DNA from: Acidobacteriota bacterium
GTDB taxonomy: Bacteria > Acidobacteriota > Vicinamibacteria > Marinacidobacterales > Marinacidobacteraceae
Assembly: GCA_022820545.1 (NCBI GenBank)
Contig: JAJEFG010000002.1
Span: 1-64,000, forward strand
Direction of reading: 5' to 3'
DNA length: 64,000 nt
Part shown: positions 1 to 64,000 of the stretch, in pieces
How positions within the stretch are numbered: position 1 is the stretch's first letter
How the letters are laid out: each line of letters opens with the position of its first letter
The notes under the pieces: generated by a model
The model's database searches: none
What the model saw: the letters and a program-made list of their open reading frames with translations, nothing else
Told to the model about the DNA's origin: nothing
Program-made: the position numbers and the translations under genes

Positions 1-1221
1 GACGTAGCGCATGTTGTGCTTGGAGGTGATCCGGTTCGGCAGGATCGCGCCGGCGCCGCCCGGATACATGTTGCCGGCCCAGACGCCGTCCATGTTGAAG
101 GAGATCCCGTAGCGGGCGCTCTTCAGGTAGGTGAGCGGGTCATCGCTGATGAAGCGGGCCACCCCGATGTTCTCCGCGGCGACGGCCATGTCGATGTTCT
201 CGGCCGCGCTTTGGAACATCGCCTCCTCGGCGTCGTTGAGCGGGTCGGCGCCGTCGTAGAAGCCGGGAACCAGCACGCGGTTGCCGTCCTCGGACACGAG
301 CGACGAGAGCATCTTCACGTGCCGGAGCGCCGGGGCGTCGGTGGAGCGCTTGTGCGCGCCGTGGATGTTGGAGGCCACCGGGCCCCGTCCCCAACTCGCG
401 CCGCTGGTGGTGAGCTCGATATAGACGCAGCCTTCCGACCCGCCGCCGATGCCCGCGGCTCCGGAGCGGGACTGCCTCCCGAAGCGGTACATCGCCTCGG
501 CCTCCCGGAAGAGCTCCGGGTTCTCGCGGACGAACTGGCGGAGGCCGATGGACATCCGCTCCTCGTCGCCCTCGGCCACGAAGATGAGGTTCACCGGCAT
601 CGTGCCGGTGGTCTCCAGGATGGAATGGAAGGCATTCCACTGGACCATCTGGGGGCCCTTGGAGTTCGTGGCGCCCCGCCCGATCATCACCTTCTTGAAG
701 GGGCCGAATTCGCTGAACTCGCCGTCGAACGGCGGCAGCACCCAGGCCTCGGGCTGGGTGATCGGCATCGTGTCGTACATCCAGTAGATGAGCAGGGTGC
801 GCTCCGCGCCGTAGTTGCAGTTCGCGTAAACCACCGGGTTGCCGGGCTGGCCCCACTCGGTCATCGGGATCTCGTAGACCTGCGACTGCTGGCAGCCGAG
901 CTGGTCGAAGAAGCCCTTGACCATCTGGGCGGACTCGGGGATGCCCTCCCCCGAGTTCGAGATGCTTGGCTGCTGGATCCAGCGGCGGAGGTTCATGACG
1001 TGCTCGTCCACGTTGTCGTCGATGTGCTCGAAGACCTGCTGGAGTTCCTCGGGGATCTGCGACAGGTCGGGGGAGATCTCGGTGTCGCCGGCCGCGCGCA
1101 CACCGAGCACTTCGGTGGCGGGGGCCATCGGGTCCTCCATCTCGGGCGCTCCACAGGCGAGCAGGCCGAGCCCGCAAGCGAGGATCAGAAACAGGCCGAA
1201 TCGCGTTGCCTTCTGGATCAT
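1..1221 (-). CDS. M20-family metallopeptidase-like lipoprotein (C-terminus cut by window edge)
   Basis: The first 407 residues are present; the gene runs off the left edge. The N-terminus has a lipoprotein signal with lipobox LLAC (Cys23), so the protein is probably anchored in the periplasm or outer membrane. The fold is recognised from the M20 pattern: a LLIYWMYDTMP segment at 143-153 where M20 enzymes have a GHxD metal motif, a GRGATNSKG segment at 181-189 where the bridging Asp normally lies, and EGDEE at 217-221 holding the general base and a metal Glu. His is replaced by Met148 and the bridging Asp by Asn186, so the usual two-zinc site looks incomplete. The start at 1221 follows a GGAGGGG ribosome site. 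The family hydrolyses peptides or acyl-amino acids; activity here is uncertain. It is divergent from the DUF885 gene. Confidence 0.8.
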   Translation of the reverse strand, partial: MIQKATRFGLFLILACGLGLLACGAPEMEDPMAPATEVLGVRAAGDTEISPDLSQIPEELQQVFEHIDDNVDEHVMNLRRWIQQPSISNSGEGIPESAQMVKGFFDQLGCQQSQVYEIPMTEWGQPGNPVVYANCNYGAERTLLIYWMYDTMPITQPEAWVLPPFDGEFSEFGPFKKVMIGRGATNSKGPQMVQWNAFHSILETTGTMPVNLIFVAEGDEERMSIGLRQFVRENPELFREAEAMYRFGRQSRSGAAGIGGGSEGCVYIELTTSGASWGRGPVASNIHGAHKRSTDAPALRHVKMLSSLVSEDGNRVLVPGFYDGADPLNDAEEAMFQSAAENIDMAVAAENIGVARFISDDPLTYLKSARYGISFNMDGVWAGNMYPGGAGAILPNRITSKHNMRYV

Positions 1222-1377
1222 GAGCGTCCCCTCCATGAGTCGAACAAGCCAATTCCGGACGATATGCCCCGGCTCGGCGGCCGTCAAAGGGCGAGGGAGC
1301 GGCGAGAGCGCCGTCCCGTTCCCCTGGAAGGGCAGGCCCTTCCGCGGGCTGACCGTCGGGACGGGGCCCGCCGAGAC

Positions 1378-1510
1378 GGGAACGCCGGTCTTCAGACCGG
1401 CACCGCGGCCCATCGGGCCGCGAACGGCGGAATGCTCGCCACCGGCATAACCCTCGGTTGCATGGCGCCCGCCTCCGGCGGAGGGTGCCGGTCTGAAGAC
1501 CGGCGCTCCC
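1378..1510. repeat. Inverted pair of two-hairpin REP-like units
   Basis: Lies in the 395-base gap 1222-1616 between divergent genes. The left unit has a perfect hairpin GCCGGTCTTCAGACCGGC (1384-1401) followed by a second hairpin built on GCGGCCC/GGGCCGC (1405-1421). The right unit is inverted and carries the same first hairpin in reverse (1487-1504) beside a small CGCC/GGCG hairpin. The arrangement matches other repeats in this window (GGA[GA]CGCCGG...CCGGCA). Apart from this I see no gene or clear promoter in the gap. Confidence 0.75.
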
Positions 1511-1616
1511 ACGCGCCCCTCGGGGCTCCCCTCCTGCATCGCGAACGTTCCCCGCATACGCTTCCCGGATTCCCACTTCCTCCGCGCGCTCCCGTCTCCC
1601 GTCGCTGGTTTCGGCG

Positions 1617-2834
1617 GTGTTCCTCTGCTGGGCCGCGTGCAACCCGGCGCCGCCACCCGCGACGGATCCGGTTCCACGCACGGCCGATGAACTCGCGAGC
1701 CGGTACGTGGAGCTTGCGTTCGCCCTTCACGACCTCGATCCGCTCTTCCTGGATCTGGTGTTCACCGATGTCCCTCCGGAGAACCCGGACCTCGAACTCC
1801 GGGAAATCGCCGAGCAGGCCGCGCGGCTCGCGGAAACCTCCCGCGAGATGGCGCGGACCGACGACGAATTCCGGGTGCGCCGCATCGAAGCGTCGCTGCG
1901 CGCCCTGGCGTTCCGCGCGCGTTCGTTGGACGGAGCACGCCGTCCCGTCGCCGAGGAACTCCGGGAGGTCTTCGGGCTCTCCTGGACGGATCCCGAGACG
2001 GACACCGAGCGCCTCCATTTCCGCGTGGATCGTTCGCTCGCCGGCGTGGCTCCCCTCAAGGTCCGCGTGCGCCGCTACTACGAGCGCTCCGACATGCCCC
2101 ACGGATCAGCCGAGGGAGGGCTCCGCGAGGCGCTCAGCGCGTGCCGGGCGCTGACGCTCGGGGAATCCCACGAAATGGACATCGATCCGCTGGCGATCCG
2201 GTGGATGGAAGCCGCGGAGACGCTCTCGCTTCCCACCGGACCCTCGCCCTTCTATCGGTACTCCGGTGAAGGGGCCGGCGCGCTGTGGCTTCCACGGGGC
2301 CTTCCCTTGCGGTCGTCGGAATTGAACCGGCTCGCGTGCCACGAAGGCGTCCCCGGGCATCACCTGCAGGCGGTCGTCGCCGACCGGGAGTTCCAGGCTA
2401 CCGGGTGGCCCGAACTCGGCATCGTGCCGCTCTACGGCCCCCGGACCGCAGTGTTCGAGGGGCTCGCCGTCACGTTCGAGGAACTCGTCCCGTCGGCCCC
2501 CGCCGATGCGTCGCTCCGCGCGCTGGAGCCCGTGGCGGCGCGCGTGCTCGCAGGCTATCTGGACGGTGATCTGAGTCGCCTGGACGCCCTGCGCGCCCTC
2601 GATTTCGAAGCGCTGGTTCCCGACCCGCACGGGCTTCTCGCGCACGCCGACCGCTTCGGCGGGTACGCTCTCGTCCGTCCCTCCGTCGATCCTGCATTCC
2701 GCACCGCCCTGGAGAGCCTCACGGACCCCGGGCTCTCAGCGCCGGACCGGCTCGCCAGGACTCTCGGAGCGATCCGCGAAGCCATGAGCCCCGCCGAACT
2801 CGTGCAACTCCTTTCCCGTCCTCTTCATAATTGA
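1617..2834 (+). CDS. DUF885-type predicted metalloprotease lipoprotein, short form
   Basis: Predicted zinc-dependent exported peptidase. The diagnostic DUF885 motif HEGVPGHH is at residues 242-249, and FEGLAVTFEEL about 35 residues later matches the family's EGWALYxEEL helix, which should supply a further metal ligand. At 405 residues it is shorter than the roughly 550-600 usual for DUF885 proteins; the missing part is in the N-terminal helical region. The N-terminus begins with a hydrophobic stretch and a lipobox-like LCWAAC, but the GTG used here leaves almost no positively charged n-region. The frame is open further upstream without an ATG, GTG or TTG I favour, so the true start is unsure. 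Substrate unknown. Confidence 0.72.
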   Translation: MFLCWAACNPAPPPATDPVPRTADELASRYVELAFALHDLDPLFLDLVFTDVPPENPDLELREIAEQAARLAETSREMARTDDEFRVRRIEASLRALAFRARSLDGARRPVAEELREVFGLSWTDPETDTERLHFRVDRSLAGVAPLKVRVRRYYERSDMPHGSAEGGLREALSACRALTLGESHEMDIDPLAIRWMEAAETLSLPTGPSPFYRYSGEGAGALWLPRGLPLRSSELNRLACHEGVPGHHLQAVVADREFQATGWPELGIVPLYGPRTAVFEGLAVTFEELVPSAPADASLRALEPVAARVLAGYLDGDLSRLDALRALDFEALVPDPHGLLAHADRFGGYALVRPSVDPAFRTALESLTDPGLSAPDRLARTLGAIREAMSPAELVQLLSRPLHN

Positions 2835-2849
2835 CCGCTGGTTGACGCC

Positions 2850-3392
2850 TTGCTGATTCGCCCGGCGCACCTCGTGGTGCCTGCATTCCTCGCCTTCACG
2901 GCTTGCGGAGCTCCCGAGGAAGAACCGCCCGCCGACGGGATGGAAGGCATGGCGGGGATGCCCGGGATGATGATGGCCCACGGCGATCACGCCCCCCGGT
3001 ACGGGGGCTACGTCTTCATGCACGGCGATCTCCACTTCGAAGTAGTGCTGACCGCCGAAGGCGAGCACCGCATCTACTTCTCCGACGCCATGCGCAGCGA
3101 ACTCCCCGCGGCGGTTGCGGAGGAGTTGCGGATCACCATCCGCCGGGTCGGCGAAGCCGGGGAAGAACTCGAACCCCTCCGTCCCCGGATTGACGAATTC
3201 GGCGAATCCTGGATCGCGAGCGGTGATCCCATCGATACCGAGGACACGGTCGCGATCGTCTATTTCCGGTTCGAGGGTTCTCCCTACGAAATCGAGGTTC
3301 CCTTCATCATGGAGCCCCCGACGGTGGACCCCCACACGGGGATGCCCATCGAGAGTTCCGAGACGCCGGAGCCGGGACAACCACCCCGTTGA
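2850..3392 (+). CDS. His/Met-rich lipoprotein, possible metal-binding
   Basis: 180-residue exported lipoprotein starting at TTG 2850, with lipobox FTAC. After the Cys comes an acidic linker, then a Met-rich patch (MEGMAGMPGMMM) and HGDHAPRYGG followed by HGDLHFE. The HGDxHxE arrangement resembles the small domain found ahead of some CzcB/CusB-type efflux adaptors, so binding of a soft or transition metal in the periplasm is a reasonable guess. No transporter gene lies beside it. It starts 15 bases after the DUF885 gene and ends 12 bases before the zeta-like kinase, so the three may share a transcript. No family name can be given with confidence. Confidence 0.6.
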   Translation: MLIRPAHLVVPAFLAFTACGAPEEEPPADGMEGMAGMPGMMMAHGDHAPRYGGYVFMHGDLHFEVVLTAEGEHRIYFSDAMRSELPAAVAEELRITIRRVGEAGEELEPLRPRIDEFGESWIASGDPIDTEDTVAIVYFRFEGSPYEIEVPFIMEPPTVDPHTGMPIESSETPEPGQPPR

Positions 3393-3404
3393 GGCGCGGC
3401 GCGA

Positions 3405-4121
3405 ATGAAGCGCGTCCTCATGATCGCCGGCCCGAACGGAGTCGGCAAGACCGCGTTTGCTACCGAGTACCTCCCTCGGGAGGCGGGGTTCCCCCGCTTC
3501 GTGAACGCCGATCTGATTGCGCGCGGCCTCGACCCGTTGTTGACTCCGCTCTCGGCGCCTGCCGGCCGCCTCATGCTCGAGCGGCTCGACGAACTCACGC
3601 AGAGCGGACAGAGCTTCGCGCTGGAAACCACGCTGGCCGGGCGTGCGCCGCTCCGCTGGATTCGAAAATGGCGTCACCACGGCTACCGCGTTGCCGTGTT
3701 CTACCTGACGCTCTCCTCCGTGGACCTGGCGCTGGCGCGCGTGCGCATCAGGGTGGAGCAGGGAGGCCACGATGTCGCGGAGTCGGTGATCCGCCGTCGT
3801 TTCGCAAAGAGCTGGAGCCACTTCACGAACCTGTACCGGCCCATCGTGGACTGGTGGGCCGTCTACGACAACTCGGAGGCGAGCCCGCGGCTCAGCGCCC
3901 GAGGAGGTCGGGAGGACGCGGGTGGCGCGCCTTTCGATCTCGTGGGGGCCGAAGTGGCGCTCCATCGCGCTGCGCGGGTGGCGCTGCGCCGCGCCGCCGA
4001 AATGCCGCAGCGCCGCGAAGAGGCGCAGTTGGACGCGAAACTCGATGAGCAGGTCCGCGCCCGCATCGCGGCCCGCGGGGCGGTGGTTCGCGATCCCCGC
4101 AACCCGAGCTCCGGGGAATAG
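3405..4121 (+). CDS. Zeta-toxin-like P-loop kinase
   Basis: 238-residue cytoplasmic protein. The Walker A motif GPNGVGKT is at residues 9-16. NADLIARGLDP and ETTLAG follow in the places where zeta-type kinases bind substrate, and RVRIRVEQGGHDV with IRRRF forms the Arg-rich lid typical of chromosomal zeta-like proteins. Zeta toxins phosphorylate UDP-N-acetylglucosamine, but many chromosomal relatives have unknown small-molecule substrates. No epsilon-type antitoxin lies next to it, so a classical toxin-antitoxin pair is not supported. The C-terminal 50 residues are charged and Ala/Arg-rich. It faces the MacB-like permease with a 44-base gap. Confidence 0.78.
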   Translation: MKRVLMIAGPNGVGKTAFATEYLPREAGFPRFVNADLIARGLDPLLTPLSAPAGRLMLERLDELTQSGQSFALETTLAGRAPLRWIRKWRHHGYRVAVFYLTLSSVDLALARVRIRVEQGGHDVAESVIRRRFAKSWSHFTNLYRPIVDWWAVYDNSEASPRLSARGGREDAGGAPFDLVGAEVALHRAARVALRRAAEMPQRREEAQLDAKLDEQVRARIAARGAVVRDPRNPSSGE

Positions 4122-4165
4122 GCCCGCGCGATCGCGTTTTCCGCGGACGCTCGCTCCCGGTGCTC

Positions 4166-5512
4166 CTACTCGGAGCGGAGGGCGACGATGGGGTCCAGCC
4201 GTGACGCCCGCCGTGCCGGATACCAACCGAAGAACACACCCACGCCCATCGCGAGAATCGCGGCGCCGGCGATCGCCAGCGCCGGAATCAGGGTCCTCCA
4301 GCCGAACATCGCCTCCACGAGCGTCGAGGAAAGCCCGCCCAGCGCGACCCCGAAGAGACCACCGAGCGCGGCGAGGCCCACTGCCTCGGCGAGAAACTGC
4401 CACATCACGTCGCGGCGCCGCGCCCCGACCGCGAGCCTGAGCCCGATCTCCCGGGTCCGCTCGGTCACTGCGAGCAGCATGACGTTCATGATCCCCACGC
4501 CGCCGACGATCAGGGAGACGCCGGCGAGCGCGCCGAGCAGGAGCGTCATGGTCGAAGTCGCGCGGTTCAGAGTGCCCACCATCTCCTCGGAGGTGACTTC
4601 GTCCAGCTTGGGCATGGAGGCGAGCACGAAAGCGGCGGCAGTCGTGTAGAGCCCCTGCGTCAACGCCTCGGTGGCCTGCGTGCGTACGACGAAGTCATCC
4701 GGCAGGCGGGCGCCGCGCCGGAAGGCATGGGCGGCGGTCGACTCGGCGGGCGGCGCCGCGCGGGTCAGCTCGTGCCGTTCGCGAAGCAGGTTGGCCACGT
4801 CGCGTCCCACCCGCGAGGCGTCGCCGGCTCGTTCGGTAGCGATGGCCACGGCCTGCAGGTAGTCGCGCCCGACGATGTCGGCGAGCAGGGTGTGGGGGAC
4901 CATCGCGGCCTCGGCGAGCCGCCGGTCGGACGACTGGTAGATCCCCACCACCTCGAACTCCCGCTCCCGGATGACCACGGTGCGGCCCACCCCGGAGCGC
5001 CCCGGGAAAAGGTCGGCTTCCACGGGCGAGGAGAGCAGCACCACGGCTCGACGGTTCTCGACGTCGCCGGCGCTGAAATTCTCGCCGTCCTGGAAACGCA
5101 CCTGGTAGATCCGGGGTCCCTCGGCGGAAACCCCGTGGATCTGCGCGAAGGAGTCCCCCGTGTCCGAGAGCAGGGCCGTCCGCTCCTCCACGACCGGGCT
5201 CACCATCGCCACGTCCGTGATGCCCCGGATGGCCTCCGCGTCTTCGGGCGTCAACGTGTCGGCCCGGCCAAAGCCCGAGGGAATGTTCACCGCGTCGCCG
5301 CCCCGGATGTAGTTGCCGGCGCGCACGACGATGATGTTGGTGCCGGCGGAACGCACGTCGTCGGCCACGGCCGCCCGGGCTCCCGAACCGAGCGCGGCCA
5401 TGGTGATCACCGACGCCACGCCGATCACCAGACCGATCAGGGCGAGGGCGGTCCGCAGGGGATTCGCGGTGAGGGCGGCGCCAGCGGTGCGGAGCGGGAG
5501 CGGGGCTTCCAC
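4166..5512 (-). CDS. MacB/FtsX-type ABC transporter permease
   Basis: 448-residue inner-membrane permease of the MacB type. One transmembrane helix lies near residues 17-40, then a large periplasmic MacB_PCD domain to about 310, then three helices near 318-345, 378-405 and 412-438. The FtsX core is clear from GGVGIMNVMLLAVTERTREI and IGLRLAVGARRRDV. MacB-type permeases drive periplasmic mechanotransmission, such as lipoprotein or drug/peptide extrusion, powered by a separate ATPase. No ABC ATPase or membrane-fusion protein is adjacent, so this is an orphan copy, a common state in Acidobacteriota-like genomes. It is transcribed away from the first Oar-like receptor. Confidence 0.88.
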   Translation of the reverse strand: MEAPLPLRTAGAALTANPLRTALALIGLVIGVASVITMAALGSGARAAVADDVRSAGTNIIVVRAGNYIRGGDAVNIPSGFGRADTLTPEDAEAIRGITDVAMVSPVVEERTALLSDTGDSFAQIHGVSAEGPRIYQVRFQDGENFSAGDVENRRAVVLLSSPVEADLFPGRSGVGRTVVIREREFEVVGIYQSSDRRLAEAAMVPHTLLADIVGRDYLQAVAIATERAGDASRVGRDVANLLRERHELTRAAPPAESTAAHAFRRGARLPDDFVVRTQATEALTQGLYTTAAAFVLASMPKLDEVTSEEMVGTLNRATSTMTLLLGALAGVSLIVGGVGIMNVMLLAVTERTREIGLRLAVGARRRDVMWQFLAEAVGLAALGGLFGVALGGLSSTLVEAMFGWRTLIPALAIAGAAILAMGVGVFFGWYPARRASRLDPIVALRSE

Positions 5513-5677
5513 GGGATGCGGAGTCTAAGCGGGGAACCGTCCGCGCCTCACGCCGATGCGGCGTCCCGGGCCGAATCCGGAAAACGGGCCGCTCGGGCAC
5601 GCCGATGCGACAGGTATCCGGAGCGCCGAAATCACGGCACGAGCCGCACAAACCCGCAGCCGGTGCAGGTGGTCTGC

Positions 5678-5755
5678 TTGACAGATCCCTATGAGATTCA
5701 AGAGAATTGGCTGTTCGGCTCCAATAAACCGAATGTTGAGGCGAATTCTCTGAAT
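5678..5755 (+). promoter_or_regulatory. Candidate promoter and nested inverted repeats upstream of the receptor gene
   Basis: Within the 395-base gap 5513-5907 lies a distinctly AT-richer patch (about 5675-5805). A perfect TTGACA is at 5678-5683; 18 bases later GAGAAT (5702-5707) is a weak -10. Overlapping this, ATTCAAGAGAATT (5696-5708) pairs with AATTCTCTGAAT (5744-5755) apart from one extra base, and inside it TTCGG (5714-5718) pairs with CCGAA (5729-5733). This could be an operator or a 5' leader hairpin. The rest of the gap shows only the ribosome site AGGAGGACC before the start codon. Confidence 0.45.
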
Positions 5756-5907
5756 TTCGACCATCGGAACCGAGGACACAAATAACCTATTTGAAACGAT
5801 TTAGCATGAGTTAGCGCTCGTTCGGCTCGTCTGGTCCGACCGTTGCTCTCACTGGCTGACATCTTTCCCCTTTCCATGCTCCCGACCCCACAGGAGGACC
5901 AAGCAGC

Positions 5908-8817
5908 ATGAGAAAACTCATTCTCTTTACGCTGCTGGTGGCGTGGCCAAGTGCGGCCCTGTCCCAGCAGATCTACGGGCGCCTCGAGGGCGCCGCGAAC
6001 GACGCCCAGGGCCTCGTCCTCCCCGGAGTGACGGTCACCCTGGAGTCGGCCGAACTCGTCGCCCCTCGTTCCGCGACCACCGACGTGGACGGCTCCTATC
6101 GGTTCGCGCAGCTCGTCGCGGGCAGCTACAACATGACCTTCGAACTCGGCGGCTTCCAGACCGTCGTCTTCGAGGACATCACCGTCGTCGGCGGTTCGAC
6201 CTTCGAGATCAACGCGACGATGGACATCGCGACCGTTGCCGAGACCGTCACCGTGACCGGTGAGTCCCCGGTGGTGGACGTGAAGACCACCGGCGTGTCG
6301 GCATCGTTCGACACCACCCAGCTCGAAGACGTCCCCTCCGCCACCGACATGTGGGCGGTCCTCCAGCAGAGCCCGGGCGTCCGGATGCGCGGCTACGACG
6401 TGGGGGGATCCCACAAGAGCCAGCAGTCCGGCTACGAGACCTTCGGGGTCCGGGGACAGAACCGGATCATCAACGACGGCGTGAACACGACGGAGGGCAC
6501 CGGCGGCGCGGGGGGTTACTACGACTTCTACGCGATCGGCGAGTTCCAGGTGTCGGCGCAGGGCGCGGACGTGGAGTCGAACACCCCGGGCGCGACCGTG
6601 AACGCGGTGTGGAAGAGCGGCGGTAACGACTTCTCCGGGACCGAGCACTTCGCCTACGAGCCGCCGGACATGATCGCCGACAACCTCACCTCCGACCTGA
6701 CGAGCCGGGGCGGCACCACGGCGCCGGTGATCGAGTTCTACGAGGCGCACATCGACCTCGGCGGCCCGATCATCCGGGACAAGGCGTGGTTCTACGCCGC
6801 CTACAACCGGTTCGTCATCGACCGGATCATTTCCGGCCAGCCCGAATCCGAGGGTACCGACCTCGGCGACTTCGACATGTTCACGGTGAAGGCGAACTGG
6901 CAGATCACCGATCGGGACCAGTTCATCACCTTCCACCACTGGTCGCTGAAGCAGAAGCCCTTCCGCGGGCTTTCCGCGAACCGCCCCGCCGAGTCCATCC
7001 TCGCGCAGGACTCGTGGTCCTGGCTGCACAAGGCCGAATGGCAGCGGGTGTGGAGCGACCGTCTCTACAGCAACATCCAGGTGAACCACTTCGGGTTCGG
7101 CTGGCCGATGACCCCGGCCGTGGACCCGGCCACGGCGCCGCCACGCTTCGACAGCGGCACCAGCTTCTGGTCCGGCGCGGGTTGGCGGCCTTTCACCTTC
7201 AACCGCTGGAAGCCGCACTCCACCGGCCAGTTCAACTACTACCTGCCGACGGAGAGCGGAAGCCACGACCTCAAGTTCGGCTGGGACATGCAGATTGACG
7301 AGAGGCAGTTCGGCTGGAACGCGAACTCCGGCGCGGTCCGCTACCTCGACAACAGCAGCCAGGATCCGCCGCGGCCCCACAACGTGAACGAGATCCACTT
7401 CCAGAGCTTCCCCAACTTGAACTACGACCGGAACACCCACATCGACGCCTACTTCCAGGACGTGTGGACGCTTTCCGACCGCCTGACGGTCAACGCCGGC
7501 GTGCGCTTCGGCAGTCAGCGGATCGGCTACCTCGGTTCGAACAACGTTCCCGGCGGCGCGTGTGACGCGACGCTCGGATGCCTCCGGGAAATCGCGGACG
7601 TTGATGCCAACGTCGCGGCGGCGCTGCCGCTCCTGTTCGGCACGGGCGCCGAAGTCCCAGCCGAGAGCAACGTCATCAGTTGGTGGAACATCGCCCCGCG
7701 CCTCGGCTTCACCTATGACGTGACCGGCGAGGGCCGGAGCGTGGTCAAGGGCTACTGGGGACGCTACTACCACAACATGAACAGCGGCTGGCAGAGCACC
7801 AACCCCGGCGGCAACAAGAGCGTCACCTACACGTTCCTCGACCAGAACATGAACGGTCTGTTCGACGGTGTGCACGAGTTGGGCGACCGCCTCGGCGGCA
7901 GCACCGGCGCCGGCCTCGGCCAGGACTTCACTCGGCCTCCCGTGGGCGCCGCCGTGGACCCGAACACCACGCAGCCCTACGTGGACGAGGTCAGCGGCTC
8001 GTTCGAGCAGCAGATCGGCGCCGACCTCGGGTTCCGCGCCTCGCTGGTGCACAAGCGCCAGACGGGTGCGTTCCTCGAGCCGGTGAATATCGCCCGCGCC
8101 GGCAGGCTGACCAACCAGAAGCAGGTTCCCTGCCCGGCTTCCTGTCCGGACGGGCTCGCCGGCACCATGCTGACGGTCTACGACCTTCCGGACGGCGCTC
8201 CGACGAGCGAGAACCTCATCACGAACGTGCCGGAGGGCGAAGCCGACTTCAACTGGACGACGATTTCGCTGGGCGTGAACAAGCGGTTCCGGAACAACTT
8301 CTTCTGGAACGCCTACTTCGACTACCAGTGGCGGAACGAAGGCCGGACCCCGGGCCAGAGCACGAGCCCGCTGACGACCGACCCGGTCGGCGTGGGCTGG
8401 ACCTACCAGTACGGGTTCATCCCGCTGATCCAGAGCGTCTCCAACTGGCAGTTCAAGGGCGCCGGGCGCTACGTCATGCCCTATGACATCGGCGTGGCCG
8501 GCACGCTTCGCCTGGTCAGCGGCTTCCCGTGGGCGCCGCTCCTGAGCGTGGGCATCGGAAACGTCGGAACCCAGACGATCTTCCTGGACAACCTGGGCAA
8601 CCGCACCTCGGACAACGTCTCGATCGTCGACCTCCGGGTGGACAAGGGCTTCCAGCTCGGCGACAGCGCGGAGATCGAGTTCATGTTCGACCTGTTCAAC
8701 GCGCTGAACAACGCGTCGGAGACGAACTTCATCATGAGCGCCGGCAGCCGGTACCGGACCACGATCGAGTGGATTCAGGGCCGCACGGTCGGCCTCAGCG
8801 CCCGCCTGACCTTCTAG
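5908..8817 (+). CDS. Oar-like TonB-dependent receptor with carboxypeptidase-regulatory domain (copy 1)
   Basis: 969-residue outer-membrane protein. A signal peptide (to about residue 20, ALSQQ) is followed by a CarboxypepD_reg beta-sandwich (about 25-110, YGRLEGAANDAQG to the VTVTGESPVVD strand), a plug domain (about 115-230), and a beta-barrel ending in ...LSARLTF with the C-terminal Phe used for barrel insertion. The family imports or senses large substrates; substrate unknown. The loop FLDQNMNGLFDG (Asp645 onward) has EF-hand calcium-loop spacing. It is a close paralogue of the minus-strand genes at 13754-16651 and 23075-25948. The start is fixed by the AGGAGGACC site and signal peptide. 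It appears monocistronic: long leader, own terminator. Confidence 0.93.
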   Translation: MRKLILFTLLVAWPSAALSQQIYGRLEGAANDAQGLVLPGVTVTLESAELVAPRSATTDVDGSYRFAQLVAGSYNMTFELGGFQTVVFEDITVVGGSTFEINATMDIATVAETVTVTGESPVVDVKTTGVSASFDTTQLEDVPSATDMWAVLQQSPGVRMRGYDVGGSHKSQQSGYETFGVRGQNRIINDGVNTTEGTGGAGGYYDFYAIGEFQVSAQGADVESNTPGATVNAVWKSGGNDFSGTEHFAYEPPDMIADNLTSDLTSRGGTTAPVIEFYEAHIDLGGPIIRDKAWFYAAYNRFVIDRIISGQPESEGTDLGDFDMFTVKANWQITDRDQFITFHHWSLKQKPFRGLSANRPAESILAQDSWSWLHKAEWQRVWSDRLYSNIQVNHFGFGWPMTPAVDPATAPPRFDSGTSFWSGAGWRPFTFNRWKPHSTGQFNYYLPTESGSHDLKFGWDMQIDERQFGWNANSGAVRYLDNSSQDPPRPHNVNEIHFQSFPNLNYDRNTHIDAYFQDVWTLSDRLTVNAGVRFGSQRIGYLGSNNVPGGACDATLGCLREIADVDANVAAALPLLFGTGAEVPAESNVISWWNIAPRLGFTYDVTGEGRSVVKGYWGRYYHNMNSGWQSTNPGGNKSVTYTFLDQNMNGLFDGVHELGDRLGGSTGAGLGQDFTRPPVGAAVDPNTTQPYVDEVSGSFEQQIGADLGFRASLVHKRQTGAFLEPVNIARAGRLTNQKQVPCPASCPDGLAGTMLTVYDLPDGAPTSENLITNVPEGEADFNWTTISLGVNKRFRNNFFWNAYFDYQWRNEGRTPGQSTSPLTTDPVGVGWTYQYGFIPLIQSVSNWQFKGAGRYVMPYDIGVAGTLRLVSGFPWAPLLSVGIGNVGTQTIFLDNLGNRTSDNVSIVDLRVDKGFQLGDSAEIEFMFDLFNALNNASETNFIMSAGSRYRTTIEWIQGRTVGLSARLTF

Positions 8818-8842
8818 GATCTCCTAGCTCAAGCACCTTCAA

Positions 8843-8880
8843 GGCCCGCCGCCCTCCGGGGCGGCGGGCCTTTCGCTTTG
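8843..8880 (+). terminator. Rho-independent terminator of receptor copy 1
   Basis: GGCCCGCCGCC (8843-8853) pairs perfectly with GGCGGCGGGCC (8860-8870) around a 6-base loop, followed by TTTCGCTTTGTT. It starts 25 bases after the stop codon. Confidence 0.9.
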
Positions 8881-8894
8881 TTGCGTCACGCGTC

Positions 8895-8937
8895 GGAGCG
8901 CCGGCCTCCGGCCGGCATCGCGCGGGAGCGCGAAACC
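8895..8937 (+). repeat. Single two-hairpin REP-like unit
   Basis: Hairpin 1 GCCGGCCTCCGGCCGGC (8900-8916), then CATCG, then hairpin 2 CGCGGGAGCGCG and the shared tail GAAACCC. It has the same sequence as the left ends of the inverted pairs at 29309 and 35444, but no inverted partner is seen within 300 bases. The gap between this unit and the mazE-like gene holds the palindrome at 9048-9068. Confidence 0.8.
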
Positions 8938-9047
8938 CGCGTCGATGATGCTGTGCCGAACGAACGTGAGTACCGGCCTTACATCGCCCACCGGGTGTGC
9001 CGGAGGGCCTGATGATGGTGATCTCCGAACTCGGCCTGATGGTCCAA

Positions 9048-9068
9048 GAGATATACTATAGATATCTC
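9048..9068. promoter_or_regulatory. Palindromic operator over the mazEF promoter
   Basis: GAGATAT (9048-9054) and ATATCTC (9062-9068) form a perfect 7-base dyad with a 7-base spacer. The dyad contains a TATACT -10-like hexamer (9052-9057) and ends 13 bases before the mazE-like start codon. AbrB-fold antitoxins bind such dyads to repress their own operon, so autoregulation is likely. Confidence 0.65.
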
Positions 9069-9081
9069 AGAACAGACTCCC

Positions 9082-9321
9082 ATGGGTGCTCGAACGACTG
9101 TCTCGCGATGGGGCGCGAGCCTCGCGATCCGGATCCCCAAGCCCGTCGCCGAGCAATGGGGCGTGCGGGAAGGGGCCGTCGTTGAGATCGTCCCGCGCCG
9201 GGACGAGGTGATCCTTCGGAAGCGGCGCTACGACCTCAGGGACCTGGTTGCCGGCATCACGGCGGACAACCGCCACGGTGAAATGGACTGGGGTACGACC
9301 GAGGGTGCGGAAGCGTGGTAG
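9082..9321 (+). CDS. MazE-like (AbrB/SpoVT fold) antitoxin
   Basis: 79-residue protein. Residues 1-47 match the swapped-hairpin AbrB fold, with the MazE-like run VSRWGASLAIRIPKPVAEQ and VREGAVVEIVPRRDEVIL. The C-terminal tail (RYDLRDLVAG...EMDWG) is the acidic, poorly ordered part that in this family wraps around and inhibits the toxin dimer. It ends inside the toxin gene (7-base overlap), which implies translational coupling. The upstream dyad probably is its binding site. Confidence 0.9.
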   Translation: MGARTTVSRWGASLAIRIPKPVAEQWGVREGAVVEIVPRRDEVILRKRRYDLRDLVAGITADNRHGEMDWGTTEGAEAW

Positions 9322-9656
9322 GTGATCCCCGTATTCCCGACCGCGGCGATCTCGTCTGGTTGAACTTCAATCCGCAAGCCGGGCACGAACAGGCGGGCCA
9401 TCGCCCGGCGCTTGTCCTGAGTCCGCGGGAATACAACGAGCAATCAAGCGTCGCCCTGTTCGCTCCGATCACCTCCACGGTGAAGGGATATCCCTTCGAA
9501 GTGGAGATGCCGCCGGGCGGGCCCATCGTGGGCGCCGTTCTGGCGGATCAGGTACGCAGTCTCGATTGGCGGGTGCGGCGCCTGACGCTGGCGGCCACCG
9601 CCCCGCGCCACGTGGTCAGCGAGACCCTGGGCAAGCTGAACGCCCTACTTTCCTGA
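9315..9656 (+). CDS. MazF/PemK-family endoribonuclease toxin
   Basis: 113 residues, GTG start inside the antitoxin gene. The PemK/MazF signature is clear: RGDLVWLNFNPQAGHEQAG near the N-terminus, then RPALVLSPREYN, then ITSTVKGYPFEV, and VLADQVRSLDW. MazF enzymes cleave mRNA (sometimes tRNA or rRNA) at short motifs to stop growth; the cut site cannot be predicted here. Its length is normal for the family (about 110). The gene converges with the vapC-like gene 40 bases downstream, so two toxin genes point at each other. Confidence 0.92.
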   Translation: MVGDPRIPDRGDLVWLNFNPQAGHEQAGHRPALVLSPREYNEQSSVALFAPITSTVKGYPFEVEMPPGGPIVGAVLADQVRSLDWRVRRLTLAATAPRHVVSETLGKLNALLS

Positions 9657-9696
9657 AGCACGCGCAGCGGGGGCACCGTAGGGCCGTGGACCGCGA

Positions 9697-10092
9697 TCAA
9701 ATGACCTGGATCTGGACGATGGCCTCCAAACCGGCGAAATCGTCGGGGTTTCGCGTGAACAACGGCAGGTCGTGAGCCAGGGCGGTGGCGGCAATCAGAA
9801 GGTCAGGGACCCGGCGGCGGCTCGTGCGTCCGCGGGCGCGCAGCGTTGCGTAGATGCGACCGTAGGCGCGGGCGACCTCGCCATCGAACGGCAGCGGGTC
9901 CCACCTCGAGGCGGCCCACTGCAGGCGGTCTTGCCGTCGGCCACGCTCCTGCTCATCGGTTACCGCGTGGGGACCCGCGGCCAGTTCGGCGAGCGTGATT
10001 GCCGAAATCGCGGTCTCGTCCGGCAGTCGGTCGCGGGCGATCGAGTCCAGATCAATGACCACCGATGTATCGAGGAGGCCGCGGGGTGTCAT
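9697..10092 (-). CDS. VapC-like PIN-domain ribonuclease toxin
   Basis: 131-residue PIN-domain protein. The acidic metal-binding residues are in place: Asp8 in LLDTSVVID, Glu36 in TLAELAAG, Asp97 in VPDLLIAATAL and Asp117 in TRNPDDF. VapC toxins are Mg-dependent RNases that usually cut initiator tRNA or the sarcin-ricin loop. It lies 25 bases downstream of the vapB-like antitoxin on the same strand. Length and all four acids are normal, so it should be active unless inhibited by its antitoxin. Confidence 0.92.
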   Translation of the reverse strand: MTPRGLLDTSVVIDLDSIARDRLPDETAISAITLAELAAGPHAVTDEQERGRRQDRLQWAASRWDPLPFDGEVARAYGRIYATLRARGRTSRRRVPDLLIAATALAHDLPLFTRNPDDFAGLEAIVQIQVI

Positions 10093-10117
10093 TGGCCCTT
10101 GGCGAACCGGGAGCGGG

Positions 10118-10363
10118 TCAGATGTCGATCAACGGATTCGCGACCGCGTCGAGGTCGGCGCGAAACCGGACGGCGTCGATTCGCGGCGCCTTGGCGGCCG
10201 CGGCGGCGATCACGCCCCGCGGCACAAACCGTCGCGGAGATACCGGTCTCAATTCGGCCACTGGCGTGCCGTTGCGGGTAATGGTCAGTTGCTCACCGGC
10301 TTGTACCTGACGGAGGATGGCCCCGGAATCGTTCCGGAGTTGGCGCTGGGTGATCGTCCGCAT
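10118..10363 (-). CDS. Phd/YefM-type antitoxin for the VapC-like toxin
   Basis: 81-residue protein. Residues 1-45 show the Phd/YefM DNA-binding fold: MRTITQRQLRNDSGAILRQV, then GEQLTITRNGTPVAEL. The C-terminal part (about 46-81) carries short charged stretches that should sit in the toxin's active site. I chose ATG 10363 over TTG 10366 because the Phd core begins at MRTIT. The -10-like hexamer only seven bases upstream suggests an almost leaderless transcript. Confidence 0.87.
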   Translation of the reverse strand: MRTITQRQLRNDSGAILRQVQAGEQLTITRNGTPVAELRPVSPRRFVPRGVIAAAAAKAPRIDAVRFRADLDAVANPLIDI

Positions 10364-10369
10364 CAAGCC

Positions 10370-10396
10370 AGTGTAGCAAATGTAGCGTCCTGTCGC
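10370..10396 (-). promoter_or_regulatory. Candidate vapBC promoter with TGTAGC direct repeats
   Basis: On the minus strand TACACT (10375-10370) is a -10-like hexamer and GCGACA (10396-10391) a weak -35, 15 bases apart. On the plus strand TGTAGC occurs twice (10372-10377 and 10381-10386), nine bases apart, as an operator-like direct repeat. A transcript from this -10 would start at or next to the ATG. Confidence 0.4.
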
Positions 10397-10467
10397 ACAC
10401 TCGGTACGGAGCCACGCGGGCAGCGGTCCCGATCCGCCCGCCGCGCAGTGGATCGAGCGGAGAGGGA

Positions 10468-11586
10468 TTACTCCGGGGCGCGCTCGTACTTCGTGAGACC
10501 GCCGCCCGCGGTGGGTCGTGAGGCCGGACCCTCGGCGACGAACACGTTGCCGTCCTCATCCACTGCGACGCCCTCGCCGGCGACACCCTGAAGGACCCGT
10601 CCCTCGGCCGGGTAGTGCGGCGGAATGAAGGCCGTCACCTTATCCTCGCTGGCGTGGCCGATGCGGACCCCGTTCAGCCAGCCGTAATGGTTGGTCTCCG
10701 TGGACTCGGAGTCGATCGCGTAGAGCATGTCGTCGTCGGTGATGAAGAGCCCGCTGATCCGGCTGAACTGGTAGTAGGTGTCCAGCAGGTTGCCGTCCTG
10801 GTCGAAGATCTGGATCCGGTGGTTGCCCCGGTCGGCCACGAAGAGCCGGCCCTGGGAGTCGAACTCCAGCGCGTGCGGGGTGCGGAACTGCCCGGGCCGG
10901 AACCCGATGATGCCCCACTCCTTGATGAAGTTCCCTTCGGAGTCGTACTTGAGGATGCGTCCGGTCCGGCCTTCGGGCGGATCGGGGCTCTGACCACTGT
11001 GGCCGTCCGAGACGAAGATGTCGCCGTTCGGCGCCGTGATGACGTCGCAGGGCTCGTAGAGCTGTCCGGGACCGGTTCCTGGCTGTCCGGCGACCCCCAG
11101 GCGCAGGAGCACTTCGCCGTCAGGGCTGAACTTGATCACCTGGTGACCCTTGGTGCCGGCCTCGTTCCCCTGGGAATCGGTGACCCAGACGTTGCCGTCA
11201 TCGTCCACGTGCAGTCCGTGGGGCAGCACGAAGAGACCGGCTCCGAACTCGGCGAGGAGCTCCCCTGTGTGCCGGTCGTACTTCAGGACCGGATTCACGT
11301 CCGGGTTCTCCTCGCAGCCGCCGGCGAGGGCGTTGGCGCCGCACCGGTCGTAGACCCAGACGTGGCCGTCAGGGTCGATGTCCACACCCGCGGTGGAGCC
11401 CCAGGTGCGTGCGTCCGGGAGATCCGCCCACTGGGTGATCACCACCGGGTTCGGATTCGGCAGGTTCCGTTGCACCAGATCGGGGCTCCCGGCCGGTTCC
11501 TCCATCTCCGGGGCCGCGGCGCCTCCGCAGCCGTAGGCGCCCAGCGCCAGGGCGCAGGCAATCAGAAGGATCTTCACATCGCGCAT
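10468..11586 (-). CDS. NHL-repeat beta-propeller lipoprotein
   Basis: 372-residue exported lipoprotein (lipobox LGAYGC, Cys20). The body is a string of NHL/SMP-30-like blades, each with a pattern such as VDDDGNVWVTDSQGN, FDSQGRLFVADRGNHRIQIFD and VDEDGNVFVAEG, giving about six blades. The resemblance is to bacterial NHL proteins related to peptidyl-alpha-hydroxyglycine lyase, but the catalytic set was not checked residue by residue, so enzymatic activity should not be assumed. It is last in a minus-strand run after the cytochrome gene, 106 bases downstream. It may bind a peptide or glycan at the cell surface. Confidence 0.85.
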   Translation of the reverse strand: MRDVKILLIACALALGAYGCGGAAAPEMEEPAGSPDLVQRNLPNPNPVVITQWADLPDARTWGSTAGVDIDPDGHVWVYDRCGANALAGGCEENPDVNPVLKYDRHTGELLAEFGAGLFVLPHGLHVDDDGNVWVTDSQGNEAGTKGHQVIKFSPDGEVLLRLGVAGQPGTGPGQLYEPCDVITAPNGDIFVSDGHSGQSPDPPEGRTGRILKYDSEGNFIKEWGIIGFRPGQFRTPHALEFDSQGRLFVADRGNHRIQIFDQDGNLLDTYYQFSRISGLFITDDDMLYAIDSESTETNHYGWLNGVRIGHASEDKVTAFIPPHYPAEGRVLQGVAGEGVAVDEDGNVFVAEGPASRPTAGGGLTKYERAPE

Positions 11587-11692
11587 CGTGTTGCTCCTTG
11601 GGAGGTTTGAGGCCAGCTGCGAGCTGACCGCGCATGGCAGTGTACCCGGGTGCCGGGATGCGGCGCGCGGCAGGAATTACCGCGGCCCGGCG

Positions 11693-13642
11693 TCAGGGTC
11701 GAAGGGCGGTCGCCGGCAGCGGACCCACGTAAGGACGGCCGGCCCGATAGAGCTCAAGGCGTTGCGCAATCGCCGCGGCATCGGCGGCCGCGCCGGCGTT
11801 CGTGGCCAGCGTGGCGGCGCGTTCCGCGGCCTGCATCGCGCCGGCGTAGTCCCCCGTTGCCGCCAGGGCCGCCCCCAGGAGATCCAGGGAGCGTGGTTCC
11901 TGGAACGCAAACTGTCCCGCGAGGCGTTCCGCGAGGCGCACAGCCTCGCCCGGGCTCCTCAGGTCACGGCGCGGATGGGCCGCGAGAATCCCGGCCAGGG
12001 GGCCGAGTGCTGCGGGCAGCTCCGGCTCGATCCTGAGAGCGTCGCGAAGTGCCGCGATCGCCTCGGCTGGCCGGTCGGCGCCGAGCAGGGCGGCGCCGAG
12101 CGCCGCGTGCACCCCCGCAGAGTCGGCACTCAGTTCGGCGGCGGTCGTGAGCGGTCCGACCGCGCCTCCGGAGTCGCCGGATTCAAGGAGTGTTTGTCCC
12201 AATTCGTAGTGGGCGTGGGGTGTCCCGGGCCTCTCGGCGGCGGCTTCCCGGAATGCGGCCAGAGCGTCGGTAATCCGCCCGCCGTCCCGGAACAGGGCGC
12301 CCGCCTTCAAGCGGGTCTCGTAGTCCGCACCGCCCGCGAGCGCTTCCCGCAAGAGCGCCTGCGCCTCGTTTCGGGCGCCGCGGATATGGAGCAGTTCCGC
12401 GAGGCCGGTGCGGAGGCGAGCCGCCTTCGCGGGCGGGTTTTCTTCCGGTATGCGGCGCCCGTAGAGCTCCTCGAGCCAGGCGAGTTCGCGGCGGCCGGCA
12501 GCGGATCCGGGGCTCGACGAATCCCCGGGACGGCGAATCCAGTGATCGGTGAAAGGAGTACCGTGGAACGCCTCGCTCTGGCTGGGCAGGTGGCAGCCGG
12601 CGCAGTCGGCCTCTGCCGAAACGGCCGTCTCCCGGTGCGCGGACGCCGCATCCGCATGGCAGCGGGAGCAGACGGCGCGGGTGCGTTCCGGTCCGGCAAG
12701 CTCGGGCCGATGCGGGTCATGGCACCCCGTGCACGTGATGGCGCTTTCGGGAGGCGACTCCCGGAAGCACGCGCTCATCATCAGGCTCGCCCCGGCGTGG
12801 CGGGCGAGCAGCGGGTCGCGGGCCAGGATCTCCCGCGGCTCGAAGTCGGTGGGCTGGCGGTGGCACTGCCCGCAGAAAGCGACCTGATCGGCGGGCGAGA
12901 GCCTTCCGGGGTGGAAGATGGGTCCCGGGTCGCCGCCGGCGGCCTGGGCCTCGACATGCGGGATGCCGGAGCCGTGGCAGCGCTCGCAGGAGACGCCCAG
13001 CACCGCTCGGTGGGGATCGAAGCGGCCCTCGTCGTCCCAGACCACCGCCGTCGCGTGGCAGCCGATGCAGTTCGCGCTCTCTTCGACCGTGTCGAGGTTG
13101 CCGAGCGCGTCTTCGTCGTCCTCCCCGCCCGGCGTGGGAATCCAGCCATCCCGGGCGTGCGAGAACGACAGCCGGAGTTCCCGCAGCCGGCCTCCGGGCG
13201 CGAAGGCGACGGGCGTGAGGCCGCGAAGACCGGATCCGAAAACGGCATCCACCGGCGCCGCAGGAGGATCGGCGCCCGGCGCTTCGAACCGGACCCCTCC
13301 GTCAGCTTCGAGTTCGTAGGCCGGTCGCGCTCCGATCCCTTCCGGCCAGGAGACCGCCCGCGCCAGCATCTCGTCCGAGAACCAGCGGTCGCGGGTCTCC
13401 CCGGTCACGGCGCCCGCGGTCTGGGCCATCGGATGCTCGGCTTGCGTCGCCGCGATGTCCGCATGGCAGGCGCCGCAGACTTCCGCCCCGACACCGGCTT
13501 CGGGACTCTCCAGCGGATTGCGAGGGATCGGGCGAGCTGCCTCGCCGGTTGCCGCCGGCGGAGAGTCCGGGCCCGCGCCGCAGCCGGAAGCCGCAGCCAG
13601 CATTAGAAGGCCGAGAGCAGCAAAGCCGCGGGAGACGCGCAC
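11693..13642 (-). CDS. Seven-haem c-type cytochrome fused to TPR repeats, lipoprotein
   Basis: About 649 residues from the GTG at 13642. The signal ends in a lipobox-like AASGC. Seven CxxCH haem sites follow in the first two-thirds: CGACH, CIGCH, CERCH, CGQCH, CTGCH, CSRCH and CAGCH. The spacing resembles the cytochrome c554/c' group. The last 230 residues or so are TPR repeats (ALLREALAGG..., AALRDALRIEPELPAAL...). The protein should transfer electrons in the periplasm while its TPR part binds a partner. An upstream in-frame ATG exists at 13714, but it falls in the terminator of the receptor gene, so the later GTG is preferred; no strong ribosome site is visible. It follows receptor copy 2 on the same strand. 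Confidence 0.85.
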   Translation of the reverse strand: MRVSRGFAALGLLMLAAASGCGAGPDSPPAATGEAARPIPRNPLESPEAGVGAEVCGACHADIAATQAEHPMAQTAGAVTGETRDRWFSDEMLARAVSWPEGIGARPAYELEADGGVRFEAPGADPPAAPVDAVFGSGLRGLTPVAFAPGGRLRELRLSFSHARDGWIPTPGGEDDEDALGNLDTVEESANCIGCHATAVVWDDEGRFDPHRAVLGVSCERCHGSGIPHVEAQAAGGDPGPIFHPGRLSPADQVAFCGQCHRQPTDFEPREILARDPLLARHAGASLMMSACFRESPPESAITCTGCHDPHRPELAGPERTRAVCSRCHADAASAHRETAVSAEADCAGCHLPSQSEAFHGTPFTDHWIRRPGDSSSPGSAAGRRELAWLEELYGRRIPEENPPAKAARLRTGLAELLHIRGARNEAQALLREALAGGADYETRLKAGALFRDGGRITDALAAFREAAAERPGTPHAHYELGQTLLESGDSGGAVGPLTTAAELSADSAGVHAALGAALLGADRPAEAIAALRDALRIEPELPAALGPLAGILAAHPRRDLRSPGEAVRLAERLAGQFAFQEPRSLDLLGAALAATGDYAGAMQAAERAATLATNAGAAADAAAIAQRLELYRAGRPYVGPLPATALRP

Positions 13643-13670
13643 GGAACGTGATGTTCGCCGAGTCACGCGC

Positions 13671-13711
13671 AAAAGGAAAGGCCCGCCGGCTCCTCGCGGA
13701 GCCGACGGGCC
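13671..13711 (-). terminator. Rho-independent terminator of receptor copy 2
   Basis: On the minus strand a 14-base stem with one mismatch (arms 13711-13698 and 13693-13680, GGCCCGTCGGCTCC / GGAGCCGGCGGGCC) closes on a 4-base GCGA loop and is followed by TTTCCTTTT (13679-13671). It begins about 40 bases after the receptor stop codon and so separates it from the cytochrome gene. Confidence 0.88.
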
Positions 13712-13753
13712 CATGCCGTTGTGGCCAAACCGGTTGGCTGGCCTCCTGTCAGA

Positions 13754-16651
13754 TCAGAAGGTCAACCTCGCGGAAAGCCCGACGGTTCGTCCCTTCAGGT
13801 ACTCCACGATTCGTTGATAGGGCACCACCGAGTCGATCAACTGGAAGTTCACGACGGTGTTCGCATTCAGGGCGTTGAACAGATCGAACATCAACTGGAC
13901 GTTCATGGCGTCCCCGAGTGGGAACGTCTTGTCCAGACGGAAGTCCACCACGGTCACGTTGGGCGAGCGGTTCTCGCTCATCAGGCCGAGCCAGGAGTAG
14001 ACCGTCACCCGGCCGTCATAGACGCTGTTCCGGTGGATGGGTGCGTAGTTCCAGCCGCTGATGTAGCGGTAGGTGCCGGCGGCCGCGATGTCATACGGCA
14101 GGACGTAACGGGCCGACGCCTTCAACTGGTAGGTCGTGGTGTCCTGGACCGTCGGGATGTCCTGGTCGTAGTTGATGAACCACCCCTGCGCGGTGGGATC
14201 GGACGAGAGCGGGCTGGAAGCCGCCCAGGAGGTCGCTGACGTTCCCGGACTCCGTGGCTCCGACCGCCACTGGTAGTCGAAGTACACGTTGTAGAAGAAG
14301 TTGTTCCGGAACCGCTTGTTGAGGCCGAGCGAGACGGTGTGGAAGTCCATGTCGCTCTCCCCGGCCGGGTGGTTCGTGGTCAGGTTCTCGGTCTTGCCGA
14401 CCAGATCCTCGGGGTAGAGGAGCAGGTTGAACGACCGGTTGAACCCGGCGGGGCACCCGTCGCAGGTCGGAATCGTGATCGGAGTGTTCCGGTTCAGCGC
14501 GTCCACCTGGTCGTAGTTGCTCCACGTGTTCCGCATCCGCTTGTACACGTAGGACACGCGCGCGCCGAGGTCGGCGGTCAGCTCGTGCTCGAGCGCGGCG
14601 CTGAACTCGTCGGCCCAGGGAAGCGTCCAGTTCGAATCGATCGGGGTTGTGGATCCTGATCCCGCACCCGCGGTGAACGAGAGCTGCTGACCCAGTTCGC
14701 TCGAATCGTCAAGGACGCCATTCATGTTCTGGTCGAGGAACTCGTACCGCGCCGAAGGCTGTCCGCCCGGGTTCGCCGAACCGAGGCCGGTCCCGATGTT
14801 CGAGTAGTAGCGGCCGAAGTAGCTCTTGAAAACGGTGGTTCCCTCACCCGTCAGGTCGTAGGTCAGCCCGACCCGGGGGGCGACGTTCCAGTGGGTGAAC
14901 ACCGTATCGCCCGGGGTCACGCCGCCGGTCCCGAAGACGTGCTGCAGGATCTGGCTCTGGTTGGACGGCAACTCGAACTGGCACTGCAGGACGTCCTGGC
15001 ACGCGCTGCCGGGCGAGTTGTCGGACTCGAGGAAGGACAGGATCTGGCTGCCCACCCGGAACCCGGCCATCAGGGTCAGACGATCATTGACCGTCCAGAC
15101 GTCCTGGGCGAAGAAATCCATGTGCGTGTTCCGGTTGTCCACGAGGTTCGGGATTCCGACCATGTCCACCTGGTGCACGTTGTGCGGGCGGCCCTGCGCC
15201 GGATCGTCCCGGTAGCGGAACGCGCCGGAGTTCGTGTTCCAGCCGGAGAGTTCGCTGTCGATCTGCCAGTCCCAGCCGAACTTGAAGTCGTGGCTGCCGT
15301 TGCCGATCGGCACGTAGTAGTTGAACTGCGCCGTGCTCTGCGGCTTCCAGCGGTTTCTGGTGAACGGCTGCCAGCCGGCGCCCGACCAGTGGTTGGTGGC
15401 GAGGTTGATCCGGGGCTCCTTGCCGTTCACAGGATCCACGTTCGGCACCATCGGCCAGGTGGTGCCCATGTGCCCCACCATGATGTTGCTGAAGAACCGG
15501 TCGCTCCAGACGCGCTGCCACTCGGCCTTGTGCAGCCAGATCCAGTAGTCCTGCGCGAGGATGGATTCGGCCGGGCGCGTCGCGGAGAGTCCCCGGAAGG
15601 GCTTCCGCTTCCAGGACCAGGTCGAGAAACCGATGAGCTGGTCGCGCTCGGTGACCTGGTAGTTCAGCTTCGCGGTGAAGATGTCGAAGTCGCCGATGTC
15701 GGTCGCGAGGCTCTGGTCCACGCCCGAAATCGCGGTGTCGATGTAGAAGTTGTTGTAGGCCGCGTAGAACCATGCCTTGTCGCGAACGATGGGACCGCCG
15801 AGATCGAGGTGGAACTCGTAGAACTGAAGTACCGGCGACGGGGTGCCGTCACGGGCTTCGAGTTCGCTGTCGAGGTTGTCCGCGATGAGGCTGGCCGGGT
15901 TCCAGGCGCCACTCTGCAGACCGGAGAAATCGTTACCGCCGCTCTTGACGGTGGTCTGGATCTGCGCGCCCGGTGTGGACATCTCCACGTCCGCACCCTG
16001 CGCCGAGACCTGGAATTCCTCCATGGCGTAGTAGTCGTAATAGCCGCCGGCCGAGCCGGTGCCCTCGGTGGTGTTCACGCCCTCGTAGAGGACCCGGTTC
16101 TGGCTCCGCACGCCGAAGGTCTCGTACATGGACTGCTGGCTCTTGTGCGAGCCGCCCACGTCGTAACCCTGCACCCGGACTCCGGGGCTCTGGTGCAGCA
16201 CCGCCCACATGTCGGTCGCGGTGGGAACCTCGTCGAGCTGGGTCTTGTCGAAGGTCGCCGCCACGCCGGTGGACTTCACGTCCACCACCGGCGACTCGCC
16301 GGTCACGGTGACCGTCTCCGCCACGGTGGCGATCTGCATGTCGGCGTCCACGTTGAACGTGGAGCCGGTCACTACCCGGATCGCTTCGAACACCACGGTC
16401 TGGAAGCCGCTCAGTTCGAACTGGATGTTGTAGTCGCCCGGAGGCAGCGCCTGGAACCGGTAGGAGCCGTCCACGTCGGTGGTGGCGTTCCGGCCTCCGA
16501 TGATGGCCTCACCCGAGAGGGTGACCGACACTCCGGGGAGAGCGAGTCCCTGGGCGTCACGCGCCGCGCCTTCGAGGCGCCCGTACTGCTGCTGCGCGAG
16601 TGCCGGAACGGCAATCGTCACGAACAGAAGAGCGAGAACAATCTTTCTCAT
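13754..16651 (-). CDS. Oar-like TonB-dependent receptor with carboxypeptidase-regulatory domain (copy 2)
   Basis: 965 residues from ATG 16651, chosen because of the AAGGAGGGACC site and the signal peptide (MRKIVLALLFVTIAVPALAQ). Domain order matches copy 1: regulatory beta-sandwich (about 22-110), plug (about 115-230, with GYDVGGSHKSQQS) and barrel ending LSARLTF. The EF-hand-like loop FLDQNMNGVLDD begins at Asp640. It is probably exported to the outer membrane for uptake or surface binding of an unknown large ligand. It lies between the TPR protein gene and its own terminator, so it may be co-expressed with the CRTAC1 and TPR genes upstream. Similarity to copy 1 is high throughout the plug, suggesting a fairly recent duplication. 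Confidence 0.93.
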   Translation of the reverse strand: MRKIVLALLFVTIAVPALAQQQYGRLEGAARDAQGLALPGVSVTLSGEAIIGGRNATTDVDGSYRFQALPPGDYNIQFELSGFQTVVFEAIRVVTGSTFNVDADMQIATVAETVTVTGESPVVDVKSTGVAATFDKTQLDEVPTATDMWAVLHQSPGVRVQGYDVGGSHKSQQSMYETFGVRSQNRVLYEGVNTTEGTGSAGGYYDYYAMEEFQVSAQGADVEMSTPGAQIQTTVKSGGNDFSGLQSGAWNPASLIADNLDSELEARDGTPSPVLQFYEFHLDLGGPIVRDKAWFYAAYNNFYIDTAISGVDQSLATDIGDFDIFTAKLNYQVTERDQLIGFSTWSWKRKPFRGLSATRPAESILAQDYWIWLHKAEWQRVWSDRFFSNIMVGHMGTTWPMVPNVDPVNGKEPRINLATNHWSGAGWQPFTRNRWKPQSTAQFNYYVPIGNGSHDFKFGWDWQIDSELSGWNTNSGAFRYRDDPAQGRPHNVHQVDMVGIPNLVDNRNTHMDFFAQDVWTVNDRLTLMAGFRVGSQILSFLESDNSPGSACQDVLQCQFELPSNQSQILQHVFGTGGVTPGDTVFTHWNVAPRVGLTYDLTGEGTTVFKSYFGRYYSNIGTGLGSANPGGQPSARYEFLDQNMNGVLDDSSELGQQLSFTAGAGSGSTTPIDSNWTLPWADEFSAALEHELTADLGARVSYVYKRMRNTWSNYDQVDALNRNTPITIPTCDGCPAGFNRSFNLLLYPEDLVGKTENLTTNHPAGESDMDFHTVSLGLNKRFRNNFFYNVYFDYQWRSEPRSPGTSATSWAASSPLSSDPTAQGWFINYDQDIPTVQDTTTYQLKASARYVLPYDIAAAGTYRYISGWNYAPIHRNSVYDGRVTVYSWLGLMSENRSPNVTVVDFRLDKTFPLGDAMNVQLMFDLFNALNANTVVNFQLIDSVVPYQRIVEYLKGRTVGLSARLTF

Positions 16652-16892
16652 GGTCCCTCCTTCATGGGGTAAGACAAAGAATGGATACGCCTTTCCCGCA
16701 ACGGATATGCCACCCGCAAACCTGGCCTTGTGTCTTGCAATCGCACATTTTTCAATGGTTTGTGAAACCAGGTGGCTTGGGTCAATCCAGGAATGGCGCG
16801 AGGAATCCAAAATCGTGGACCGATCATACGGTCCGACGTTCCCCGATGTCCAACTCCCCGAGCGCTCCGGGTGCTCGCCGGAGTCCGGCGCC

Positions 16893-18464
16893 CTATCGGA
16901 AGGCCGGTTCCGGCATCGCCTGGCGCAGCATTCCCAGGAAGTCCGCGGGCAGCTCGACTCCAAGCCGGCGGCCTTCGTGAGCGACCTCCCAGGCGCCTTC
17001 GAAGTCACCGGTGGAGGCGAGCGTCGCGGCGAGCCCGAGCCGGTAGTCGCCCCGGAACGGCTCCTTGGCGACGGCGATTCGGAAATGACGGATCGCATCC
17101 GCGAACTGGCGGTTCGCGGCCAGCACCTGCGCGATCGAGTCGTGCGTCCCGGCGCGCTCGGGCTCCTGTTCCAGCGCCCTCCGGAACCACCGGAGCGCCT
17201 CGGTTCTCCGGCCGCCCAGCGCCGCGATGCTGCCGAGGCTCGAGAGCGCTCCCGGATGGTTCGGCTGGACTTCGAGTGCGTGCAGGCAGCGGCGTTCCGC
17301 TTCGTCGAGGTTTCCCGACTGCGCGAGCACGATGCTCGAGTTGATGAGCGCCGAGACGTGGTCGGGGTTCTTCTCGAGCGCGGTGGCCCAGGCGGCCAGG
17401 GCTTCCGGGTTCCTGCCCTGCCGGGACAGGTTGTTGCCGAGGTTGTAGTAGAGGTCCGCGGCGTCCGGGCGCGACCGGATCATCTCCCGCAGCAGCCGCT
17501 CCGCGACTTCCGGGCGGCCAGCGCCCTCGGCGGCGAAGGCGCGGCGCTCCTTGCCGATGACCGAGGCCGCCACGTTGTTCACCGCGTCCATCAGGGGATC
17601 GCTGATCATGAGATCGTGTTCGAGGCTCCGGGCGCGCTCGGCGGCCGCCCGCGCCCTGCTGCCGTCACCCGTCCGCCGGTAGACGCGGGCGAGCGCCGCG
17701 GCGATGGCCCCGGACTCCGGGGCGAGCGCCTCTGCCTGCTCGAGAAGCGGCAGGGCTTCCTCGAGGTAGCCGTCGCCGGCAAGCAGCCTCCCCAGCCGGA
17801 AGCTGGCGGCCGCGGTGTTGGCCGGTGCCGCACGGGTCGCGCCCAGCCGGTCGAGCGCGGTCCGGTAGTGGCCCTTGGCGGCTTCAAGATCGGCCCGATC
17901 TTCCGCGAGCTGTCCCGCGAGCAGGTAGGCGGGGATGTAGCCCGGATTCAGACCAGTCGCTTCAAGCGCCGCCGCCTCCGCCTGCCCGGAATCCACGCGC
18001 CAGAGCGACCGGGCCCGCAGATACGAGAAGCGGTAGTCGTCTTCGGCCAGGGCTCCGGCGGCGGCGTACGCGGTGGCCGCCTCGGAGTGGAGTTCGTGAG
18101 CCAGGAACGCGGCGCCGAGCGCCGCCCAGCGGTCCGGCGAGCCGGGGTCATCGAGGACTCCGGCCCGGGCCCGGCCGATCACTTCCGCGACCTCCGGTTC
18201 TGTCCGGGAGAGATCGGGGTCGGGTGGATCGGGAAGATCCGGGCCACCTCCCCGCACCAGGAGGAAAGCGGCGATCGCGACGGCGGCGGCAGCGGCGACC
18301 CAGAGAAAGCGGGAGTTTCCACCCCGTTCAGCGGATCGCGTCTTCTCCGGTGTCCGGTTCCGGTCCGGCGGCCGGCGAGCGGGTCCGCGGGTCTCGGCTG
18401 CTCCCTTGAGGGTCGTTCGGGGCTTTTCGGCCCGGCGCCTCCGGGGCTGGCGGGAGCGCGCCAT
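16893..18464 (-). CDS. Membrane-anchored TPR-repeat protein
   Basis: 523 residues. The first 50 are very basic and Arg/Pro-rich, then one transmembrane helix (about 53-70, FLWVAAAAAVAIAAFLLV) and a Pro/Asp linker. The rest is about ten TPR units, for example DLYYNLGNNLSRQGRNPEAL and GALSSLGSIAALGGRRTEAL, with alternating Ala/Gly/Leu positions of the TPR consensus. A type II topology (N-in, repeats in the periplasm) is predicted from the basic N-terminus. Its start lies 5 bases after the CRTAC1 stop codon, so the two are co-transcribed, and a structural role with that protein or receptor copy 2 is likely. No catalytic domain is seen. Confidence 0.85.
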   Translation of the reverse strand: MARSRQPRRRRAEKPRTTLKGAAETRGPARRPPDRNRTPEKTRSAERGGNSRFLWVAAAAAVAIAAFLLVRGGGPDLPDPPDPDLSRTEPEVAEVIGRARAGVLDDPGSPDRWAALGAAFLAHELHSEAATAYAAAGALAEDDYRFSYLRARSLWRVDSGQAEAAALEATGLNPGYIPAYLLAGQLAEDRADLEAAKGHYRTALDRLGATRAAPANTAAASFRLGRLLAGDGYLEEALPLLEQAEALAPESGAIAAALARVYRRTGDGSRARAAAERARSLEHDLMISDPLMDAVNNVAASVIGKERRAFAAEGAGRPEVAERLLREMIRSRPDAADLYYNLGNNLSRQGRNPEALAAWATALEKNPDHVSALINSSIVLAQSGNLDEAERRCLHALEVQPNHPGALSSLGSIAALGGRRTEALRWFRRALEQEPERAGTHDSIAQVLAANRQFADAIRHFRIAVAKEPFRGDYRLGLAATLASTGDFEGAWEVAHEGRRLGVELPADFLGMLRQAMPEPAFR

Positions 18465-18469
18465 CGTCT

Positions 18470-20161
18470 TCAGCGGGATTCGCCGGCGCCGCGGCGAACG
18501 CTGACGGCATCGGCTGCGGTCCCGGGGAAGGCCTCGCGGGCGCCATCCGGCCAGACGACCACGAACTCGTCCACCCGCTCGCCGGCGGGAACCGCGAAAA
18601 ACGCCCGCGGATCGCCGGTGGCCAGATAGCTCCCGCCGGGGTCGGCCCGGCGGACGGACCGGCTACCCCCGGAGAACACGGCGGTGACCACGGCCGGAAA
18701 GGAAAGCTCCCCGTCGCGGTCGAGCGTGCTCACCCGGAGCGCCGACCCCTGCCGCTCGAAGTCGTTCCGATAGAGACGGGCGGGCCCTTCCGCGTTCGCG
18801 AGGAGCAGGTCGAGGTCCCCGTCCTCGTCGTAGTCGCCGAGGGCGAGGCCGCGGCTCACCTCGATGACGCCGGGGAAGTCCCCCGCGCCCCCCAGTTCGG
18901 AAAAGAGGGCGTCTCCGCCGGCGGCGCCCCCGTTGCGAAACACCTGGTTCGGCTCTCCGAACGCCCGCCAGAAGGAGTTGCCGCGCGCTCCGGGCAGAGG
19001 CGGCTTGCGCTGGACCCGTCCGTTCGCCACCACGAGGTCGAGGGCGCCGTCGAGGTCGAGATCCACGAAGCCGGTTCCGAAACCGGTCATGGCCATGCTC
19101 GCCGGCCCCAGTCCCGACGGACCGGTGCGATCCGCGAACGAGAGCCCGAAATCGGCGCCGTCGCTGCGGTAGAGGGTGTTCGTTTCATCGGCGACGTGGG
19201 TGATGAAGAGGTCCAGATCCAGATCGTGGTCCACGTCCCCGAGCGCGATGCCCATCCCCGCTTCCGGGCGTCCGGCGTCGTTCAGGGCCACCCCCGCCAG
19301 GAAGGCGTCGTCGGCGAAACCGTCCGCACCCTGGTTCAGCCAGAGCTGGTTCGCCTCGCCGTCGTTCGCCACGTAGAAATCGAGGCGGCGGTCGCCGTCG
19401 AAGTCGTGGCAGACGACGCCCAGCCCCGGTGCGTGCACGGCGCGGAATCCGGCGGCGAGCGAGACGTCCTCGAAGCGTCCGTCGCCGAGGTTCCGGTAGA
19501 GGTAGTCGTGGACCCCCGGGAAGACCTGCGGACTGCAGTAATCGCGGCTGCCGTCCTGCTGGGTGCAGAACTTCCCCGGATCGTTCCGCACGTAGCGGAC
19601 GACGTAAAGGTCGAGGCGCCCGTCGGCGTCGTAGTCGCAAAACGCCGCCGAGGAGGACCACCCCTCACCGGCCACGCCCGCTCTGGCGGTCACGTCCTCG
19701 AAGCGCCCGTCACCGAGGTTTCGGTAGAGGACGTCCGGCCCGTAGTTGGTGACGAACAGGTCCGTGCGGCCGTCCCCGTCGAAGTCCGCGGCGGCGAGGC
19801 CCATCCCGTACCCGGTATCGGCGGTTCCCGAGGCGGCGCTCGCGTCGGTGAACGATCCCGGAGGCCCCTGGAGGTAGAGCGCGTTGCCGGGCGCCCCGGG
19901 CCTCGGCCCCGCGGGGTCGGCGGGCCGGCCGCCCTGGAGCAGGTAGATGTCGAGATCGCCGTCCCCGTCGGCGTCGAAGAACCCGGCCCCCGCCCCCGTG
20001 ATCTCGGGAAGCGAGAAGTTGCCCTCGTCCCCCGCGTCGTGGACGAAGCGGATGCCGGCTTCTTCCGTCACCTCGGTGAAGCCCTGCGCGGACGCGAACC
20101 CGGCGCCAGGCGCGGCGATACCGAGCGCCGCCGTCAAGTGGATCCCCGCGCGGCGGCTCAA
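18470..20161 (-). CDS. CRTAC1-family protein: FG-GAP repeats plus ASPIC/UnbV domain
   Basis: 563-residue secreted protein with a signal peptide (cut near residue 25, FASAQ). Seven FG-GAP/VCBS blades carry calcium-type DxDxDG motifs, for example FFDADGDGDLDIYLL, ADFDGDGRTDLFV and GDYDEDGDLDLLL, building an integrin-like propeller. The C-terminal 90 residues match ASPIC/UnbV (GGSYLATGDPRAFFAV, VVVWPDGAREAFPG). Its biochemical role in bacteria is unknown; animal CRTAC1 binds extracellular matrix. It is first in the minus-strand run CRTAC1-TPR-receptor. Its start is close to the divergent DUF4097-like gene, leaving a 114-base shared promoter region. Confidence 0.9.
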   Translation of the reverse strand: MSRRAGIHLTAALGIAAPGAGFASAQGFTEVTEEAGIRFVHDAGDEGNFSLPEITGAGAGFFDADGDGDLDIYLLQGGRPADPAGPRPGAPGNALYLQGPPGSFTDASAASGTADTGYGMGLAAADFDGDGRTDLFVTNYGPDVLYRNLGDGRFEDVTARAGVAGEGWSSSAAFCDYDADGRLDLYVVRYVRNDPGKFCTQQDGSRDYCSPQVFPGVHDYLYRNLGDGRFEDVSLAAGFRAVHAPGLGVVCHDFDGDRRLDFYVANDGEANQLWLNQGADGFADDAFLAGVALNDAGRPEAGMGIALGDVDHDLDLDLFITHVADETNTLYRSDGADFGLSFADRTGPSGLGPASMAMTGFGTGFVDLDLDGALDLVVANGRVQRKPPLPGARGNSFWRAFGEPNQVFRNGGAAGGDALFSELGGAGDFPGVIEVSRGLALGDYDEDGDLDLLLANAEGPARLYRNDFERQGSALRVSTLDRDGELSFPAVVTAVFSGGSRSVRRADPGGSYLATGDPRAFFAVPAGERVDEFVVVWPDGAREAFPGTAADAVSVRRGAGESR

Positions 20162-20275
20162 AGTCCGTTCAGTATAAGGAGCGGCGGAACCGCTGTTGCC
20201 GGCCGGACGTTATCTGTGGGTGTCCGGGGCCGCTCTACGGAACAGCCGTCTTGCGAGCCCCACGGGAGGCACGGA

Positions 20276-21145
20276 ATGACGAAGACGACCCGAACCGGAT
20301 TCTGGCTCATGCTGCTCGCGTCCGCGGCCCTGCTGGCGGCGTGCGCGGGGCATCCCGTCCACTTGCACGCCGCGGGCGTCCAGTGGGACGAGGAACGCTG
20401 CGAGTTCCGGGATGTCCGCGAACTCAGCGCCCCGGCGGCCGGGACGCTGCGGGTAGAGAGCGGCGCCGGTCCGGTCGAGATTGCCGGAGAGGCCGGGCTC
20501 GAGGAGTTCCAGGTGTCGGCGGTGCTCTGCGCGTCCGATCAGGAGCGTCTCGACGGCCTCGCGGTGACGCTCGAGGGGAACCGGCTGGAGACGCGATATC
20601 CCCGGAGCGGATGGAGCATCGGGTCCAGCTACGCCCGCATTGCGCTGACGGTCCGGGTGCCCACCGGCACCGCCATTGACCTCGATGACCGGTCCGGGGC
20701 GGCCACCGTCACGGACGTGGGGGCCGTCGTGGTGGATGACCAGTCCGGTAGCCTGCGGATCACCGGCGCCCGAGGCGACATCCGGGTCGAGGACGGATCG
20801 GGAAGTCTCCGGATCGAGGACGTGACCGGGGATGTCTCCGTGGAAGACGGCTCCGGGAGTCTCACGATCCGCGAGGTCGCGGGCAGCGTCATGCTGGAGG
20901 ACGGCTCGGGGAGCGCCAGGGTGCACGGGGTGACCGGGAACGTGGTGGTGACCGACGACGGCTCCGGCAGCATCGAGATCGAAGGCGTCGGCGGTAACGT
21001 GCGGGTGAGCGATGCCGGGTCCGGCCGGGTCCGGGTCCGCGATGTCGAGGGCGGCCTGACCGTCACCGGAACGCGCCGGTCCCGGATCGACTACGAGGAC
21101 GTGCGCGGCGCGGTGGACCTGCCGCCGGATCGGCGTCGGCGTTAG
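20276..21145 (+). CDS. DUF4097-like repetitive beta-strand lipoprotein
   Basis: 289 residues from ATG 20276, preceded by GGGAGG; lipobox LLAAC. The C-terminal half consists of six to seven units of about 20 residues, each containing D-G/D-S-G-S followed by an I/V strand (VEDGSGSLRIEDVTGD, VEDGSGSLTIREVAGS, LEDGSGSARVHGVTGN). Such repeats form a right-handed beta-helix in DUF4097/adhesin-like proteins. Role unknown; a surface-exposed structural or adhesive protein is a fair guess. The frame is open far upstream, but the signal peptide fixes the start. It ends 12 bases from the oppositely oriented gene that follows. Confidence 0.8.
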   Translation: MTKTTRTGFWLMLLASAALLAACAGHPVHLHAAGVQWDEERCEFRDVRELSAPAAGTLRVESGAGPVEIAGEAGLEEFQVSAVLCASDQERLDGLAVTLEGNRLETRYPRSGWSIGSSYARIALTVRVPTGTAIDLDDRSGAATVTDVGAVVVDDQSGSLRITGARGDIRVEDGSGSLRIEDVTGDVSVEDGSGSLTIREVAGSVMLEDGSGSARVHGVTGNVVVTDDGSGSIEIEGVGGNVRVSDAGSGRVRVRDVEGGLTVTGTRRSRIDYEDVRGAVDLPPDRRRR

Positions 21146-21157
21146 TCGCGCGTCGCC

Positions 21158-21721
21158 CTATCTGCGTAGGGTGTGGCCGCGCACGAGACTTTCCAGGTCG
21201 TCGAGTGCGTGGGTGACCCCGCTTGCTTCGCTGGCGGGCGCGGCACGGATCGGGAACAGCAGGCTGAGGCTCCCGTCGCTCGCGCGGGAGAGCGGCATCT
21301 TTCCCTCCACTCCGCCGAGGACCGACGGCAGGCGTCCCCGCGTCCCCCGCAGGAAGACGACCGTGTCCTCGCCCACGCGGAAGTGCGGCATCTCCGAGAC
21401 CATCACCGTGGTTTCCCCGACCGTGCCGCCCGGGATCCGGAAGACGATCCGGTTTCCGGCCTGACCGGACAGCACCCGCTCGACCCGCATGGTCACCCGG
21501 GTGTAGATGCGCGAATGGTCGTGATTCCAGGTTGATTCCATCTTCTCGATGGTCCCGGCCACCACCTGGGTGGCGAGTTCGGACATCTTCTGGATTCCGA
21601 GGGGCGCGAACGGCGAGGGGATGGGCTCTCGGCGCTGGGCGGCGAGAACGGTGGGAGCAACGAGCAGCGCGGTCACGGCGAGCGCTCGGCCCAGCCGTCG
21701 GGCCGCGGCGTTTACGGTCAC
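21158..21721 (-). CDS. Secreted hypothetical protein
   Basis: 187 residues from GTG 21721. A signal peptide ends near ALAVTALLVAPTVLAAQ. The mature part begins with a strand-rich segment (ATQVVAGTIEKMESTW, RIYTRVTMRVERVLSG, IVFRIPGGTVGETTVMV) that looks like a small OB- or beta-sandwich-type domain seen in many uncharacterised exported proteins that list RIYTxVTxxV. No catalytic motif is visible. It lies 34 bases downstream of the Uma2-like gene on the same strand. I do not recognise a named family. Confidence 0.65.
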   Translation of the reverse strand: MTVNAAARRLGRALAVTALLVAPTVLAAQRREPIPSPFAPLGIQKMSELATQVVAGTIEKMESTWNHDHSRIYTRVTMRVERVLSGQAGNRIVFRIPGGTVGETTVMVSEMPHFRVGEDTVVFLRGTRGRLPSVLGGVEGKMPLSRASDGSLSLLFPIRAAPASEASGVTHALDDLESLVRGHTLRR

Positions 21722-21755
21722 CGGCGCCTCGGCAGGGAGGTGCGGGCTGCGCCGG

Positions 21756-22727
21756 TCACTTCGCCTGCGGCGGATCGTCGCCCGCCTGGCTGCGGCCAAG
21801 CCGGGCGAGGAACTCGGCCTCGCTCCCGGCGCGCTGAGCGGCCTCCACGACCTCTTCCGGGGAAGCACGGCGCACGGCATCGAGAATACGGTCTGTCGCC
21901 GTCTCGATGCCGCGCCCGCGCAACATCGAGACGGCGGTCTCGGCGATGCCCCGGGCGCGGCCGAGGCCGGCCACCCGCCGCAACTGGGCATCGTCCTCCC
22001 AACTCGTCCCCTCGCGTTGCCCGAGCGCCCGTCCCACCCGCCAGAGGACCGCTTCGGTTTCCAACGACATCGCCGGCTCGTTCAGCGCCTGGTGGATCTC
22101 CGCGGCCCGCCAGGTCGGAAACGCCCGGCTTTCGTCCGACTCCCGATACTCATCGCCCTCGAGCAGGTAGATCACGAGCCGCACCGGGCGGCGCCGGGGC
22201 CGGCTCGGCGACCCCGCCTCGGGGACCTCGACCCACACTTCCGGAAAGCCCCACTCGCGGTACGCGATCAGCTTCCCGCGGCGCACGTCCGTGGTGTTGT
22301 CCACTTCCAGCACCACGTCCGGCAGGTCGTGTTCCCCCACGATCAGGTGCGCGAGCCCCGGGAGCCGGACCCGGTCGGGGTGCAGGATGAGGGACTGGTC
22401 CGCCTGCATGATGTCGGTCAGGGTCCCGTCCACTTCCCGGATGCGCAGGTCCATGGCGCCGAAGCACTCCGCGCCCGAACCCCGCGCTTCGCAGATGCGC
22501 TCGACGAGTTGCGCGAGCCGCTGCGCCGGCCGCTCGTGGTAGGGGCTGGGCGGCTCCCGCGCGAGCCACGCGGTCTCCGTCGCCGCCTCCCAGTACTCGA
22601 TCCGCCGCCCTTCCCATTCCGGGCCCATGATCTCGGTTTCGCTCACCCGCGCGGGAACGCAACCGGCGAACTCCAGCGCGGAGACCGGCGTCCGCCGTGT
22701 CCGATCCGCGACCGCTGCCGAAGGCAC
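21756..22727 (-). CDS. Uma2-family protein (PD-(D/E)xK nuclease fold)
   Basis: 323 residues. The Uma2/DUF820 core is at about 35-200: LPDVVLEVDNTTDVRRGK and LIAYREWGFPEVWVEV contain the PD...E...K pattern of the restriction-endonuclease-like fold. The C-terminal 100 residues are helical and charged (LGRARGIAETAVSML..., AAQRAGSEAEFLARL) and are similar to tails found in transposase-like nuclease families. Biological role of Uma2 proteins is unknown; many multiply as families in cyanobacteria and Acidobacteriota. The neighbouring gap carries REPIN A, but I see no direct link. Confidence 0.8.
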   Translation of the reverse strand: MPSAAVADRTRRTPVSALEFAGCVPARVSETEIMGPEWEGRRIEYWEAATETAWLAREPPSPYHERPAQRLAQLVERICEARGSGAECFGAMDLRIREVDGTLTDIMQADQSLILHPDRVRLPGLAHLIVGEHDLPDVVLEVDNTTDVRRGKLIAYREWGFPEVWVEVPEAGSPSRPRRRPVRLVIYLLEGDEYRESDESRAFPTWRAAEIHQALNEPAMSLETEAVLWRVGRALGQREGTSWEDDAQLRRVAGLGRARGIAETAVSMLRGRGIETATDRILDAVRRASPEEVVEAAQRAGSEAEFLARLGRSQAGDDPPQAK

Positions 22728-22815
22728 GTTCGCATTCTAGACCGGGGGAAACCGCCACGTTCGGTCCACGTGCAAACCCCGCCGAGTATGACAACGGCGG
22801 GAACGCATCGGGCTC

Positions 22816-23010
22816 GGAGCGCCGGCCTCCGGCCGGCATCGCGGCCGCAGGCCGCGAAACGCGGACCGCCACCGATTCCTGTGGCGCGATCCGAACCGGG
22901 AATGGGGAGGGACCACCGCAGCGAGACGAACGTGGCCGCGTTCGGGGGGAAGAGCGCCATCAGCGCGGGTTTCGCGCTCCCGCGCGATGCCGGCCGGAGG
23001 CCGGCGCTCC
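22816..23010. repeat. REPIN A: inverted pair of REP-like units with unlike ends
   Basis: 195 bp in the 347-base gap 22728-23074. Left unit: GGAGC, hairpin GCCGGCCTCCGGCCGGC (22821-22837), CATC, second hairpin GCGGCCGCAGGCCGC (22841-22855), GAAAC. Right unit (minus orientation): same first hairpin, but second hairpin CGCGGGAGCGCG (type A). Between them are a GGTTCGG-type core and GCGCCATCAGCG. Order is type B then type A, the reverse of REPINs B and C. No gene is seen in the rest of the gap. Confidence 0.85.
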
Positions 23011-23036
23011 GAGGCGCCATCGCGCCCGGGGGGCCG

Positions 23037-23062
23037 GGTGGCCGGCCGGGAGGCCGGCCACC
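23037..23062. terminator. Hairpin after receptor copy 3, possible terminator
   Basis: GGTGGCCGGCC (23037-23047) pairs with GGCCGGCCACC (23052-23062), 11 bases perfect with a 4-base loop, 13 bases from the receptor stop on the minus strand. No T-tract follows, so termination is doubtful; it may just be another repeat relic. Confidence 0.35.
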
Positions 23063-23074
23063 ACGGGGAAGCCG

Positions 23075-25948
23075 TCAGAAGGTCAGGCGAAGGCCGACCT
23101 TGGCGGCGCGGGGGTCGATCGCGGCGATCACGTTGTTGTAGTTGGAGCCGGTGCGCAGGTTGAAGTTGGACACCGCATTGGAGTTGAACGCGTTGTAGAC
23201 GTCCACCATCACGGTGAAGAGTGCGCCGTTACCCACATCGAACCCCTTCTCGATGCGGAAGTCGGCGATCGTCACGTCATCCGAGCGGTTCTCGTCGAGG
23301 TTCGACAGGAACACCGGCTGGGTGCCTGAGCCGGGGATCGAGACCCGCTGGATCGGCGCCCAGGGCCAACCGCTCTGGTAGCGGATGTTCCCGGACACCG
23401 CGACGCCGTAGGGCAGCGCGTAGCGGGCGAGGAGCCGCCCGTTCCAGTTCGTGGTCTCCTGGCGAAAGTCCACGTCCCGGCTGTGGTTCTGCCAGACCGT
23501 GCCGTGGCCGTCGGAGCCCACGTCGATCGGGTCGGCAGTCAGCGGGCTGCGGGACTCCCCGGAGGCGGCGCGATACTCGTCGCGCCACTGGTAGTCGAAG
23601 CTCGCCTGCACGAAGAAACCGCCGGCGAAGCGGCGGTTCGCGGCGAACTGGATCGTGTCGTAGCTGGCCTCCATCCCGGGGAAGGTGTCGGTGCGGATGT
23701 CCACCACGTTGGCCACGTCGTCCGGGACCCGCTGCACGTTGATGGGCGCGCCGGTGAGCGCGTTCACCGGGCAGTCGAAGTCCGTACCGCAGGGAATGCC
23801 GCGGCCTTCGAGCAGCGCCGTCTGCTGGGCGACGTTCCACTGGCCGCTGTCGGCATTGAGCTGTTTCCGCACGTAGGACGCCCGGAGCGCGGTGTCGGCG
23901 ACGAGTTCGTGCTCGAAGGAGACGCTGAACTCATCCACGAATTCCTTCTGGAGGTCCGGGTTCACCGCGGTTCCCAGCGCACGGATCGCGGTGCCGGTGG
24001 CGCCGCTCTCGGCCCGGAGGGTCCCGAGTTCCTGAGCGCCGTCATAGAGCCCGTTCGCGTTCTGGTCGAGGAAATCGAACCGGACCCAGGCCACGTTCGC
24101 CGGATCGGCGCGCCGGTGCGCGTCCGCGAGGTTCACGTAGTAGCGGCCGTAGTGACCCTTCAGGACCGTCCCGGGCGCGATCTCGTAGGTGGCCCCGAGC
24201 CGGGGGGCCCAGGTGTTCCAGGTGACGAGCGTCTGACCCTCGGTCACGCCGGTCGGGAAGAAGTCGGCGAAGAGCGGGTTCGATTCGGAGTCCAGGAAAT
24301 GGGTCCGCTGCTGCCCGAAACGGACGCCGACGTTCAGCGTGAGTCTGGAATGCGGCCGCCAGGTGTCCTGGGCGAAGACGTCGTGGTGGGTGTTCCGCGA
24401 GTCGGCGTTGATCTGGCCGTCGGCGGGCATGCTGAACAGCGCGATCTGGTCCACGTCCATGGGCCGGCCCTGCGAGCTGTCGTCGATGTAGCGGACGTGG
24501 CCGGAGTTGGAGTTGGCGCCGAACTTCCGGCTGTCGATCTGGAACTCGTACCCGACCTTGAAGTCGTGGCTGCCGAGGAAATCGGGGACGTAGTGACTGA
24601 GGGTTGCGGTCACCTGCGGCTTCCAGCGTTCGAACGTGAACGGCGGCGTTCCCGTGATGTTGGTGTTCCAGCCGGCGCCGGTATGGATCCCGGTCGCCTG
24701 GTCGAAGCGCGGCGGGTTCGACTCCGGATCCACCTGCGGGACCATGGGCCAACCGAACCCGAAGTGCTTGACGGCGAACGTCGAGAAGGTGCGGTCGTCC
24801 CAGACGCGCTGCCATTCGCCCTTGTGCGCCCAGCTCCAGCTTGCCTGCGCGAGGACCGAGTCGGGTCCGACGGTGTTCGACAGGCCGCGCTGCGGCTTCT
24901 CCTTCAACTGGTAGTTGGTGTAGGCGATGAGCTGGTCCCGGCTGGTCAACTGCGCCGTGACCTTGCCGCCGAACTGGTCGAAGTCGCCGAGGTCGGTCGC
25001 CAGGTTGGGGTCCACTCCGGAGATCTGCTTGTCGATCCGGAAGTGGTTGTAGAAGCCGTAGAACCAGGCGCGGTCCTCCACGATCGGGCCGCCGAGGTCG
25101 GCGTGGGCCTCCCAGAACAGGATGTTCGGATTGCCCGTGAAATTGCGGGCCTCCAGCTCGCTGTCCACGTTGTTGCCGACAAAGGACTCATGTTCGTAGT
25201 CGCCGTGCAGCATGCCGCTGAACTCGTTGCCGCCGCTCTTCATGGTCATCACCACCATCGAACCGGGCCCGGTCATCTCCACGTCCGCCCCGGCGGCCGA
25301 GGTGGTGAACTCCTCGATGGAGTAGTAATCGAAGTAGAAGCCGGTGCCGCTTTCGCCCTCGGTGGTGTCCACGCCGTCGGCGAGGATCCGGTTCTGGCGG
25401 CGGATCCCGAAGCTCTCGTAGCCGGTCTGCTGGCTCTTGTGGCTGCCGCCGACGTCGTAGCCGCGCATGCGCACGCCGGGAGTCTGGGCGAGCACCGCCC
25501 ACACGTCGGTCGCGGAGGGGACTTCGTGGAGGGCTTCGGTCCCGAAGTCGGTGGAGAGCGCCGTCGTCCGCACGTCCACCACCGGCGCCTCACCGGTGAC
25601 GGTGACGGTTTCCGCCACGGTGGCGACCTCGAGGGTCACCGGCACGGTGATGGTGCGGTTTCCTTCGACGATGATGCCCTCGCGCACCAGCGTCTGGAAT
25701 CCGGATATCTCGAAGCGGAGGTTGTAGGCGCCGCGCCGCAACGAGCGGAAACGGTAGGAGCCGTCGCTCAGGGTGATCGCGCTCGCTTCAGTGATGAGGG
25801 CTTCGCCGGAGAGGGTGACGCGTGCGCCGGGCACGGCGAGACCCTGGGAGTCGGTGACCCGGCCCTCGATTTCTCCGGCGGTCTGGCCGAAGGCGGTCGA
25901 GCCGGCCAGCGCCCAGAGCGCGAGCGCCAGTGGAATGAGTGGTTTCAT
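23075..25948 (-). CDS. Oar-like TonB-dependent receptor with carboxypeptidase-regulatory domain (copy 3)
   Basis: 957 residues from ATG 25948, preceded by AAAGGAGA. Signal peptide MKPLIPLALALWALAGSTAF; regulatory beta-sandwich about 25-115; plug with GYDVGGSHKSQQTGYESFG; barrel ending KVGLRLTF. The EF-hand-like loop FLDQNANGLYDG starts at Asp628. More divergent from copies 1 and 2 than they are from each other. No TonB box is obvious at the mature N-terminus, as is usual in Oar-like proteins. Uptake or surface-attachment substrate unknown. It is transcribed away from the nfuA-like gene, with a 414-base gap upstream. Confidence 0.93.
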   Translation of the reverse strand: MKPLIPLALALWALAGSTAFGQTAGEIEGRVTDSQGLAVPGARVTLSGEALITEASAITLSDGSYRFRSLRRGAYNLRFEISGFQTLVREGIIVEGNRTITVPVTLEVATVAETVTVTGEAPVVDVRTTALSTDFGTEALHEVPSATDVWAVLAQTPGVRMRGYDVGGSHKSQQTGYESFGIRRQNRILADGVDTTEGESGTGFYFDYYSIEEFTTSAAGADVEMTGPGSMVVMTMKSGGNEFSGMLHGDYEHESFVGNNVDSELEARNFTGNPNILFWEAHADLGGPIVEDRAWFYGFYNHFRIDKQISGVDPNLATDLGDFDQFGGKVTAQLTSRDQLIAYTNYQLKEKPQRGLSNTVGPDSVLAQASWSWAHKGEWQRVWDDRTFSTFAVKHFGFGWPMVPQVDPESNPPRFDQATGIHTGAGWNTNITGTPPFTFERWKPQVTATLSHYVPDFLGSHDFKVGYEFQIDSRKFGANSNSGHVRYIDDSSQGRPMDVDQIALFSMPADGQINADSRNTHHDVFAQDTWRPHSRLTLNVGVRFGQQRTHFLDSESNPLFADFFPTGVTEGQTLVTWNTWAPRLGATYEIAPGTVLKGHYGRYYVNLADAHRRADPANVAWVRFDFLDQNANGLYDGAQELGTLRAESGATGTAIRALGTAVNPDLQKEFVDEFSVSFEHELVADTALRASYVRKQLNADSGQWNVAQQTALLEGRGIPCGTDFDCPVNALTGAPINVQRVPDDVANVVDIRTDTFPGMEASYDTIQFAANRRFAGGFFVQASFDYQWRDEYRAASGESRSPLTADPIDVGSDGHGTVWQNHSRDVDFRQETTNWNGRLLARYALPYGVAVSGNIRYQSGWPWAPIQRVSIPGSGTQPVFLSNLDENRSDDVTIADFRIEKGFDVGNGALFTVMVDVYNAFNSNAVSNFNLRTGSNYNNVIAAIDPRAAKVGLRLTF

Positions 25949-26228
25949 GGGGAATACATCTCCTTTGGGGGGGTGGGGTTGCGGCTTCGCGCCCGGCGCG
26001 CGGGACGGGACCGGCGTTTTTTGAATTCGTGCCGTTTCCGGAGCCCGCAGCGGCGGCGGCGCGCTGCCGTGCATGTCCCCAAGGAGGCGCAAGGGGTGCG
26101 CCCGGACCTCCCGATGGCGGCGGGCCGCCGTTACCCCGGGAATCCGCGGTTCCGGCCGCGAGATCGCCCCGGAACTCCTGACGTCCGGTTTTTCGGCGCC
26201 TTGGATTCCGTATCCGGTGCGCCGGTTC

Positions 26229-26289
26229 GATTCAGAAACAACCCGGGCGATTCACTGCCCTGAATCGGGGAATCCACGTTTCGTGGATT
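26229..26289. promoter_or_regulatory. Two inverted repeats between receptor copy 3 and nfuA-like gene
   Basis: GATTCAG (26229-26235) and CTGAATC (26260-26266) form one dyad with a 24-base spacer; AATCCACG (26271-26278) and CGTGGATT (26282-26289) form a second tight hairpin with a TTT loop. Both lie about 75-130 bases ahead of the nfuA-like start. They could be operator sites or a leader hairpin. Nothing else is evident in the 414-base gap 25949-26362. Confidence 0.35.
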
Positions 26290-26362
26290 TCCAGCCGCTT
26301 GGCGACTCGGGCTTCCCGGGGATGGTCTTTCCCTTGCGTAGCAGACTGCTACGCTTCCGTGC

Positions 26363-26974
26363 ATGTCCCTGCCGCCGCCCGCTCCCGCGATCCGCATCCG
26401 GGCCGAGCCGCGCGATGCCTCGACCTGTCGCTTCGTGGTGGACCGTCCCGTTTTCTCCGGGGGTTCGGTCTATTTCGACTCCGCGGGACCCACGGAGAAC
26501 TCGGCGCTCGCGCGGGAACTCCTGAGCATTCCCGGCGTCTCCGGGGTGCTGATCCAGGACAACCTGATCACGGTGACGGCGGCGGAGAACCAGGCCAACT
26601 GGATGCCGATCGGCCGCGAGGCGGGAAAGCGGATCCGGTCGGTCCTCGAGGGCGCCGAGCCGGCGGTGGACCCCGAGGCACTCGCCGATCTCCCGGCGCC
26701 GGAGGACATCCGGGACCGCGTCCAGGCCGTGCTGCGCGACGAAATCAACCCGGCCGTCGCCTCCCACGGGGGAACCATCGACCTCGTCGGAGTGGAGCGG
26801 AACCAGGTCTTCATCCGCATGGGAGGAGGCTGCCAGGGGTGCGGAATGGCCACGGCCACCCTCCGCCAGGGGGTCGAGAAGATCCTGCGCCGGGCGGTTC
26901 CGGAGATCGGAGCCATCCTGGACACCACGGACCACGCCGCCGGGACGAACCCCTACTACGAGCCCGCTCGCTAG
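26363..26974 (+). CDS. NfuA-like Fe-S cluster carrier
   Basis: 203 residues. The first half (SVYFDSAGPTENSALARELLSIPGV...VLIQDNLITVT) matches the Nfu N-terminal scaffold domain. The second half is the NifU_C domain with HGGTIDLVGV and the cluster-binding CxxC at Cys157 and Cys160 in GGGCQGCGMA. Such proteins carry 4Fe-4S clusters to apo-enzymes. This cell has radical-SAM enzymes (MqnC, MqnE) and a DinG-type Fe-S helicase that would need that supply. It lies 43 bases ahead of lptD, so the two may share a transcript, though function does not tie them together. Confidence 0.9.
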   Translation: MSLPPPAPAIRIRAEPRDASTCRFVVDRPVFSGGSVYFDSAGPTENSALARELLSIPGVSGVLIQDNLITVTAAENQANWMPIGREAGKRIRSVLEGAEPAVDPEALADLPAPEDIRDRVQAVLRDEINPAVASHGGTIDLVGVERNQVFIRMGGGCQGCGMATATLRQGVEKILRRAVPEIGAILDTTDHAAGTNPYYEPAR

Positions 26975-27017
26975 AAGGGTCCCGCCCAGCGCGGGCGCCG
27001 GGACGGGGAATCCCATC

Positions 27018-29294
27018 GTGACTGCGCGAAGACGGCTTGCGGCTCGCGCCGGGAGCCAGCAGTGGAAGGGCGGCAACGCTCTCCTGCTTCTTGCCCTGAT
27101 CGTTCCCGCTCTCGCCGAGGGCGCACCGGCCCAGTTCGGCCAGCAGCGGAATCGGAACCAGCGGGAAGCGCCGCCCGTGGCGTGGAGCCACGACCCGCCG
27201 CCGGCGGGGACCATGATCACGCGGGCCGAGCACGTCACCCGCGAGGGCTCCCACGTCGTCCTCGACGGCTACGCGCAGGTGGCCTACGGAGGACTCCGGA
27301 TCCAGGCGGACCGCATCGAGATCGACGAGGAGGCGCTGAGCGTGCGGGCGGAGGGCAACGTCGTCTTCGAACGCCGGGACGAGAAGATCGTCGCCGAGTC
27401 CATGGAAGGGAGCCTCGAGGACGGCACGGCCGTCTTCCGGAATGCCCGGGGGATCCTCGGCCAGGACTTTCATTTCGTCGCCGAGACCCTCGAGGAGCTC
27501 GACGACGGGGCGTTCGCGATCGAGGGGGGAGCGTTCACCACCTGCGCCCAGCCGAATCCGCGCTGGAAGTTCACCGCCGGCCGCGCCGTCGTCCGGCCGG
27601 AAAAACACGTGTGGCTGCGCAACGTCGCGTTTCGCGTCAAGGACCTGCCGGTGACCTACTTCCCGGCGCTCTACTACCCCCTCGAGGAGGACGGCCGGCA
27701 GACCGGCTTCCTCATCCCGCGCTACAGCCGCTCGGACCTCCGCGGACACCTCATCAGCCAGGGCTTCTACTGGGCCATCAACCGCTCGATGGATGCGACG
27801 TTCAGCGTGGACCACTTCACCGTGGCGGGCACCGGGCTCGGCATGGAGTACCGGTATCGCGGGAACAGCGGTTCCCGGGGCGAGGCGGAAGGATTCGTCA
27901 TCAACGACAAGACCACCGAGAACCGCGAGTACTCGCTCAGCTTCAACGTGGCGCAGCGGCTGCCGGCGCGATTCCGTTTCAGCGCCGCCGGCGACATGTT
28001 CTCGAGCTTCGACTTCAGCCGCCGTTTCCAGGACTCGTTTTCGCGCTCGACCCGGCGGTTCCAGCGCTCCAAGGTGGACCTCAGCGGCCAGCTCTTCCGT
28101 CACCGCATCAAGTTCAAGATCGATCGCAAGGACACCCAGTACACGTCCAGGAGCAGCCGCCGGCAGACGATGCCGCAGTTCTCGATCACCCGGCGAAACC
28201 TGAATCTGCTGGGTCAGTTCGTCCAGCTCGGCTACGAGGCCAACTACGTGCGCGTGGGCCGCTCACGCCGTGATGATTTTCAGGAGTGGAACCGGCTCTT
28301 CGTGGGGCCGACCCTGGGCCTTTCACTGCCCGAGATCCCGTTCCTGCAGCTGCGGGCCGAGATTGACGCCGGGTACCTGCGCTACGGCGGTTCGATAGAC
28401 CCCGAGACGGACGAGTTCAATCCGGAACTGGGACTGAGCCGGCGGTTCTACGGCACGTCCCTGCAACTGTCCGGTCCCAAGTTCGAACGGATCTTCGACA
28501 CCCCGGGCAACTTCTACGCCGCCCGCTTCAAGCACCTGATCGAGCCGGAAGCCAACTGGGAATACCGCAAGAGCGACGACCAGTCCGACTACGTCAACCG
28601 TTTCGACCGCTACGACAGCTCCACGCAGGCGAACCAGATCAGCTTCGGGCTGGTGAACCGCCTGCTGGCCAAGCGTTACCGGGACGGAGTCGAGGAATCG
28701 TCGGCGACCGACGTCATTACCTGGCGCATCCAGCAGAGTTGGTACTTCGACCCGACGGCGGGAGCGTACGACTCCCGCTACGTGTCTTCCTCCTTCGAGG
28801 AGAGCGAGGTCGAGATACGGAAATCCCCCATCCGCTCGGATTTCCGTTTCACCCCGGACCAGAGCGTGAACGGCGACTGGACCATGGAGTGGGATCCGGA
28901 CGAGCGGCTGTTCACCTCCATCCGCACCGGGTTGCGCGTCGGGGACCGGCTCTCCAACCGGAGGTTCAACTTCAACTGGTCCCGCCGCGCCCGCCGGGTC
29001 GGCGGCCCGGAAAGCGAAGAGGTGGATGCGAAGAGCTACCTCCGCGCCGGAACCGACTTCTTCCCGACCGAGGTGATTCGGACCGGTTTCGACGTCAACT
29101 ACGACCTCACGGAACGGAGACTCTCCAACATCCGGCTGCGCACCGATTTCCTGTTCCAGTGTTGCGGGCTGAACGTCGAATGGATTCGCTACAACCTCGT
29201 GAGCCGGAGCGAGAACATCTTCCACTTCAGCGTCACCCTCGGCGGACTCACCAGTTTCGGCTTCGGCGCGGGTGGCCGCGACAGCTACTACTGA
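27018..29294 (+). CDS. lptD: LPS-assembly outer-membrane protein LptD
   Basis: 758 residues from GTG 27018. The N-terminal part is a signal and Gln/Asn/Arg-rich linker, then the OstA/LptA-like beta-jellyroll (about 65-190, with VAYGGLRIQADRIEIDEEALSVRAEGNVVF). The barrel follows from about residue 200. LptD's redox-critical Cys pattern is visible: Cys176 in FTTCAQPNP and the paired Cys715-Cys716 in FQCCGLNVEW, matching the C173/C724-C725 set that forms the activating disulphides in E. coli. It inserts LPS into the outer leaflet with LptE; no lptE is seen nearby. Presence supports a diderm, LPS-making cell. Precise start uncertain. Confidence 0.93.
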   Translation: MTARRRLAARAGSQQWKGGNALLLLALIVPALAEGAPAQFGQQRNRNQREAPPVAWSHDPPPAGTMITRAEHVTREGSHVVLDGYAQVAYGGLRIQADRIEIDEEALSVRAEGNVVFERRDEKIVAESMEGSLEDGTAVFRNARGILGQDFHFVAETLEELDDGAFAIEGGAFTTCAQPNPRWKFTAGRAVVRPEKHVWLRNVAFRVKDLPVTYFPALYYPLEEDGRQTGFLIPRYSRSDLRGHLISQGFYWAINRSMDATFSVDHFTVAGTGLGMEYRYRGNSGSRGEAEGFVINDKTTENREYSLSFNVAQRLPARFRFSAAGDMFSSFDFSRRFQDSFSRSTRRFQRSKVDLSGQLFRHRIKFKIDRKDTQYTSRSSRRQTMPQFSITRRNLNLLGQFVQLGYEANYVRVGRSRRDDFQEWNRLFVGPTLGLSLPEIPFLQLRAEIDAGYLRYGGSIDPETDEFNPELGLSRRFYGTSLQLSGPKFERIFDTPGNFYAARFKHLIEPEANWEYRKSDDQSDYVNRFDRYDSSTQANQISFGLVNRLLAKRYRDGVEESSATDVITWRIQQSWYFDPTAGAYDSRYVSSSFEESEVEIRKSPIRSDFRFTPDQSVNGDWTMEWDPDERLFTSIRTGLRVGDRLSNRRFNFNWSRRARRVGGPESEEVDAKSYLRAGTDFFPTEVIRTGFDVNYDLTERRLSNIRLRTDFLFQCCGLNVEWIRYNLVSRSENIFHFSVTLGGLTSFGFGAGGRDSYY

Positions 29295-29308
29295 TGCCCG
29301 GAACGCCG

Positions 29309-29506
29309 GGAGCGCCGGCCTCCGGCCGGCATCGCGCGGGAGCGCGAAACCTCCGTGGACGGCGGTGCGCCCCGTGCACCAGGGGCCGCGCCCGTCTCCG
29401 TTCCCGCGGCGTTGCGGCGTTCCCGGTTCGGCTCACGCCACGGGCGTCGGCTGCCGGGCGCGTTTCGCGGCCTGCGGCCGCGATGCCGACCCGAGGTCGG
29501 CGCTCC
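29309..29506. repeat. REPIN B: inverted pair of REP-like units with unlike ends
   Basis: 198 bp right after lptD. Left unit type A: GGAGCGCCGGCCTCCGGCCG, then CATCG with hairpin CGCGGGAGCGCG and GAAAC. Right unit (inverted) type B: GCGGCCTGCGGCCGC and a GCCGACC/GGTCGGC first hairpin. The inner arm includes GTTCCCGGTTCGGCTCACG, also found in REPIN C. Fills the gap before the DUF92 gene apart from a weak ribosome site. Confidence 0.85.
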
Positions 29507-29550
29507 GAGCCGAAGGCCCCCTCATGCCCCTTCCTCCCGCGTAGCGCCCC

Positions 29551-30270
29551 GTGTTCCCCCTCCTCGCGCTGAACGGCGTCCTCGCCTTCCTGGGCTGGCG
29601 GCTCCGAACGGTCACCGGCGCCGGTGCGCTCGCCGGGTTCGCGGTCGGCGCCGCGGTCGTCTGGAGCCTGGGCGGGCCCGGGTACGTGGTGCTGCTCCTC
29701 TATTTCGCGCTCGGCGCCCTCGTGACCCGCCTGGGCTGGACCCGCAAGCGGGCCCTCGGGATCGCCGAGGCCCGGGGGGGCGCCCGGGGGCCGAGGCAGG
29801 TGGTCGCGAACGGCGGACCGCCCGTGCTCTTCTGCGTGCTGGCGGGTCTCTCTCCGGTTTCCTGGGGCGCCCCCGCCGCCGCCGCGTTCGTCGGTTCGCT
29901 CGCCACCGCGGCGGCCGACACGGTGTCCTCGGAGGTGGGGAAATCCCTGGGAGGGACGGTGCGGCGGCTCCCCGGCCTCTCCCGGGCGCCCGCCGGAACG
30001 CCCGGCGGAATCAGCTTCGCGGGTTCGGCCGCCGGGCTCCTGGCCTCCCTGGTGATCTGCGGCGTCGCCGCCGGGGGCGGGCTGATCCCGCCGGCGTGGT
30101 TGCTGCCGGTGGCCGCCGCCGGATTCCTCGCCGCCCTCCTCGAAGGCCTGCTCTCCCCGCTCGAGGTCCGTGGGACTCTCGACAACGACGGAGTCAACGC
30201 GGTTTCCGTCCTTGCCGGCGGCCTCCTGGCGTTCGGGTGGGGATGGGTTTCCACCGGGGGCGGCGGATGA
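29551..30270 (+). CDS. DUF92 (VTE6/phytyl-phosphate-kinase-like) integral membrane protein
   Basis: 239 residues, GTG start. At least six hydrophobic helices run through the protein, with conserved polar stretches such as RQVVANGGPPVLFCVL, TAAADTVSSEVGKSLGG and PGGISFAGSAAG that mark the DUF92 family. Plant VTE6 of this family phosphorylates phytyl phosphate to phytyl diphosphate; the bacterial members are assumed to be similar polyprenyl-phosphate kinases. The stop overlaps the UbiA start by 4 bases (ATGA), so the two are translated together and probably act in one lipid-salvage or quinone-type pathway. Confidence 0.85.
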   Translation: MFPLLALNGVLAFLGWRLRTVTGAGALAGFAVGAAVVWSLGGPGYVVLLLYFALGALVTRLGWTRKRALGIAEARGGARGPRQVVANGGPPVLFCVLAGLSPVSWGAPAAAAFVGSLATAAADTVSSEVGKSLGGTVRRLPGLSRAPAGTPGGISFAGSAAGLLASLVICGVAAGGGLIPPAWLLPVAAAGFLAALLEGLLSPLEVRGTLDNDGVNAVSVLAGGLLAFGWGWVSTGGGG

Positions 30271-31184
30271 CCCGGGTGGTCTCCGAGCGGCTGGCGCTCT
30301 ACCGCGAGTTCTCGCGGCCATTCACCCTGCTGCCCCCCCTGATCGGTTTCCTCAGTGGCAGCGTCACCGCGTACGGAGCGCCGCCCGCCCTGGAGACCGT
30401 TCCCTGGATCTATCCCGTCCTGGGGGCGGTCATGGCCGCCACCCTGAACGCGGCCAGCAACGCCCTGAACCAGATCTGCGACCTCGGGATCGACCGGATC
30501 ACGAAACCGGACCGGCCCCTGCCTTCGGGGCGGTTGGGGCTCGTGGAAGCGTGGTGGTTCACGGCGGTGTGCTGGGCGCTGTCGCTGGTTGCGGCCTGGT
30601 TCGTAAGTCCCGGCGGCGGGCGCGAGTGCTTCTGGATCGTCGTGGTGGCGAGCGTCTTCGTCTGGATGTACTCGGCGCCGCCGCTCCGGACAAAGCGCCT
30701 CGGCATGCTGGCCAACCTGACCGTCGCCATTCCCCGCGGGCTGCTCCTGAAGGTCGCCGGCTGGTCGGCGCTGAAGACGGTGCTCGATCCGGAACCCTGG
30801 TTCATCGGGCTCATCTTCGGGCTGTTTCTGCTCGGCGCCACCACCACCAAGGACTTCTCCGACATCGCCGGAGACCGCGCGGGGGGCTGCCGGACGCTCC
30901 CGGTGGTGCACGGCCCCCGGGGGGCGGCATGGCGGATCGCACCGTTCTTCGTGCTGCCGTTCGTGCTGATTCCCGTGGGGGTCCGCACCGGCCTGCTGAC
31001 CGGCAACCCCGTGCTGCTGGACGCGCTCGGCGTCGCGCTCGTGCTCTACGGGGCCTTTACCGCGTGGCTCATGCTGCGCCGGCCCGACGAACTCGCGACC
31101 GACAGCAACCACGTGTCCTGGCGGCACATGTACCTGATGATGATGGTCGCCCAGCTCGGGTTCGCGGCCGCCTACCTGGTCTGA
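30267..31184 (+). CDS. UbiA-family prenyltransferase, chlorophyll-synthase/VTE2-like
   Basis: 305 residues, about eight transmembrane helices. The first prenyl-diphosphate motif is NQICDLGID (Asn68, Asp72, Asp76) in a run ending [10 protein letters not shown]; the second is [13 protein letters not shown]. The second motif and the following RTLPVVHG match the ChlG/homogentisate phytyltransferase branch rather than UbiA or MenA. It joins a prenyl chain to an aromatic or ring acceptor in the membrane. With the DUF92 kinase-like gene in the same operon, use of salvaged phytyl- or geranylgeranyl-diphosphate is inferred. The acceptor is unknown; no bacteriochlorophyll genes are seen in the window. 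Confidence 0.85.
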
Positions 31185-31224
31185 CCCGGGGCGCTCGCCC
31201 CGTCCGGAGAGATCGCGCCGGTCC

Positions 31225-31230
31225 TATACT
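31225..31230 (+). promoter_or_regulatory. -10 box of a near-leaderless glyA promoter
   Basis: TATACT, ten bases upstream of the GTG start (9-base spacer). A transcript starting seven bases after it would have only about three untranslated bases. No convincing -35 hexamer or ribosome site lies in the 55-base gap after the UbiA gene. Confidence 0.4.
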
Positions 31231-31239
31231 GGCGTTCCC

Positions 31240-32520
31240 GTGAGCCAAACGTTCTCCCGCCGCAACCTGGGTCCCCGTCTCGCCGAGCGGGATCCCGAAA
31301 TCGCCGCCGCGATCCATGCCGAAGAGGTCCGCCAGTCCGAAGGTCTCGAACTGATCGCGTCCGAGAACTTCGCGAGCGACGCGGTCATGGAAGCCACGGG
31401 TTCGGTGATGACCAACAAGTACGCCGAGGGGTATCCCGGCCGGCGCTACTACGGAGGCTGCATCCACGTCGACGAGGCGGAACGGCTGGCGCGCAACCGG
31501 GCCAAGGAACTCTTCGGTTCCCGGTTCGCGAACGTCCAGCCCCACAGCGGTTCCCAGGCCAACATGGTGGCCTACCAGGCAATCCTGGAGCCGGGCGACG
31601 TCTTCCTCGGCATGGCCCTCGATCAGGGGGGACACCTCACGCACGGCCACCCGCTGAACTTCTCGGGGCAGTTCTACCACCCCGTGGCGTACGGGGTGCG
31701 GCGGGAGGACGAACGGCTCGATCTCGACCAGTTGGCGCAACTCGCCCGGGAACACCGGCCCAAGATGATCATGGTGGGCGCGAGCGCGTATCCGCGCCTC
31801 TATCCGAGCGCGGAAATCCGGCAGATCGCGGACGAGGTCGGGGCGAAAGTGGTCACCGACATCGCGCACGTGGCCGGCCTGGTCGCAGGCGGCGCCATTC
31901 CGAGTCCGGTGCCCTGGTCGGACATCGTCACCACCACCACACACAAGACGCTGCGGGGGCCGCGCGGAGGGCTCATTCTCTGGAACGAGAAGGCGTACGG
32001 AAAGGCCCTCAACCGGATCACCTTCCCCGGAATCCAGGGCGGGCCGATGATGCACACGATCGCCGCCAAGGCGGTGTGTTTCCGGGAGGCGCTCGATCCG
32101 TCCTTCGCGGAGTACGCGCGGCAGATCGTGGCGAACGCCAGGGCGCTGGCCGAGGCGCTCATGGGGCTGGGGTTCCGGCTGGTCTCCGGGGGGACCGACA
32201 ACCATCTCGTGCTGGTGGACGTGGGGGCCCGGGGGATCACCGGCCGCGACGCCGAAGTGGCCATGGAGACCGCGGGGATCACCGCGAACAAGAACACCAT
32301 CCCCTTCGATCCCGAGAAGCCGATGATCGCGAGCGGCATCCGTCTGGGTACGGCGGCGCTCACCACCCGGGGAATGCGGGAGGGCGAGATGGCCGAGGTC
32401 GCGCGCCTGATGGATGCGGCGCTCCGCTCGGCCGGCGACGAGGCGGCGCTCGCCCGGATCGCCGCCGAGGTTGCCGAACTGGCCTCCGGGTTCCCGCTGT
32501 ACGTAACGCCGGCCGCGTGA
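31240..32520 (+). CDS. glyA: Serine hydroxymethyltransferase
   Basis: 426 residues, normal length. Converts serine and tetrahydrofolate to glycine and 5,10-methylene-THF, using PLP. Family landmarks: [18 protein letters not shown] and [15 protein letters not shown] near the N-terminus, HSGSQANM, and the PLP-binding lysine Lys236 in [14 protein letters not shown]. The C-terminal [14 protein letters not shown] is also typical. It is cytoplasmic. GTG start at 31240, with the promoter described above. It follows the UbiA gene by 55 bases. Confidence 0.97.
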
Positions 32521-32563
32521 ACGGCGGGAGCGCCGGCCGGCCGCCGGCGGGGGCGCGCCGGAG

Positions 32564-34570
32564 ATGAGCCGGGCGGCCGGTTTCCTCGGTCCCCACGGGG
32601 TGCTCGCCGAGTCGCTGCCCGGCTTCGAACACCGGGCCGGGCAGGTGGAAATGGCGGCGCGGGTCGAGGAGACGCTGAACGGGGACGGGTCGCTGATGAT
32701 CGAGGCGGGGACCGGGATCGGCAAGTCGTTCGCCTATCTGATCCCGGCGCTCCTCTGCGGGGAGCGGGTGGTGATCTCGACGGCGACCAAGAACCTCCAG
32801 GACCAGCTCTTCGAGAAGGATCTCCCCCAGCTTCAGGGTCTCCTGGGAAGCCGCGTGCCGGTGGCCCGCATGAAGGGCCGGGAGAACTACCTCTGCCGCC
32901 TGGAGTGGGCGAAGTTCCAGACGCAAGGGGACTTGAAGCTCGATGCCCGGCGCGGTACCGACCTGCGGCGGATCGCCGCCTGGGCCGAGAAGACGAAGAC
33001 CGGAGATCGCGACGAGATTCGGGGACTCCGGGGACCGACCGACTATTGGCGCGGCATTTCGACCATTTCCGAGAACTGCATCGGCCGCCGTTGTCCTCAC
33101 TATGAGGAGTGCCACCTGACGACGCTGCGGAAACAGGCGCATTCCAGCCGGATCCTGATCGTGAACCATCACCTCCTGGTGGCGGACCTGATCGTGCGTC
33201 AGACCGATTTCGGCGAGGTGCTGCCCGAATACGACCACCTGATCGTGGACGAGGCCCACCGGCTCGAGGACGCCGCCACGCACGGCTTCTCGAGCACGCT
33301 CTCCGGGGCGGCGGCGGACCGGCTCGCAACCGATCTGACGCGCTTCCTCAAGCGCTCCGCCCCGGAACCCGCGTCCCCTCCGGCCGTCCGCAAGCTGCGG
33401 CGCTCGTACCGGGAGCTCTTCGAGACGCTCGCCCCGGACCGCGACGACCGGCCGCGGCTGTTCCATCCCGACAGTCTGCCCTCCGAGGCGAGGGAGCACG
33501 CCGAGGCGGCCGCGCTGCAACTCCAGGCCCTCGAAGGTCACTTCCTGAAGGTGCGGGAAGCTCTGAAAGAGAACCCGCCGCCCGACGGGAGCGATGGCGA
33601 GACCGGCGCCGAGCGGCTCCTGAAGCGCATCACCGAGCTCCGCACCGAGTTGAGCGCGCTGATGACGCCGCGGCCCGACTACGTCCACTGGAGCGTGTTC
33701 CGGAGAGAAACGGCGCGTCCGGAAAACGGGAACGGCAAGGCCAGGACCGGCCGCGGGCCCACCTGTTTCGCGAGCACCGCTCCGGTGCATCCCGGCGGCG
33801 AACTGCGGCAGGGGCTCTTCGATCCCCTGAAGTCCTGTGTCCTGACCTCCGCGACGCTGGCGCTCGACGGCGGCTTCGACTACGCCGCCGACGCGCTCGG
33901 GGTGACGGCGGCCTCGGGAAGGGTGGTGCCCTCACCCTTCCGGTTCGAGGACCAGGCGCGGCTCTACGTCCCGCGGGATCTGGTGGATCCCCGCGACCCG
34001 GGGTTTCAGGACGCCGCCGCCGAGCGGATCCTCCACCTGGTCGGCGCCAGCCGGGGCCGGGCCCTCATCCTGTTCACGAGCTGGGGAAACCTGGACCGCG
34101 TGGGCCGGGTGCTCGGGACGGCCTGTCCCTTCCCGGTGCTGCGGCAGCAGCGGGGCGGGGGCCACGCGGCGCTCCTCAACTCCTTCCGGAAAACGCCGAA
34201 CGCGGTCCTGCTGGGGGTGCGCTCGTTCTGGGAGGGAGTGGACGTGCCGGGAGATGCGCTCACTTTGCTGGTGATCGACAAGCTGCCCTTCCCGGTGCCG
34301 TCGGATCCGCTGCACCGGGCGCGGGCCGACCGGGCCGAAGAGGCGACCGGCGACGGCTTCGCCAACTACTCGGTGCCCCAGGCGGCCCTCACCCTGAAGC
34401 AGGGTCTCGGCCGGCTGATCCGGACCCGGCAGGATGTCGGGCTCGCAGCCGTTCTCGACTCGCGCCTCGTCCGCATGGGTTACGGCCGGCGACTGCTGCG
34501 GAGCCTGCCGCCCTTCCCGCTGATCACGGGGCTGGACGAGGCGACCGGGTTCCTGGAGTCCCTGCCGTGA
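32564..34570 (+). CDS. DinG/YoaA-type Fe-S DNA helicase
   Basis: 668 residues. XPD-like superfamily 2 helicase with Walker A AGTGIGKS (48-55), DEAH at 229-232 (VDEAHRL), and four cysteines at 111, 172, 177 and 183 (NCIGRRCPHYEEC) that should bind a 4Fe-4S cluster. Later motifs include SATLALDGG, LFTSWGN, SFWEGVDVPGDAL and GLGRLIRTRQD. DinG-type enzymes unwind DNA, R-loops or damaged forks 5' to 3'. It starts after a short degenerate repeat-like GGAGCGCCGGCCGG stretch that follows glyA. Its stop overlaps the yggS start by 4 bases. Function in damage recovery is inferred. Confidence 0.93.
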   Translation: MSRAAGFLGPHGVLAESLPGFEHRAGQVEMAARVEETLNGDGSLMIEAGTGIGKSFAYLIPALLCGERVVISTATKNLQDQLFEKDLPQLQGLLGSRVPVARMKGRENYLCRLEWAKFQTQGDLKLDARRGTDLRRIAAWAEKTKTGDRDEIRGLRGPTDYWRGISTISENCIGRRCPHYEECHLTTLRKQAHSSRILIVNHHLLVADLIVRQTDFGEVLPEYDHLIVDEAHRLEDAATHGFSSTLSGAAADRLATDLTRFLKRSAPEPASPPAVRKLRRSYRELFETLAPDRDDRPRLFHPDSLPSEAREHAEAAALQLQALEGHFLKVREALKENPPPDGSDGETGAERLLKRITELRTELSALMTPRPDYVHWSVFRRETARPENGNGKARTGRGPTCFASTAPVHPGGELRQGLFDPLKSCVLTSATLALDGGFDYAADALGVTAASGRVVPSPFRFEDQARLYVPRDLVDPRDPGFQDAAAERILHLVGASRGRALILFTSWGNLDRVGRVLGTACPFPVLRQQRGGGHAALLNSFRKTPNAVLLGVRSFWEGVDVPGDALTLLVIDKLPFPVPSDPLHRARADRAEEATGDGFANYSVPQAALTLKQGLGRLIRTRQDVGLAAVLDSRLVRMGYGRRLLRSLPPFPLITGLDEATGFLESLP

Positions 34571-35277
34571 ACCCGCCGTCGCTGGCCGAGCGCATCGCCG
34601 CGGTGCGGGACCGGATCTCGGAGAGCTGCCGCCGCGCCGGGCGGGACGAGGGAGGGGTACGGCTGGTGGCGGTCTCGAAGACGCGGCCGGCGGCGGACAT
34701 CGAAGCGGCGGCCGCGCTCGGGGTCACCGACTTCGGGGAGAACCGGATCCAGGAGGCGGCCCGGAAGCTGCCGGGTCTCCGGGTTTCGGTCACTCCGCAC
34801 CTGATCGGACACCTCCAGCGCAACAAGGCGCGGCAGGCCGCGGGACTCTTTCCCGTGATCCAGTCGGTGGACAGCGTTGCCCTGGCCACCCGGCTGAGCG
34901 GCATGGTCCGTCAGGGGGTCGTCCCGCCCGGCGGTCCTCCGATCCGGGTTCTGGCGCAGGTTGACCTGGCCGGCGAGACCTCCAAGTTCGGAATTCCGGA
35001 GGCCGGCCTACCGCGCGCTCTGGAAGAGATATCCGGGCTGTCCGGTCTCCGGCTCGCCGGGCTCATGCTGATGCCGCCGTTCGATCCCGACCCGGAGGTC
35101 GTTCGCCCCTGGTTCGTCCGCCTCCGGGAGCTGGGCGGCCGGTTGGCCGAAGAAGGGTTGCTGCCTCGCGACCCCGAGCTCTCCATGGGCATGAGTCACG
35201 ACTTCGAGACGGCCATCGCCGAGGGCGCCACCACGATCCGCGTCGGGACCGCGATCTTCGGCCCCCGGACTCCGTGA
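34567..35277 (+). CDS. YggS/PLPBP pyridoxal-phosphate homeostasis protein
   Basis: 236 residues from GTG 34567, overlapping the helicase stop (GTGA). Single-domain TIM-barrel fold type III PLP protein: VRLVAVSKTRPAADI contains the PLP lysine (Lys38); GENRIQEA, HLIGHLQRNKARQ and SMGMSHDFETAIAEGATTIRVG are the family hallmark segments. It buffers free PLP and keeps amino- and keto-acid pools in balance; it has no known catalysis. Coupled to the helicase by overlap only; no functional link is known. Followed by a 427-base gap with repeats. Confidence 0.95.
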   Translation: MNPPSLAERIAAVRDRISESCRRAGRDEGGVRLVAVSKTRPAADIEAAAALGVTDFGENRIQEAARKLPGLRVSVTPHLIGHLQRNKARQAAGLFPVIQSVDSVALATRLSGMVRQGVVPPGGPPIRVLAQVDLAGETSKFGIPEAGLPRALEEISGLSGLRLAGLMLMPPFDPDPEVVRPWFVRLRELGGRLAEEGLLPRDPELSMGMSHDFETAIAEGATTIRVGTAIFGPRTP

Positions 35278-35292
35278 GTCGCGGGTGCCGAC

Positions 35293-35333
35293 GCCCGCCT
35301 CCGGCGGGCTCTGCCGGCTGAAGCCGGCGTTCC
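35293..35333 (-). repeat. Single two-hairpin REP-like unit
   Basis: GCCCGCCTCCGGCGGGC (35293-35309) and GCCGGCTGAAGCCGGC (35313-35328), then GTTCC: the unit in minus orientation. It lies in the 427-base gap 35278-35704 beside REPIN C. The remaining gap shows no gene, only the end of the lepB strand. Confidence 0.75.
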
Positions 35334-35443
35334 AAGCCGTAAGAGTCGTGCGGGGGGACGGGTGTTACGCCGTGCGCGGCGCGCCAGTTGCTGTGAGAAT
35401 GGAACCGTGCGGGGTTGGCCAGCGGCTGTGGTGGCGCCGCCTC

Positions 35444-35642
35444 GGAGCGCCGGCTTCTGGCCGGCATCGCGCGGGAGCGCGAAACCCGCGCTGATGGCGC
35501 TCCTCCCCCCGAAGCCGGGGCCCACGCCCGGCTCGTTTCGGGCGGCGCGCAGTCGTTCCCGGTTGGGCTCACGCCATGGGAATCGGCTGCGGCGTGCGTT
35601 TCGCGGCCTGCGGCCGCGATGCCGGCCAGAGGCCGGCGCTCC
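35444..35642. repeat. REPIN C: inverted pair of REP-like units with unlike ends
   Basis: 199 bp. Left unit type A: GGAGCGCCGGCTTCTGGCCG, CATCG, CGCGGGAGCGCG, GAAAC, then GCGCTGATGGCGCTCC. Right unit (inverted) type B: GCGGCCTGCGGCCGC, then GCCGGCCAGAGGCCGGC. The internal segment GTTCCCGGTTGGGCTCACG is shared with REPIN B (one difference). Confidence 0.85.
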
Positions 35643-35704
35643 GAGCTCCGGCCGCAGGAGGACCGATCGTGACGGTTTCTCCCGGTGGGGGCTCCAAGCC
35701 GCTC

Positions 35705-36364
35705 CTAGTGGACCGGGGTAAAGAAGCGGTCCCAGCGGGTCCGCGAAAAGAACCGCACCGGCAGCAGCAGCAGGTCCACGACGCGCCGGGACAGCCTGGT
35801 CTCCAGGTATTCCTCACGCGGCGCCCCGTAGGACCAGTAGATGAAGAGGCCCTTGCCCTTGATGTTCTCGGCGGGAAGCGCGCCCCAGAAACGGCTGTCG
35901 TGACTGTTGTCCCGGTTGTCTCCCATCACGAAATAGTGTCCGTCCGGCACCCGGTACTCCCGCATTCCGGGCTGTCCGCCGTGAACGAACCGGGTGTAGT
36001 CCTCGGGCAGGGGATCGCCGTCGATCAGGACCTGCTGGCGTCCGATCTGGAGCGTCTCGCCCGGGAGCCCCACGACCCGCTTGATGAAGTCCCGGTCGGG
36101 CTCCTCGGGGAACTTGAACACCACCACGTCGCCCCGCTCCACGTCGCGCGACGGCAGCACGCCGGCGCCGCCGTCCTGGTAGAGCATCTTGTTGACCATC
36201 AGGTGGTCGCCGATGAGCAGGTTGTCCTGCATCGAGCCCGTCGGGATCTTGAAGGCCTGGAAGACGAAGGTGCGTACGAACAGGGCGAGGATCACCGCGG
36301 CGCAGATCGATTCGAAGTACTCGCGCGCGGAAGAACGCGGGCGCGCGGTGGCGGGAGCGGTCAT
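35705..36364 (-). CDS. lepB: Signal peptidase I
   Basis: 219 residues. A single transmembrane anchor lies near 18-38, followed by the catalytic dyad Ser44 in PTGSMQDNL and Lys95 in DFIKRVVGLPGE; GDNRDNSHDSRFWG is the box E region. It removes Sec/Tat signal peptides of exported proteins, and this window alone has many (receptors, SBPs, CRTAC1). It is a single-anchor form, shorter than the E. coli enzyme. Starts 10 bases after the cdaR-like stop on the same strand, at the end of the cda operon. glmM, often found at this place after cdaR, is not present. Confidence 0.95.
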   Translation of the reverse strand: MTAPATARPRSSAREYFESICAAVILALFVRTFVFQAFKIPTGSMQDNLLIGDHLMVNKMLYQDGGAGVLPSRDVERGDVVVFKFPEEPDRDFIKRVVGLPGETLQIGRQQVLIDGDPLPEDYTRFVHGGQPGMREYRVPDGHYFVMGDNRDNSHDSRFWGALPAENIKGKGLFIYWSYGAPREEYLETRLSRRVVDLLLLPVRFFSRTRWDRFFTPVH

Positions 36365-36374
36365 GACGGCGCGA

Positions 36375-37352
36375 TCAGTCGCCTTCCCAGGCCGGAGTCG
36401 TCAGTTCCTCCGGGGAACCGACGACCGTCGTGACCGTCTCCGGATCGAAGGAAACGACGCCGATCGGCGCCTCGGGAGCCTCGGGAAAGAGCAGCTCGGG
36501 AACGATTTCGTAGGTGCCCTCCTCGAGCCCCGTGCAGGAGACCACGGCGAAGAGGTTCGACTCGTCGACCTGGTTCAGCATGCTCCGGGGGATGCGCACG
36601 TTGGCCACGATCTCGGCCACGGCCGGCTGGCACGGAGGTTCGTCGGGCTCGCCCGGCGTGATCCAGACCGCCAGCCGCAATTCGCGGGCTTCCCGCGCTT
36701 CGCCGATCTCGAGACGGACGTCGACATAGCGGACACTGGGACGCAGGGCGGGATCGAGCTCGATCTGCAGGCGCTGCGAAAAGGTCTCCCGCAGTCCCTG
36801 TGCGGAGATCGGCTCGGTGGTGATCTGCGCCGTGTCGCGCAGCAGCGACTCGGGCCCTTCCACCGCGAGCTCGAGGGGTTCGATCACGACGCTGTGGATC
36901 TCGAACCCCGTCGCCGGCTGGCCGAGCACTCGCGGGCTCACCCGGACGGTGCTCGTCAGGGTGCGGTCGAGGCGCAGGAGCACCTGCGGGGGGTCCACCC
37001 GCATCACCTGCACGCCCGAAGGGGCTTCCACCGCCTCGGCTCCGAGAAACCAGGTGCGCTCGCCGGGGGCTTCCCCCGTCAGGTCGAGCCGCGCCCGGAG
37101 TCCCTGGACGGGGGCGTCGCGCAGCAGGCCGGAGGCGCCCCGGAGCCGCACGTCCACCTCCTGGACCGACTGGTCCACGACTTCGAGTCCGGCGGGGACG
37201 TTGACGAGCTCCAGGGGTGTGGAAACGAGGACCTCGGCCCCCTGCTCGTCCGCGACGAAGAACCAGAGGCCGAACGCGAGTCCGAGCGCCAGGATGGCGC
37301 GGAACATCTCGACCGCGCGGAAGGAGTCGGACCCCGCGCCGTATTTGCTCAC
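36375..37352 (-). CDS. YbbR/CdaR-like regulator of diadenylate cyclase
   Basis: 325 residues. One transmembrane helix (about 16-34, MFRAILALGLAFGLWFFV), then extracytoplasmic YbbR-type beta repeats (for example TPLELVNVPAGLEVVD, VRLRGASGLLRDAP, VEGPESLLRDTAQITTEPIS). CdaR in Firmicutes binds CdaA and tunes its activity. Here it overlaps cdaA by 4 bases and immediately follows it, so the same partnership is expected. The N-terminal part includes a short charged pre-helix (MSKYGAGSDSFRAVE). Length is at the low end for the family. Confidence 0.85.
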   Translation of the reverse strand: MSKYGAGSDSFRAVEMFRAILALGLAFGLWFFVADEQGAEVLVSTPLELVNVPAGLEVVDQSVQEVDVRLRGASGLLRDAPVQGLRARLDLTGEAPGERTWFLGAEAVEAPSGVQVMRVDPPQVLLRLDRTLTSTVRVSPRVLGQPATGFEIHSVVIEPLELAVEGPESLLRDTAQITTEPISAQGLRETFSQRLQIELDPALRPSVRYVDVRLEIGEAREARELRLAVWITPGEPDEPPCQPAVAEIVANVRIPRSMLNQVDESNLFAVVSCTGLEEGTYEIVPELLFPEAPEAPIGVVSFDPETVTTVVGSPEELTTPAWEGD

Positions 37353-38197
37353 CGGGCGACCTCCGGGCTCGAGACCCGGCGGGCCGGCGCCGGCGTGGAG
37401 GCGCCGGACGGGGCTCGACGCGACCTCGCGAGTTCCGCTTCCAGGTCCGAGCGATCGGCGACCGGGACGATCCGGCCGCCGGCAACCACGCTCGCCTGCC
37501 CGGTCTCCTCGGAGACGACCAGCACCGTGGCGTCCGTCTCTTCGGTAAGGCCCAGCGCGGCGCGGTGCCGGGTTCCTCCGAAGCCGCCTTCCGCGTCGTG
37601 CCGGGAGAGCGGAAGTACGCAGCGGGCCGCGACGATCCGGTCGCCGCTGACGATGGCGGCTCCGTCATGGAGCGGGGAGGTGGGCTGAAACAGCGAGACG
37701 AGCAACGCCGAGCTCAGTTGCGCGTCCAGCGGCATGCCGGAATCGGCATAGCTCTTCAGGCCGATGTTTCCCTGCCAGACGACGATCGCTCCGACCCGGT
37801 GGCGGGAGAGATCGGTGGCGGCGTCGACCAGGGTCCCGATGGTGGCGCGCTGCGGGTCCGGATCCCGGCGCCGGCCGCGGAGAAAACCGCCGCCGCCGAT
37901 CTGGGCCAGGCCGGTCCTGATCTCCGCCTGATAGAGGACGATGATCGCGATCCCAAGGTAGGGCAGCGTGTTGCGCACGATCCACTGAACGGTGGTGAGC
38001 CCGAGCTGGCTCGACCCGGTGAGCAGCAGCAGGCCGCCGACGATCACGGTCCCGAAGGCCATCTGGGAAGCGCGCCGTCCCTCGATGAGTTTCAGCAGGA
38101 CGTAGATCGCCCCGGCCACCAGGAGGATGTCCAGGACGTCCGTCCAGGACAGGCGCGCCGCGAGCGTCTCGGCCAGCTCGAGGATTCTTTCGGTCAA
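37349..38197 (-). CDS. cdaA: Diadenylate cyclase CdaA
   Basis: 282 residues. Makes c-di-AMP from two ATP. Three transmembrane helices (about 21-37, 45-63, 78-95) precede the DAC domain (about 105-250) with DGA at 178-180 and GTRHRAALG at 208-216, the two catalytic motifs. The start is TTG 38197; the codon two places before it is a stop, and no ATG lies before the first helix, so TTG is favoured. It overlaps the cdaR-like gene by 4 bases and follows ftsH by 48. c-di-AMP controls ion and osmotic balance; the target here is unknown. Confidence 0.93.
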   Translation of the reverse strand: MTERILELAETLAARLSWTDVLDILLVAGAIYVLLKLIEGRRASQMAFGTVIVGGLLLLTGSSQLGLTTVQWIVRNTLPYLGIAIIVLYQAEIRTGLAQIGGGGFLRGRRRDPDPQRATIGTLVDAATDLSRHRVGAIVVWQGNIGLKSYADSGMPLDAQLSSALLVSLFQPTSPLHDGAAIVSGDRIVAARCVLPLSRHDAEGGFGGTRHRAALGLTEETDATVLVVSEETGQASVVAGGRIVPVADRSDLEAELARSRRAPSGASTPAPARRVSSPEVAR

Positions 38198-38245
38198 TCT
38201 GGTTCAGGCGAGGTGCTCTGCCGCCACGAGCCCGCCCCTACCCGA

Positions 38246-40168
<1,923 letters not shown>

Positions 40169-40258
40169 CTCAACTCAACGGTCTGCGCGAAACAGGCCGC
40201 GCAACCGTGTTCGCCGGCTCTCGGTTTTCTCATTACACATGCGAAGGAGTCCCGGCAA

Positions 40259-40264
40259 ATTATA
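40259..40264 (-). promoter_or_regulatory. -10 box of candidate ftsH promoter
   Basis: A perfect TATAAT on the minus strand, about 90 bases before the ftsH start, inside the 175-base tilS-ftsH gap. No good -35 hexamer is visible 17 bases upstream (GGCCGG). The leader would be about 84 bases. Confidence 0.45.
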
Positions 40265-40343
40265 GGTTGCGCCCGGGTCTCCCGGCCGGGCCGGCCCCGG
40301 AACCCGGCAACGTTTCGGTGTGACGCGGGAGGGCCGGAGCGCT

Positions 40344-41480
40344 TCAGGACCCATCGGCGCTTCCGCCGGGGGCCTGTTGGGCGGGCGAGACCGTCAGCAC
40401 CCGTTGCTCGAGGCGAGCGACCGCCCCCGGGAGATTCACCGACGATCCGCCTCGGCCCGCCCTGACGAGACGGAGCACCGCTTCGATGTGCACGGCTCCG
40501 ATCCGCCGCAGATCTCCACGGGCGATCCGGAGTCCTTCCCGGACGAGCCGGCGCGCCAGCGCCGGGTGCGCCGCTCCGAGCGCGGCGGCCGGAAACCGGA
40601 CGGAGGCGGAGCCGCCGCGTTCCACCACGCTCGCCACCTCCCGGAAGCGTTCGGAGGTGATTTCGCTCAGCCACTCCTCGTCGTCCCGGAGGAGCGAGGC
40701 GGTGCGCCCGAGCGCCGCTTCCGCCTGCGGGTTCACCGAGTCCCGCAGGAGCGGAAGGGCCTGGCGCCGGATCCGGTTGCGGGTGAATCCCTCGAGTTCG
40801 TTGGTCGGATCGGGATAGAACGGCCATCCCGCTTCCGTCACGAGCCGCGTGATCTCGGTCCGCGAAACCGAAAGCAGGGGCCGGACGATCACGAGTCCGC
40901 GCTCGTCGTTCCGGACGGGGGCCATGGCGCCGAGCCCGAGGCTTCCGGCGCCGCGAGCCAACTGGAGCAGGACGGTCTCGGCCTGATCGGTCAGGGTGTG
41001 TCCGAGAAGAACGGTGGCGGCGCGTCGTTCCCGGGCGATTTCGGCAAGGAAATCGAGCCGGGCCAGCCTGCCGGCCTCCTCGATCGAGCGTCCCTCCCGG
41101 TGGGCGCGGCCCCGGACGTCCTGCCGCCCGCTGACGCATTCGATCCCGAGTGACGAAGCGACGGTCCGCGCGAACCTGGCCTGTTCCCCGGAGTCGGGAC
41201 GGAGCCCGTGGTCGAGGTGCGCCGCCAGCAGCGCCGGTCCGCCGGCCCTCTCGCGCACCCCGCCGGGTCCGCCGAGGACGTGAAGAAGAGCCGTCGAGTC
41301 CATGCCACCGGAAAACCCGACCAGGACGGACCGGTTCCCGGCATCGTCCGGAAACCAGTCCAGGCCGGCGGCGAGGGCCTCCCGAACGGCCGCGACAACC
41401 GGGCGCCCCGGTCCCTTGTCCCCCTGAGGCGACGCCCGGGAGACCTCGGGATCACGCGTTGTCCGAGGCCCCATCCTCAT
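40344..41480 (-). CDS. tilS: tRNA(Ile)-lysidine synthase TilS
   Basis: 378 residues. The N-type ATP pyrophosphatase loop SGGMDS is at 57-62, with HLDHGLRPDSGEQARF after it and TilS substrate-binding region RRATVLLGHTLTDQAETVLLQ; TRNRIRRQALPLL is a later hallmark. It adds lysine to C34 of tRNA-Ile2, changing decoding from AUG to AUA, in the cytoplasm. The start overlaps the CNNM gene's stop by 4 bases, so the two are co-translated. The C-terminal domain is short compared with E. coli. Confidence 0.93.
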   Translation of the reverse strand: MRMGPRTTRDPEVSRASPQGDKGPGRPVVAAVREALAAGLDWFPDDAGNRSVLVGFSGGMDSTALLHVLGGPGGVRERAGGPALLAAHLDHGLRPDSGEQARFARTVASSLGIECVSGRQDVRGRAHREGRSIEEAGRLARLDFLAEIARERRAATVLLGHTLTDQAETVLLQLARGAGSLGLGAMAPVRNDERGLVIVRPLLSVSRTEITRLVTEAGWPFYPDPTNELEGFTRNRIRRQALPLLRDSVNPQAEAALGRTASLLRDDEEWLSEITSERFREVASVVERGGSASVRFPAAALGAAHPALARRLVREGLRIARGDLRRIGAVHIEAVLRLVRAGRGGSSVNLPGAVARLEQRVLTVSPAQQAPGGSADGS

Positions 41481-42769
41481 TTCGCCCCCGAGCCGGAAGG
41501 CTCCGGCGGGACCGGCTCGATGCGGAGCCGGGTGATCCGGTGGCCGTCCACGGCCACCACCCGGAGCACCGCGCCCGGAATCGAGACGGTTTCCCCCTCC
41601 TCCGGGATGTGGCCGGTTCGGGCGAGCACGAATCCCGCCACCGTGTCGTAGTCGTCCCCCGGCGGGATCTCGACCCTGGCTTCCGGGCCGCCCGGGCCGG
41701 GTCCGTGCTCGGCGAGTTCGGCGTTGGCCTCGGAGACGGTCACGGTGCCGTCGAGCAGAAAGCTCCCTCCCGGCCCCGGCGCACTCTCGCCCGGTCCGGG
41801 ACCGCGGATGGCTCCGAGAAGCGAACTCGAAGTGACCAGCCCTTCGACGCCCCCGTGTTCATCCACCACGATGAGCATGCGGCAGGACTGTTCGCGCATC
41901 TGGACGAGCGCCTGGGCGAGCGTCGCGGTGCCCGGAGAAAAGCGTGCCGGCGTCAGGTGGTTCTCCGGCCGGAATTCGGCGCCGGATTCGACTGCCGGCA
42001 GGACGTCGCGAAGATCCAGGACGCCCCGCACGTCGTCGAGCGTGCTCCCCACCACCGGGAGCCGGGTGTGGCCGTGCTGGCGGAAGAGCCGCATCGTCTC
42101 CGAGACCTCCGCGCCGAAGGGGACGGCCACGATCGCCCGCCTCGGGGTCATGACCTCGGTGAGCCGCCGCCCGGTGGCATCGGCGAGTTTCACCAGAACC
42201 TGCCGTTCGACGGCGTCGGCGTCGGGGAATCCGAAGCGCAGGCTCTCCCGCATCTCGGCGGCGCTGATGGTCGCTTCGCGCGCCGGACGCGAGATGCCGA
42301 AGACCCGCAGCAGACTCGTCACCAGCCACGACAGGGCGGCGGCGATCGGACCGAGGAGCCACAGCAATCCCTGCACCGGGCGCACCATGCCGAGCGACCA
42401 CTTCTCGGAGTGGCGGGCGGCGATGCTCTTGGGCACCATCTCGCCGAAGACGAGCAGGGCGGCGCCGACGAGGAGCGTCGCGAGGGTGGCCGCGCGGGCG
42501 CGCTCCTCGGTCGTCTCCGCTCCCGCCGAGAGCACCACGGTAGCCAGCACGCCGGCGAGTACGTTGGCGAAGACGTTTCCCGTCAGGATCGCTCCCAGGA
42601 AACGCTCCGGATGCTCGGCCACCCGGATAACGGCGGCGGCCTTGCGGCTGCGGACCGCCAGCGCGCGCAGGCGGTGCAGCCGCACCGCCATGAAGGCGGT
42701 TTCCGATCCCGAGAAGAAGGCCGAAAGGACCAGTACTCCGAGGAGCGCCGCCGCGAAGGCCCAGGTCAC
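41477..42769 (-). CDS. CNNM/CorC-type HlyC/CBS membrane protein
   Basis: 430 residues. The N-terminal DUF21/CNNM domain (about 1-190) holds four hydrophobic helices with FFSGSETAFMAV and GEMVPKSIAARHSEKWS. A CBS pair (about 205-325, EVMTPRRAIVAVP, MREQSCRMLIVVDEHGGVEGLVT) and a CorC_HlyC domain (about 340-420) follow. Members export or regulate Mg2+ in some species and are often miscalled haemolysins. It sits between mqnC (19-base gap) and tilS (4-base overlap) and so is in the same operon; transport substrate not proven. Confidence 0.9.
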   Translation of the reverse strand: MTWAFAAALLGVLVLSAFFSGSETAFMAVRLHRLRALAVRSRKAAAVIRVAEHPERFLGAILTGNVFANVLAGVLATVVLSAGAETTEERARAATLATLLVGAALLVFGEMVPKSIAARHSEKWSLGMVRPVQGLLWLLGPIAAALSWLVTSLLRVFGISRPAREATISAAEMRESLRFGFPDADAVERQVLVKLADATGRRLTEVMTPRRAIVAVPFGAEVSETMRLFRQHGHTRLPVVGSTLDDVRGVLDLRDVLPAVESGAEFRPENHLTPARFSPGTATLAQALVQMREQSCRMLIVVDEHGGVEGLVTSSSLLGAIRGPGPGESAPGPGGSFLLDGTVTVSEANAELAEHGPGPGGPEARVEIPPGDDYDTVAGFVLARTGHIPEEGETVSIPGAVLRVVAVDGHRITRLRIEPVPPEPSGSGAK

Positions 42770-42788
42770 CCTTGGTACGCCGGGTGGT

Positions 42789-43895
42789 TCAGGCGGGAGT
42801 CCCGGCCGACTGTTCCGGACGCAACGTGCGGTACTTGGTGTCCCTTTGGACCGGAGTGAAACCGGCCTCCCTGATCAGGATCTGTACTTCGTCGATACTC
42901 GTTCGATTGATGAAGCCCGTGCACGCATGAACGTTTTCTTCGAGCAGCGTGCCTCCGAAGTCGTCGGCGCCCCAGTGAAGGCCGACCTGGCCGGCCTTCT
43001 TTCCCTCGCTGAACCACGATGCCTGGATGTGATCGAAGTTGTCCAGCACGAGCCGCGAGACACCCAGGATACGGAGGTAGTCGTTCGGCCCTGCGTAGTG
43101 CGGGATCTTCCGGACCAGCGGAGTGTTGCCCGGCTTGAAACTCCAGGGCACGAACGCCGTGAATCCATGGAACTCATCCTGCAGCTCGCGGATGCTCGAC
43201 AGGTGGGTGACGATGTCCGCGGTCGTTTCCACATGGCCGTACATCATCGTTGCGGTACTCACGAACCCAACGGCGTGCGCCTCGCGATGCACATCGAGCC
43301 AGGCGGACGTTCCCCCCTTCTTGTGGGACACCTTCCGCCGCACCCGGTCACTCAGGATCTCGGCGCCGCCGCCGGGGAGCGTGTCCTGCCCGGCCTCCTT
43401 GAGCCGGATCAGGACCTCACGAATGCCGAGCCCGCTGACCTTGGCCATACCTTCGACTTCCACCGCCGACCAATAGTGCGGGGTCACGTCCGGAAAACGT
43501 TCGCGCGTTCCACGGACCAGATCGAGGTAATAGTCGAGCGGTAGCGATTCGTTGACTCCGCCCTGCAGGAGGACGGTCGTGGCGCCCTGCTCGACGGCCC
43601 TGCCGATGCGGTCCAGCATGTCCTCGACGGAATGGGTATAGGCCTCCGCGTGTCCCGGAGGGCGATAGAAGGCGCAGAAGGTGCAGTCCACCTCGCAGAC
43701 GTTCGTGTAGTTGGGATTCGTATCGACCACGAAGGTGACGTCCCGTTCCGGATGCCGGCGGAAACGGTCGTGGTTTGCAAGCTCTCCGACGAAAAGCAGG
43801 GGCGCCTCGTCCATCAGCCAGACGGCATCGGCTTCCGATAACCGGACGCGGCCTTCCACCTTGCGCCGGATCCGGTCCATCGCGCTGTTCAACAT
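42789..43895 (-). CDS. mqnC: Cyclic dehypoxanthinyl futalosine synthase MqnC (radical SAM)
   Basis: 368 residues. Radical-SAM motif with Cys67, Cys71 and Cys74 (NVCEVDCTFCAFYR). LKEAGQDTLPGGGAEIL and GHVETTADIVTHLSSIRELQDE are shared by the MqnC/MqnE/CofH branch, and CAFYR favours MqnC. It turns dehypoxanthinyl futalosine into its cyclic form in the futalosine route to menaquinone. It overlaps mqnA by 7 bases. Needs a 4Fe-4S cluster, possibly delivered by the NfuA-like carrier. Confidence 0.95.
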   Translation of the reverse strand: MLNSAMDRIRRKVEGRVRLSEADAVWLMDEAPLLFVGELANHDRFRRHPERDVTFVVDTNPNYTNVCEVDCTFCAFYRPPGHAEAYTHSVEDMLDRIGRAVEQGATTVLLQGGVNESLPLDYYLDLVRGTRERFPDVTPHYWSAVEVEGMAKVSGLGIREVLIRLKEAGQDTLPGGGAEILSDRVRRKVSHKKGGTSAWLDVHREAHAVGFVSTATMMYGHVETTADIVTHLSSIRELQDEFHGFTAFVPWSFKPGNTPLVRKIPHYAGPNDYLRILGVSRLVLDNFDHIQASWFSEGKKAGQVGLHWGADDFGGTLLEENVHACTGFINRTSIDEVQILIREAGFTPVQRDTKYRTLRPEQSAGTPA

Positions 43896-44689
43896 GACAT
43901 GCCGTTCTCCTGCATCGTCGGTGGCGACGAAATGAGATTGCCGTTTCTTGCCAGTCGCCGGAAGGTCTCGAAACCCCGGCGTTCCGGCTCGTCGAAGCGG
44001 TAGGTGAAATCGTGGAGATACCCCGCAATGGTCGCCTCGTCACCCAGCGGCCCCGCCGCGTCGGCCGCGATTTCGGGAATCCTCTCGACGCCCCGCTCGA
44101 GTGAGGCGGCGATCGTTTCCTGGAGCACGGACCGCTTGGCCGAGGTCAACGACCTGCGCGCGCTCCAGATCGCGAAGACGAAGGGCAGTCCGGTCCAGTC
44201 TCTCCAGCGGGCCGCAAGGTCGAAACGGTAGGGAAACCGCGGGTCGGGCCGTTCGCGCTCCCGAAGCGCCGCGTCGCCGATCAGGAGGACGGCCTCGTGC
44301 TCCCGCGTGACCCCCAGGCGGTACTCCGGGCGCTCGATGCCAAGCCGCTGCTCGAGCCAGAGCCGCAGGAGGAGTACCGACGTCGAGGTCTCCCTGGTGA
44401 TTTCGACGATCCTTCCACCGAGTTGCTCCGGTGGGCGCCGCGACAGGAGAAACACGCTTCCCGCTTTCTTGCGGCAAGCGATTCCGAAGGCGCCGTGCGG
44501 GTCTCCCAGCGGTGAGTACCGCCCTTCGTTGCGAATCAGATCTCCCGCCGAAAGAAGTCCGGCGTCGAGCTCGGAGGTCGCCGCGAGCCGGCCGATCTCG
44601 GACGGAGACGCGCGGAACACCCGCAGCCCCGGAAACGGCTCGAAGGGCTGCGTATTGAGATAGGCGAGTTGCCCGAGCAGCAGGCGCAC
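43889..44689 (-). CDS. mqnA: Chorismate dehydratase MqnA
   Basis: 266 residues. Periplasmic-binding-protein-like fold acting in the cytoplasm; it converts chorismate to 3-[(1-carboxyvinyl)oxy]benzoate at the head of the futalosine path. Recognised from LLLGQLAYLNTQPF at the N-terminus, SELDAGLLSAGDLIRN, the ETSTSVLLLRLWL segment and LIGDAALR. Starts 25 bases after mqnE. The downstream overlap with mqnC (7 bases) and the surrounding mqn genes support the assignment. mqnB and mqnD are not in this window and must be elsewhere. Confidence 0.93.
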   Translation of the reverse strand: MRLLLGQLAYLNTQPFEPFPGLRVFRASPSEIGRLAATSELDAGLLSAGDLIRNEGRYSPLGDPHGAFGIACRKKAGSVFLLSRRPPEQLGGRIVEITRETSTSVLLLRLWLEQRLGIERPEYRLGVTREHEAVLLIGDAALRERERPDPRFPYRFDLAARWRDWTGLPFVFAIWSARRSLTSAKRSVLQETIAASLERGVERIPEIAADAAGPLGDEATIAGYLHDFTYRFDEPERRGFETFRRLARNGNLISSPPTMQENGMSC

Positions 44690-44714
44690 GAAGGAGAACC
44701 GGGCCCGCCGGCGG

Positions 44715-45872
44715 TCAGGCGGCCTCCCAGACCTGCACCACGTTGTAGAGCGCGTCGCGCTCCACGGGGACCTTGCCGGCGTCCTGGATCATCTGGATGA
44801 GCCGCTCCCGGGCGACGCCCACCGGACTCGTCGCCTGCGCGAGGTGGGCGATCTTCTCTTCGCCGATGGTTCCGTCGAGGTCGCTGGCTCCGAAGTTCAG
44901 CGCCATTGCCGCCGAGTCCTCGCCGAGCATCACCCAGTAAGCCTTGACGTGGGGAAAGTTGTCGAGGAGCAGCCGTGCGCACGCGACGGTCCGGAGGTCC
45001 TCGAGCACCGACGCCTGACGCTCGGCGAGCCCGGTGTTGCCCGGCTGCAGGGCGAGCGGGATGAACGACTGGAACCCGGCGCCGGACGGATCGCGGCCGT
45101 CCTGCGCCTCCCGAAGCTGGATCATGTGATCCACCCGTTCGGCGAGCGTCTCGATGTGCCCGTAGAGCAGGGTCGCATTCGTCATGATCCCCATGCGGTG
45201 AGCCGCCCGGTGCACTTCGAACCAGCGTTCACGACCGATCTTGGTCTTGAACGTCTCCTTGCGGACCCGGTCCGAGAACACCTCCGCGCCACCCCCGGGG
45301 AGAGTCCGGAGGCCCGCCTCCTTCAACTGGATCAGGATGTCCTCGATGCTGGTTTTCTCCAGCCGGGCGAACCAGTCGATTTCGACGGCAGTCCACGCCT
45401 TGATCTGGACGGTCGGAAAGTTCCGATGGATCTCGCGAACGATCTCGAGATACCGGGCGAACGGCCACTTGGGGTGCAGACCTCCCACGATATGGACCTC
45501 GGATAGTTCGTCGGACACCTGCGCGAGGACTTCCTCGAGAGACTGTTCGTAGGCGTGCGCGTCCCCCGGCTTGGCGGCGAAGTCGCAGAAGACGCAGGAA
45601 AGAACGCACAGGTTCGTCGGGTTGATCTGCCGGTTCACCACGAACTGGACCCGGTCCCCGTTGCGAGCCCGGGCGGCGTGGTCCGCCATCCGCCCCAGTG
45701 CCGGAACGTCGACGGTCCGGAGGAGCGTCATTCCGTCGTCGAAGTCGAGGCGGTCTCCGGCCAGAACCTTCTCCCAGATCGGAACCAGGGATCGGTCGCG
45801 GAACGCGACGCCTTCGGCAATCAGCACGGGGAGTCTCCGGAGCTCGGGAAAGAGGCCGGATGCGTTCGGCAT
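44715..45872 (-). CDS. mqnE: Aminofutalosine synthase MqnE (radical SAM)
   Basis: 385 residues. Cys89, Cys93 and Cys96 (NLCVLSCVFCDF) bind the 4Fe-4S cluster; ALGRMADHARARN-like text ahead of QFVVNRQINPTNLC is typical of MqnE, as is EVHIVGGLHPKWPF and RTLPGGGAEVF. It joins the MqnA product to SAM's adenosyl group to form aminofutalosine. Lies between ubiX-like and mqnA on the same strand. The normal length for the family supports an intact gene. Confidence 0.95.
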   Translation of the reverse strand: MPNASGLFPELRRLPVLIAEGVAFRDRSLVPIWEKVLAGDRLDFDDGMTLLRTVDVPALGRMADHAARARNGDRVQFVVNRQINPTNLCVLSCVFCDFAAKPGDAHAYEQSLEEVLAQVSDELSEVHIVGGLHPKWPFARYLEIVREIHRNFPTVQIKAWTAVEIDWFARLEKTSIEDILIQLKEAGLRTLPGGGAEVFSDRVRKETFKTKIGRERWFEVHRAAHRMGIMTNATLLYGHIETLAERVDHMIQLREAQDGRDPSGAGFQSFIPLALQPGNTGLAERQASVLEDLRTVACARLLLDNFPHVKAYWVMLGEDSAAMALNFGASDLDGTIGEEKIAHLAQATSPVGVARERLIQMIQDAGKVPVERDALYNVVQVWEAA

Positions 45873-45951
45873 CCCGGGCGCGGGAGGGCCTCAATCAAGG
45901 GCCAAAAAGCCTAGCATGAGCGCGCCGGCCCGGAGGCCGCCGCTTCCACGC

Positions 45952-46503
45952 TTACCGGGTCTCTTCTTCCCGCCAGCCGGGAGCGTCGCCGAGTCCCAGA
46001 ACGCCGAGCACCTTGTCGCAAAAGCCGTCCACGACTTCGGCCATGGAGTCGGGGTTCCGGTACCAGGGAGGAGCCACGGGCATCACGATCCCACCCGCTT
46101 CGGACACCGCGAGGGCATTCCGCAGGGTGATGGTGGACCACGGTGTCTCGCGTACGCAGAGGACGAGGCGCATGCGCTCCTTGAGGGCGACCTGAGCTGC
46201 GCGGGTAATCAGCGTGTCCGCGATTCCGTTCGCGACCTTGCCCAGCGTCGAAAGGCTGCAAGGGATCAGCACCAGGGCGTCGTAGCGGTTCGAACCCGAC
46301 GACCAGGGTGCGGCCAGATCGGAGTCGCGATGAACGCGCCGGACGTGACCCTTCAGGTCATCCAGTGCGAGGCCCGTTTCGAGCCGCAGCACCTCCTCTC
46401 CCCAGCGGGACACGATGAGGTGTTTTTCGCCCGGACAGCGCTTCAGGAACTGGACACCGTAGACCGCTCCCGAGGAGCCCGACATGCCGACGACGATTCT
46501 CAT
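45952..46503 (-). CDS. UbiX-like flavin prenyltransferase
   Basis: 183 residues from ATG 46503. Flavoprotein (UbiX/Pad1-type) with MSGSSGAVYGV at the N-terminus, HRDSDLAAPWSSGSNRYDALVLIPCS, the phosphate-binding LGKVANGIADTLITRAA and MPVAPPWYRNPDS. It attaches a dimethylallyl group to FMN, giving prenyl-FMN, the cofactor of UbiD-type decarboxylases. In futalosine organisms such a pair decarboxylates the last menaquinone intermediate. No ubiD-like gene (MqnL) is seen here. Overlaps mqnP by 4 bases. Confidence 0.9.
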   Translation of the reverse strand: MRIVVGMSGSSGAVYGVQFLKRCPGEKHLIVSRWGEEVLRLETGLALDDLKGHVRRVHRDSDLAAPWSSGSNRYDALVLIPCSLSTLGKVANGIADTLITRAAQVALKERMRLVLCVRETPWSTITLRNALAVSEAGGIVMPVAPPWYRNPDSMAEVVDGFCDKVLGVLGLGDAPGWREEETR

Positions 46504-47396
46504 GAGCCCGGGATGGAGGGTTGGGAGAGCAGAATGCCCAGGAAGACGACGCAACCCAGCACGGCGTTCACGTGAAAGAACGCGAGATTCACATGCTGCC
46601 GGAGCAGATGTTGCAATACGAAGAGGCCGCCGGTGAGGGTGAACAGGAGACCGGACACTGCACCATGAAGCGACGTTGAGAACAGAATCATAAGAGCGGC
46701 GAACGCGAGGGCATGCATTCCGGCAGCGACTCTCGCAGCTTGCCGGCTTCCGATAGCCGCGGGCAGCGAGAAGACACCGGTCCTGCGGTCCGACTCTTCA
46801 TCGAGGGTTGCATACAGAATGTCGAAGCCCGCGGACCAGAGCGCCGTGAAGGCGGACAGCATCACGATCGGAAAGAGACCTCGCCATTCGAGAGCCACCG
46901 CATAGAACCCGCATAGCGGGCCCAGCGCGAGCGTAACGCCGAGTCCCAGGTGCGCCCATCTGGTGTTTCGCTTCAGCAGCGGATAAACGGCGAAAGCCGC
47001 CAGCGGGATGGGAGCGATGACCAGGCAACGGGGCGAGATGGCCCAGGCCGCCGTCAGGGCGACGATGAACGCGAGGATTGCCACGAGCACTGCACCCCGA
47101 AGGGAGATCGCGCCCGCCGGCAACGCGCGATTCGCCGTACGTGGATTCTGTGCGTCGAGGTGGCGATCGAGGATGCGATTCAGCCCCAGCGCCGTCGTGC
47201 GCGCTCCCGTGGCCGCGACGAGAATCAAGACCGCCGTGCGCGGGGTGAGTGGAGGTTCCGCCAACAATGCTCCCGCGTAGATCAGCGGAACCGAGAACAG
47301 CGTATGTTCGATCTTGAGGTATTCGGCCCAGACCTTGAGGCGGTGTCGGACCGAGGTCTGCACGTTACTGGACGCGTCCCCAAACATGTTCCTCAT
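46500..47396 (-). CDS. mqnP: UbiA-family prenyltransferase MqnP (menaquinone)
   Basis: 298 residues, eight or so hydrophobic helices. Motif 1 is NRILDRHLD (Asn73, Asp77, Asp81) in a run ending NRALPAG; motif 2 is DILYATLDEESDRRTGV. The 6-hydroxy-naphthoate prenylating MqnP type is inferred from its position at the head of the mqn cluster and its UbiA-like (not ChlG-like) motifs. It attaches the isoprenoid side chain of menaquinone in the inner membrane. First gene of the twelve-gene minus-strand block, so its upstream gap to the basic protein (47397-47602) should contain the promoter. Confidence 0.88.
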   Translation of the reverse strand: MRNMFGDASSNVQTSVRHRLKVWAEYLKIEHTLFSVPLIYAGALLAEPPLTPRTAVLILVAATGARTTALGLNRILDRHLDAQNPRTANRALPAGAISLRGAVLVAILAFIVALTAAWAISPRCLVIAPIPLAAFAVYPLLKRNTRWAHLGLGVTLALGPLCGFYAVALEWRGLFPIVMLSAFTALWSAGFDILYATLDEESDRRTGVFSLPAAIGSRQAARVAAGMHALAFAALMILFSTSLHGAVSGLLFTLTGGLFVLQHLLRQHVNLAFFHVNAVLGCVVFLGILLSQPSIPGS

Positions 47397-47486
47397 AGTC
47401 GGTGGAGGAATTGAGCGATGTGGGCGGCAAGACTAGCAGGCCCATTCTGACCTGCGAACTTCACTGCGTTCGGACGGTTTCATCGG

Positions 47487-47515
47487 TTGACCAAAGTTGG
47501 AATGCAGTGTTACGC
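47487..47515 (+). promoter_or_regulatory. Weak candidate promoter for the KKATR gene
   Basis: TTGACC (47487-47492) is a near -35, and TTACGC 17 bases later is a poor -10. It lies 90 bases before the start in a lower-GC patch shared with the divergent mqnP. Confidence 0.25.
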
Positions 47516-47602
47516 TCAAGTTGCGGGTTACGCAGCGGAACGTCGTTTCGTTTGTTCGTTATCCCCCGAACGGATTCCTCGCGAAGGGTGAAAAGAACTG
47601 TA

Positions 47603-48733
47603 ATGAAGAAAAAGGTCAGGCGGTCGGCCAAGAAAGCCACACGCAGGAAAGTAGTGGCGCGCGTGGCATCGCGTAGCAGCGCCACCCGAAAGAAAGCCTC
47701 GCGAAAGAAGACTGCCGCACGCCGGACTACCTCCCGAGCGGCTGCGTCAAGCAAGGCCACTCGGAAGAAGGCGACACGTAAGCGGTTGGCGCGCAAGACG
47801 ACAGCGCGCAAGGCAACGCGCAAGAAGGTGTCGCGCAAGAAGGTGTCGCGCAAGAAGGTCACGAGGAAGACAACCGCCCGGAAGAAGGCCACCCGGAAGA
47901 AGGCGACGCGGAAGAAGGTGACCCGTAAGAAGGCGTCCCGGAAGAAGGTGACCCGGAAGAAGGTGACCCGGAAGAAGGCGTCCCGCAAAAAGGCCACTCG
48001 GAAGAAAGCCACGCGGAAGAAGGCCACGCGCAAGAAGGCGACTCGGAAGAAGGCGACTCGGAAGAAGGCCACGCGCAAGAAGGCCACGCGCAAGAAGGCG
48101 ACTCGGAAGAAGGCGACTCGGAAGAAAGCCACCCGGAAGAAGGCGTCCCGGAAGAAGGCGACGCGGAAGAAGGCGACGCGGAAGAAGGCCACCCGCAAGA
48201 AAGCCACCCGCAAGAAGGCGTCCCGGAAGAAGGCGACGCGGAAGAAGGCGTCCCGGAAGAAGGCCACGCGGAAGAAGGCCACGCGGAAGAAAGCCACCCG
48301 CAAGAAGGCGTCCCGGAAGAAGGCGACCCGGAAGAAGGCCACGCGGAAGAAAGCCACCCGGAAGAAGGCCACTCGCAAGAAGGCCACGCGCAAGAAGGCG
48401 ACCCGGAAGAAGGCGACGCGGAAGAAGGCGACCCGGAAGAAGGCGACGCGGAAGAAGGCGACCCGGAAGAAAGCCACTCGGAAGAAGGCGACCCGGAAGA
48501 AGGCCACCCGGAAGAAGGCCACTCGCAAGAAGGCCACGCGGAAGAAGGCGACCCGGAAGAAGGCGACGCGGAAGAAGGCGACCCGGAAGAAGGCCACTCG
48601 GAAGAAGGCGACGCGGAAGAAGGCCACGCGGAAGAAGGCGACCCGGAAGAAGGCCACCCGCTCCGCGGCCGCGCCTCCCCAGCCGCCTGCGGCGACCTCG
48701 CCTTCCGCACCGGAACCGGCCGCGTCTTCCTAG
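47603..48733 (+). CDS. Histone H1/HC2-like basic protein with KKATR repeats
   Basis: 376 residues from ATG 47603. About a third Lys, a quarter or so Arg, the rest Ala, Thr and Ser with no acidic residue across the array. The first 90 residues are a degenerate form (KKASRKK, KKVSRKK, RKTTARK); residues 94-353 are 52 exact pentapeptides, mostly KKATR, some KKASR and KKVTR. The C-terminal 20 are Ala/Pro/Ser-rich (APPQPPAATSPSAPEPAASS). This is the layout of histone-H1-like proteins (chlamydial HC2, Pseudomonas AlgP) that bind and compact DNA without sequence preference. Codon use is skewed by the repeat (AAG AAG GCx ACx CGx). Neighbours give no hint of a target. Confidence 0.82.
   Translation: MKKKVRRSAKKATRRKVVARVASRSSATRKKASRKKTAARRTTSRAAASSKATRKKATRKRLARKTTARKATRKKVSRKKVSRKKVTRKTTARKKATRKKATRKKVTRKKASRKKVTRKKVTRKKASRKKATRKKATRKKATRKKATRKKATRKKATRKKATRKKATRKKATRKKATRKKASRKKATRKKATRKKATRKKATRKKASRKKATRKKASRKKATRKKATRKKATRKKASRKKATRKKATRKKATRKKATRKKATRKKATRKKATRKKATRKKATRKKATRKKATRKKATRKKATRKKATRKKATRKKATRKKATRKKATRKKATRKKATRKKATRKKATRKKATRSAAAPPQPPAATSPSAPEPAASS
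47882..48661 (+). repeat. 52-copy, 15-bp coding minisatellite (KKATR)
   Basis: Exactly 780 bases in perfect 15-base register; each unit is AAGAAGG(C/T)(C/G)(A/T)C(N)CG(N). Third positions vary (GCC/GCG, ACC/ACG/ACT, CGG/CGC), so units differ at synonymous sites while the protein stays constant. Longer identical blocks of several units point to recent slippage or unequal exchange. The opposite strand is also open over the array, an effect of codon composition. Confidence 0.95.
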
Positions 48734-48922
48734 CCTTTTCCCGACCGGACGGTTCGGCGGGCGGCGCTTCGCCCGCGGGACGCGGGCGTTCGTCCCCGGG
48801 TGGAATCGCAATCGGCGCCACGGGTCTCGGGGTCGTTTCGAGGGGCGTCCCTATGCTAAATTTCTCCGCCCGCTCAACGCGTTTCCCACAACTTCCACAG
48901 CTTCGGGGAGGAGAGTTCCGCC

Positions 48923-50311
48923 GTGCGTTTCCACTGTCCGCCATCCACCACGGGCGCCAGCCGCTGGCGTCGCAGCATCCTCGTAACCGGGCTCTGCCTG
49001 GCTCTCATGGCCAGCGCCTGCGGCGGGCCGGACATCGGTGTCAGCGGTGAGGAGATCAAGCTGGGCAGCTTTGCTCCGCTGACGGGCCCCTACGCGGCGC
49101 TCGGCAACGTGGGGCGCTCGATGGCCGCCTACTTCGAGTGGCTCAACGATCAGGGGGGCATCCACGGCCGCATGGTCCGTTTGAGCCTCAAGGACGACCA
49201 GGGGGACCCGGAGCAGACGCCCGCTCTCGTGGAGGAGTTGCTGCGGGAGGAGCAGGTCTTCGCGATGGTGGGCGGGATGAGCAGCGCCAACACCCTCGCG
49301 GTCAGGGAAGCGGTGGGGTTGCGGCTGGTGCCCTGGGTGAACCCCGGTTCCAGCGCGCGGGAATGGACAGACCCGCTCGACGCCTACATCTTCTCCATTC
49401 TGCCCACATCCGTTACCGCGGCGCAGGTCCTGGCCCGCTATGCGATGAGCGAACTCGGGGTGAGCCGGATCGCCTCGCTGGCGGAGGACACCCCTTTCGG
49501 GATCCAGGGGCAGGAGGGCTACCGGCTGGGCGTGCGGCGCTTTTACGAGCAGGTGGCGGCCGCGCTTCCGGACGGCGTGGAAGTGCGCTACGCGCGAATC
49601 TCGAGCCGTCCCCGGCGCCCGCGGACCGATGACCCCACCAGTGAGGGTTGGCACGAGTACCCGACTGGGGGCGAAGGGGTCCTGTGGCGGGTCCAGCGGG
49701 TTGATGGCGGCCGGTGGGGCCGGCCCGAGGCTGCTCCGGAAGACGTGGGGATGCGTCGCAGCCCGAAGGAGGGAGGCGGCATGGAAGCTGCCCTCGCCGA
49801 GTTCAAGGAAAAGCAGGCGGGGGCGATTGTCATCTGGGGCGTCGCCGAGTACGGAGCCGAGGTCGTGAAGGCGATCGCCGCCGATCCGGATTGGAACCCG
49901 ATCCTGCTTGGCGGGTTCGCGATGGCCGATACGGCGATGATCGATCTCGCGGGCGAGGCGTTCGAGGGAGCGATCGTGGCCTCGACCACTCCGGACCTCT
50001 CGGTGGATTCGGACTCCACCCGCCTGGTGAAGCAGATTCTCGCCGACTACGCGCCCGAGGTGCCCTTCGGGGACTACGCCATGCTGGGAATGGCCTGGGC
50101 TCAACTGGCTCACGAGGGCATGGAACGGGCCGGAGAGGACCTCAGGCGAATCAACCTCATTCGCGCGCTCGAAACCCTCGACAACTGGCAGGGCCTGTTG
50201 GGTCATCCCGTGACGTTCTCCGATGAGAGTCACCTCGGATTCGACGCGGTGACGCTGAAGCGCGTCGAGAACGGCGAGTTCGTCGCCATCACCGGCTGGC
50301 TCTCGGAGTAG
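48923..50311 (+). CDS. Liv-type ABC substrate-binding lipoprotein (SBP 1)
   Basis: 462 residues from GTG 48923, behind GGGGAGGAG. Lipobox LMASAC (Cys33). Periplasmic-binding-protein type I fold: IKLGSFAPLTGPYAALGN, YFEWLNDQGGIHGRMVRL, VFAMVGGMSSANTLA and later VIWGVAEYGAEVVKAI and FEGAIVASTTPDLSV. A large insertion (about 226-285, RRPRTDDPTSEGWHEYP...EVGMRRSPKEGGG) lengthens it compared with the roughly 380-400 usual. It should bind an amino acid, peptide or aromatic acid. It is convergent with livF, so the transport genes do not share a transcript with it. Confidence 0.9.
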   Translation: MRFHCPPSTTGASRWRRSILVTGLCLALMASACGGPDIGVSGEEIKLGSFAPLTGPYAALGNVGRSMAAYFEWLNDQGGIHGRMVRLSLKDDQGDPEQTPALVEELLREEQVFAMVGGMSSANTLAVREAVGLRLVPWVNPGSSAREWTDPLDAYIFSILPTSVTAAQVLARYAMSELGVSRIASLAEDTPFGIQGQEGYRLGVRRFYEQVAAALPDGVEVRYARISSRPRRPRTDDPTSEGWHEYPTGGEGVLWRVQRVDGGRWGRPEAAPEDVGMRRSPKEGGGMEAALAEFKEKQAGAIVIWGVAEYGAEVVKAIAADPDWNPILLGGFAMADTAMIDLAGEAFEGAIVASTTPDLSVDSDSTRLVKQILADYAPEVPFGDYAMLGMAWAQLAHEGMERAGEDLRRINLIRALETLDNWQGLLGHPVTFSDESHLGFDAVTLKRVENGEFVAITGWLSE

Positions 50312-50326
50312 CCCGCACCCGCGTGC

Positions 50327-50349
50327 GCCGGTCAGCGTGGCTGACCGGC
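50327..50349. terminator. Hairpin between convergent SBP1 and livF-like genes
   Basis: GCCGGTCAG (50327-50335) and CTGACCGGC (50341-50349) form a perfect 9-base stem with a 5-base loop, located 16 bases after SBP1's stop and 20 before the livF-like stop. No clear T-tract on either side, so it is a possible bidirectional terminator only. Confidence 0.4.
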
Positions 50350-50368
50350 CATGCCGAGGACTGAGGTC

Positions 50369-51112
50369 CTAGTCGCCGGTCCCCGGAGATCCGGCGCCCG
50401 CCGTGCGTCCGAGATACGCCTGGCGCACCTCGGGATCGTCGAGCAGTTCCTCTCCGCTTCCCTGGCGGACGATCCTGCCGCCTTCGAGGACGTAGGCGCG
50501 TTCCGCGATCTCGAGCGCGCGCACCACGTTCTGCTCGACGAGCAGCACCGCCACCCCGTCCCTGCGGATCTCCTGGATGGTGTCGAACACCGTGTCCACC
50601 ACCCGGGGCGAGAGCCCCAGTGACGGTTCATCCATGAGCAGGAGCTTTGGCGAGGCCATGAGCGCCCGGCCGATCGCGGCCATCTGGCGTTCTCCTCCGG
50701 AAAGCGTGCCCGCCAGTTGCCCGGCGCGCTCGGCGAGCCGCGGCAGGAGTTCGAAGACGGCGTCCAAACGCTTGGCCGGCGAGCCCTTTCGGCGGACGGC
50801 ATAGGCGCCCAGCCGCAGATTCTCGGCCACAGTCATTTCGGGCCAGATCCGGCTCCCCTCGGGTACGTGCGCGATGCCGGCCTCGACGACCCGCGTCGAG
50901 GAGGCGCCCACGATGGAGCGTCCGTCGAACCGGATCTCACCCGATTCCGGTTTGGACAGGTCGCTGATCGCACGCAGCGTCGTTGTCTTGCCGGCGCCGT
51001 TCGCCCCGAGCAGCGCCACCACTTCCCGCCGGTCCACCTCGAAGGTGACCCCGCGGAGCGCCGGCACGCCACCGCGGCGGACCTTCAGGTCGCGAATCTC
51101 GAGGAGACTCAT
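50369..51112 (-). CDS. LivF-like ABC transporter ATPase
   Basis: 247 residues. Walker A GANGAGKT (36-43), the signature GTLSGGERQMAAI, Walker B LLLMDEPSLGLSP and the H-loop region VLLVEQNVVRAL identify the LivF subfamily that powers branched-chain amino acid/amide uptake. Ends the operon SBP2-livH-livM-livG-livF, starting 12 bases after livG. Operates in the cytoplasm with LivG. Confidence 0.95.
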   Translation of the reverse strand: MSLLEIRDLKVRRGGVPALRGVTFEVDRREVVALLGANGAGKTTTLRAISDLSKPESGEIRFDGRSIVGASSTRVVEAGIAHVPEGSRIWPEMTVAENLRLGAYAVRRKGSPAKRLDAVFELLPRLAERAGQLAGTLSGGERQMAAIGRALMASPKLLLMDEPSLGLSPRVVDTVFDTIQEIRRDGVAVLLVEQNVVRALEIAERAYVLEGGRIVRQGSGEELLDDPEVRQAYLGRTAGAGSPGTGD

Positions 51113-51124
51113 CGGCGCAACCTC

Positions 51125-51871
51125 CTAAGAACCCGCCGATCGGCCCAGATATGCCTCGATCACCGCGGGGTCCCGGGTGACCTCCGCAGGCGTCCCGATG
51201 GCGATGGTGGCGCCGTGGTCGAGCACGTGGACGCGGTGGGAGATGTCCATGACCGCCTCCATGACGTGCTCGACGTAGATGATGCCGATCCCGGCCGCGT
51301 GAACCTCCCGGAGGATTCCGACCGTTTCACGGACTTCGGTGGGATTGAGCCCGGCGGCGACCTCGTCGACCAGCAGGACCCGGGGTCGGGTTGCGAGCGC
51401 GCGGGCGAGGTCCAGCCGCTTCCGTTCGGCCAGATTCAGCGAATGGACCGGGGCGTTGCGGCGGGGCTCGAGCCGGGTCAGGGCGACGCAGCGGTCGGCC
51501 GTCTCGGAGGCGGTGGTCCCGGGAACCCGCCGTCCGAACTGGGCGCCCACGAGGACGCTCTCGGATACGGTCATGGCCAGGAAGGGGCGCGGAACCTGAA
51601 AGGTGCGGGCGAGCCCCAGCCGGCAGATCCGGTGGGAGGGGAGATGGTGGATTTCCCGCCCCTCCAGAAGGATCTTCCCCGCGTCGGGAGCGAACTGGCC
51701 GCTCAGGAGGTTGAAGAGAGTCGTCTTGCCGGCGCCGTTCGGGCCGATGAGACCGAGGATCTCCCCTTCCCGGAGCGTCAGATCGAGGCCGTGCACCGCG
51801 GTGAGGCCGCCGAAGCGCTTGACGACACCGCGCGCCTCGACCAGGGCCGATCCCCCGGCCGGCCCGCTCAT
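51125..51871 (-). CDS. LivG-like ABC transporter ATPase
   Basis: 248 residues from ATG 51871. Walker A GPNGAGKTT, Walker B VLLVDEVAAGLNPTE, H-loop IIYVEHVMEAV. The signature segment is SLNLAERKRLDLARAL, a known LivG variant that lacks the canonical LSGGQ. The Pro-rich N-terminal stretch is short. Start overlaps the livM stop by 4 bases; LivG and LivF form the ATPase heterodimer. Confidence 0.95.
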   Translation of the reverse strand: MSGPAGGSALVEARGVVKRFGGLTAVHGLDLTLREGEILGLIGPNGAGKTTLFNLLSGQFAPDAGKILLEGREIHHLPSHRICRLGLARTFQVPRPFLAMTVSESVLVGAQFGRRVPGTTASETADRCVALTRLEPRRNAPVHSLNLAERKRLDLARALATRPRVLLVDEVAAGLNPTEVRETVGILREVHAAGIGIIYVEHVMEAVMDISHRVHVLDHGATIAIGTPAEVTRDPAVIEAYLGRSAGS

Positions 51872-52809
51872 CCAAACCTCCTTCGGATCAGCCTCACGAA
51901 CTGGGCGAGGCGCGGCGCCGCCCCGCGCGGTTCCAGCAGGATGATGAAGATGAGCAGCGCCCCGAAGGCCGCGAGGTGGATGTCCGCGAGGCTGGCGAGC
52001 ACGAACTGCTCGAGGAAGAGGTAGATCCCCGCGCCCAGAACCGGCCCCATCACGGTGCCGATCCCCCCCACCAGCACCATGAGCACGAGGCTGATCGAAA
52101 GATCGAAGCCGAACACCTTCTCCGGGACCACGTAGAGGGTGAACACCGCGTAGTAGCCGCCGGCGAGTCCGGTCAGTGCCGCGGTAACGGCGAAGACCGT
52201 GACCTGTTGCCGGGCGACGTTGACGCCGGAAGCGGCGGCGGCCTGCGCGTCCTCGCGCAGCGCGATCAGTCCGAGGCCCAGACGCGAACGCCGCACCGCG
52301 GCGCTGACGAGTACCGATGCCACCGCGAGGACCGCGCCGAGCGCGTAGAGCAGGACGGGCCCCAGGTCCTGCTCGAGCGGCAGGGTGAGGCCCGAAGCGC
52401 CGCCCGCCGCTTCGATGTGGTTCGCCACGATCCGCGTCGCTTCCGCCACCCCGATCGTGGCGATGGCGAAATAGGGTCCGCGAAGCCGGAGGCAGGGCCA
52501 TCCCCAGGCCACGCCGTAGAGGGCCGCGAGAAGCGCGGCCGCCGGCATTGTGAGAAAGGGATGGAAGCCGGCCAGCCACAGCATGGAGGTGGCATAGGCG
52601 CCCACTCCGAAAAGGGACGCGTTGCCGAACGAGATCTGCCCGGCGAAGCCTCCCACCAGGTTCCAGGCGCTGGCCAGCAGGACGTTCATGAACAGGAGCT
52701 GGGCGAGCCGCGAGCTGTAGGGATTGGCGAGCAGCAGTGGAGCGATCAGCGCCAGTCCGCCGAGCGCCCCGACCCCGAGGAAGAGGTGGCGCCGGGTGAA
52801 GGACGACAT
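51868..52809 (-). CDS. LivM-like ABC permease
   Basis: 313 residues, about nine transmembrane helices (N-in), from ATG 52809. WNLVGGFAGQISFGNASLFGVGAY and YFAIATIGVAEATRIVANH mark LivM; the EAA-like loop LIALREDAQAAAASGVNV follows. Its start overlaps livH's stop (ATGA) and its stop overlaps livG's start, so translation is coupled through the set. Forms the membrane channel with LivH. Confidence 0.93.
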   Translation of the reverse strand: MSSFTRRHLFLGVGALGGLALIAPLLLANPYSSRLAQLLFMNVLLASAWNLVGGFAGQISFGNASLFGVGAYATSMLWLAGFHPFLTMPAAALLAALYGVAWGWPCLRLRGPYFAIATIGVAEATRIVANHIEAAGGASGLTLPLEQDLGPVLLYALGAVLAVASVLVSAAVRRSRLGLGLIALREDAQAAAASGVNVARQQVTVFAVTAALTGLAGGYYAVFTLYVVPEKVFGFDLSISLVLMVLVGGIGTVMGPVLGAGIYLFLEQFVLASLADIHLAAFGALLIFIILLEPRGAAPRLAQFVRLIRRRFG

Positions 52810-53660
52810 CAGTCCGAATCGGCCCGCCGCATCACGAGCGCCGCGGTCAGGACCAGGAAACTCACGACGTCCCGGTAGCCCGTGTGGATGTAGAACGCGG
52901 TCAGGTCTTCGGCGATGCCGAGCCCGATGCCGGCGACGAGGATTCCGCCGATGTTGGTGAGCCCGCCCAGGACGACGACGCAGAAGCTCTTGAGGAGGAA
53001 ACGGGCGCCGAACTCGGGAGTGACCGAGTAGAACAGCGACATCAGGCTTCCCGCGGACATCGCCAGCGCGGAACCGATTCCGAAGGCGACCGCCCACACC
53101 CGGTTCACCGGCACTCCGGAAAGGGCGGCGGCTTCGCGGTCCTGAGCCACGGCGCGGAGCGCGAGACCCGACCAGGTCCGCTTCAGCATGAGGGCCAGCA
53201 CCACGAAGCCGAGCAGCGAGAAGGCGGACACGATCAGCCGCGGGATGCTCAGCGTCAGCGGTCCGACCGCCAGCGACTCGAGCGAGTAGGACGTCAGGAG
53301 CGACCGGTCGGCCCCGCCGAAAATGAGATACAGCGCGTTCCGGACGATCAGCCACACCCCGAACAGCAGGAGCAGGGTGGTGACCGGCGGGCTGTCCCGG
53401 AGACGGAACACCAGGGTCCGCTCCACGGTGGCTCCCAGCGCGAAGCCGAGGGGAACGGTGATCAGGATGGAAACGAGCGGGTCCATTCCGAACGTCGTGT
53501 TGAGCCACCAGGTGACATACACGCCAAGGGTCAGGAAGGCCCCGTGGGCAAGGTTCACGACCCGCAGGACGCCGTAGATCAGGCCGAGCCCGTACGCCAT
53601 GTAGGCGTACACCGTGCCCACCAGGATCCCGGACGCCAGGACGGAGAGCAGGTCAACCAC
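52809..53660 (-). CDS. LivH-like ABC permease
   Basis: 283 residues, eight transmembrane helices. Key landmarks: YGLGLIYGVLRVVNLAHGAFLTLGVYV, LRAVAQDREAAALSGVPV (EAA loop) and VLGGLTNIGGILVAGIGLGIAEDL. It pairs with LivM; substrate specificity comes from a binding protein, probably SBP2 which lies 70 bases upstream on the same strand. First permease gene of the operon. Confidence 0.94.
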   Translation of the reverse strand: MVDLLSVLASGILVGTVYAYMAYGLGLIYGVLRVVNLAHGAFLTLGVYVTWWLNTTFGMDPLVSILITVPLGFALGATVERTLVFRLRDSPPVTTLLLLFGVWLIVRNALYLIFGGADRSLLTSYSLESLAVGPLTLSIPRLIVSAFSLLGFVVLALMLKRTWSGLALRAVAQDREAAALSGVPVNRVWAVAFGIGSALAMSAGSLMSLFYSVTPEFGARFLLKSFCVVVLGGLTNIGGILVAGIGLGIAEDLTAFYIHTGYRDVVSFLVLTAALVMRRADSD

Positions 53661-53730
53661 GGTGCGGGTTCGTCAGTCGGCGTCCCTGGTGCCATCGACG
53701 CCCCGCTCCGACCGGCGCCGGGTGGCCGTC

Positions 53731-54960
53731 TCAGCTTCCCAGGTAGGCGGGTCCCTCCGCCGCATCCGGCGGGAAGACGATGCGGACTCCTCCCTCCGGC
53801 TGGTTCTGCACGATGACGCAGCGGTTCTCGATCTGGAGGCGGCTCTCTTCGGGGAAATAGAGCCGGCCCCCCGGAAGCAGGGAGTCGTCCAACTCGAGGT
53901 TCTTGAGGGCGTCCCGGATCGCCTCCGGCTCCGTGGAGCCCGCGTTTCCGATGGCGGCGATCAGCGCCCGCGCCGCTTCGTAGGCGACCGCCGGGTAGTA
54001 CTCGGTTACCGGTCCCCCGAACTGCGCCTCGTACCGTTCGACGAAGTGCCGTGACCGCTCGTAGGGCAGCGCCCGGGTCCACCACTGCGCCGAAACCAGG
54101 TGGGAAACCGCCTCGCCAAGGCCCTCGCGAACCGAGCGCTCCGGGCCGCGCGCTCCGTAGCTCACGGCGATGTGCCCGAGTCCCTGCTCCACGTAGGCGC
54201 GGTGCTGCAGCAGGAAGTCGGGTTCGTGGGCGTCCGACAGAAACACGTCCGCTTCGACCGAACGCACCTTCACGATCAGCGACGTGTGGTCGCTCGAGAG
54301 GTGTTCGAAGGACTCGTCGAGGACGAGTTCGAACCGGTCCGCCTGTCCCTCGATGACATCGTGGACGCCGGTCCGGTATTCGCGGCCGTGGTCCGTGTTC
54401 TGCCACACCATCGCAACCCGGAGCGGTCTGGGAAGACGATCCTGGTCCTGTTCCCACATCAGCCACTCGAGCGTCGTGCTCGCGAGCGACTCCACCGGGC
54501 TGAGCGCCCCGAAGACCCACTGGTTTCCTTCGCGGAAGATCGATTTCGACGCGCCGCCGGCATTCATGAAGGGGATTCCGCGGCGCATCGGCACGATGAC
54601 CTGCGCCTGGACCAGCGGAGTGGAATACCCCGACAGGAGGGCGACGGCGCCGTCGACGGCGATCAGCCGCTCCAGGAGGCTCGGAGAGATGGAGGCGTCG
54701 CTCTTGTCGTCGTAAACGCGCAGCTCGATCGGCCGCCGGACCCCGTCGATCTCCACACCGCCCGCCGCGTTCGCTTCCTCGACGGCGAGCTGGTAGCCGT
54801 CCCGGAAGAACCCGCCGACGTTCGCGTGTTTGCCGCTCAGGGGGAGTGCGGCTCCGATTCGGATGGTGTCGTCACCGCCGCCCGAGCAGGCCGGGAGCAG
54901 AGCCACGCCCAGCAGAAGCCCGAGAACGGGAAACCATCGGATGCGGGAGTCGGGAGACAT
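53731..54960 (-). CDS. Liv-type ABC substrate-binding lipoprotein (SBP 2)
   Basis: 409 residues from ATG 54960; lipobox LLPAC (Cys25). PBP type I signature: IRIGAALPLSGKHANVGGFF, GYQLAVEEANAAGGVEIDG, VALLSGYSTPLVQAQ and FMNAGGASKSIF. Lacks the large insertion of SBP1, so the two likely bind different ligands. It is the first gene of the SBP2-livHMGF operon and faces the SbnI-like gene across 118 bases. Short-chain amide, urea or amino-acid binding is typical; no specific ligand can be given. Confidence 0.93.
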   Translation of the reverse strand: MSPDSRIRWFPVLGLLLGVALLPACSGGGDDTIRIGAALPLSGKHANVGGFFRDGYQLAVEEANAAGGVEIDGVRRPIELRVYDDKSDASISPSLLERLIAVDGAVALLSGYSTPLVQAQVIVPMRRGIPFMNAGGASKSIFREGNQWVFGALSPVESLASTTLEWLMWEQDQDRLPRPLRVAMVWQNTDHGREYRTGVHDVIEGQADRFELVLDESFEHLSSDHTSLIVKVRSVEADVFLSDAHEPDFLLQHRAYVEQGLGHIAVSYGARGPERSVREGLGEAVSHLVSAQWWTRALPYERSRHFVERYEAQFGGPVTEYYPAVAYEAARALIAAIGNAGSTEPEAIRDALKNLELDDSLLPGGRLYFPEESRLQIENRCVIVQNQPEGGVRIVFPPDAAEGPAYLGS

Positions 54961-55078
54961 GGCGGGAAGCCGGGTGAGGGAACCGGAAATCCTACCAATA
55001 CCGGCCTCGTCCGGCGCACTGACTTGTCGCTTCGTTCCGGCCGTCCCCCCGCACCCGACTCTACAATCGCCGCTCCTC

Positions 55079-55915
55079 ATGCCCAGCCGCGAGAAGCAAC
55101 ACCGCGAGGCCGGGATTCCGGCGATGGAAGTCCTGCGGATCCGCGACATCCGGCTGCACGAGGAGGTGGATCTCGCCCGGGTGGCGGCGCTGATCGAGCG
55201 GCTGGGTTCCGACGGGATCCTGCGGAACCCTCCCATCGTCGCTCGCCTCGAGGACGGCCGCCGGCTGCTGCTCGACGGAGCGAACCGGATCGAGGCCCTG
55301 CGGCGCATGGGGATGCAGCATGCCCTCGTGCAGACCGAGACCTTCGGGGATGAAGCCCTGGGTCTGACGCACTGGAACCATGTGATCCGCGGCCGGGAGG
55401 CGGCGTTGATCCTCGAGGATCCGCCGACGGCCGCGTGGTTCCAGCGCCCGGGCGAGGCGGCCGGCCCGGAGGGACAGCCCCTTTGCCGCATCTGGTCACC
55501 CGCCGGGGAGGTGACGGTGCTCTGGAGCCATCCGGGTCCCCGGGAGCGGGCGGCGGCGCTCCGCGAGCTCTGCACGCGCTACACGCATCCGCGCGCGCGG
55601 CTCGCCCGCATCGCGCATCGCGACCTCGACGAGGTCCGGTCCGCCTACCCGGAGTTCGGCGGCCTGCTGGAGTATTCCGACATTTCGAAGGAGCAGGTGC
55701 TCGCCACGACCGAGGCGGGCGCGCGGCTGCCGTCGGGGATCACCCGGTTCCTGGTCCCCCGGCGGGTCCTGGGTTTCAATCTTCCGCTGTCGTTCCTGGA
55801 GACGAACCTTCCGCTGGACGAGAAGCGCCGCCGCCTCGAGGATCTGGTGGCCGGCCGCTTCGAGACCGGCCGCGTCCGCTACTACGCGGAGCCGGCGTTC
55901 GTTTTCGACGACTAG
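55079..55915 (+). CDS. SbnI/SerK-like ParB-fold protein
   Basis: 278 residues from ATG 55079 (an internal ATG at 55124 is possible). N-terminal ParB/sulfiredoxin-like domain with HEEVDLARVAALIERL, GILRNPPIVARLEDGRRLLLDGANRIEALRRMG. Later NVHVIRGREAALILED-type strands and GITRFLVPRRVLGFNLPLSFLE recall the SbnI/SerK free-serine kinases rather than DNA-partitioning ParB. SbnI of staphylococci makes O-phosphoserine for a siderophore; no siderophore genes are seen here. Divergent from SBP2 and upstream of yebC. Kinase function is inference. Confidence 0.7.
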   Translation: MPSREKQHREAGIPAMEVLRIRDIRLHEEVDLARVAALIERLGSDGILRNPPIVARLEDGRRLLLDGANRIEALRRMGMQHALVQTETFGDEALGLTHWNHVIRGREAALILEDPPTAAWFQRPGEAAGPEGQPLCRIWSPAGEVTVLWSHPGPRERAAALRELCTRYTHPRARLARIAHRDLDEVRSAYPEFGGLLEYSDISKEQVLATTEAGARLPSGITRFLVPRRVLGFNLPLSFLETNLPLDEKRRRLEDLVAGRFETGRVRYYAEPAFVFDD

Positions 55916-56034
55916 CGGTTTCGAGGGGGGTGAGACCGCCCCCGTGCGGCGTGCCGGAGGCCGAGGTGAGCGCCGCGGCTTGGGTTACGATTTTTCGAGC
56001 ACACGCCGCCGGAAGCACCAGGAGTAATCGCTCG

Positions 56035-56784
56035 TTGTCGGGACACAGCAAATGGCACTCGATCCGCCACAAGAAGGCCATCGTGGATGCGAAGCGCGGC
56101 AAGGCGTTCACCCGGCTGCTCAAGGAGGTCACCATGGCCGCCCGCATCGGCGGCGGCGACCAGCAGTTCAACCCGCGGTTGCGGCTGGCGGTCGAGAAGG
56201 CGAAGGCCGGGAACGTTCCCCGCGACAACATTGACCGCGCCGTCAAGAAGGGCACCGGGGACCTCCCCGGCTTCCGGCTGGAAGACGCCAGCTACGAGGG
56301 CTATGCGGCGGGCGGGGTCGCCGTCTTCGTCCAGGCGGCGACCGACAACCGGAACCGCACCGTCAGCGATGTCCGTCACCTGTTCTCCAAGTACGGCGGG
56401 AACCTGGGCGAGAGCGGCTCCGTCAACTGGATGTTCGAAAAGGCCGGCCAGTTCCTCGTGCCCAAGGACCAGGCCTCCGAAGACGACCTGATCGACCTCG
56501 TCCTCTCGAGCGGCGGCAGCGACGTGCTCGAGGACGGCGGGCACTGGGACCTGCGCTGCCCGCCCGAGGCGTTCGGGGCCGTCAGGGACGCCCTCGGGTC
56601 GAGCGGGATCCACTGTGACAGCGAGGAGATCGCCATGCTCGCGACCCAGCACGTGCGGGTCGCCGGCGGCGAAGCCCAGCGGGTCCTCAAGCTCATGGAG
56701 GCGCTGGAAGATCACGAGGACGTGACCGGCGTGTGGGCGAACTTCGACATGGACGACGAAGAACTGGACGCCGCGGCGTCCTGA
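56035..56784 (+). CDS. YebC/PmpR-family protein
   Basis: 249 residues from TTG 56035, behind GGAG (spacing 12). SGHSKWHSIRHKKAIVDAKRGKAFTRL at the N-terminus is the family hallmark, with GYAAGGVAVFVQAATDNRNRT and MWFDEL-like NWMFEKAGQF after it. YebC proteins act as transcription regulators or help ribosomes pass polyproline; which one applies here is not shown. It begins the run to ruvC-ruvA-mutS-like-ruvB-queA. The start is fixed by the conserved SGHSKW. Confidence 0.9.
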   Translation: MSGHSKWHSIRHKKAIVDAKRGKAFTRLLKEVTMAARIGGGDQQFNPRLRLAVEKAKAGNVPRDNIDRAVKKGTGDLPGFRLEDASYEGYAAGGVAVFVQAATDNRNRTVSDVRHLFSKYGGNLGESGSVNWMFEKAGQFLVPKDQASEDDLIDLVLSSGGSDVLEDGGHWDLRCPPEAFGAVRDALGSSGIHCDSEEIAMLATQHVRVAGGEAQRVLKLMEALEDHEDVTGVWANFDMDDEELDAAAS

Positions 56785-56798
56785 CCGAGCAGCCTCCT

Positions 56799-57350
56799 TT
56801 GGATCCCTCGAAGGCCGCCGGTGATTCCGGGACCCGGCCCGGGATTCGCGTCGTCGGGCTCGATCCCGGTTCCCGGATCGCCGGCTGGGGCGCGGTGGAC
56901 GAGACGGAGGGCCGATTGCGCGTCGTGGACTTCGGGGTCGTCCGTTGCCCGCCCCGCGACCCGCTCGTGTTGCGCCTCCAGCGGCTTCATCGGGAGATCG
57001 GCGAGGTCATCAAGCGGCTCCATCCCGACGAGGTCGCGGTGGAAGCGGTGTTCAGCGCGGCGAGCGCCGGGGCGGCCCTCACGCTCGGGCACGCGCGCGG
57101 CGCGGTGCTGGTAGCGGCGGCGGACCTTCCCGTCGCCGAGTACAGCCCGCGCAGCGTCAAGCAGGCGCTGACCGGCTACGGGGCGGCCGGCAAGGGCGCG
57201 GTCGCCGTTATGGTGGCGAGACGCCTCGGGATGGCCGAGCCGCCGGACGCGGAGGACGCGGCGGACGCGCTCGCCGTCGCGATCTGCCATCTCGACGCCC
57301 GGCGAGCCGAGGCCCGCCTGACCCGCGCCGTGCAGGGGCGCCCGCGGTGA
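56799..57350 (+). CDS. ruvC: Holliday junction endonuclease RuvC
   Basis: 183 residues from TTG 56799, chosen because GLDPGSRIAGWG (Asp22) must follow within about 20 residues; the frame is open further upstream. Catalytic region VAVEAVFSAASAGAALTLGHARG, then SPRSVKQALTGYGAAGKGAV, DAADALAVAICH. It resolves four-way junctions by symmetric nicking. The stop overlaps the ruvA start (GTGA). Position after yebC is the usual one. Confidence 0.92.
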   Translation: MDPSKAAGDSGTRPGIRVVGLDPGSRIAGWGAVDETEGRLRVVDFGVVRCPPRDPLVLRLQRLHREIGEVIKRLHPDEVAVEAVFSAASAGAALTLGHARGAVLVAAADLPVAEYSPRSVKQALTGYGAAGKGAVAVMVARRLGMAEPPDAEDAADALAVAICHLDARRAEARLTRAVQGRPR

Positions 57351-57949
57351 TCGAGCGCCTCGCCGGCCGGCTCCTGGACACGGGGGATGGAGATGTACTG
57401 ATCGACGTGGGCGGCATCGGCTTCCGGCTCCAGGTGTCCTCCGGCACCGCGTCGCGGCTTCCGGCGCCCGGGGAGGAGGTCCGCCTCACGGTGCGCATGC
57501 TGCTGCACCGCGAGGAAACCGTGCAGCTCTACGGTTTCGGCAGCCGGGAGGAGGCGCTCCTCTTCGATCAGCTCCGGGGGGTCAACGGCGTCGGCCCCTC
57601 GGTGGCGCTGAATCTCCTGTCGCTCTCCGTTCCCCGGCTTCGCCAGGCGATCCGGGACAAGGAAGTGAAGTTTCTCCAGGGGGCGCCCGGAGTCGGTGCG
57701 AAGCTGGCGCGCCGCCTCATCACGGAACTCGCGGAAGCGCTTCCCGACGACGAGAGCGACGCGCCGCCCCCGGCGCCGCGCGATCCGGTCCACGAACAAT
57801 TGGTCACCGCCTTCGCGAACCTGCAGTTCACCGACCGGCGCCGCATCGAGGAAGTCGTGCAGTCCGTCCGCGCCGAGCAGCCCGACGCCGAACTCCAGGA
57901 ACTCTTCAAGGCGGCTCTCCATCGCCTCTCTTCCCGAGGATCCGCATGA
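57347..57949 (+). CDS. ruvA: Holliday junction DNA-binding protein RuvA
   Basis: 200 residues from GTG 57347. N-terminal OB domain (MIERLAGRLLD-type, LIDVGGIGFRLQV, LYGFGSREEALLF), HhH region GVNGVGPSVALNLL and GAPGVGAKLARRLITEL, then a domain III separated by a Pro/Ala linker (DDESDAPPPAPRDP). Tetramer binds junctions and loads RuvB. Overlaps the next gene by 4 bases (ATGA), so it is translated together with a MutS-like protein, which is unusual. Confidence 0.95.
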   Translation: MIERLAGRLLDTGDGDVLIDVGGIGFRLQVSSGTASRLPAPGEEVRLTVRMLLHREETVQLYGFGSREEALLFDQLRGVNGVGPSVALNLLSLSVPRLRQAIRDKEVKFLQGAPGVGAKLARRLITELAEALPDDESDAPPPAPRDPVHEQLVTAFANLQFTDRRRIEEVVQSVRAEQPDAELQELFKAALHRLSSRGSA

Positions 57950-59931
57950 CCACCCCTTCTCCCTCGCCCGCCGACGCCAACGAGTTCTGGGGCCGGGCCA
58001 ACGAGCGGCTGACCGAGGCGTCCGGCCTGCTCACGCGGGTCCGCCGCATCTCGACGGCGCGGCTGGCGGTGGTCGTGGTGGCGCTTGCCCTGGCGCTCGG
58101 CGCCGGCGACGTCGGATTCTGGTCCCCGTGGTGGGTCCTCGTCCCGGGCGCCCTGTTCGTCTGGCTGGCGTTCGTGCACGAACGTCTCCTGAACCGGGCG
58201 CGCGGCGTCCACCACGTTGCCCAGCTCTACCACCGGGCCGCGGTCCGGGTCGATCGGGACACGGAGGGAGAGCCGGGCAGCCCCGGCACCCCGGCGGCCG
58301 CGATCCGGCGTGGGGGGACTCCCGCCCAGCGCAACACGGCGGACGAGGACCATCGTCTCGCGGACCGGCGCCACCGGGTGTCGGAACTCGGGGAGAGTCA
58401 TCTCGGCGACCATCTGGATCTCTTCGGATCGGGTGGGCTCTTCGAGCGGCTGGCGGACTGGCGGACCGACACCGGCGGCGAAACGCTCGCCGGGTGGCTG
58501 CTCCGGTCCGCGGCGCCGGAGGAGGTCACCGGCCGGCAGCTTGCCATTCGGGAACTCGGGGCCCGGATCGAAATCCAGGAGACGCTCGCGGCGACGGGCG
58601 CGCTGGAGCCCTGGCCGAGCACCCGATCGTCGGTGGTGCTCGATTGGCTGGCGTCGGATGGCGGGACCGGCGACGGGCAGGAGGACCCCGCCGCCGCACC
58701 TGCGGGCCGAAAGCCCGAAGTGCTGCCCGCCGTCCTGGCCGTCCTGCTGAGCGCGACCATGCTGGGGGGGCTCCTGCGGTGGATCACCGCGGGGGAGGCG
58801 TCCTTCTTTCTCGCCTCGGTGTCCCTTTCGGCGGCCTGGGGCCTCTGGCTCCGGTCCCAGGTACGGGAACAGGAAACCGTCCTGCGGCTGATGGAATCGG
58901 AGATCGCCGGCATCCGGCAGATCGCGCTCTCCGTCACCTCCGCGGGATTCGAGTCGCCGCTGCTGCGGGGCCTGGCGGAGCGCCTCGCGCGCGCCGAGGC
59001 GGCGCTCGGGAAGCTGGAACGGCTGCAGGTCCGCCTCGCCGCGCGGCGGAATCTGCTCTTTGCGCCGGTCGCCGCCATGCTGTTCTGGGGCACGCACCAC
59101 CGGTGGGCCATCGAGCGCTGGCGCCGCCGTCACCAGCAGGAGGCGCGGGGATGGGTCCGGGCCGCCGGGGAGTTCGACGCGCTCCTGGCGCTCGCGCAGT
59201 ACTGCATCGAGCGCCCCGGACACGTCTTCCCCGAGTTCGACGACGTGCCGGGCTTCGAAGCCCGGGGCCTCGGCCATCCGCTCATCCCGGAAGCGCGCCT
59301 GCAACGGAACGACGTTCGCCTCGGCCGCGGGGACGCGGACATGCTGATCGTCACCGGCTCCAACATGTCGGGGAAGAGCACCCTGCTGCGGACGATCGGC
59401 GTGAATGTCGTCCTGGCCCGGATGGGTGCGCCGACCGCCGCGACGACCTTCCGGCTCGGGCCGCTCGCCCTCGGCGCCTCGATCGCCGTTCACGATTCGC
59501 TCCAGGACGGCGTTTCCCGGTTCCTGGCGGAACTGCTGGCGCTCAAGGCGGTGCTGAACACCGGCTCGAAGGAGGAGCCGCTGCTCTTCCTGCTGGACGA
59601 GGTCCTGCAGGGGACCAACTCGGACGACCGCCGCGCCGCGGTCGCCGCGCTCCTGCGTGAGCTGGGCCGGCGATCCGCCGTCGGCGTGATGACGACGCAC
59701 GACCTTTCGCTCACGGAGCTGGCTCACGAACTGCCGGGCCGCGTGCGCAACATGCACTTCACCGAGCGGGTGGTGGACGGCGCCATGGAGTTCGACTATC
59801 AGCTTCGCGAAGGAGTCCTCGCCCGCGGCAACGCGCTCGATCTCATGCGGATCCTCGACCTGCCGGCGCCCGAAGGGGACCGGGCCGACTTCACTTCGCT
59901 TCCCGCCCCCGGACCCGGACGGGAGAACTGA
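57946..59931 (+). CDS. Membrane-anchored MutS-like ATPase
   Basis: 661 residues. One or two hydrophobic helices lie at about 40-78 (LAVVVVALALALGAGDVGFWSPWWVLVPGALFVWL), and another pair at about 262-310. The C-terminal third is a MutS-type ABC ATPase: Walker A TGSNMSGKST (471-479), LFLLDEVLQGTNSDDR with Asp551-Glu552 as Walker B, and GVMTTHDLSL as the H-loop. The MutS mismatch-binding and connector domains are not recognisable; the middle segment (ETLAGWLLRSAAPEEVTGRQLAIREL...) resembles MutS lever/core text. Such MutS-like proteins are common but unstudied. Placed between ruvA (4-base overlap) and ruvB (12-base gap), it may act with branch migration at the membrane. Confidence 0.8.
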   Translation: MTTPSPSPADANEFWGRANERLTEASGLLTRVRRISTARLAVVVVALALALGAGDVGFWSPWWVLVPGALFVWLAFVHERLLNRARGVHHVAQLYHRAAVRVDRDTEGEPGSPGTPAAAIRRGGTPAQRNTADEDHRLADRRHRVSELGESHLGDHLDLFGSGGLFERLADWRTDTGGETLAGWLLRSAAPEEVTGRQLAIRELGARIEIQETLAATGALEPWPSTRSSVVLDWLASDGGTGDGQEDPAAAPAGRKPEVLPAVLAVLLSATMLGGLLRWITAGEASFFLASVSLSAAWGLWLRSQVREQETVLRLMESEIAGIRQIALSVTSAGFESPLLRGLAERLARAEAALGKLERLQVRLAARRNLLFAPVAAMLFWGTHHRWAIERWRRRHQQEARGWVRAAGEFDALLALAQYCIERPGHVFPEFDDVPGFEARGLGHPLIPEARLQRNDVRLGRGDADMLIVTGSNMSGKSTLLRTIGVNVVLARMGAPTAATTFRLGPLALGASIAVHDSLQDGVSRFLAELLALKAVLNTGSKEEPLLFLLDEVLQGTNSDDRRAAVAALLRELGRRSAVGVMTTHDLSLTELAHELPGRVRNMHFTERVVDGAMEFDYQLREGVLARGNALDLMRILDLPAPEGDRADFTSLPAPGPGREN

Positions 59932-59943
59932 CGGGAGCGCTGC

Positions 59944-60969
59944 ATGGCTGCGCCGCAAGGTTCCCCCGGCCGCCGGGACGAGGAGTTCCACCAGACCCTC
60001 CGCCCCCGGGACTTCGGGGAGTACGTCGGCCAGACCGCGGTCCTCGAACAACTCGAGATCAGCGTCGGCGCGGCGCGGGCCCGGGGAGAGGCTCTCGATC
60101 ACGTGCTCCTCCACGGACCGCCCGGCCTCGGCAAGACCTCGCTCGCCGCGGTGCTCGCCCGGGAACTCGAATGCCACATGCACACCTCCGCGGGGCCGCT
60201 CGTGCCGCGCACCGGCGACATGGTGGCGCTGCTGAACGCGCTGGGCCGCAACGAGATCCTGTTCATCGACGAGATCCACCGCCTCGCGCCCGCCGTCGCG
60301 GAAGTCCTCTATCCGGCCATGGAGGACCACTACGTGGACATCATGGTCGGCGAGAAACTCGGCGCCCACAGTCTCCGCATCGACCTGCCGCCGTTCACGC
60401 TGGTGGGGGCGACGACCCGCGCCGATCTGCTGACCGGCCCGCTGCGGGACCGGTTCCCGCTCGTCCACCAGCTCGAGTTCTATTCCGTCGCGGAGGTGGA
60501 GCGGGTCCTGGCGCGCGCCGCGCGGGTGCTGGGCGTGCATCTCGAGCCGGATGCGGGAGAGGAGATCGCCGCGCGGGCCCGGGGGACGCCGCGGGTCGCC
60601 AACAACCTGCTGCGGCGGGTGCGCGACTACGCCGAGGTGCGCGGCGACGGAACGATCCGCCGGGAGACGGCGCTCGCGCTGCTGGAGATCGCCCGGGTCG
60701 ACGAACAGGGGCTCGACCGTTTCGACCGCAAGATCCTCGAGAGCCTGCTCGACAACTTCTCCGGCGGGCCGGTGGGGGTGGCCAACCTCGCCGCCACCCT
60801 CGGGATGGACAACCGCACGCTCGAGGAGGTCCACGAGCCGTATCTCATCTACCGCGGCTTCCTGCGGCGGACGGCGAAGGGACGCATGATCACCGACCGG
60901 GGCGCCAGGCACCTGGGGCGGGCGGCCTCGGGGACGCTGTTTCCGGAGACACCGAGCGCCCAAACCTGA
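59944..60969 (+). CDS. ruvB: Holliday junction ATPase RuvB
   Basis: 341 residues. Walker A GPPGLGKTS (58-66), FIDEIHRLAPAVAEVLYPAMED with Walker B, GATTRADLLTGPLRDRF sensor, GTPRVANNLLRRVRDYA and the winged-helix region IYRGFLRRTAKGRM. It is the motor of RuvAB branch migration. Only 12 bases from the MutS-like gene and 29 before queA. Full length and motifs intact. Confidence 0.96.
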   Translation: MAAPQGSPGRRDEEFHQTLRPRDFGEYVGQTAVLEQLEISVGAARARGEALDHVLLHGPPGLGKTSLAAVLARELECHMHTSAGPLVPRTGDMVALLNALGRNEILFIDEIHRLAPAVAEVLYPAMEDHYVDIMVGEKLGAHSLRIDLPPFTLVGATTRADLLTGPLRDRFPLVHQLEFYSVAEVERVLARAARVLGVHLEPDAGEEIAARARGTPRVANNLLRRVRDYAEVRGDGTIRRETALALLEIARVDEQGLDRFDRKILESLLDNFSGGPVGVANLAATLGMDNRTLEEVHEPYLIYRGFLRRTAKGRMITDRGARHLGRAASGTLFPETPSAQT

Positions 60970-60998
60970 CCCCGGCAGCGAATACGGCCGATCGAAGT

Positions 60999-62066
60999 TT
61001 GCGGACTTCCGATTTCGCCTACGAACTGCCGGCGGAACTCATCGCGCAGGCGCCGCCGGCGGCGCGGAGCGATGCCCGCCTGCTCCATCTCGACGCCGGC
61101 GGCCGGACGGCGCACCTGGGTTTTCCCGACCTCCCGGCGCTGCTGCGGCCGGATGATCTGCTGGTCCGCAACGTCACCCGGGTGATTCCCGCCCGCGTGC
61201 CGGCCCGGAAGGAGGCGGGCGGCGGGCGCGTCGAGGTGTTCATCCTCCCGGAGGGCGAGGAACCGGGAGGGCTTTTCCGGGCGCTCACCCGGCCGGCGCT
61301 GCGACCGGGCGTCCGCCTGCTCGCCGGCGAGGGAGACCCGGTCCGTCTGGAGGTGGGCACGGACCTCGGCGGCGGGCAGCGCGAGATCCGGATCGTTGCC
61401 GGCGCCGCCGGGATCCTCGACCTTGCCGAGCAGGCGGGCCGGACGCCCCTGCCACCGTACATCCGTCGCGATCCCGAAGGTCCGGAAGGGCCGGACGGCA
61501 TGGACCGGGAGCGGTATCAGACGGTCTACGCGCGATTCCCCGGCTCGGTGGCGGCGCCGACCGCCGGTCTCCACTTCGAACCCGAGACCTTCGGCCGGCT
61601 GCGCGCGAACGGCATCCGGATCGTGGACCTGGTCCTTCACGTCGGCTACGGGACCTTCGCCCCGGTGCGGGTCGAGGACCCACGCGACCACGAGCTCGCG
61701 GCCGAGAGGTTCTTCGTTCCCGACGCGACCCGGAGGGCGGTCCGCGCCCAACTGGCCGAGGGCCGCCGGGTGGTGGCGGTCGGGACGACCACCGTCCGGG
61801 TGCTGGAGACCCCCGGGGTTCTCGAGAGCGACGGCATCGCCGGATCGACCTCGCTGCTGATCCTCCCGGGCCACCGCTTCCGGGTGGTCTCCGCGATGCT
61901 GACCAACTTCCATCTCCCCGGGAGTTCGCTCCTCATGCTGGTCGCGGCCCTCGGCGGAACGGACGCGGTGCTCGCCGCCTACCGCGAGGCGGTACGGCGC
62001 CAGTACCGCTTCTACTCCTACGGCGACGCCATGTTCGTGGAGAAGGGCGCCCCGGCGGCGCCGTGA
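60999..62066 (+). CDS. queA: S-adenosylmethionine:tRNA ribosyltransferase-isomerase QueA
   Basis: 355 residues from TTG 60999. TSDFAYELPAELIAQ at the start, NVTRVIPARVPARKEAGG, SVAAPTAGLHF, GTFAPVRVEDPRDHELAAERF and MLTNFHLPGSSLLMLV are the family hallmarks. It makes epoxyqueuosine in tRNA from preQ1 and SAM. Position behind ruvB is classical. TTG is used; no ATG is near, and the ruvB stop is 29 bases earlier. Confidence 0.94.
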   Translation: MRTSDFAYELPAELIAQAPPAARSDARLLHLDAGGRTAHLGFPDLPALLRPDDLLVRNVTRVIPARVPARKEAGGGRVEVFILPEGEEPGGLFRALTRPALRPGVRLLAGEGDPVRLEVGTDLGGGQREIRIVAGAAGILDLAEQAGRTPLPPYIRRDPEGPEGPDGMDRERYQTVYARFPGSVAAPTAGLHFEPETFGRLRANGIRIVDLVLHVGYGTFAPVRVEDPRDHELAAERFFVPDATRRAVRAQLAEGRRVVAVGTTTVRVLETPGVLESDGIAGSTSLLILPGHRFRVVSAMLTNFHLPGSSLLMLVAALGGTDAVLAAYREAVRRQYRFYSYGDAMFVEKGAPAAP

Positions 62067-62082
62067 TGGCACTGCCGGCCTG

Positions 62083-62126
62083 GAACGCCGGTCTCCAGAC
62101 CGGCACCGCGGCGCTCCGCGCCGCGC
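62083..62126 (+). repeat. Two-hairpin REP-like unit
   Basis: GGAAC, then GCCGGTCTCCAGACCGGC (62088-62105), then hairpin CGCGGCGCTCCGCGCCGCG (62108-62126). Same family as the unit at 1378. Lies in the 388-base queA-ridA gap 62067-62454, which holds three units and no gene upstream of the duplicated ridA start. Confidence 0.75.
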
Positions 62127-62202
62127 ACGTCGTAAAGCCCACCCGGCAAAGGCGGCTCCTACCTCGGCGTTGCGCTCGAGAGTGGAGGTGACGCAACGGC
62201 TT

Positions 62203-62247
62203 GGAACGCCGGCTTCAGCCGGCACAGCAGCGCGCAGCGCTGCGGGC
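62203..62247 (+). repeat. Two-hairpin REP-like unit
   Basis: GGAACGCCGGCTTCAGCCGGC followed by CGCGCAGCGCTGCGGGCG, a less regular second hairpin. Same orientation as its neighbours at 62083 and 62351, giving a direct tandem series rather than an inverted pair. Confidence 0.65.
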
Positions 62248-62313
62248 GGTTCATCGCCACGGATGCTCAGGCGGCAGGGAGACGGGACCCGGCGGCCAGG
62301 GCTCCTACAATCC

Positions 62314-62484
62314 GCCACCCATGAAACGCCGAAGCGTCGGAAGCGGAGTCGGAGCGCCGGCCTCCGGCCGGCATCGTCCGCCGCAGGCGGGCGAAACACG
62401 GAAACCCCGACCCGCCGGATGGCAGTTCGGCCTGCCAACGGCGAGGCGCCACCCATGAAACGCCGACACGTCGGAAGCGGAGTC
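62314..62484 (+). repeat. Imperfect 37-bp direct repeat of the ridA start region
   Basis: Copy 1 (62314-62350) and copy 2 (62448-62484) both read GCCACCCATGAAACGCCGA then CGTCGGAAGCGGAGTC, differing at two positions. Copy 2 contains the working ridA start at 62455. Copy 1 offers another ATG at 62321 whose frame runs 45 codons through the REP unit and stops at TGA 62456-62458, overlapping the ridA ATG (ATGA). Confidence 0.85.
62351..62397 (+). repeat. REP-like unit between the two copies of the ridA start
   Basis: GGAGC, hairpin GCCGGCCTCCGGCCGGC, CATCG, second hairpin CCGCCGCAGGCGG, then GCGAAAC. It begins directly after copy 1 of the direct repeat. The next 50 bases up to copy 2 have no recognisable signal. 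Confidence 0.8.
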
Positions 62485-62856
62485 TCCTGGGAAACCGAAT
62501 TCGGCTACTCCCGCGCCACCCGGATCGGCGACCGCATCCTGGTCTCCGGCACCACCGCAACCGGGCCGGACGGGCCGGTGGCGATCGGCGACCCGGCCGA
62601 ACAGACGCGATACGCCATCGGGAAGGTCCGCACCGCGATCGAGTCCCTCGGCGGCACCCTCGACGACGTCGTCCGCACCCGGATCCACGTGAAGCCGGGG
62701 ACCGACTGGGAGCCGGTGGCCAGGGTCCACGGCGAGTTCTTCGGGTCCGTCCGGCCCGCCTGCACGCTGACCTACGCGGATCTCATCGGGGAGGAGTACC
62801 TCGTCGAAATCGAGGTCGAAGCCGTCGTCGGCGCCGCCGCCCCGGAGGGCGCGTGA
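62455..62856 (+). CDS. RidA/YjgF-family protein
   Basis: 133 residues from ATG 62455. Small trimeric enamine/imine deaminase family: GYSRATRIGDRILVSGTTA, AEQTRYAIGKVRTAIESLGGTLDDVVRTRIHV and VRPACTLTYADLIGEEYLVEIEVEAVV. The catalytic Arg is represented in RPACT, where family members usually have PAR; so it may be a Rid2-7-type protein rather than a true RidA. Its stop overlaps the next gene's GTG start (GTGA). Start has a short duplicated upstream copy (see above). Confidence 0.85.
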   Translation: MKRRHVGSGVSWETEFGYSRATRIGDRILVSGTTATGPDGPVAIGDPAEQTRYAIGKVRTAIESLGGTLDDVVRTRIHVKPGTDWEPVARVHGEFFGSVRPACTLTYADLIGEEYLVEIEVEAVVGAAAPEGA

Positions 62857-64000
62857 ACGTCGCCGGGCCGTTCGCGCGCGCCCTGCTCCTGCTCGGGGCG
62901 GCGGCCGCGCCCGCCACCGCGCAGGGGCCGGTCCAGCGCGCGGCGGTCCCCGACGGATTCGAGGTGCCCGCGCAGGTGCTCGGGGACATCGACTTCCGGA
63001 TGGTGGGACCGTCGCGGGGCGGACGGGTGACCACGGTCACCGGCATTCCCGACCAGCCGTACGTCTTCTACATGGGTTCGACCGGGGGCGGCGTCTGGAA
63101 GACCGAGAACGCCGGGGTCTCGTGGACGAACCTGTCGGACAGGGAGTTCGCCGTCGGCTCCATCGGCGCGGTCGCGGTCGCGCCCTCGGATCCGAACGTG
63201 GTCTACGTGGGCACGGGCTCCGCCTGCCCGCGCGGCAACATCTCCGTCGGCAACGGGGTCTATCGCAGCACCGACGCCGGGCGCTCCTGGACCCACGTGG
63301 GCCTCGAGGCCGCCGGCCTCATCGGCCGGATCGTCGTGGATCCGGACGATCCGGATCGGGCCTTCGTCGCGGTGCTCGGCCAGATCTTCGGCCGTTCGCC
63401 GGAGCGCGGGGTCTACCTGACGGAGGATGGAGGGCAGACCTGGACGGCGTCGCTCCAGATTTCCGACGCGACCGGCGCCGTGGAGCTCGCGATGAACCCG
63501 GCGAACCCGCGGGAGCTCTTCGCCGCGATGTGGCAGGCGGAGCGGAAACCCTGGACCCTCATCGACGGCGGCGCCGAGGGCGGTCTCTACCGGACCCGGG
63601 ACGGGGGCGAGTCGTGGGAACGGCTCGGGGGCGGGCTGCCGGTAGCCTCCGAGGAACACCCCACTGGCCGCATCGGCGTGTCCATCGCCGCGTCGGACCC
63701 GCGCCGGGTGTACGCGCTCGTCACCGCCGCCGAGGAGCGGGGCGGGCTCTACCGGAGCGAGGATGGCGGAGACACCTGGACACGCGTGAACGGCGACCGC
63801 CGCCTGCGGGGCCGCGGCTGGTACTACAGCCACGTGGTCGCCGACCCGACCGATCCGGACACCGTCTACGTCCTGAACGCCCCCTTCCTGAAGTCGGTGG
63901 ACGCCGGCAGGTCCTTCCGGACGGCGCCCGTCCCCCACGGCGACAACCACGACCTGTGGATCAACCCGAACGACTCCCGGATCATGGTGGAGGCGAACGA
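62853..64000 (+). CDS. BNR/VPS10-type beta-propeller exported protein (C-terminus cut by window edge)
   Basis: First 382 residues; the gene runs off the right edge. GTG start overlaps the ridA-like stop. A signal peptide ends near ALLLLGAAAAPATAQ. The body has Asp-box (BNR) repeats S-x-D-x-G-x-T/S-W: STDAGRSW, TEDGGQTW, TRDGGESW, SEDGGDTW, each after a strand, which is the sortilin/VPS10-domain or WD40/YVTN-like propeller of many Acidobacteriota proteins, often named glycosyl hydrolases without proof. GGRVTTVTGIPDQPYVFYMGSTGGGVWKT is a typical first-blade region. Peptide or glycan binding is inferred. Confidence 0.85.
   Translation, partial: MNVAGPFARALLLLGAAAAPATAQGPVQRAAVPDGFEVPAQVLGDIDFRMVGPSRGGRVTTVTGIPDQPYVFYMGSTGGGVWKTENAGVSWTNLSDREFAVGSIGAVAVAPSDPNVVYVGTGSACPRGNISVGNGVYRSTDAGRSWTHVGLEAAGLIGRIVVDPDDPDRAFVAVLGQIFGRSPERGVYLTEDGGQTWTASLQISDATGAVELAMNPANPRELFAAMWQAERKPWTLIDGGAEGGLYRTRDGGESWERLGGGLPVASEEHPTGRIGVSIAASDPRRVYALVTAAEERGGLYRSEDGGDTWTRVNGDRRLRGRGWYYSHVVADPTDPDTVYVLNAPFLKSVDAGRSFRTAPVPHGDNHDLWINPNDSRIMVEAN

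Follow-up and report, generated by a model that had tools for sequence, protein, structure and literature searches.

MutS-type ATPases have been described on several kinds of client. MutS1, the group that includes bacterial MutS and MSH2/MSH6, grips DNA by domain I and the clamps, and MutS2, which is without domains I and II, binds Holliday junctions by its core and clamp (PMC12292046). In Bacillus subtilis, MutS2 splits ribosomes using its ABC ATPase, and its KOW and SMR domains recruit it to them (PMC10897456). Furthermore, MutS-like proteins accompany B12-dependent enzymes (PMC9164220), as in the KamC-type B12-enzyme reactivases, where a MutS-type ATPase serves a protein client. The superfamily is therefore already known, and the four-helix membrane architecture summarized here is a new variant as far as the literature found shows; no description of a four-helix membrane MutS was met in that literature, and the family may figure in Ogata 2011 (MutS subfamilies) or Krishnan 2020 (ABC ATPase classification).

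The gene considered here lies in a stretch of 64,000 nucleotides from a member of the Acidobacteriota (class Vicinamibacteria), hereafter the window. It stands between ruvA and ruvB, and its neighbors were named by NCBIfam models as follows:

56035–56784, forward strand: yebC (PRK00110, 306.8 bits; TTG start likely)
56799–57350, forward strand: ruvC (TIGR00228, 118.4 bits; start uncertain)
57347–57949, forward strand: ruvA (TIGR00084, 144.8 bits), overlapping the MutS-like gene by 4 bases
57946–59931, forward strand: gene for the MutS-core membrane ATPase (661 aa, ATG start; Pfam MutS_V, 4.2e-24)
59944–60969, forward strand: ruvB (TIGR00635, 401.7 bits; also PRK00080), 12 bases 3' of the MutS-like gene
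about 60990–62066, forward strand: queA (PRK00147, 362.3 bits; start uncertain)

These identities agree with the gene order yebC-ruvC-ruvA-(MutS-like)-ruvB-queA given by an earlier, sequence-only reading of the window, and the junctions it described, including translational coupling to ruvA, are borne out by the sequence as well. The letters ATGA hold both the ruvA stop (57947–57949) and the ATG of the MutS-like gene, and 12 bases separate the stop of the latter from the ruvB ATG at 59944. Because ruvC and ruvA likewise overlap by 4 bases, such an overlap is usual for this operon and is not peculiar to the MutS-like gene. A scan for promoters and terminators across the operon gave no excess over shuffled sequences. 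Beyond the operon, an open reading frame 5' of yebC (54830–55915) weakly matches an SbnI/SerK-type free serine kinase (55 bits; cut-off, 350), and a gene of the RidA/L-PSP family lies 3' of queA (62170–62856).

The MutS-like reading frame is a real, working gene under selection, since the arrangement is kept in all 13 genomes of the window's order that carry the gene and its dN/dS among seven species of the genus is about 0.14, next to 0.11 for ruvC, 0.15 for ruvA and a similar value for ruvB. A decaying passenger gene, whose position has no functional meaning, would fit the patchy occurrence of this protein family in the phylum (49 of 159 Acidobacteriota genomes) and the restriction of the ruv position to one order; however, the dN/dS value and the invariant catalytic residues described below are those of a working gene, and the ruvA overlap has been retained, so we regard decay as hardly credible.

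The encoded protein can be divided into the following parts:

58063–58191, forward strand: N-terminal transmembrane hairpin, residues about 40–82 (family-mean hydropathy peak 1.97; AlphaFold helices 13–55 and 61–106)
58399–58593, forward strand: N-terminal core part of MutS domain III, residues about 152–216 (hhalign to the genome's own MutS1; PF05192 in 74 of 82 family members)
58720–58857, forward strand: second transmembrane hairpin, inside the MutS core, residues about 259–304 (hydropathy; AlphaFold helices 259–282 and 286–332)
59044–59085, forward strand: short loop at the site of clamp domain IV, residues about 367–380 (hhalign gap against the MutS1 clamp; AlphaFold secondary structure; no PF05190)
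59221–59865, forward strand: MutS domain V, the ABC-type ATPase, residues about 426–640 (PF00488 at 467–641; Foldseek to MutS 7oto, E 6.5e-17)
59356–59382, forward strand: Walker A, GSNMSGKST, residues 471–479
59494–59523, forward strand: ABC-signature-like loop, DSLQDGVSRF (D517, S524 and F526 invariant in 82 proteins)
59584–59601, forward strand: Walker B, LFLLDE (LLDE = residues 549–552)
59692–59703, forward strand: H-loop, TTHD, residues 583–586 (H585 and D586 invariant in 82 proteins)

The ATPase motifs are thus intact, as the sequence-only reading had stated. Among 82 aligned family sequences, Pfam finds MutS_V (PF00488) in every one and MutS_III (PF05192) in 74, and domains I (PF01624), II (PF05188) and IV (PF05190) in none. 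The earlier statement that mismatch-binding domains are unrecognizable therefore stands for domains I, II and IV, but domain III can be recognized across the family. PF05192 does not match the window protein by itself, and its domain III is supported by hhalign and by fold alignment. When aligned by hhalign with the MutS1 of the same genome, the protein pairs over domain III (from residue 142 onwards) and then over domain V, leaving the MutS1 clamp without a partner. Sub-threshold Pfam matches, such as those to AAA_27 and Wzy_C, were dismissed. The chain ends about 20 residues past domain V, with neither the helix-turn-helix tail of MutS1 nor the KOW/SMR tail of MutS2. The structure prediction that the sequence-only reading had suggested, made from 82 sequences with AlphaFold, returned a fold of MutS domains III and V (pLDDT 88.2, pTM 0.89); the best Foldseek matches of this model are all MutS (E 6.5e-17, TM-score about 0.5), and no transporter appears among the top matches.

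In addition to this core, two hydrophobic blocks (residues about 40–82 and 259–304) are seen in the hydropathy of the protein and in that of the family mean, and each block is modeled as a pair of helices. In the 76 family proteins with enough of their sequence present for this comparison, the N-terminal block was found in 75, the middle block in 75 and both in 74. The flanks are rich in lysine and arginine and the hairpin loops are almost free of charge in the family mean, which suggests that the N-terminus and the ATPase are cytoplasmic. Predicted transmembrane helices conserved throughout the family, together with this positive-inside pattern, are the features by which the product is predicted to be an integral membrane protein. 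Overall, the model is that of a protein with four predicted membrane helices arranged as two hairpins. The sequence-only reading had called the product a membrane MutS homologue with two N-terminal hydrophobic segments; the first point is supported by the conserved blocks, and the second describes the N-terminal hairpin correctly, but the total comes to four predicted helices because a second hairpin lies within the core. A further short hydrophobic stretch at residues 370–388 (59053–59109), at the site of the lost clamp, is seen in the family mean and may touch the membrane.

The protein can be compared with the described systems. With MutS1 it shares domains III and V, Walker A and B, the signature-like loop and the H-loop, and Foldseek and hhalign cover most of the core; unlike MutS1, it has no domains I, II and IV and no C-terminal helix-turn-helix, and it carries two membrane hairpins. 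With MutS2 it shares the MutS-type ABC ATPase and the lack of domains I and II, but it is without the clamp, KOW and SMR domains, has membrane helices, and is aligned by hhalign in the domain V region only. Because the scores lie far below the cut-offs (103 against 480 and 91 against 642 bits for the NCBIfam MutS models; 83.8 against 400 bits for the MutS2 model TIGR01069) and the clamp and tails are missing, it is, as judged from sequence, a MutS-superfamily protein with core domains III and V that is neither MutS1 nor MutS2. The KamC model matches the ATPase part (88.3 bits), but this is below the 300-bit cut-off, covers the ATPase only, and no aminomutase gene adjoins the MutS-like gene.

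ABC transporters share with this protein the combination of an ABC-type ATPase and membrane helices in a single chain, a likeness of principle only, as the fold found by Foldseek is that of MutS. One could nevertheless imagine ATP-driven transport, or movement of lipids or ions, along a path made by the eight hairpin helices of a dimer, as an invention independent of ABC transporters. Two conserved membrane hairpins per subunit beside an ABC-type ATPase would suit such a role; however, the exclusively MutS-like top matches and the lack of any recurrent substrate-binding or transport neighbor make it quite improbable.

The distribution of the family was examined in one genome per species for 84,980 species, which gave at least 592 confirmed relatives. 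The best 80 of these come from Acidobacteriota, Planctomycetota, Myxococcota, Bdellovibrionota, Bacteroidota, Pseudomonadota, Verrucomicrobiota, Bacillota, Binatota and others. Three genomes (G028, G149 and G192) have two matches to the family each. No recurrent neighbors were found outside the window's order among the 80 named loci, which are those of the best 80 relatives. Neighbors were also tried as a clue to function by comparing the flanking frames of 110 loci all against all, and this returned only the ruv genes of the order, shadow frames and generic genes.

Thirteen of 14 genomes of the window's order have the gene (the one without it is 66% complete), and each of the 13 carries it immediately 3' of ruvA, with a junction of −4 to about +11 bases. 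Between the gene and ruvB there are 0 to 913 bases, and two of the sister family's four genera have antisense genes in this gap, with the ruvA link intact. The joint production with RuvAB that the sequence-only reading claimed consequently holds for RuvA and is only partly conserved for RuvB. The antisense frames before ruvB encode 173 aa in locus L011 (about 2930–3750, reverse-complemented), resembling a MarR-like regulator by eye, and an unassigned product of 230 aa in L014 (about 2440–3350, reverse-complemented).

Outside the order, the gene adjoins ruvA in none of the 30 genomes of the class that have both genes: 1 Mb separates the two in G032, whose genome is a single contig, and in the others they are on separate contigs. 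Nor are they adjacent in any of 39 further genomes of the phylum (0/39), where the frame of about 200–300 aa that best matched HHH_5 was taken as RuvA. Among the named loci of the best 80 of at least 592 relatives, of which 58 are flanked by 1.5 kb or more on each side, none has a recognizable ruvA, ruvC or orthologous ruvB; a single weak AAA match (30%) occurs in L058. Linkage to ruv is thus limited to the window's order among the genomes surveyed and does not recur across lineages in the manner of a RuvAB component. Such a survey for MutS-like genes between ruvA and ruvB had been proposed from the sequence, with adjacency in this lineage only, by chance, named as evidence against a joint role; its outcome, complete within the order and nil beyond it, goes part of the way to that result.

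In the rest of the class, yebC, ruvC, ruvA and ruvB stand together with ruvA and ruvB adjacent (18 of 18 loci outside the order), and the family gene therefore was inserted into a pre-existing operon. A topology with the order's proteins as one clade is not rejected (p-AU 0.99), so that a single insertion suffices. A first tree split the order's two families, which raised the possibility of two separate insertions into one site; this was set aside, as the one-clade tree scores 72 log units higher and is not rejected. The ruv placement looks like one lineage-specific insertion, a curiosity of this lineage that probably says little about function. As a counterpoint to accidental placement, a chance neighbor need not have stayed directly behind ruvA in 13 of 13 genomes.

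This tight coupling bears on the possibility that the protein is a membrane-tethered accessory of RuvABC, whose MutS core would detect branched DNA, or keep hold of it, at the inner membrane and bring in RuvA. The binding of Holliday junctions by MutS2, which likewise is without domains I and II (PMC12292046), would be compatible with this, and junction binding by MutS2 can draw in part on its domain III, a counterpoint to any reading without DNA. However, the clamp, connector and helix-turn-helix are missing, the family is widespread without ruv genes nearby, and the ruvB link is interrupted in two genera. The original suggestion of membrane-tethered junction processing or of a branched-DNA sensor is weakened by these findings, and we consider it unlikely.

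The main reason for which a RuvAB role stays under consideration is that canonical MutS2 (TIGR01069 above cut-off) was found in none of the ten genomes of the window's bacterial family (G000–G009), which leaves some scope for action in recombination or on ribosomes. Of 13 tested genomes from the sister family and elsewhere in the class, 12 have MutS2, and MutS1 and MutL are encoded elsewhere in the window's genome. MutS2 thus appears to have been lost in the window's family, where MutS1 and the membrane form would be the only MutS-type proteins found. This niche might suggest a membrane version of MutS2 ribosome rescue, acting on ribosomes that stall at the membrane by splitting or removing them, by analogy with the ribosome-splitting ATPase of MutS2 (PMC10897456). 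The operon also contains queA and yebC, the latter a ribosome-stalling factor in other bacteria; YebC2 is reported to relieve stalling (PMC11990639). However, the protein is without the KOW and SMR domains that recruit MutS2 to ribosomes, relatives with the membrane protein usually retain MutS2, and the family has no recurrent translation neighbors, all of which make ribosome rescue very unlikely.

The reading we prefer, and hold to be probable, is a four-helix membrane MutS-core ATPase that works on a membrane or protein client and was inserted once into the ruv operon. Domains I and II would have been replaced by the N-terminal membrane hairpin, the second hairpin inserted into the core, and the DNA clamp cut to a short loop. 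Two copies may dimerize in the inner membrane with their ATPase domains in the cytoplasm; ATP at the composite sites would close the dimer, and domain III could pass this movement to the hairpins. DNA gripping is unlikely because domain I, the clamps and related parts are missing or reduced and membrane hairpins are in place, and the client would instead be a membrane or membrane-bound protein, a view held by analogy with the MutS-type ATPases known on ribosomes and B12 enzymes. In the ancestor of the order, a single insertion between ruvA and ruvB may have taken over the coupling to ruvA, which would provide steady co-expression with housekeeping genes and need not imply work with RuvAB. A further proposal, which we put forward tentatively, is that in this family MutS, an ATPase that encircles DNA, has turned into a membrane machine, with membrane hairpins in place of its DNA-binding parts, in which ATP-driven closing of the dimer moves inner-membrane helices; a principle like that of ABC transporters or membrane chaperones would then have evolved separately from DNA-repair stock.

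Members of this family are easily named mismatch-repair MutS because they match only the models of the MutS ATPase and core. Their anatomy indicates an inability to grip DNA in the manner of MutS and predicts a location in the membrane. The membrane reading would mean correcting annotations across several phyla, and it brings into view a family of membrane ATPases that has gone unstudied, for which the ruv operon of this order offers a handle for expression studies. Finally, two features of the protein were noted in the window's bacterial family: a low-confidence insert at residues about 107–150, and a C-terminal tail (59875–59928) with the motif (D/E)FTSLP, which three genera of the family share (also in L009 and L010), which is absent from the other aligned members and which may be a binding peptide.
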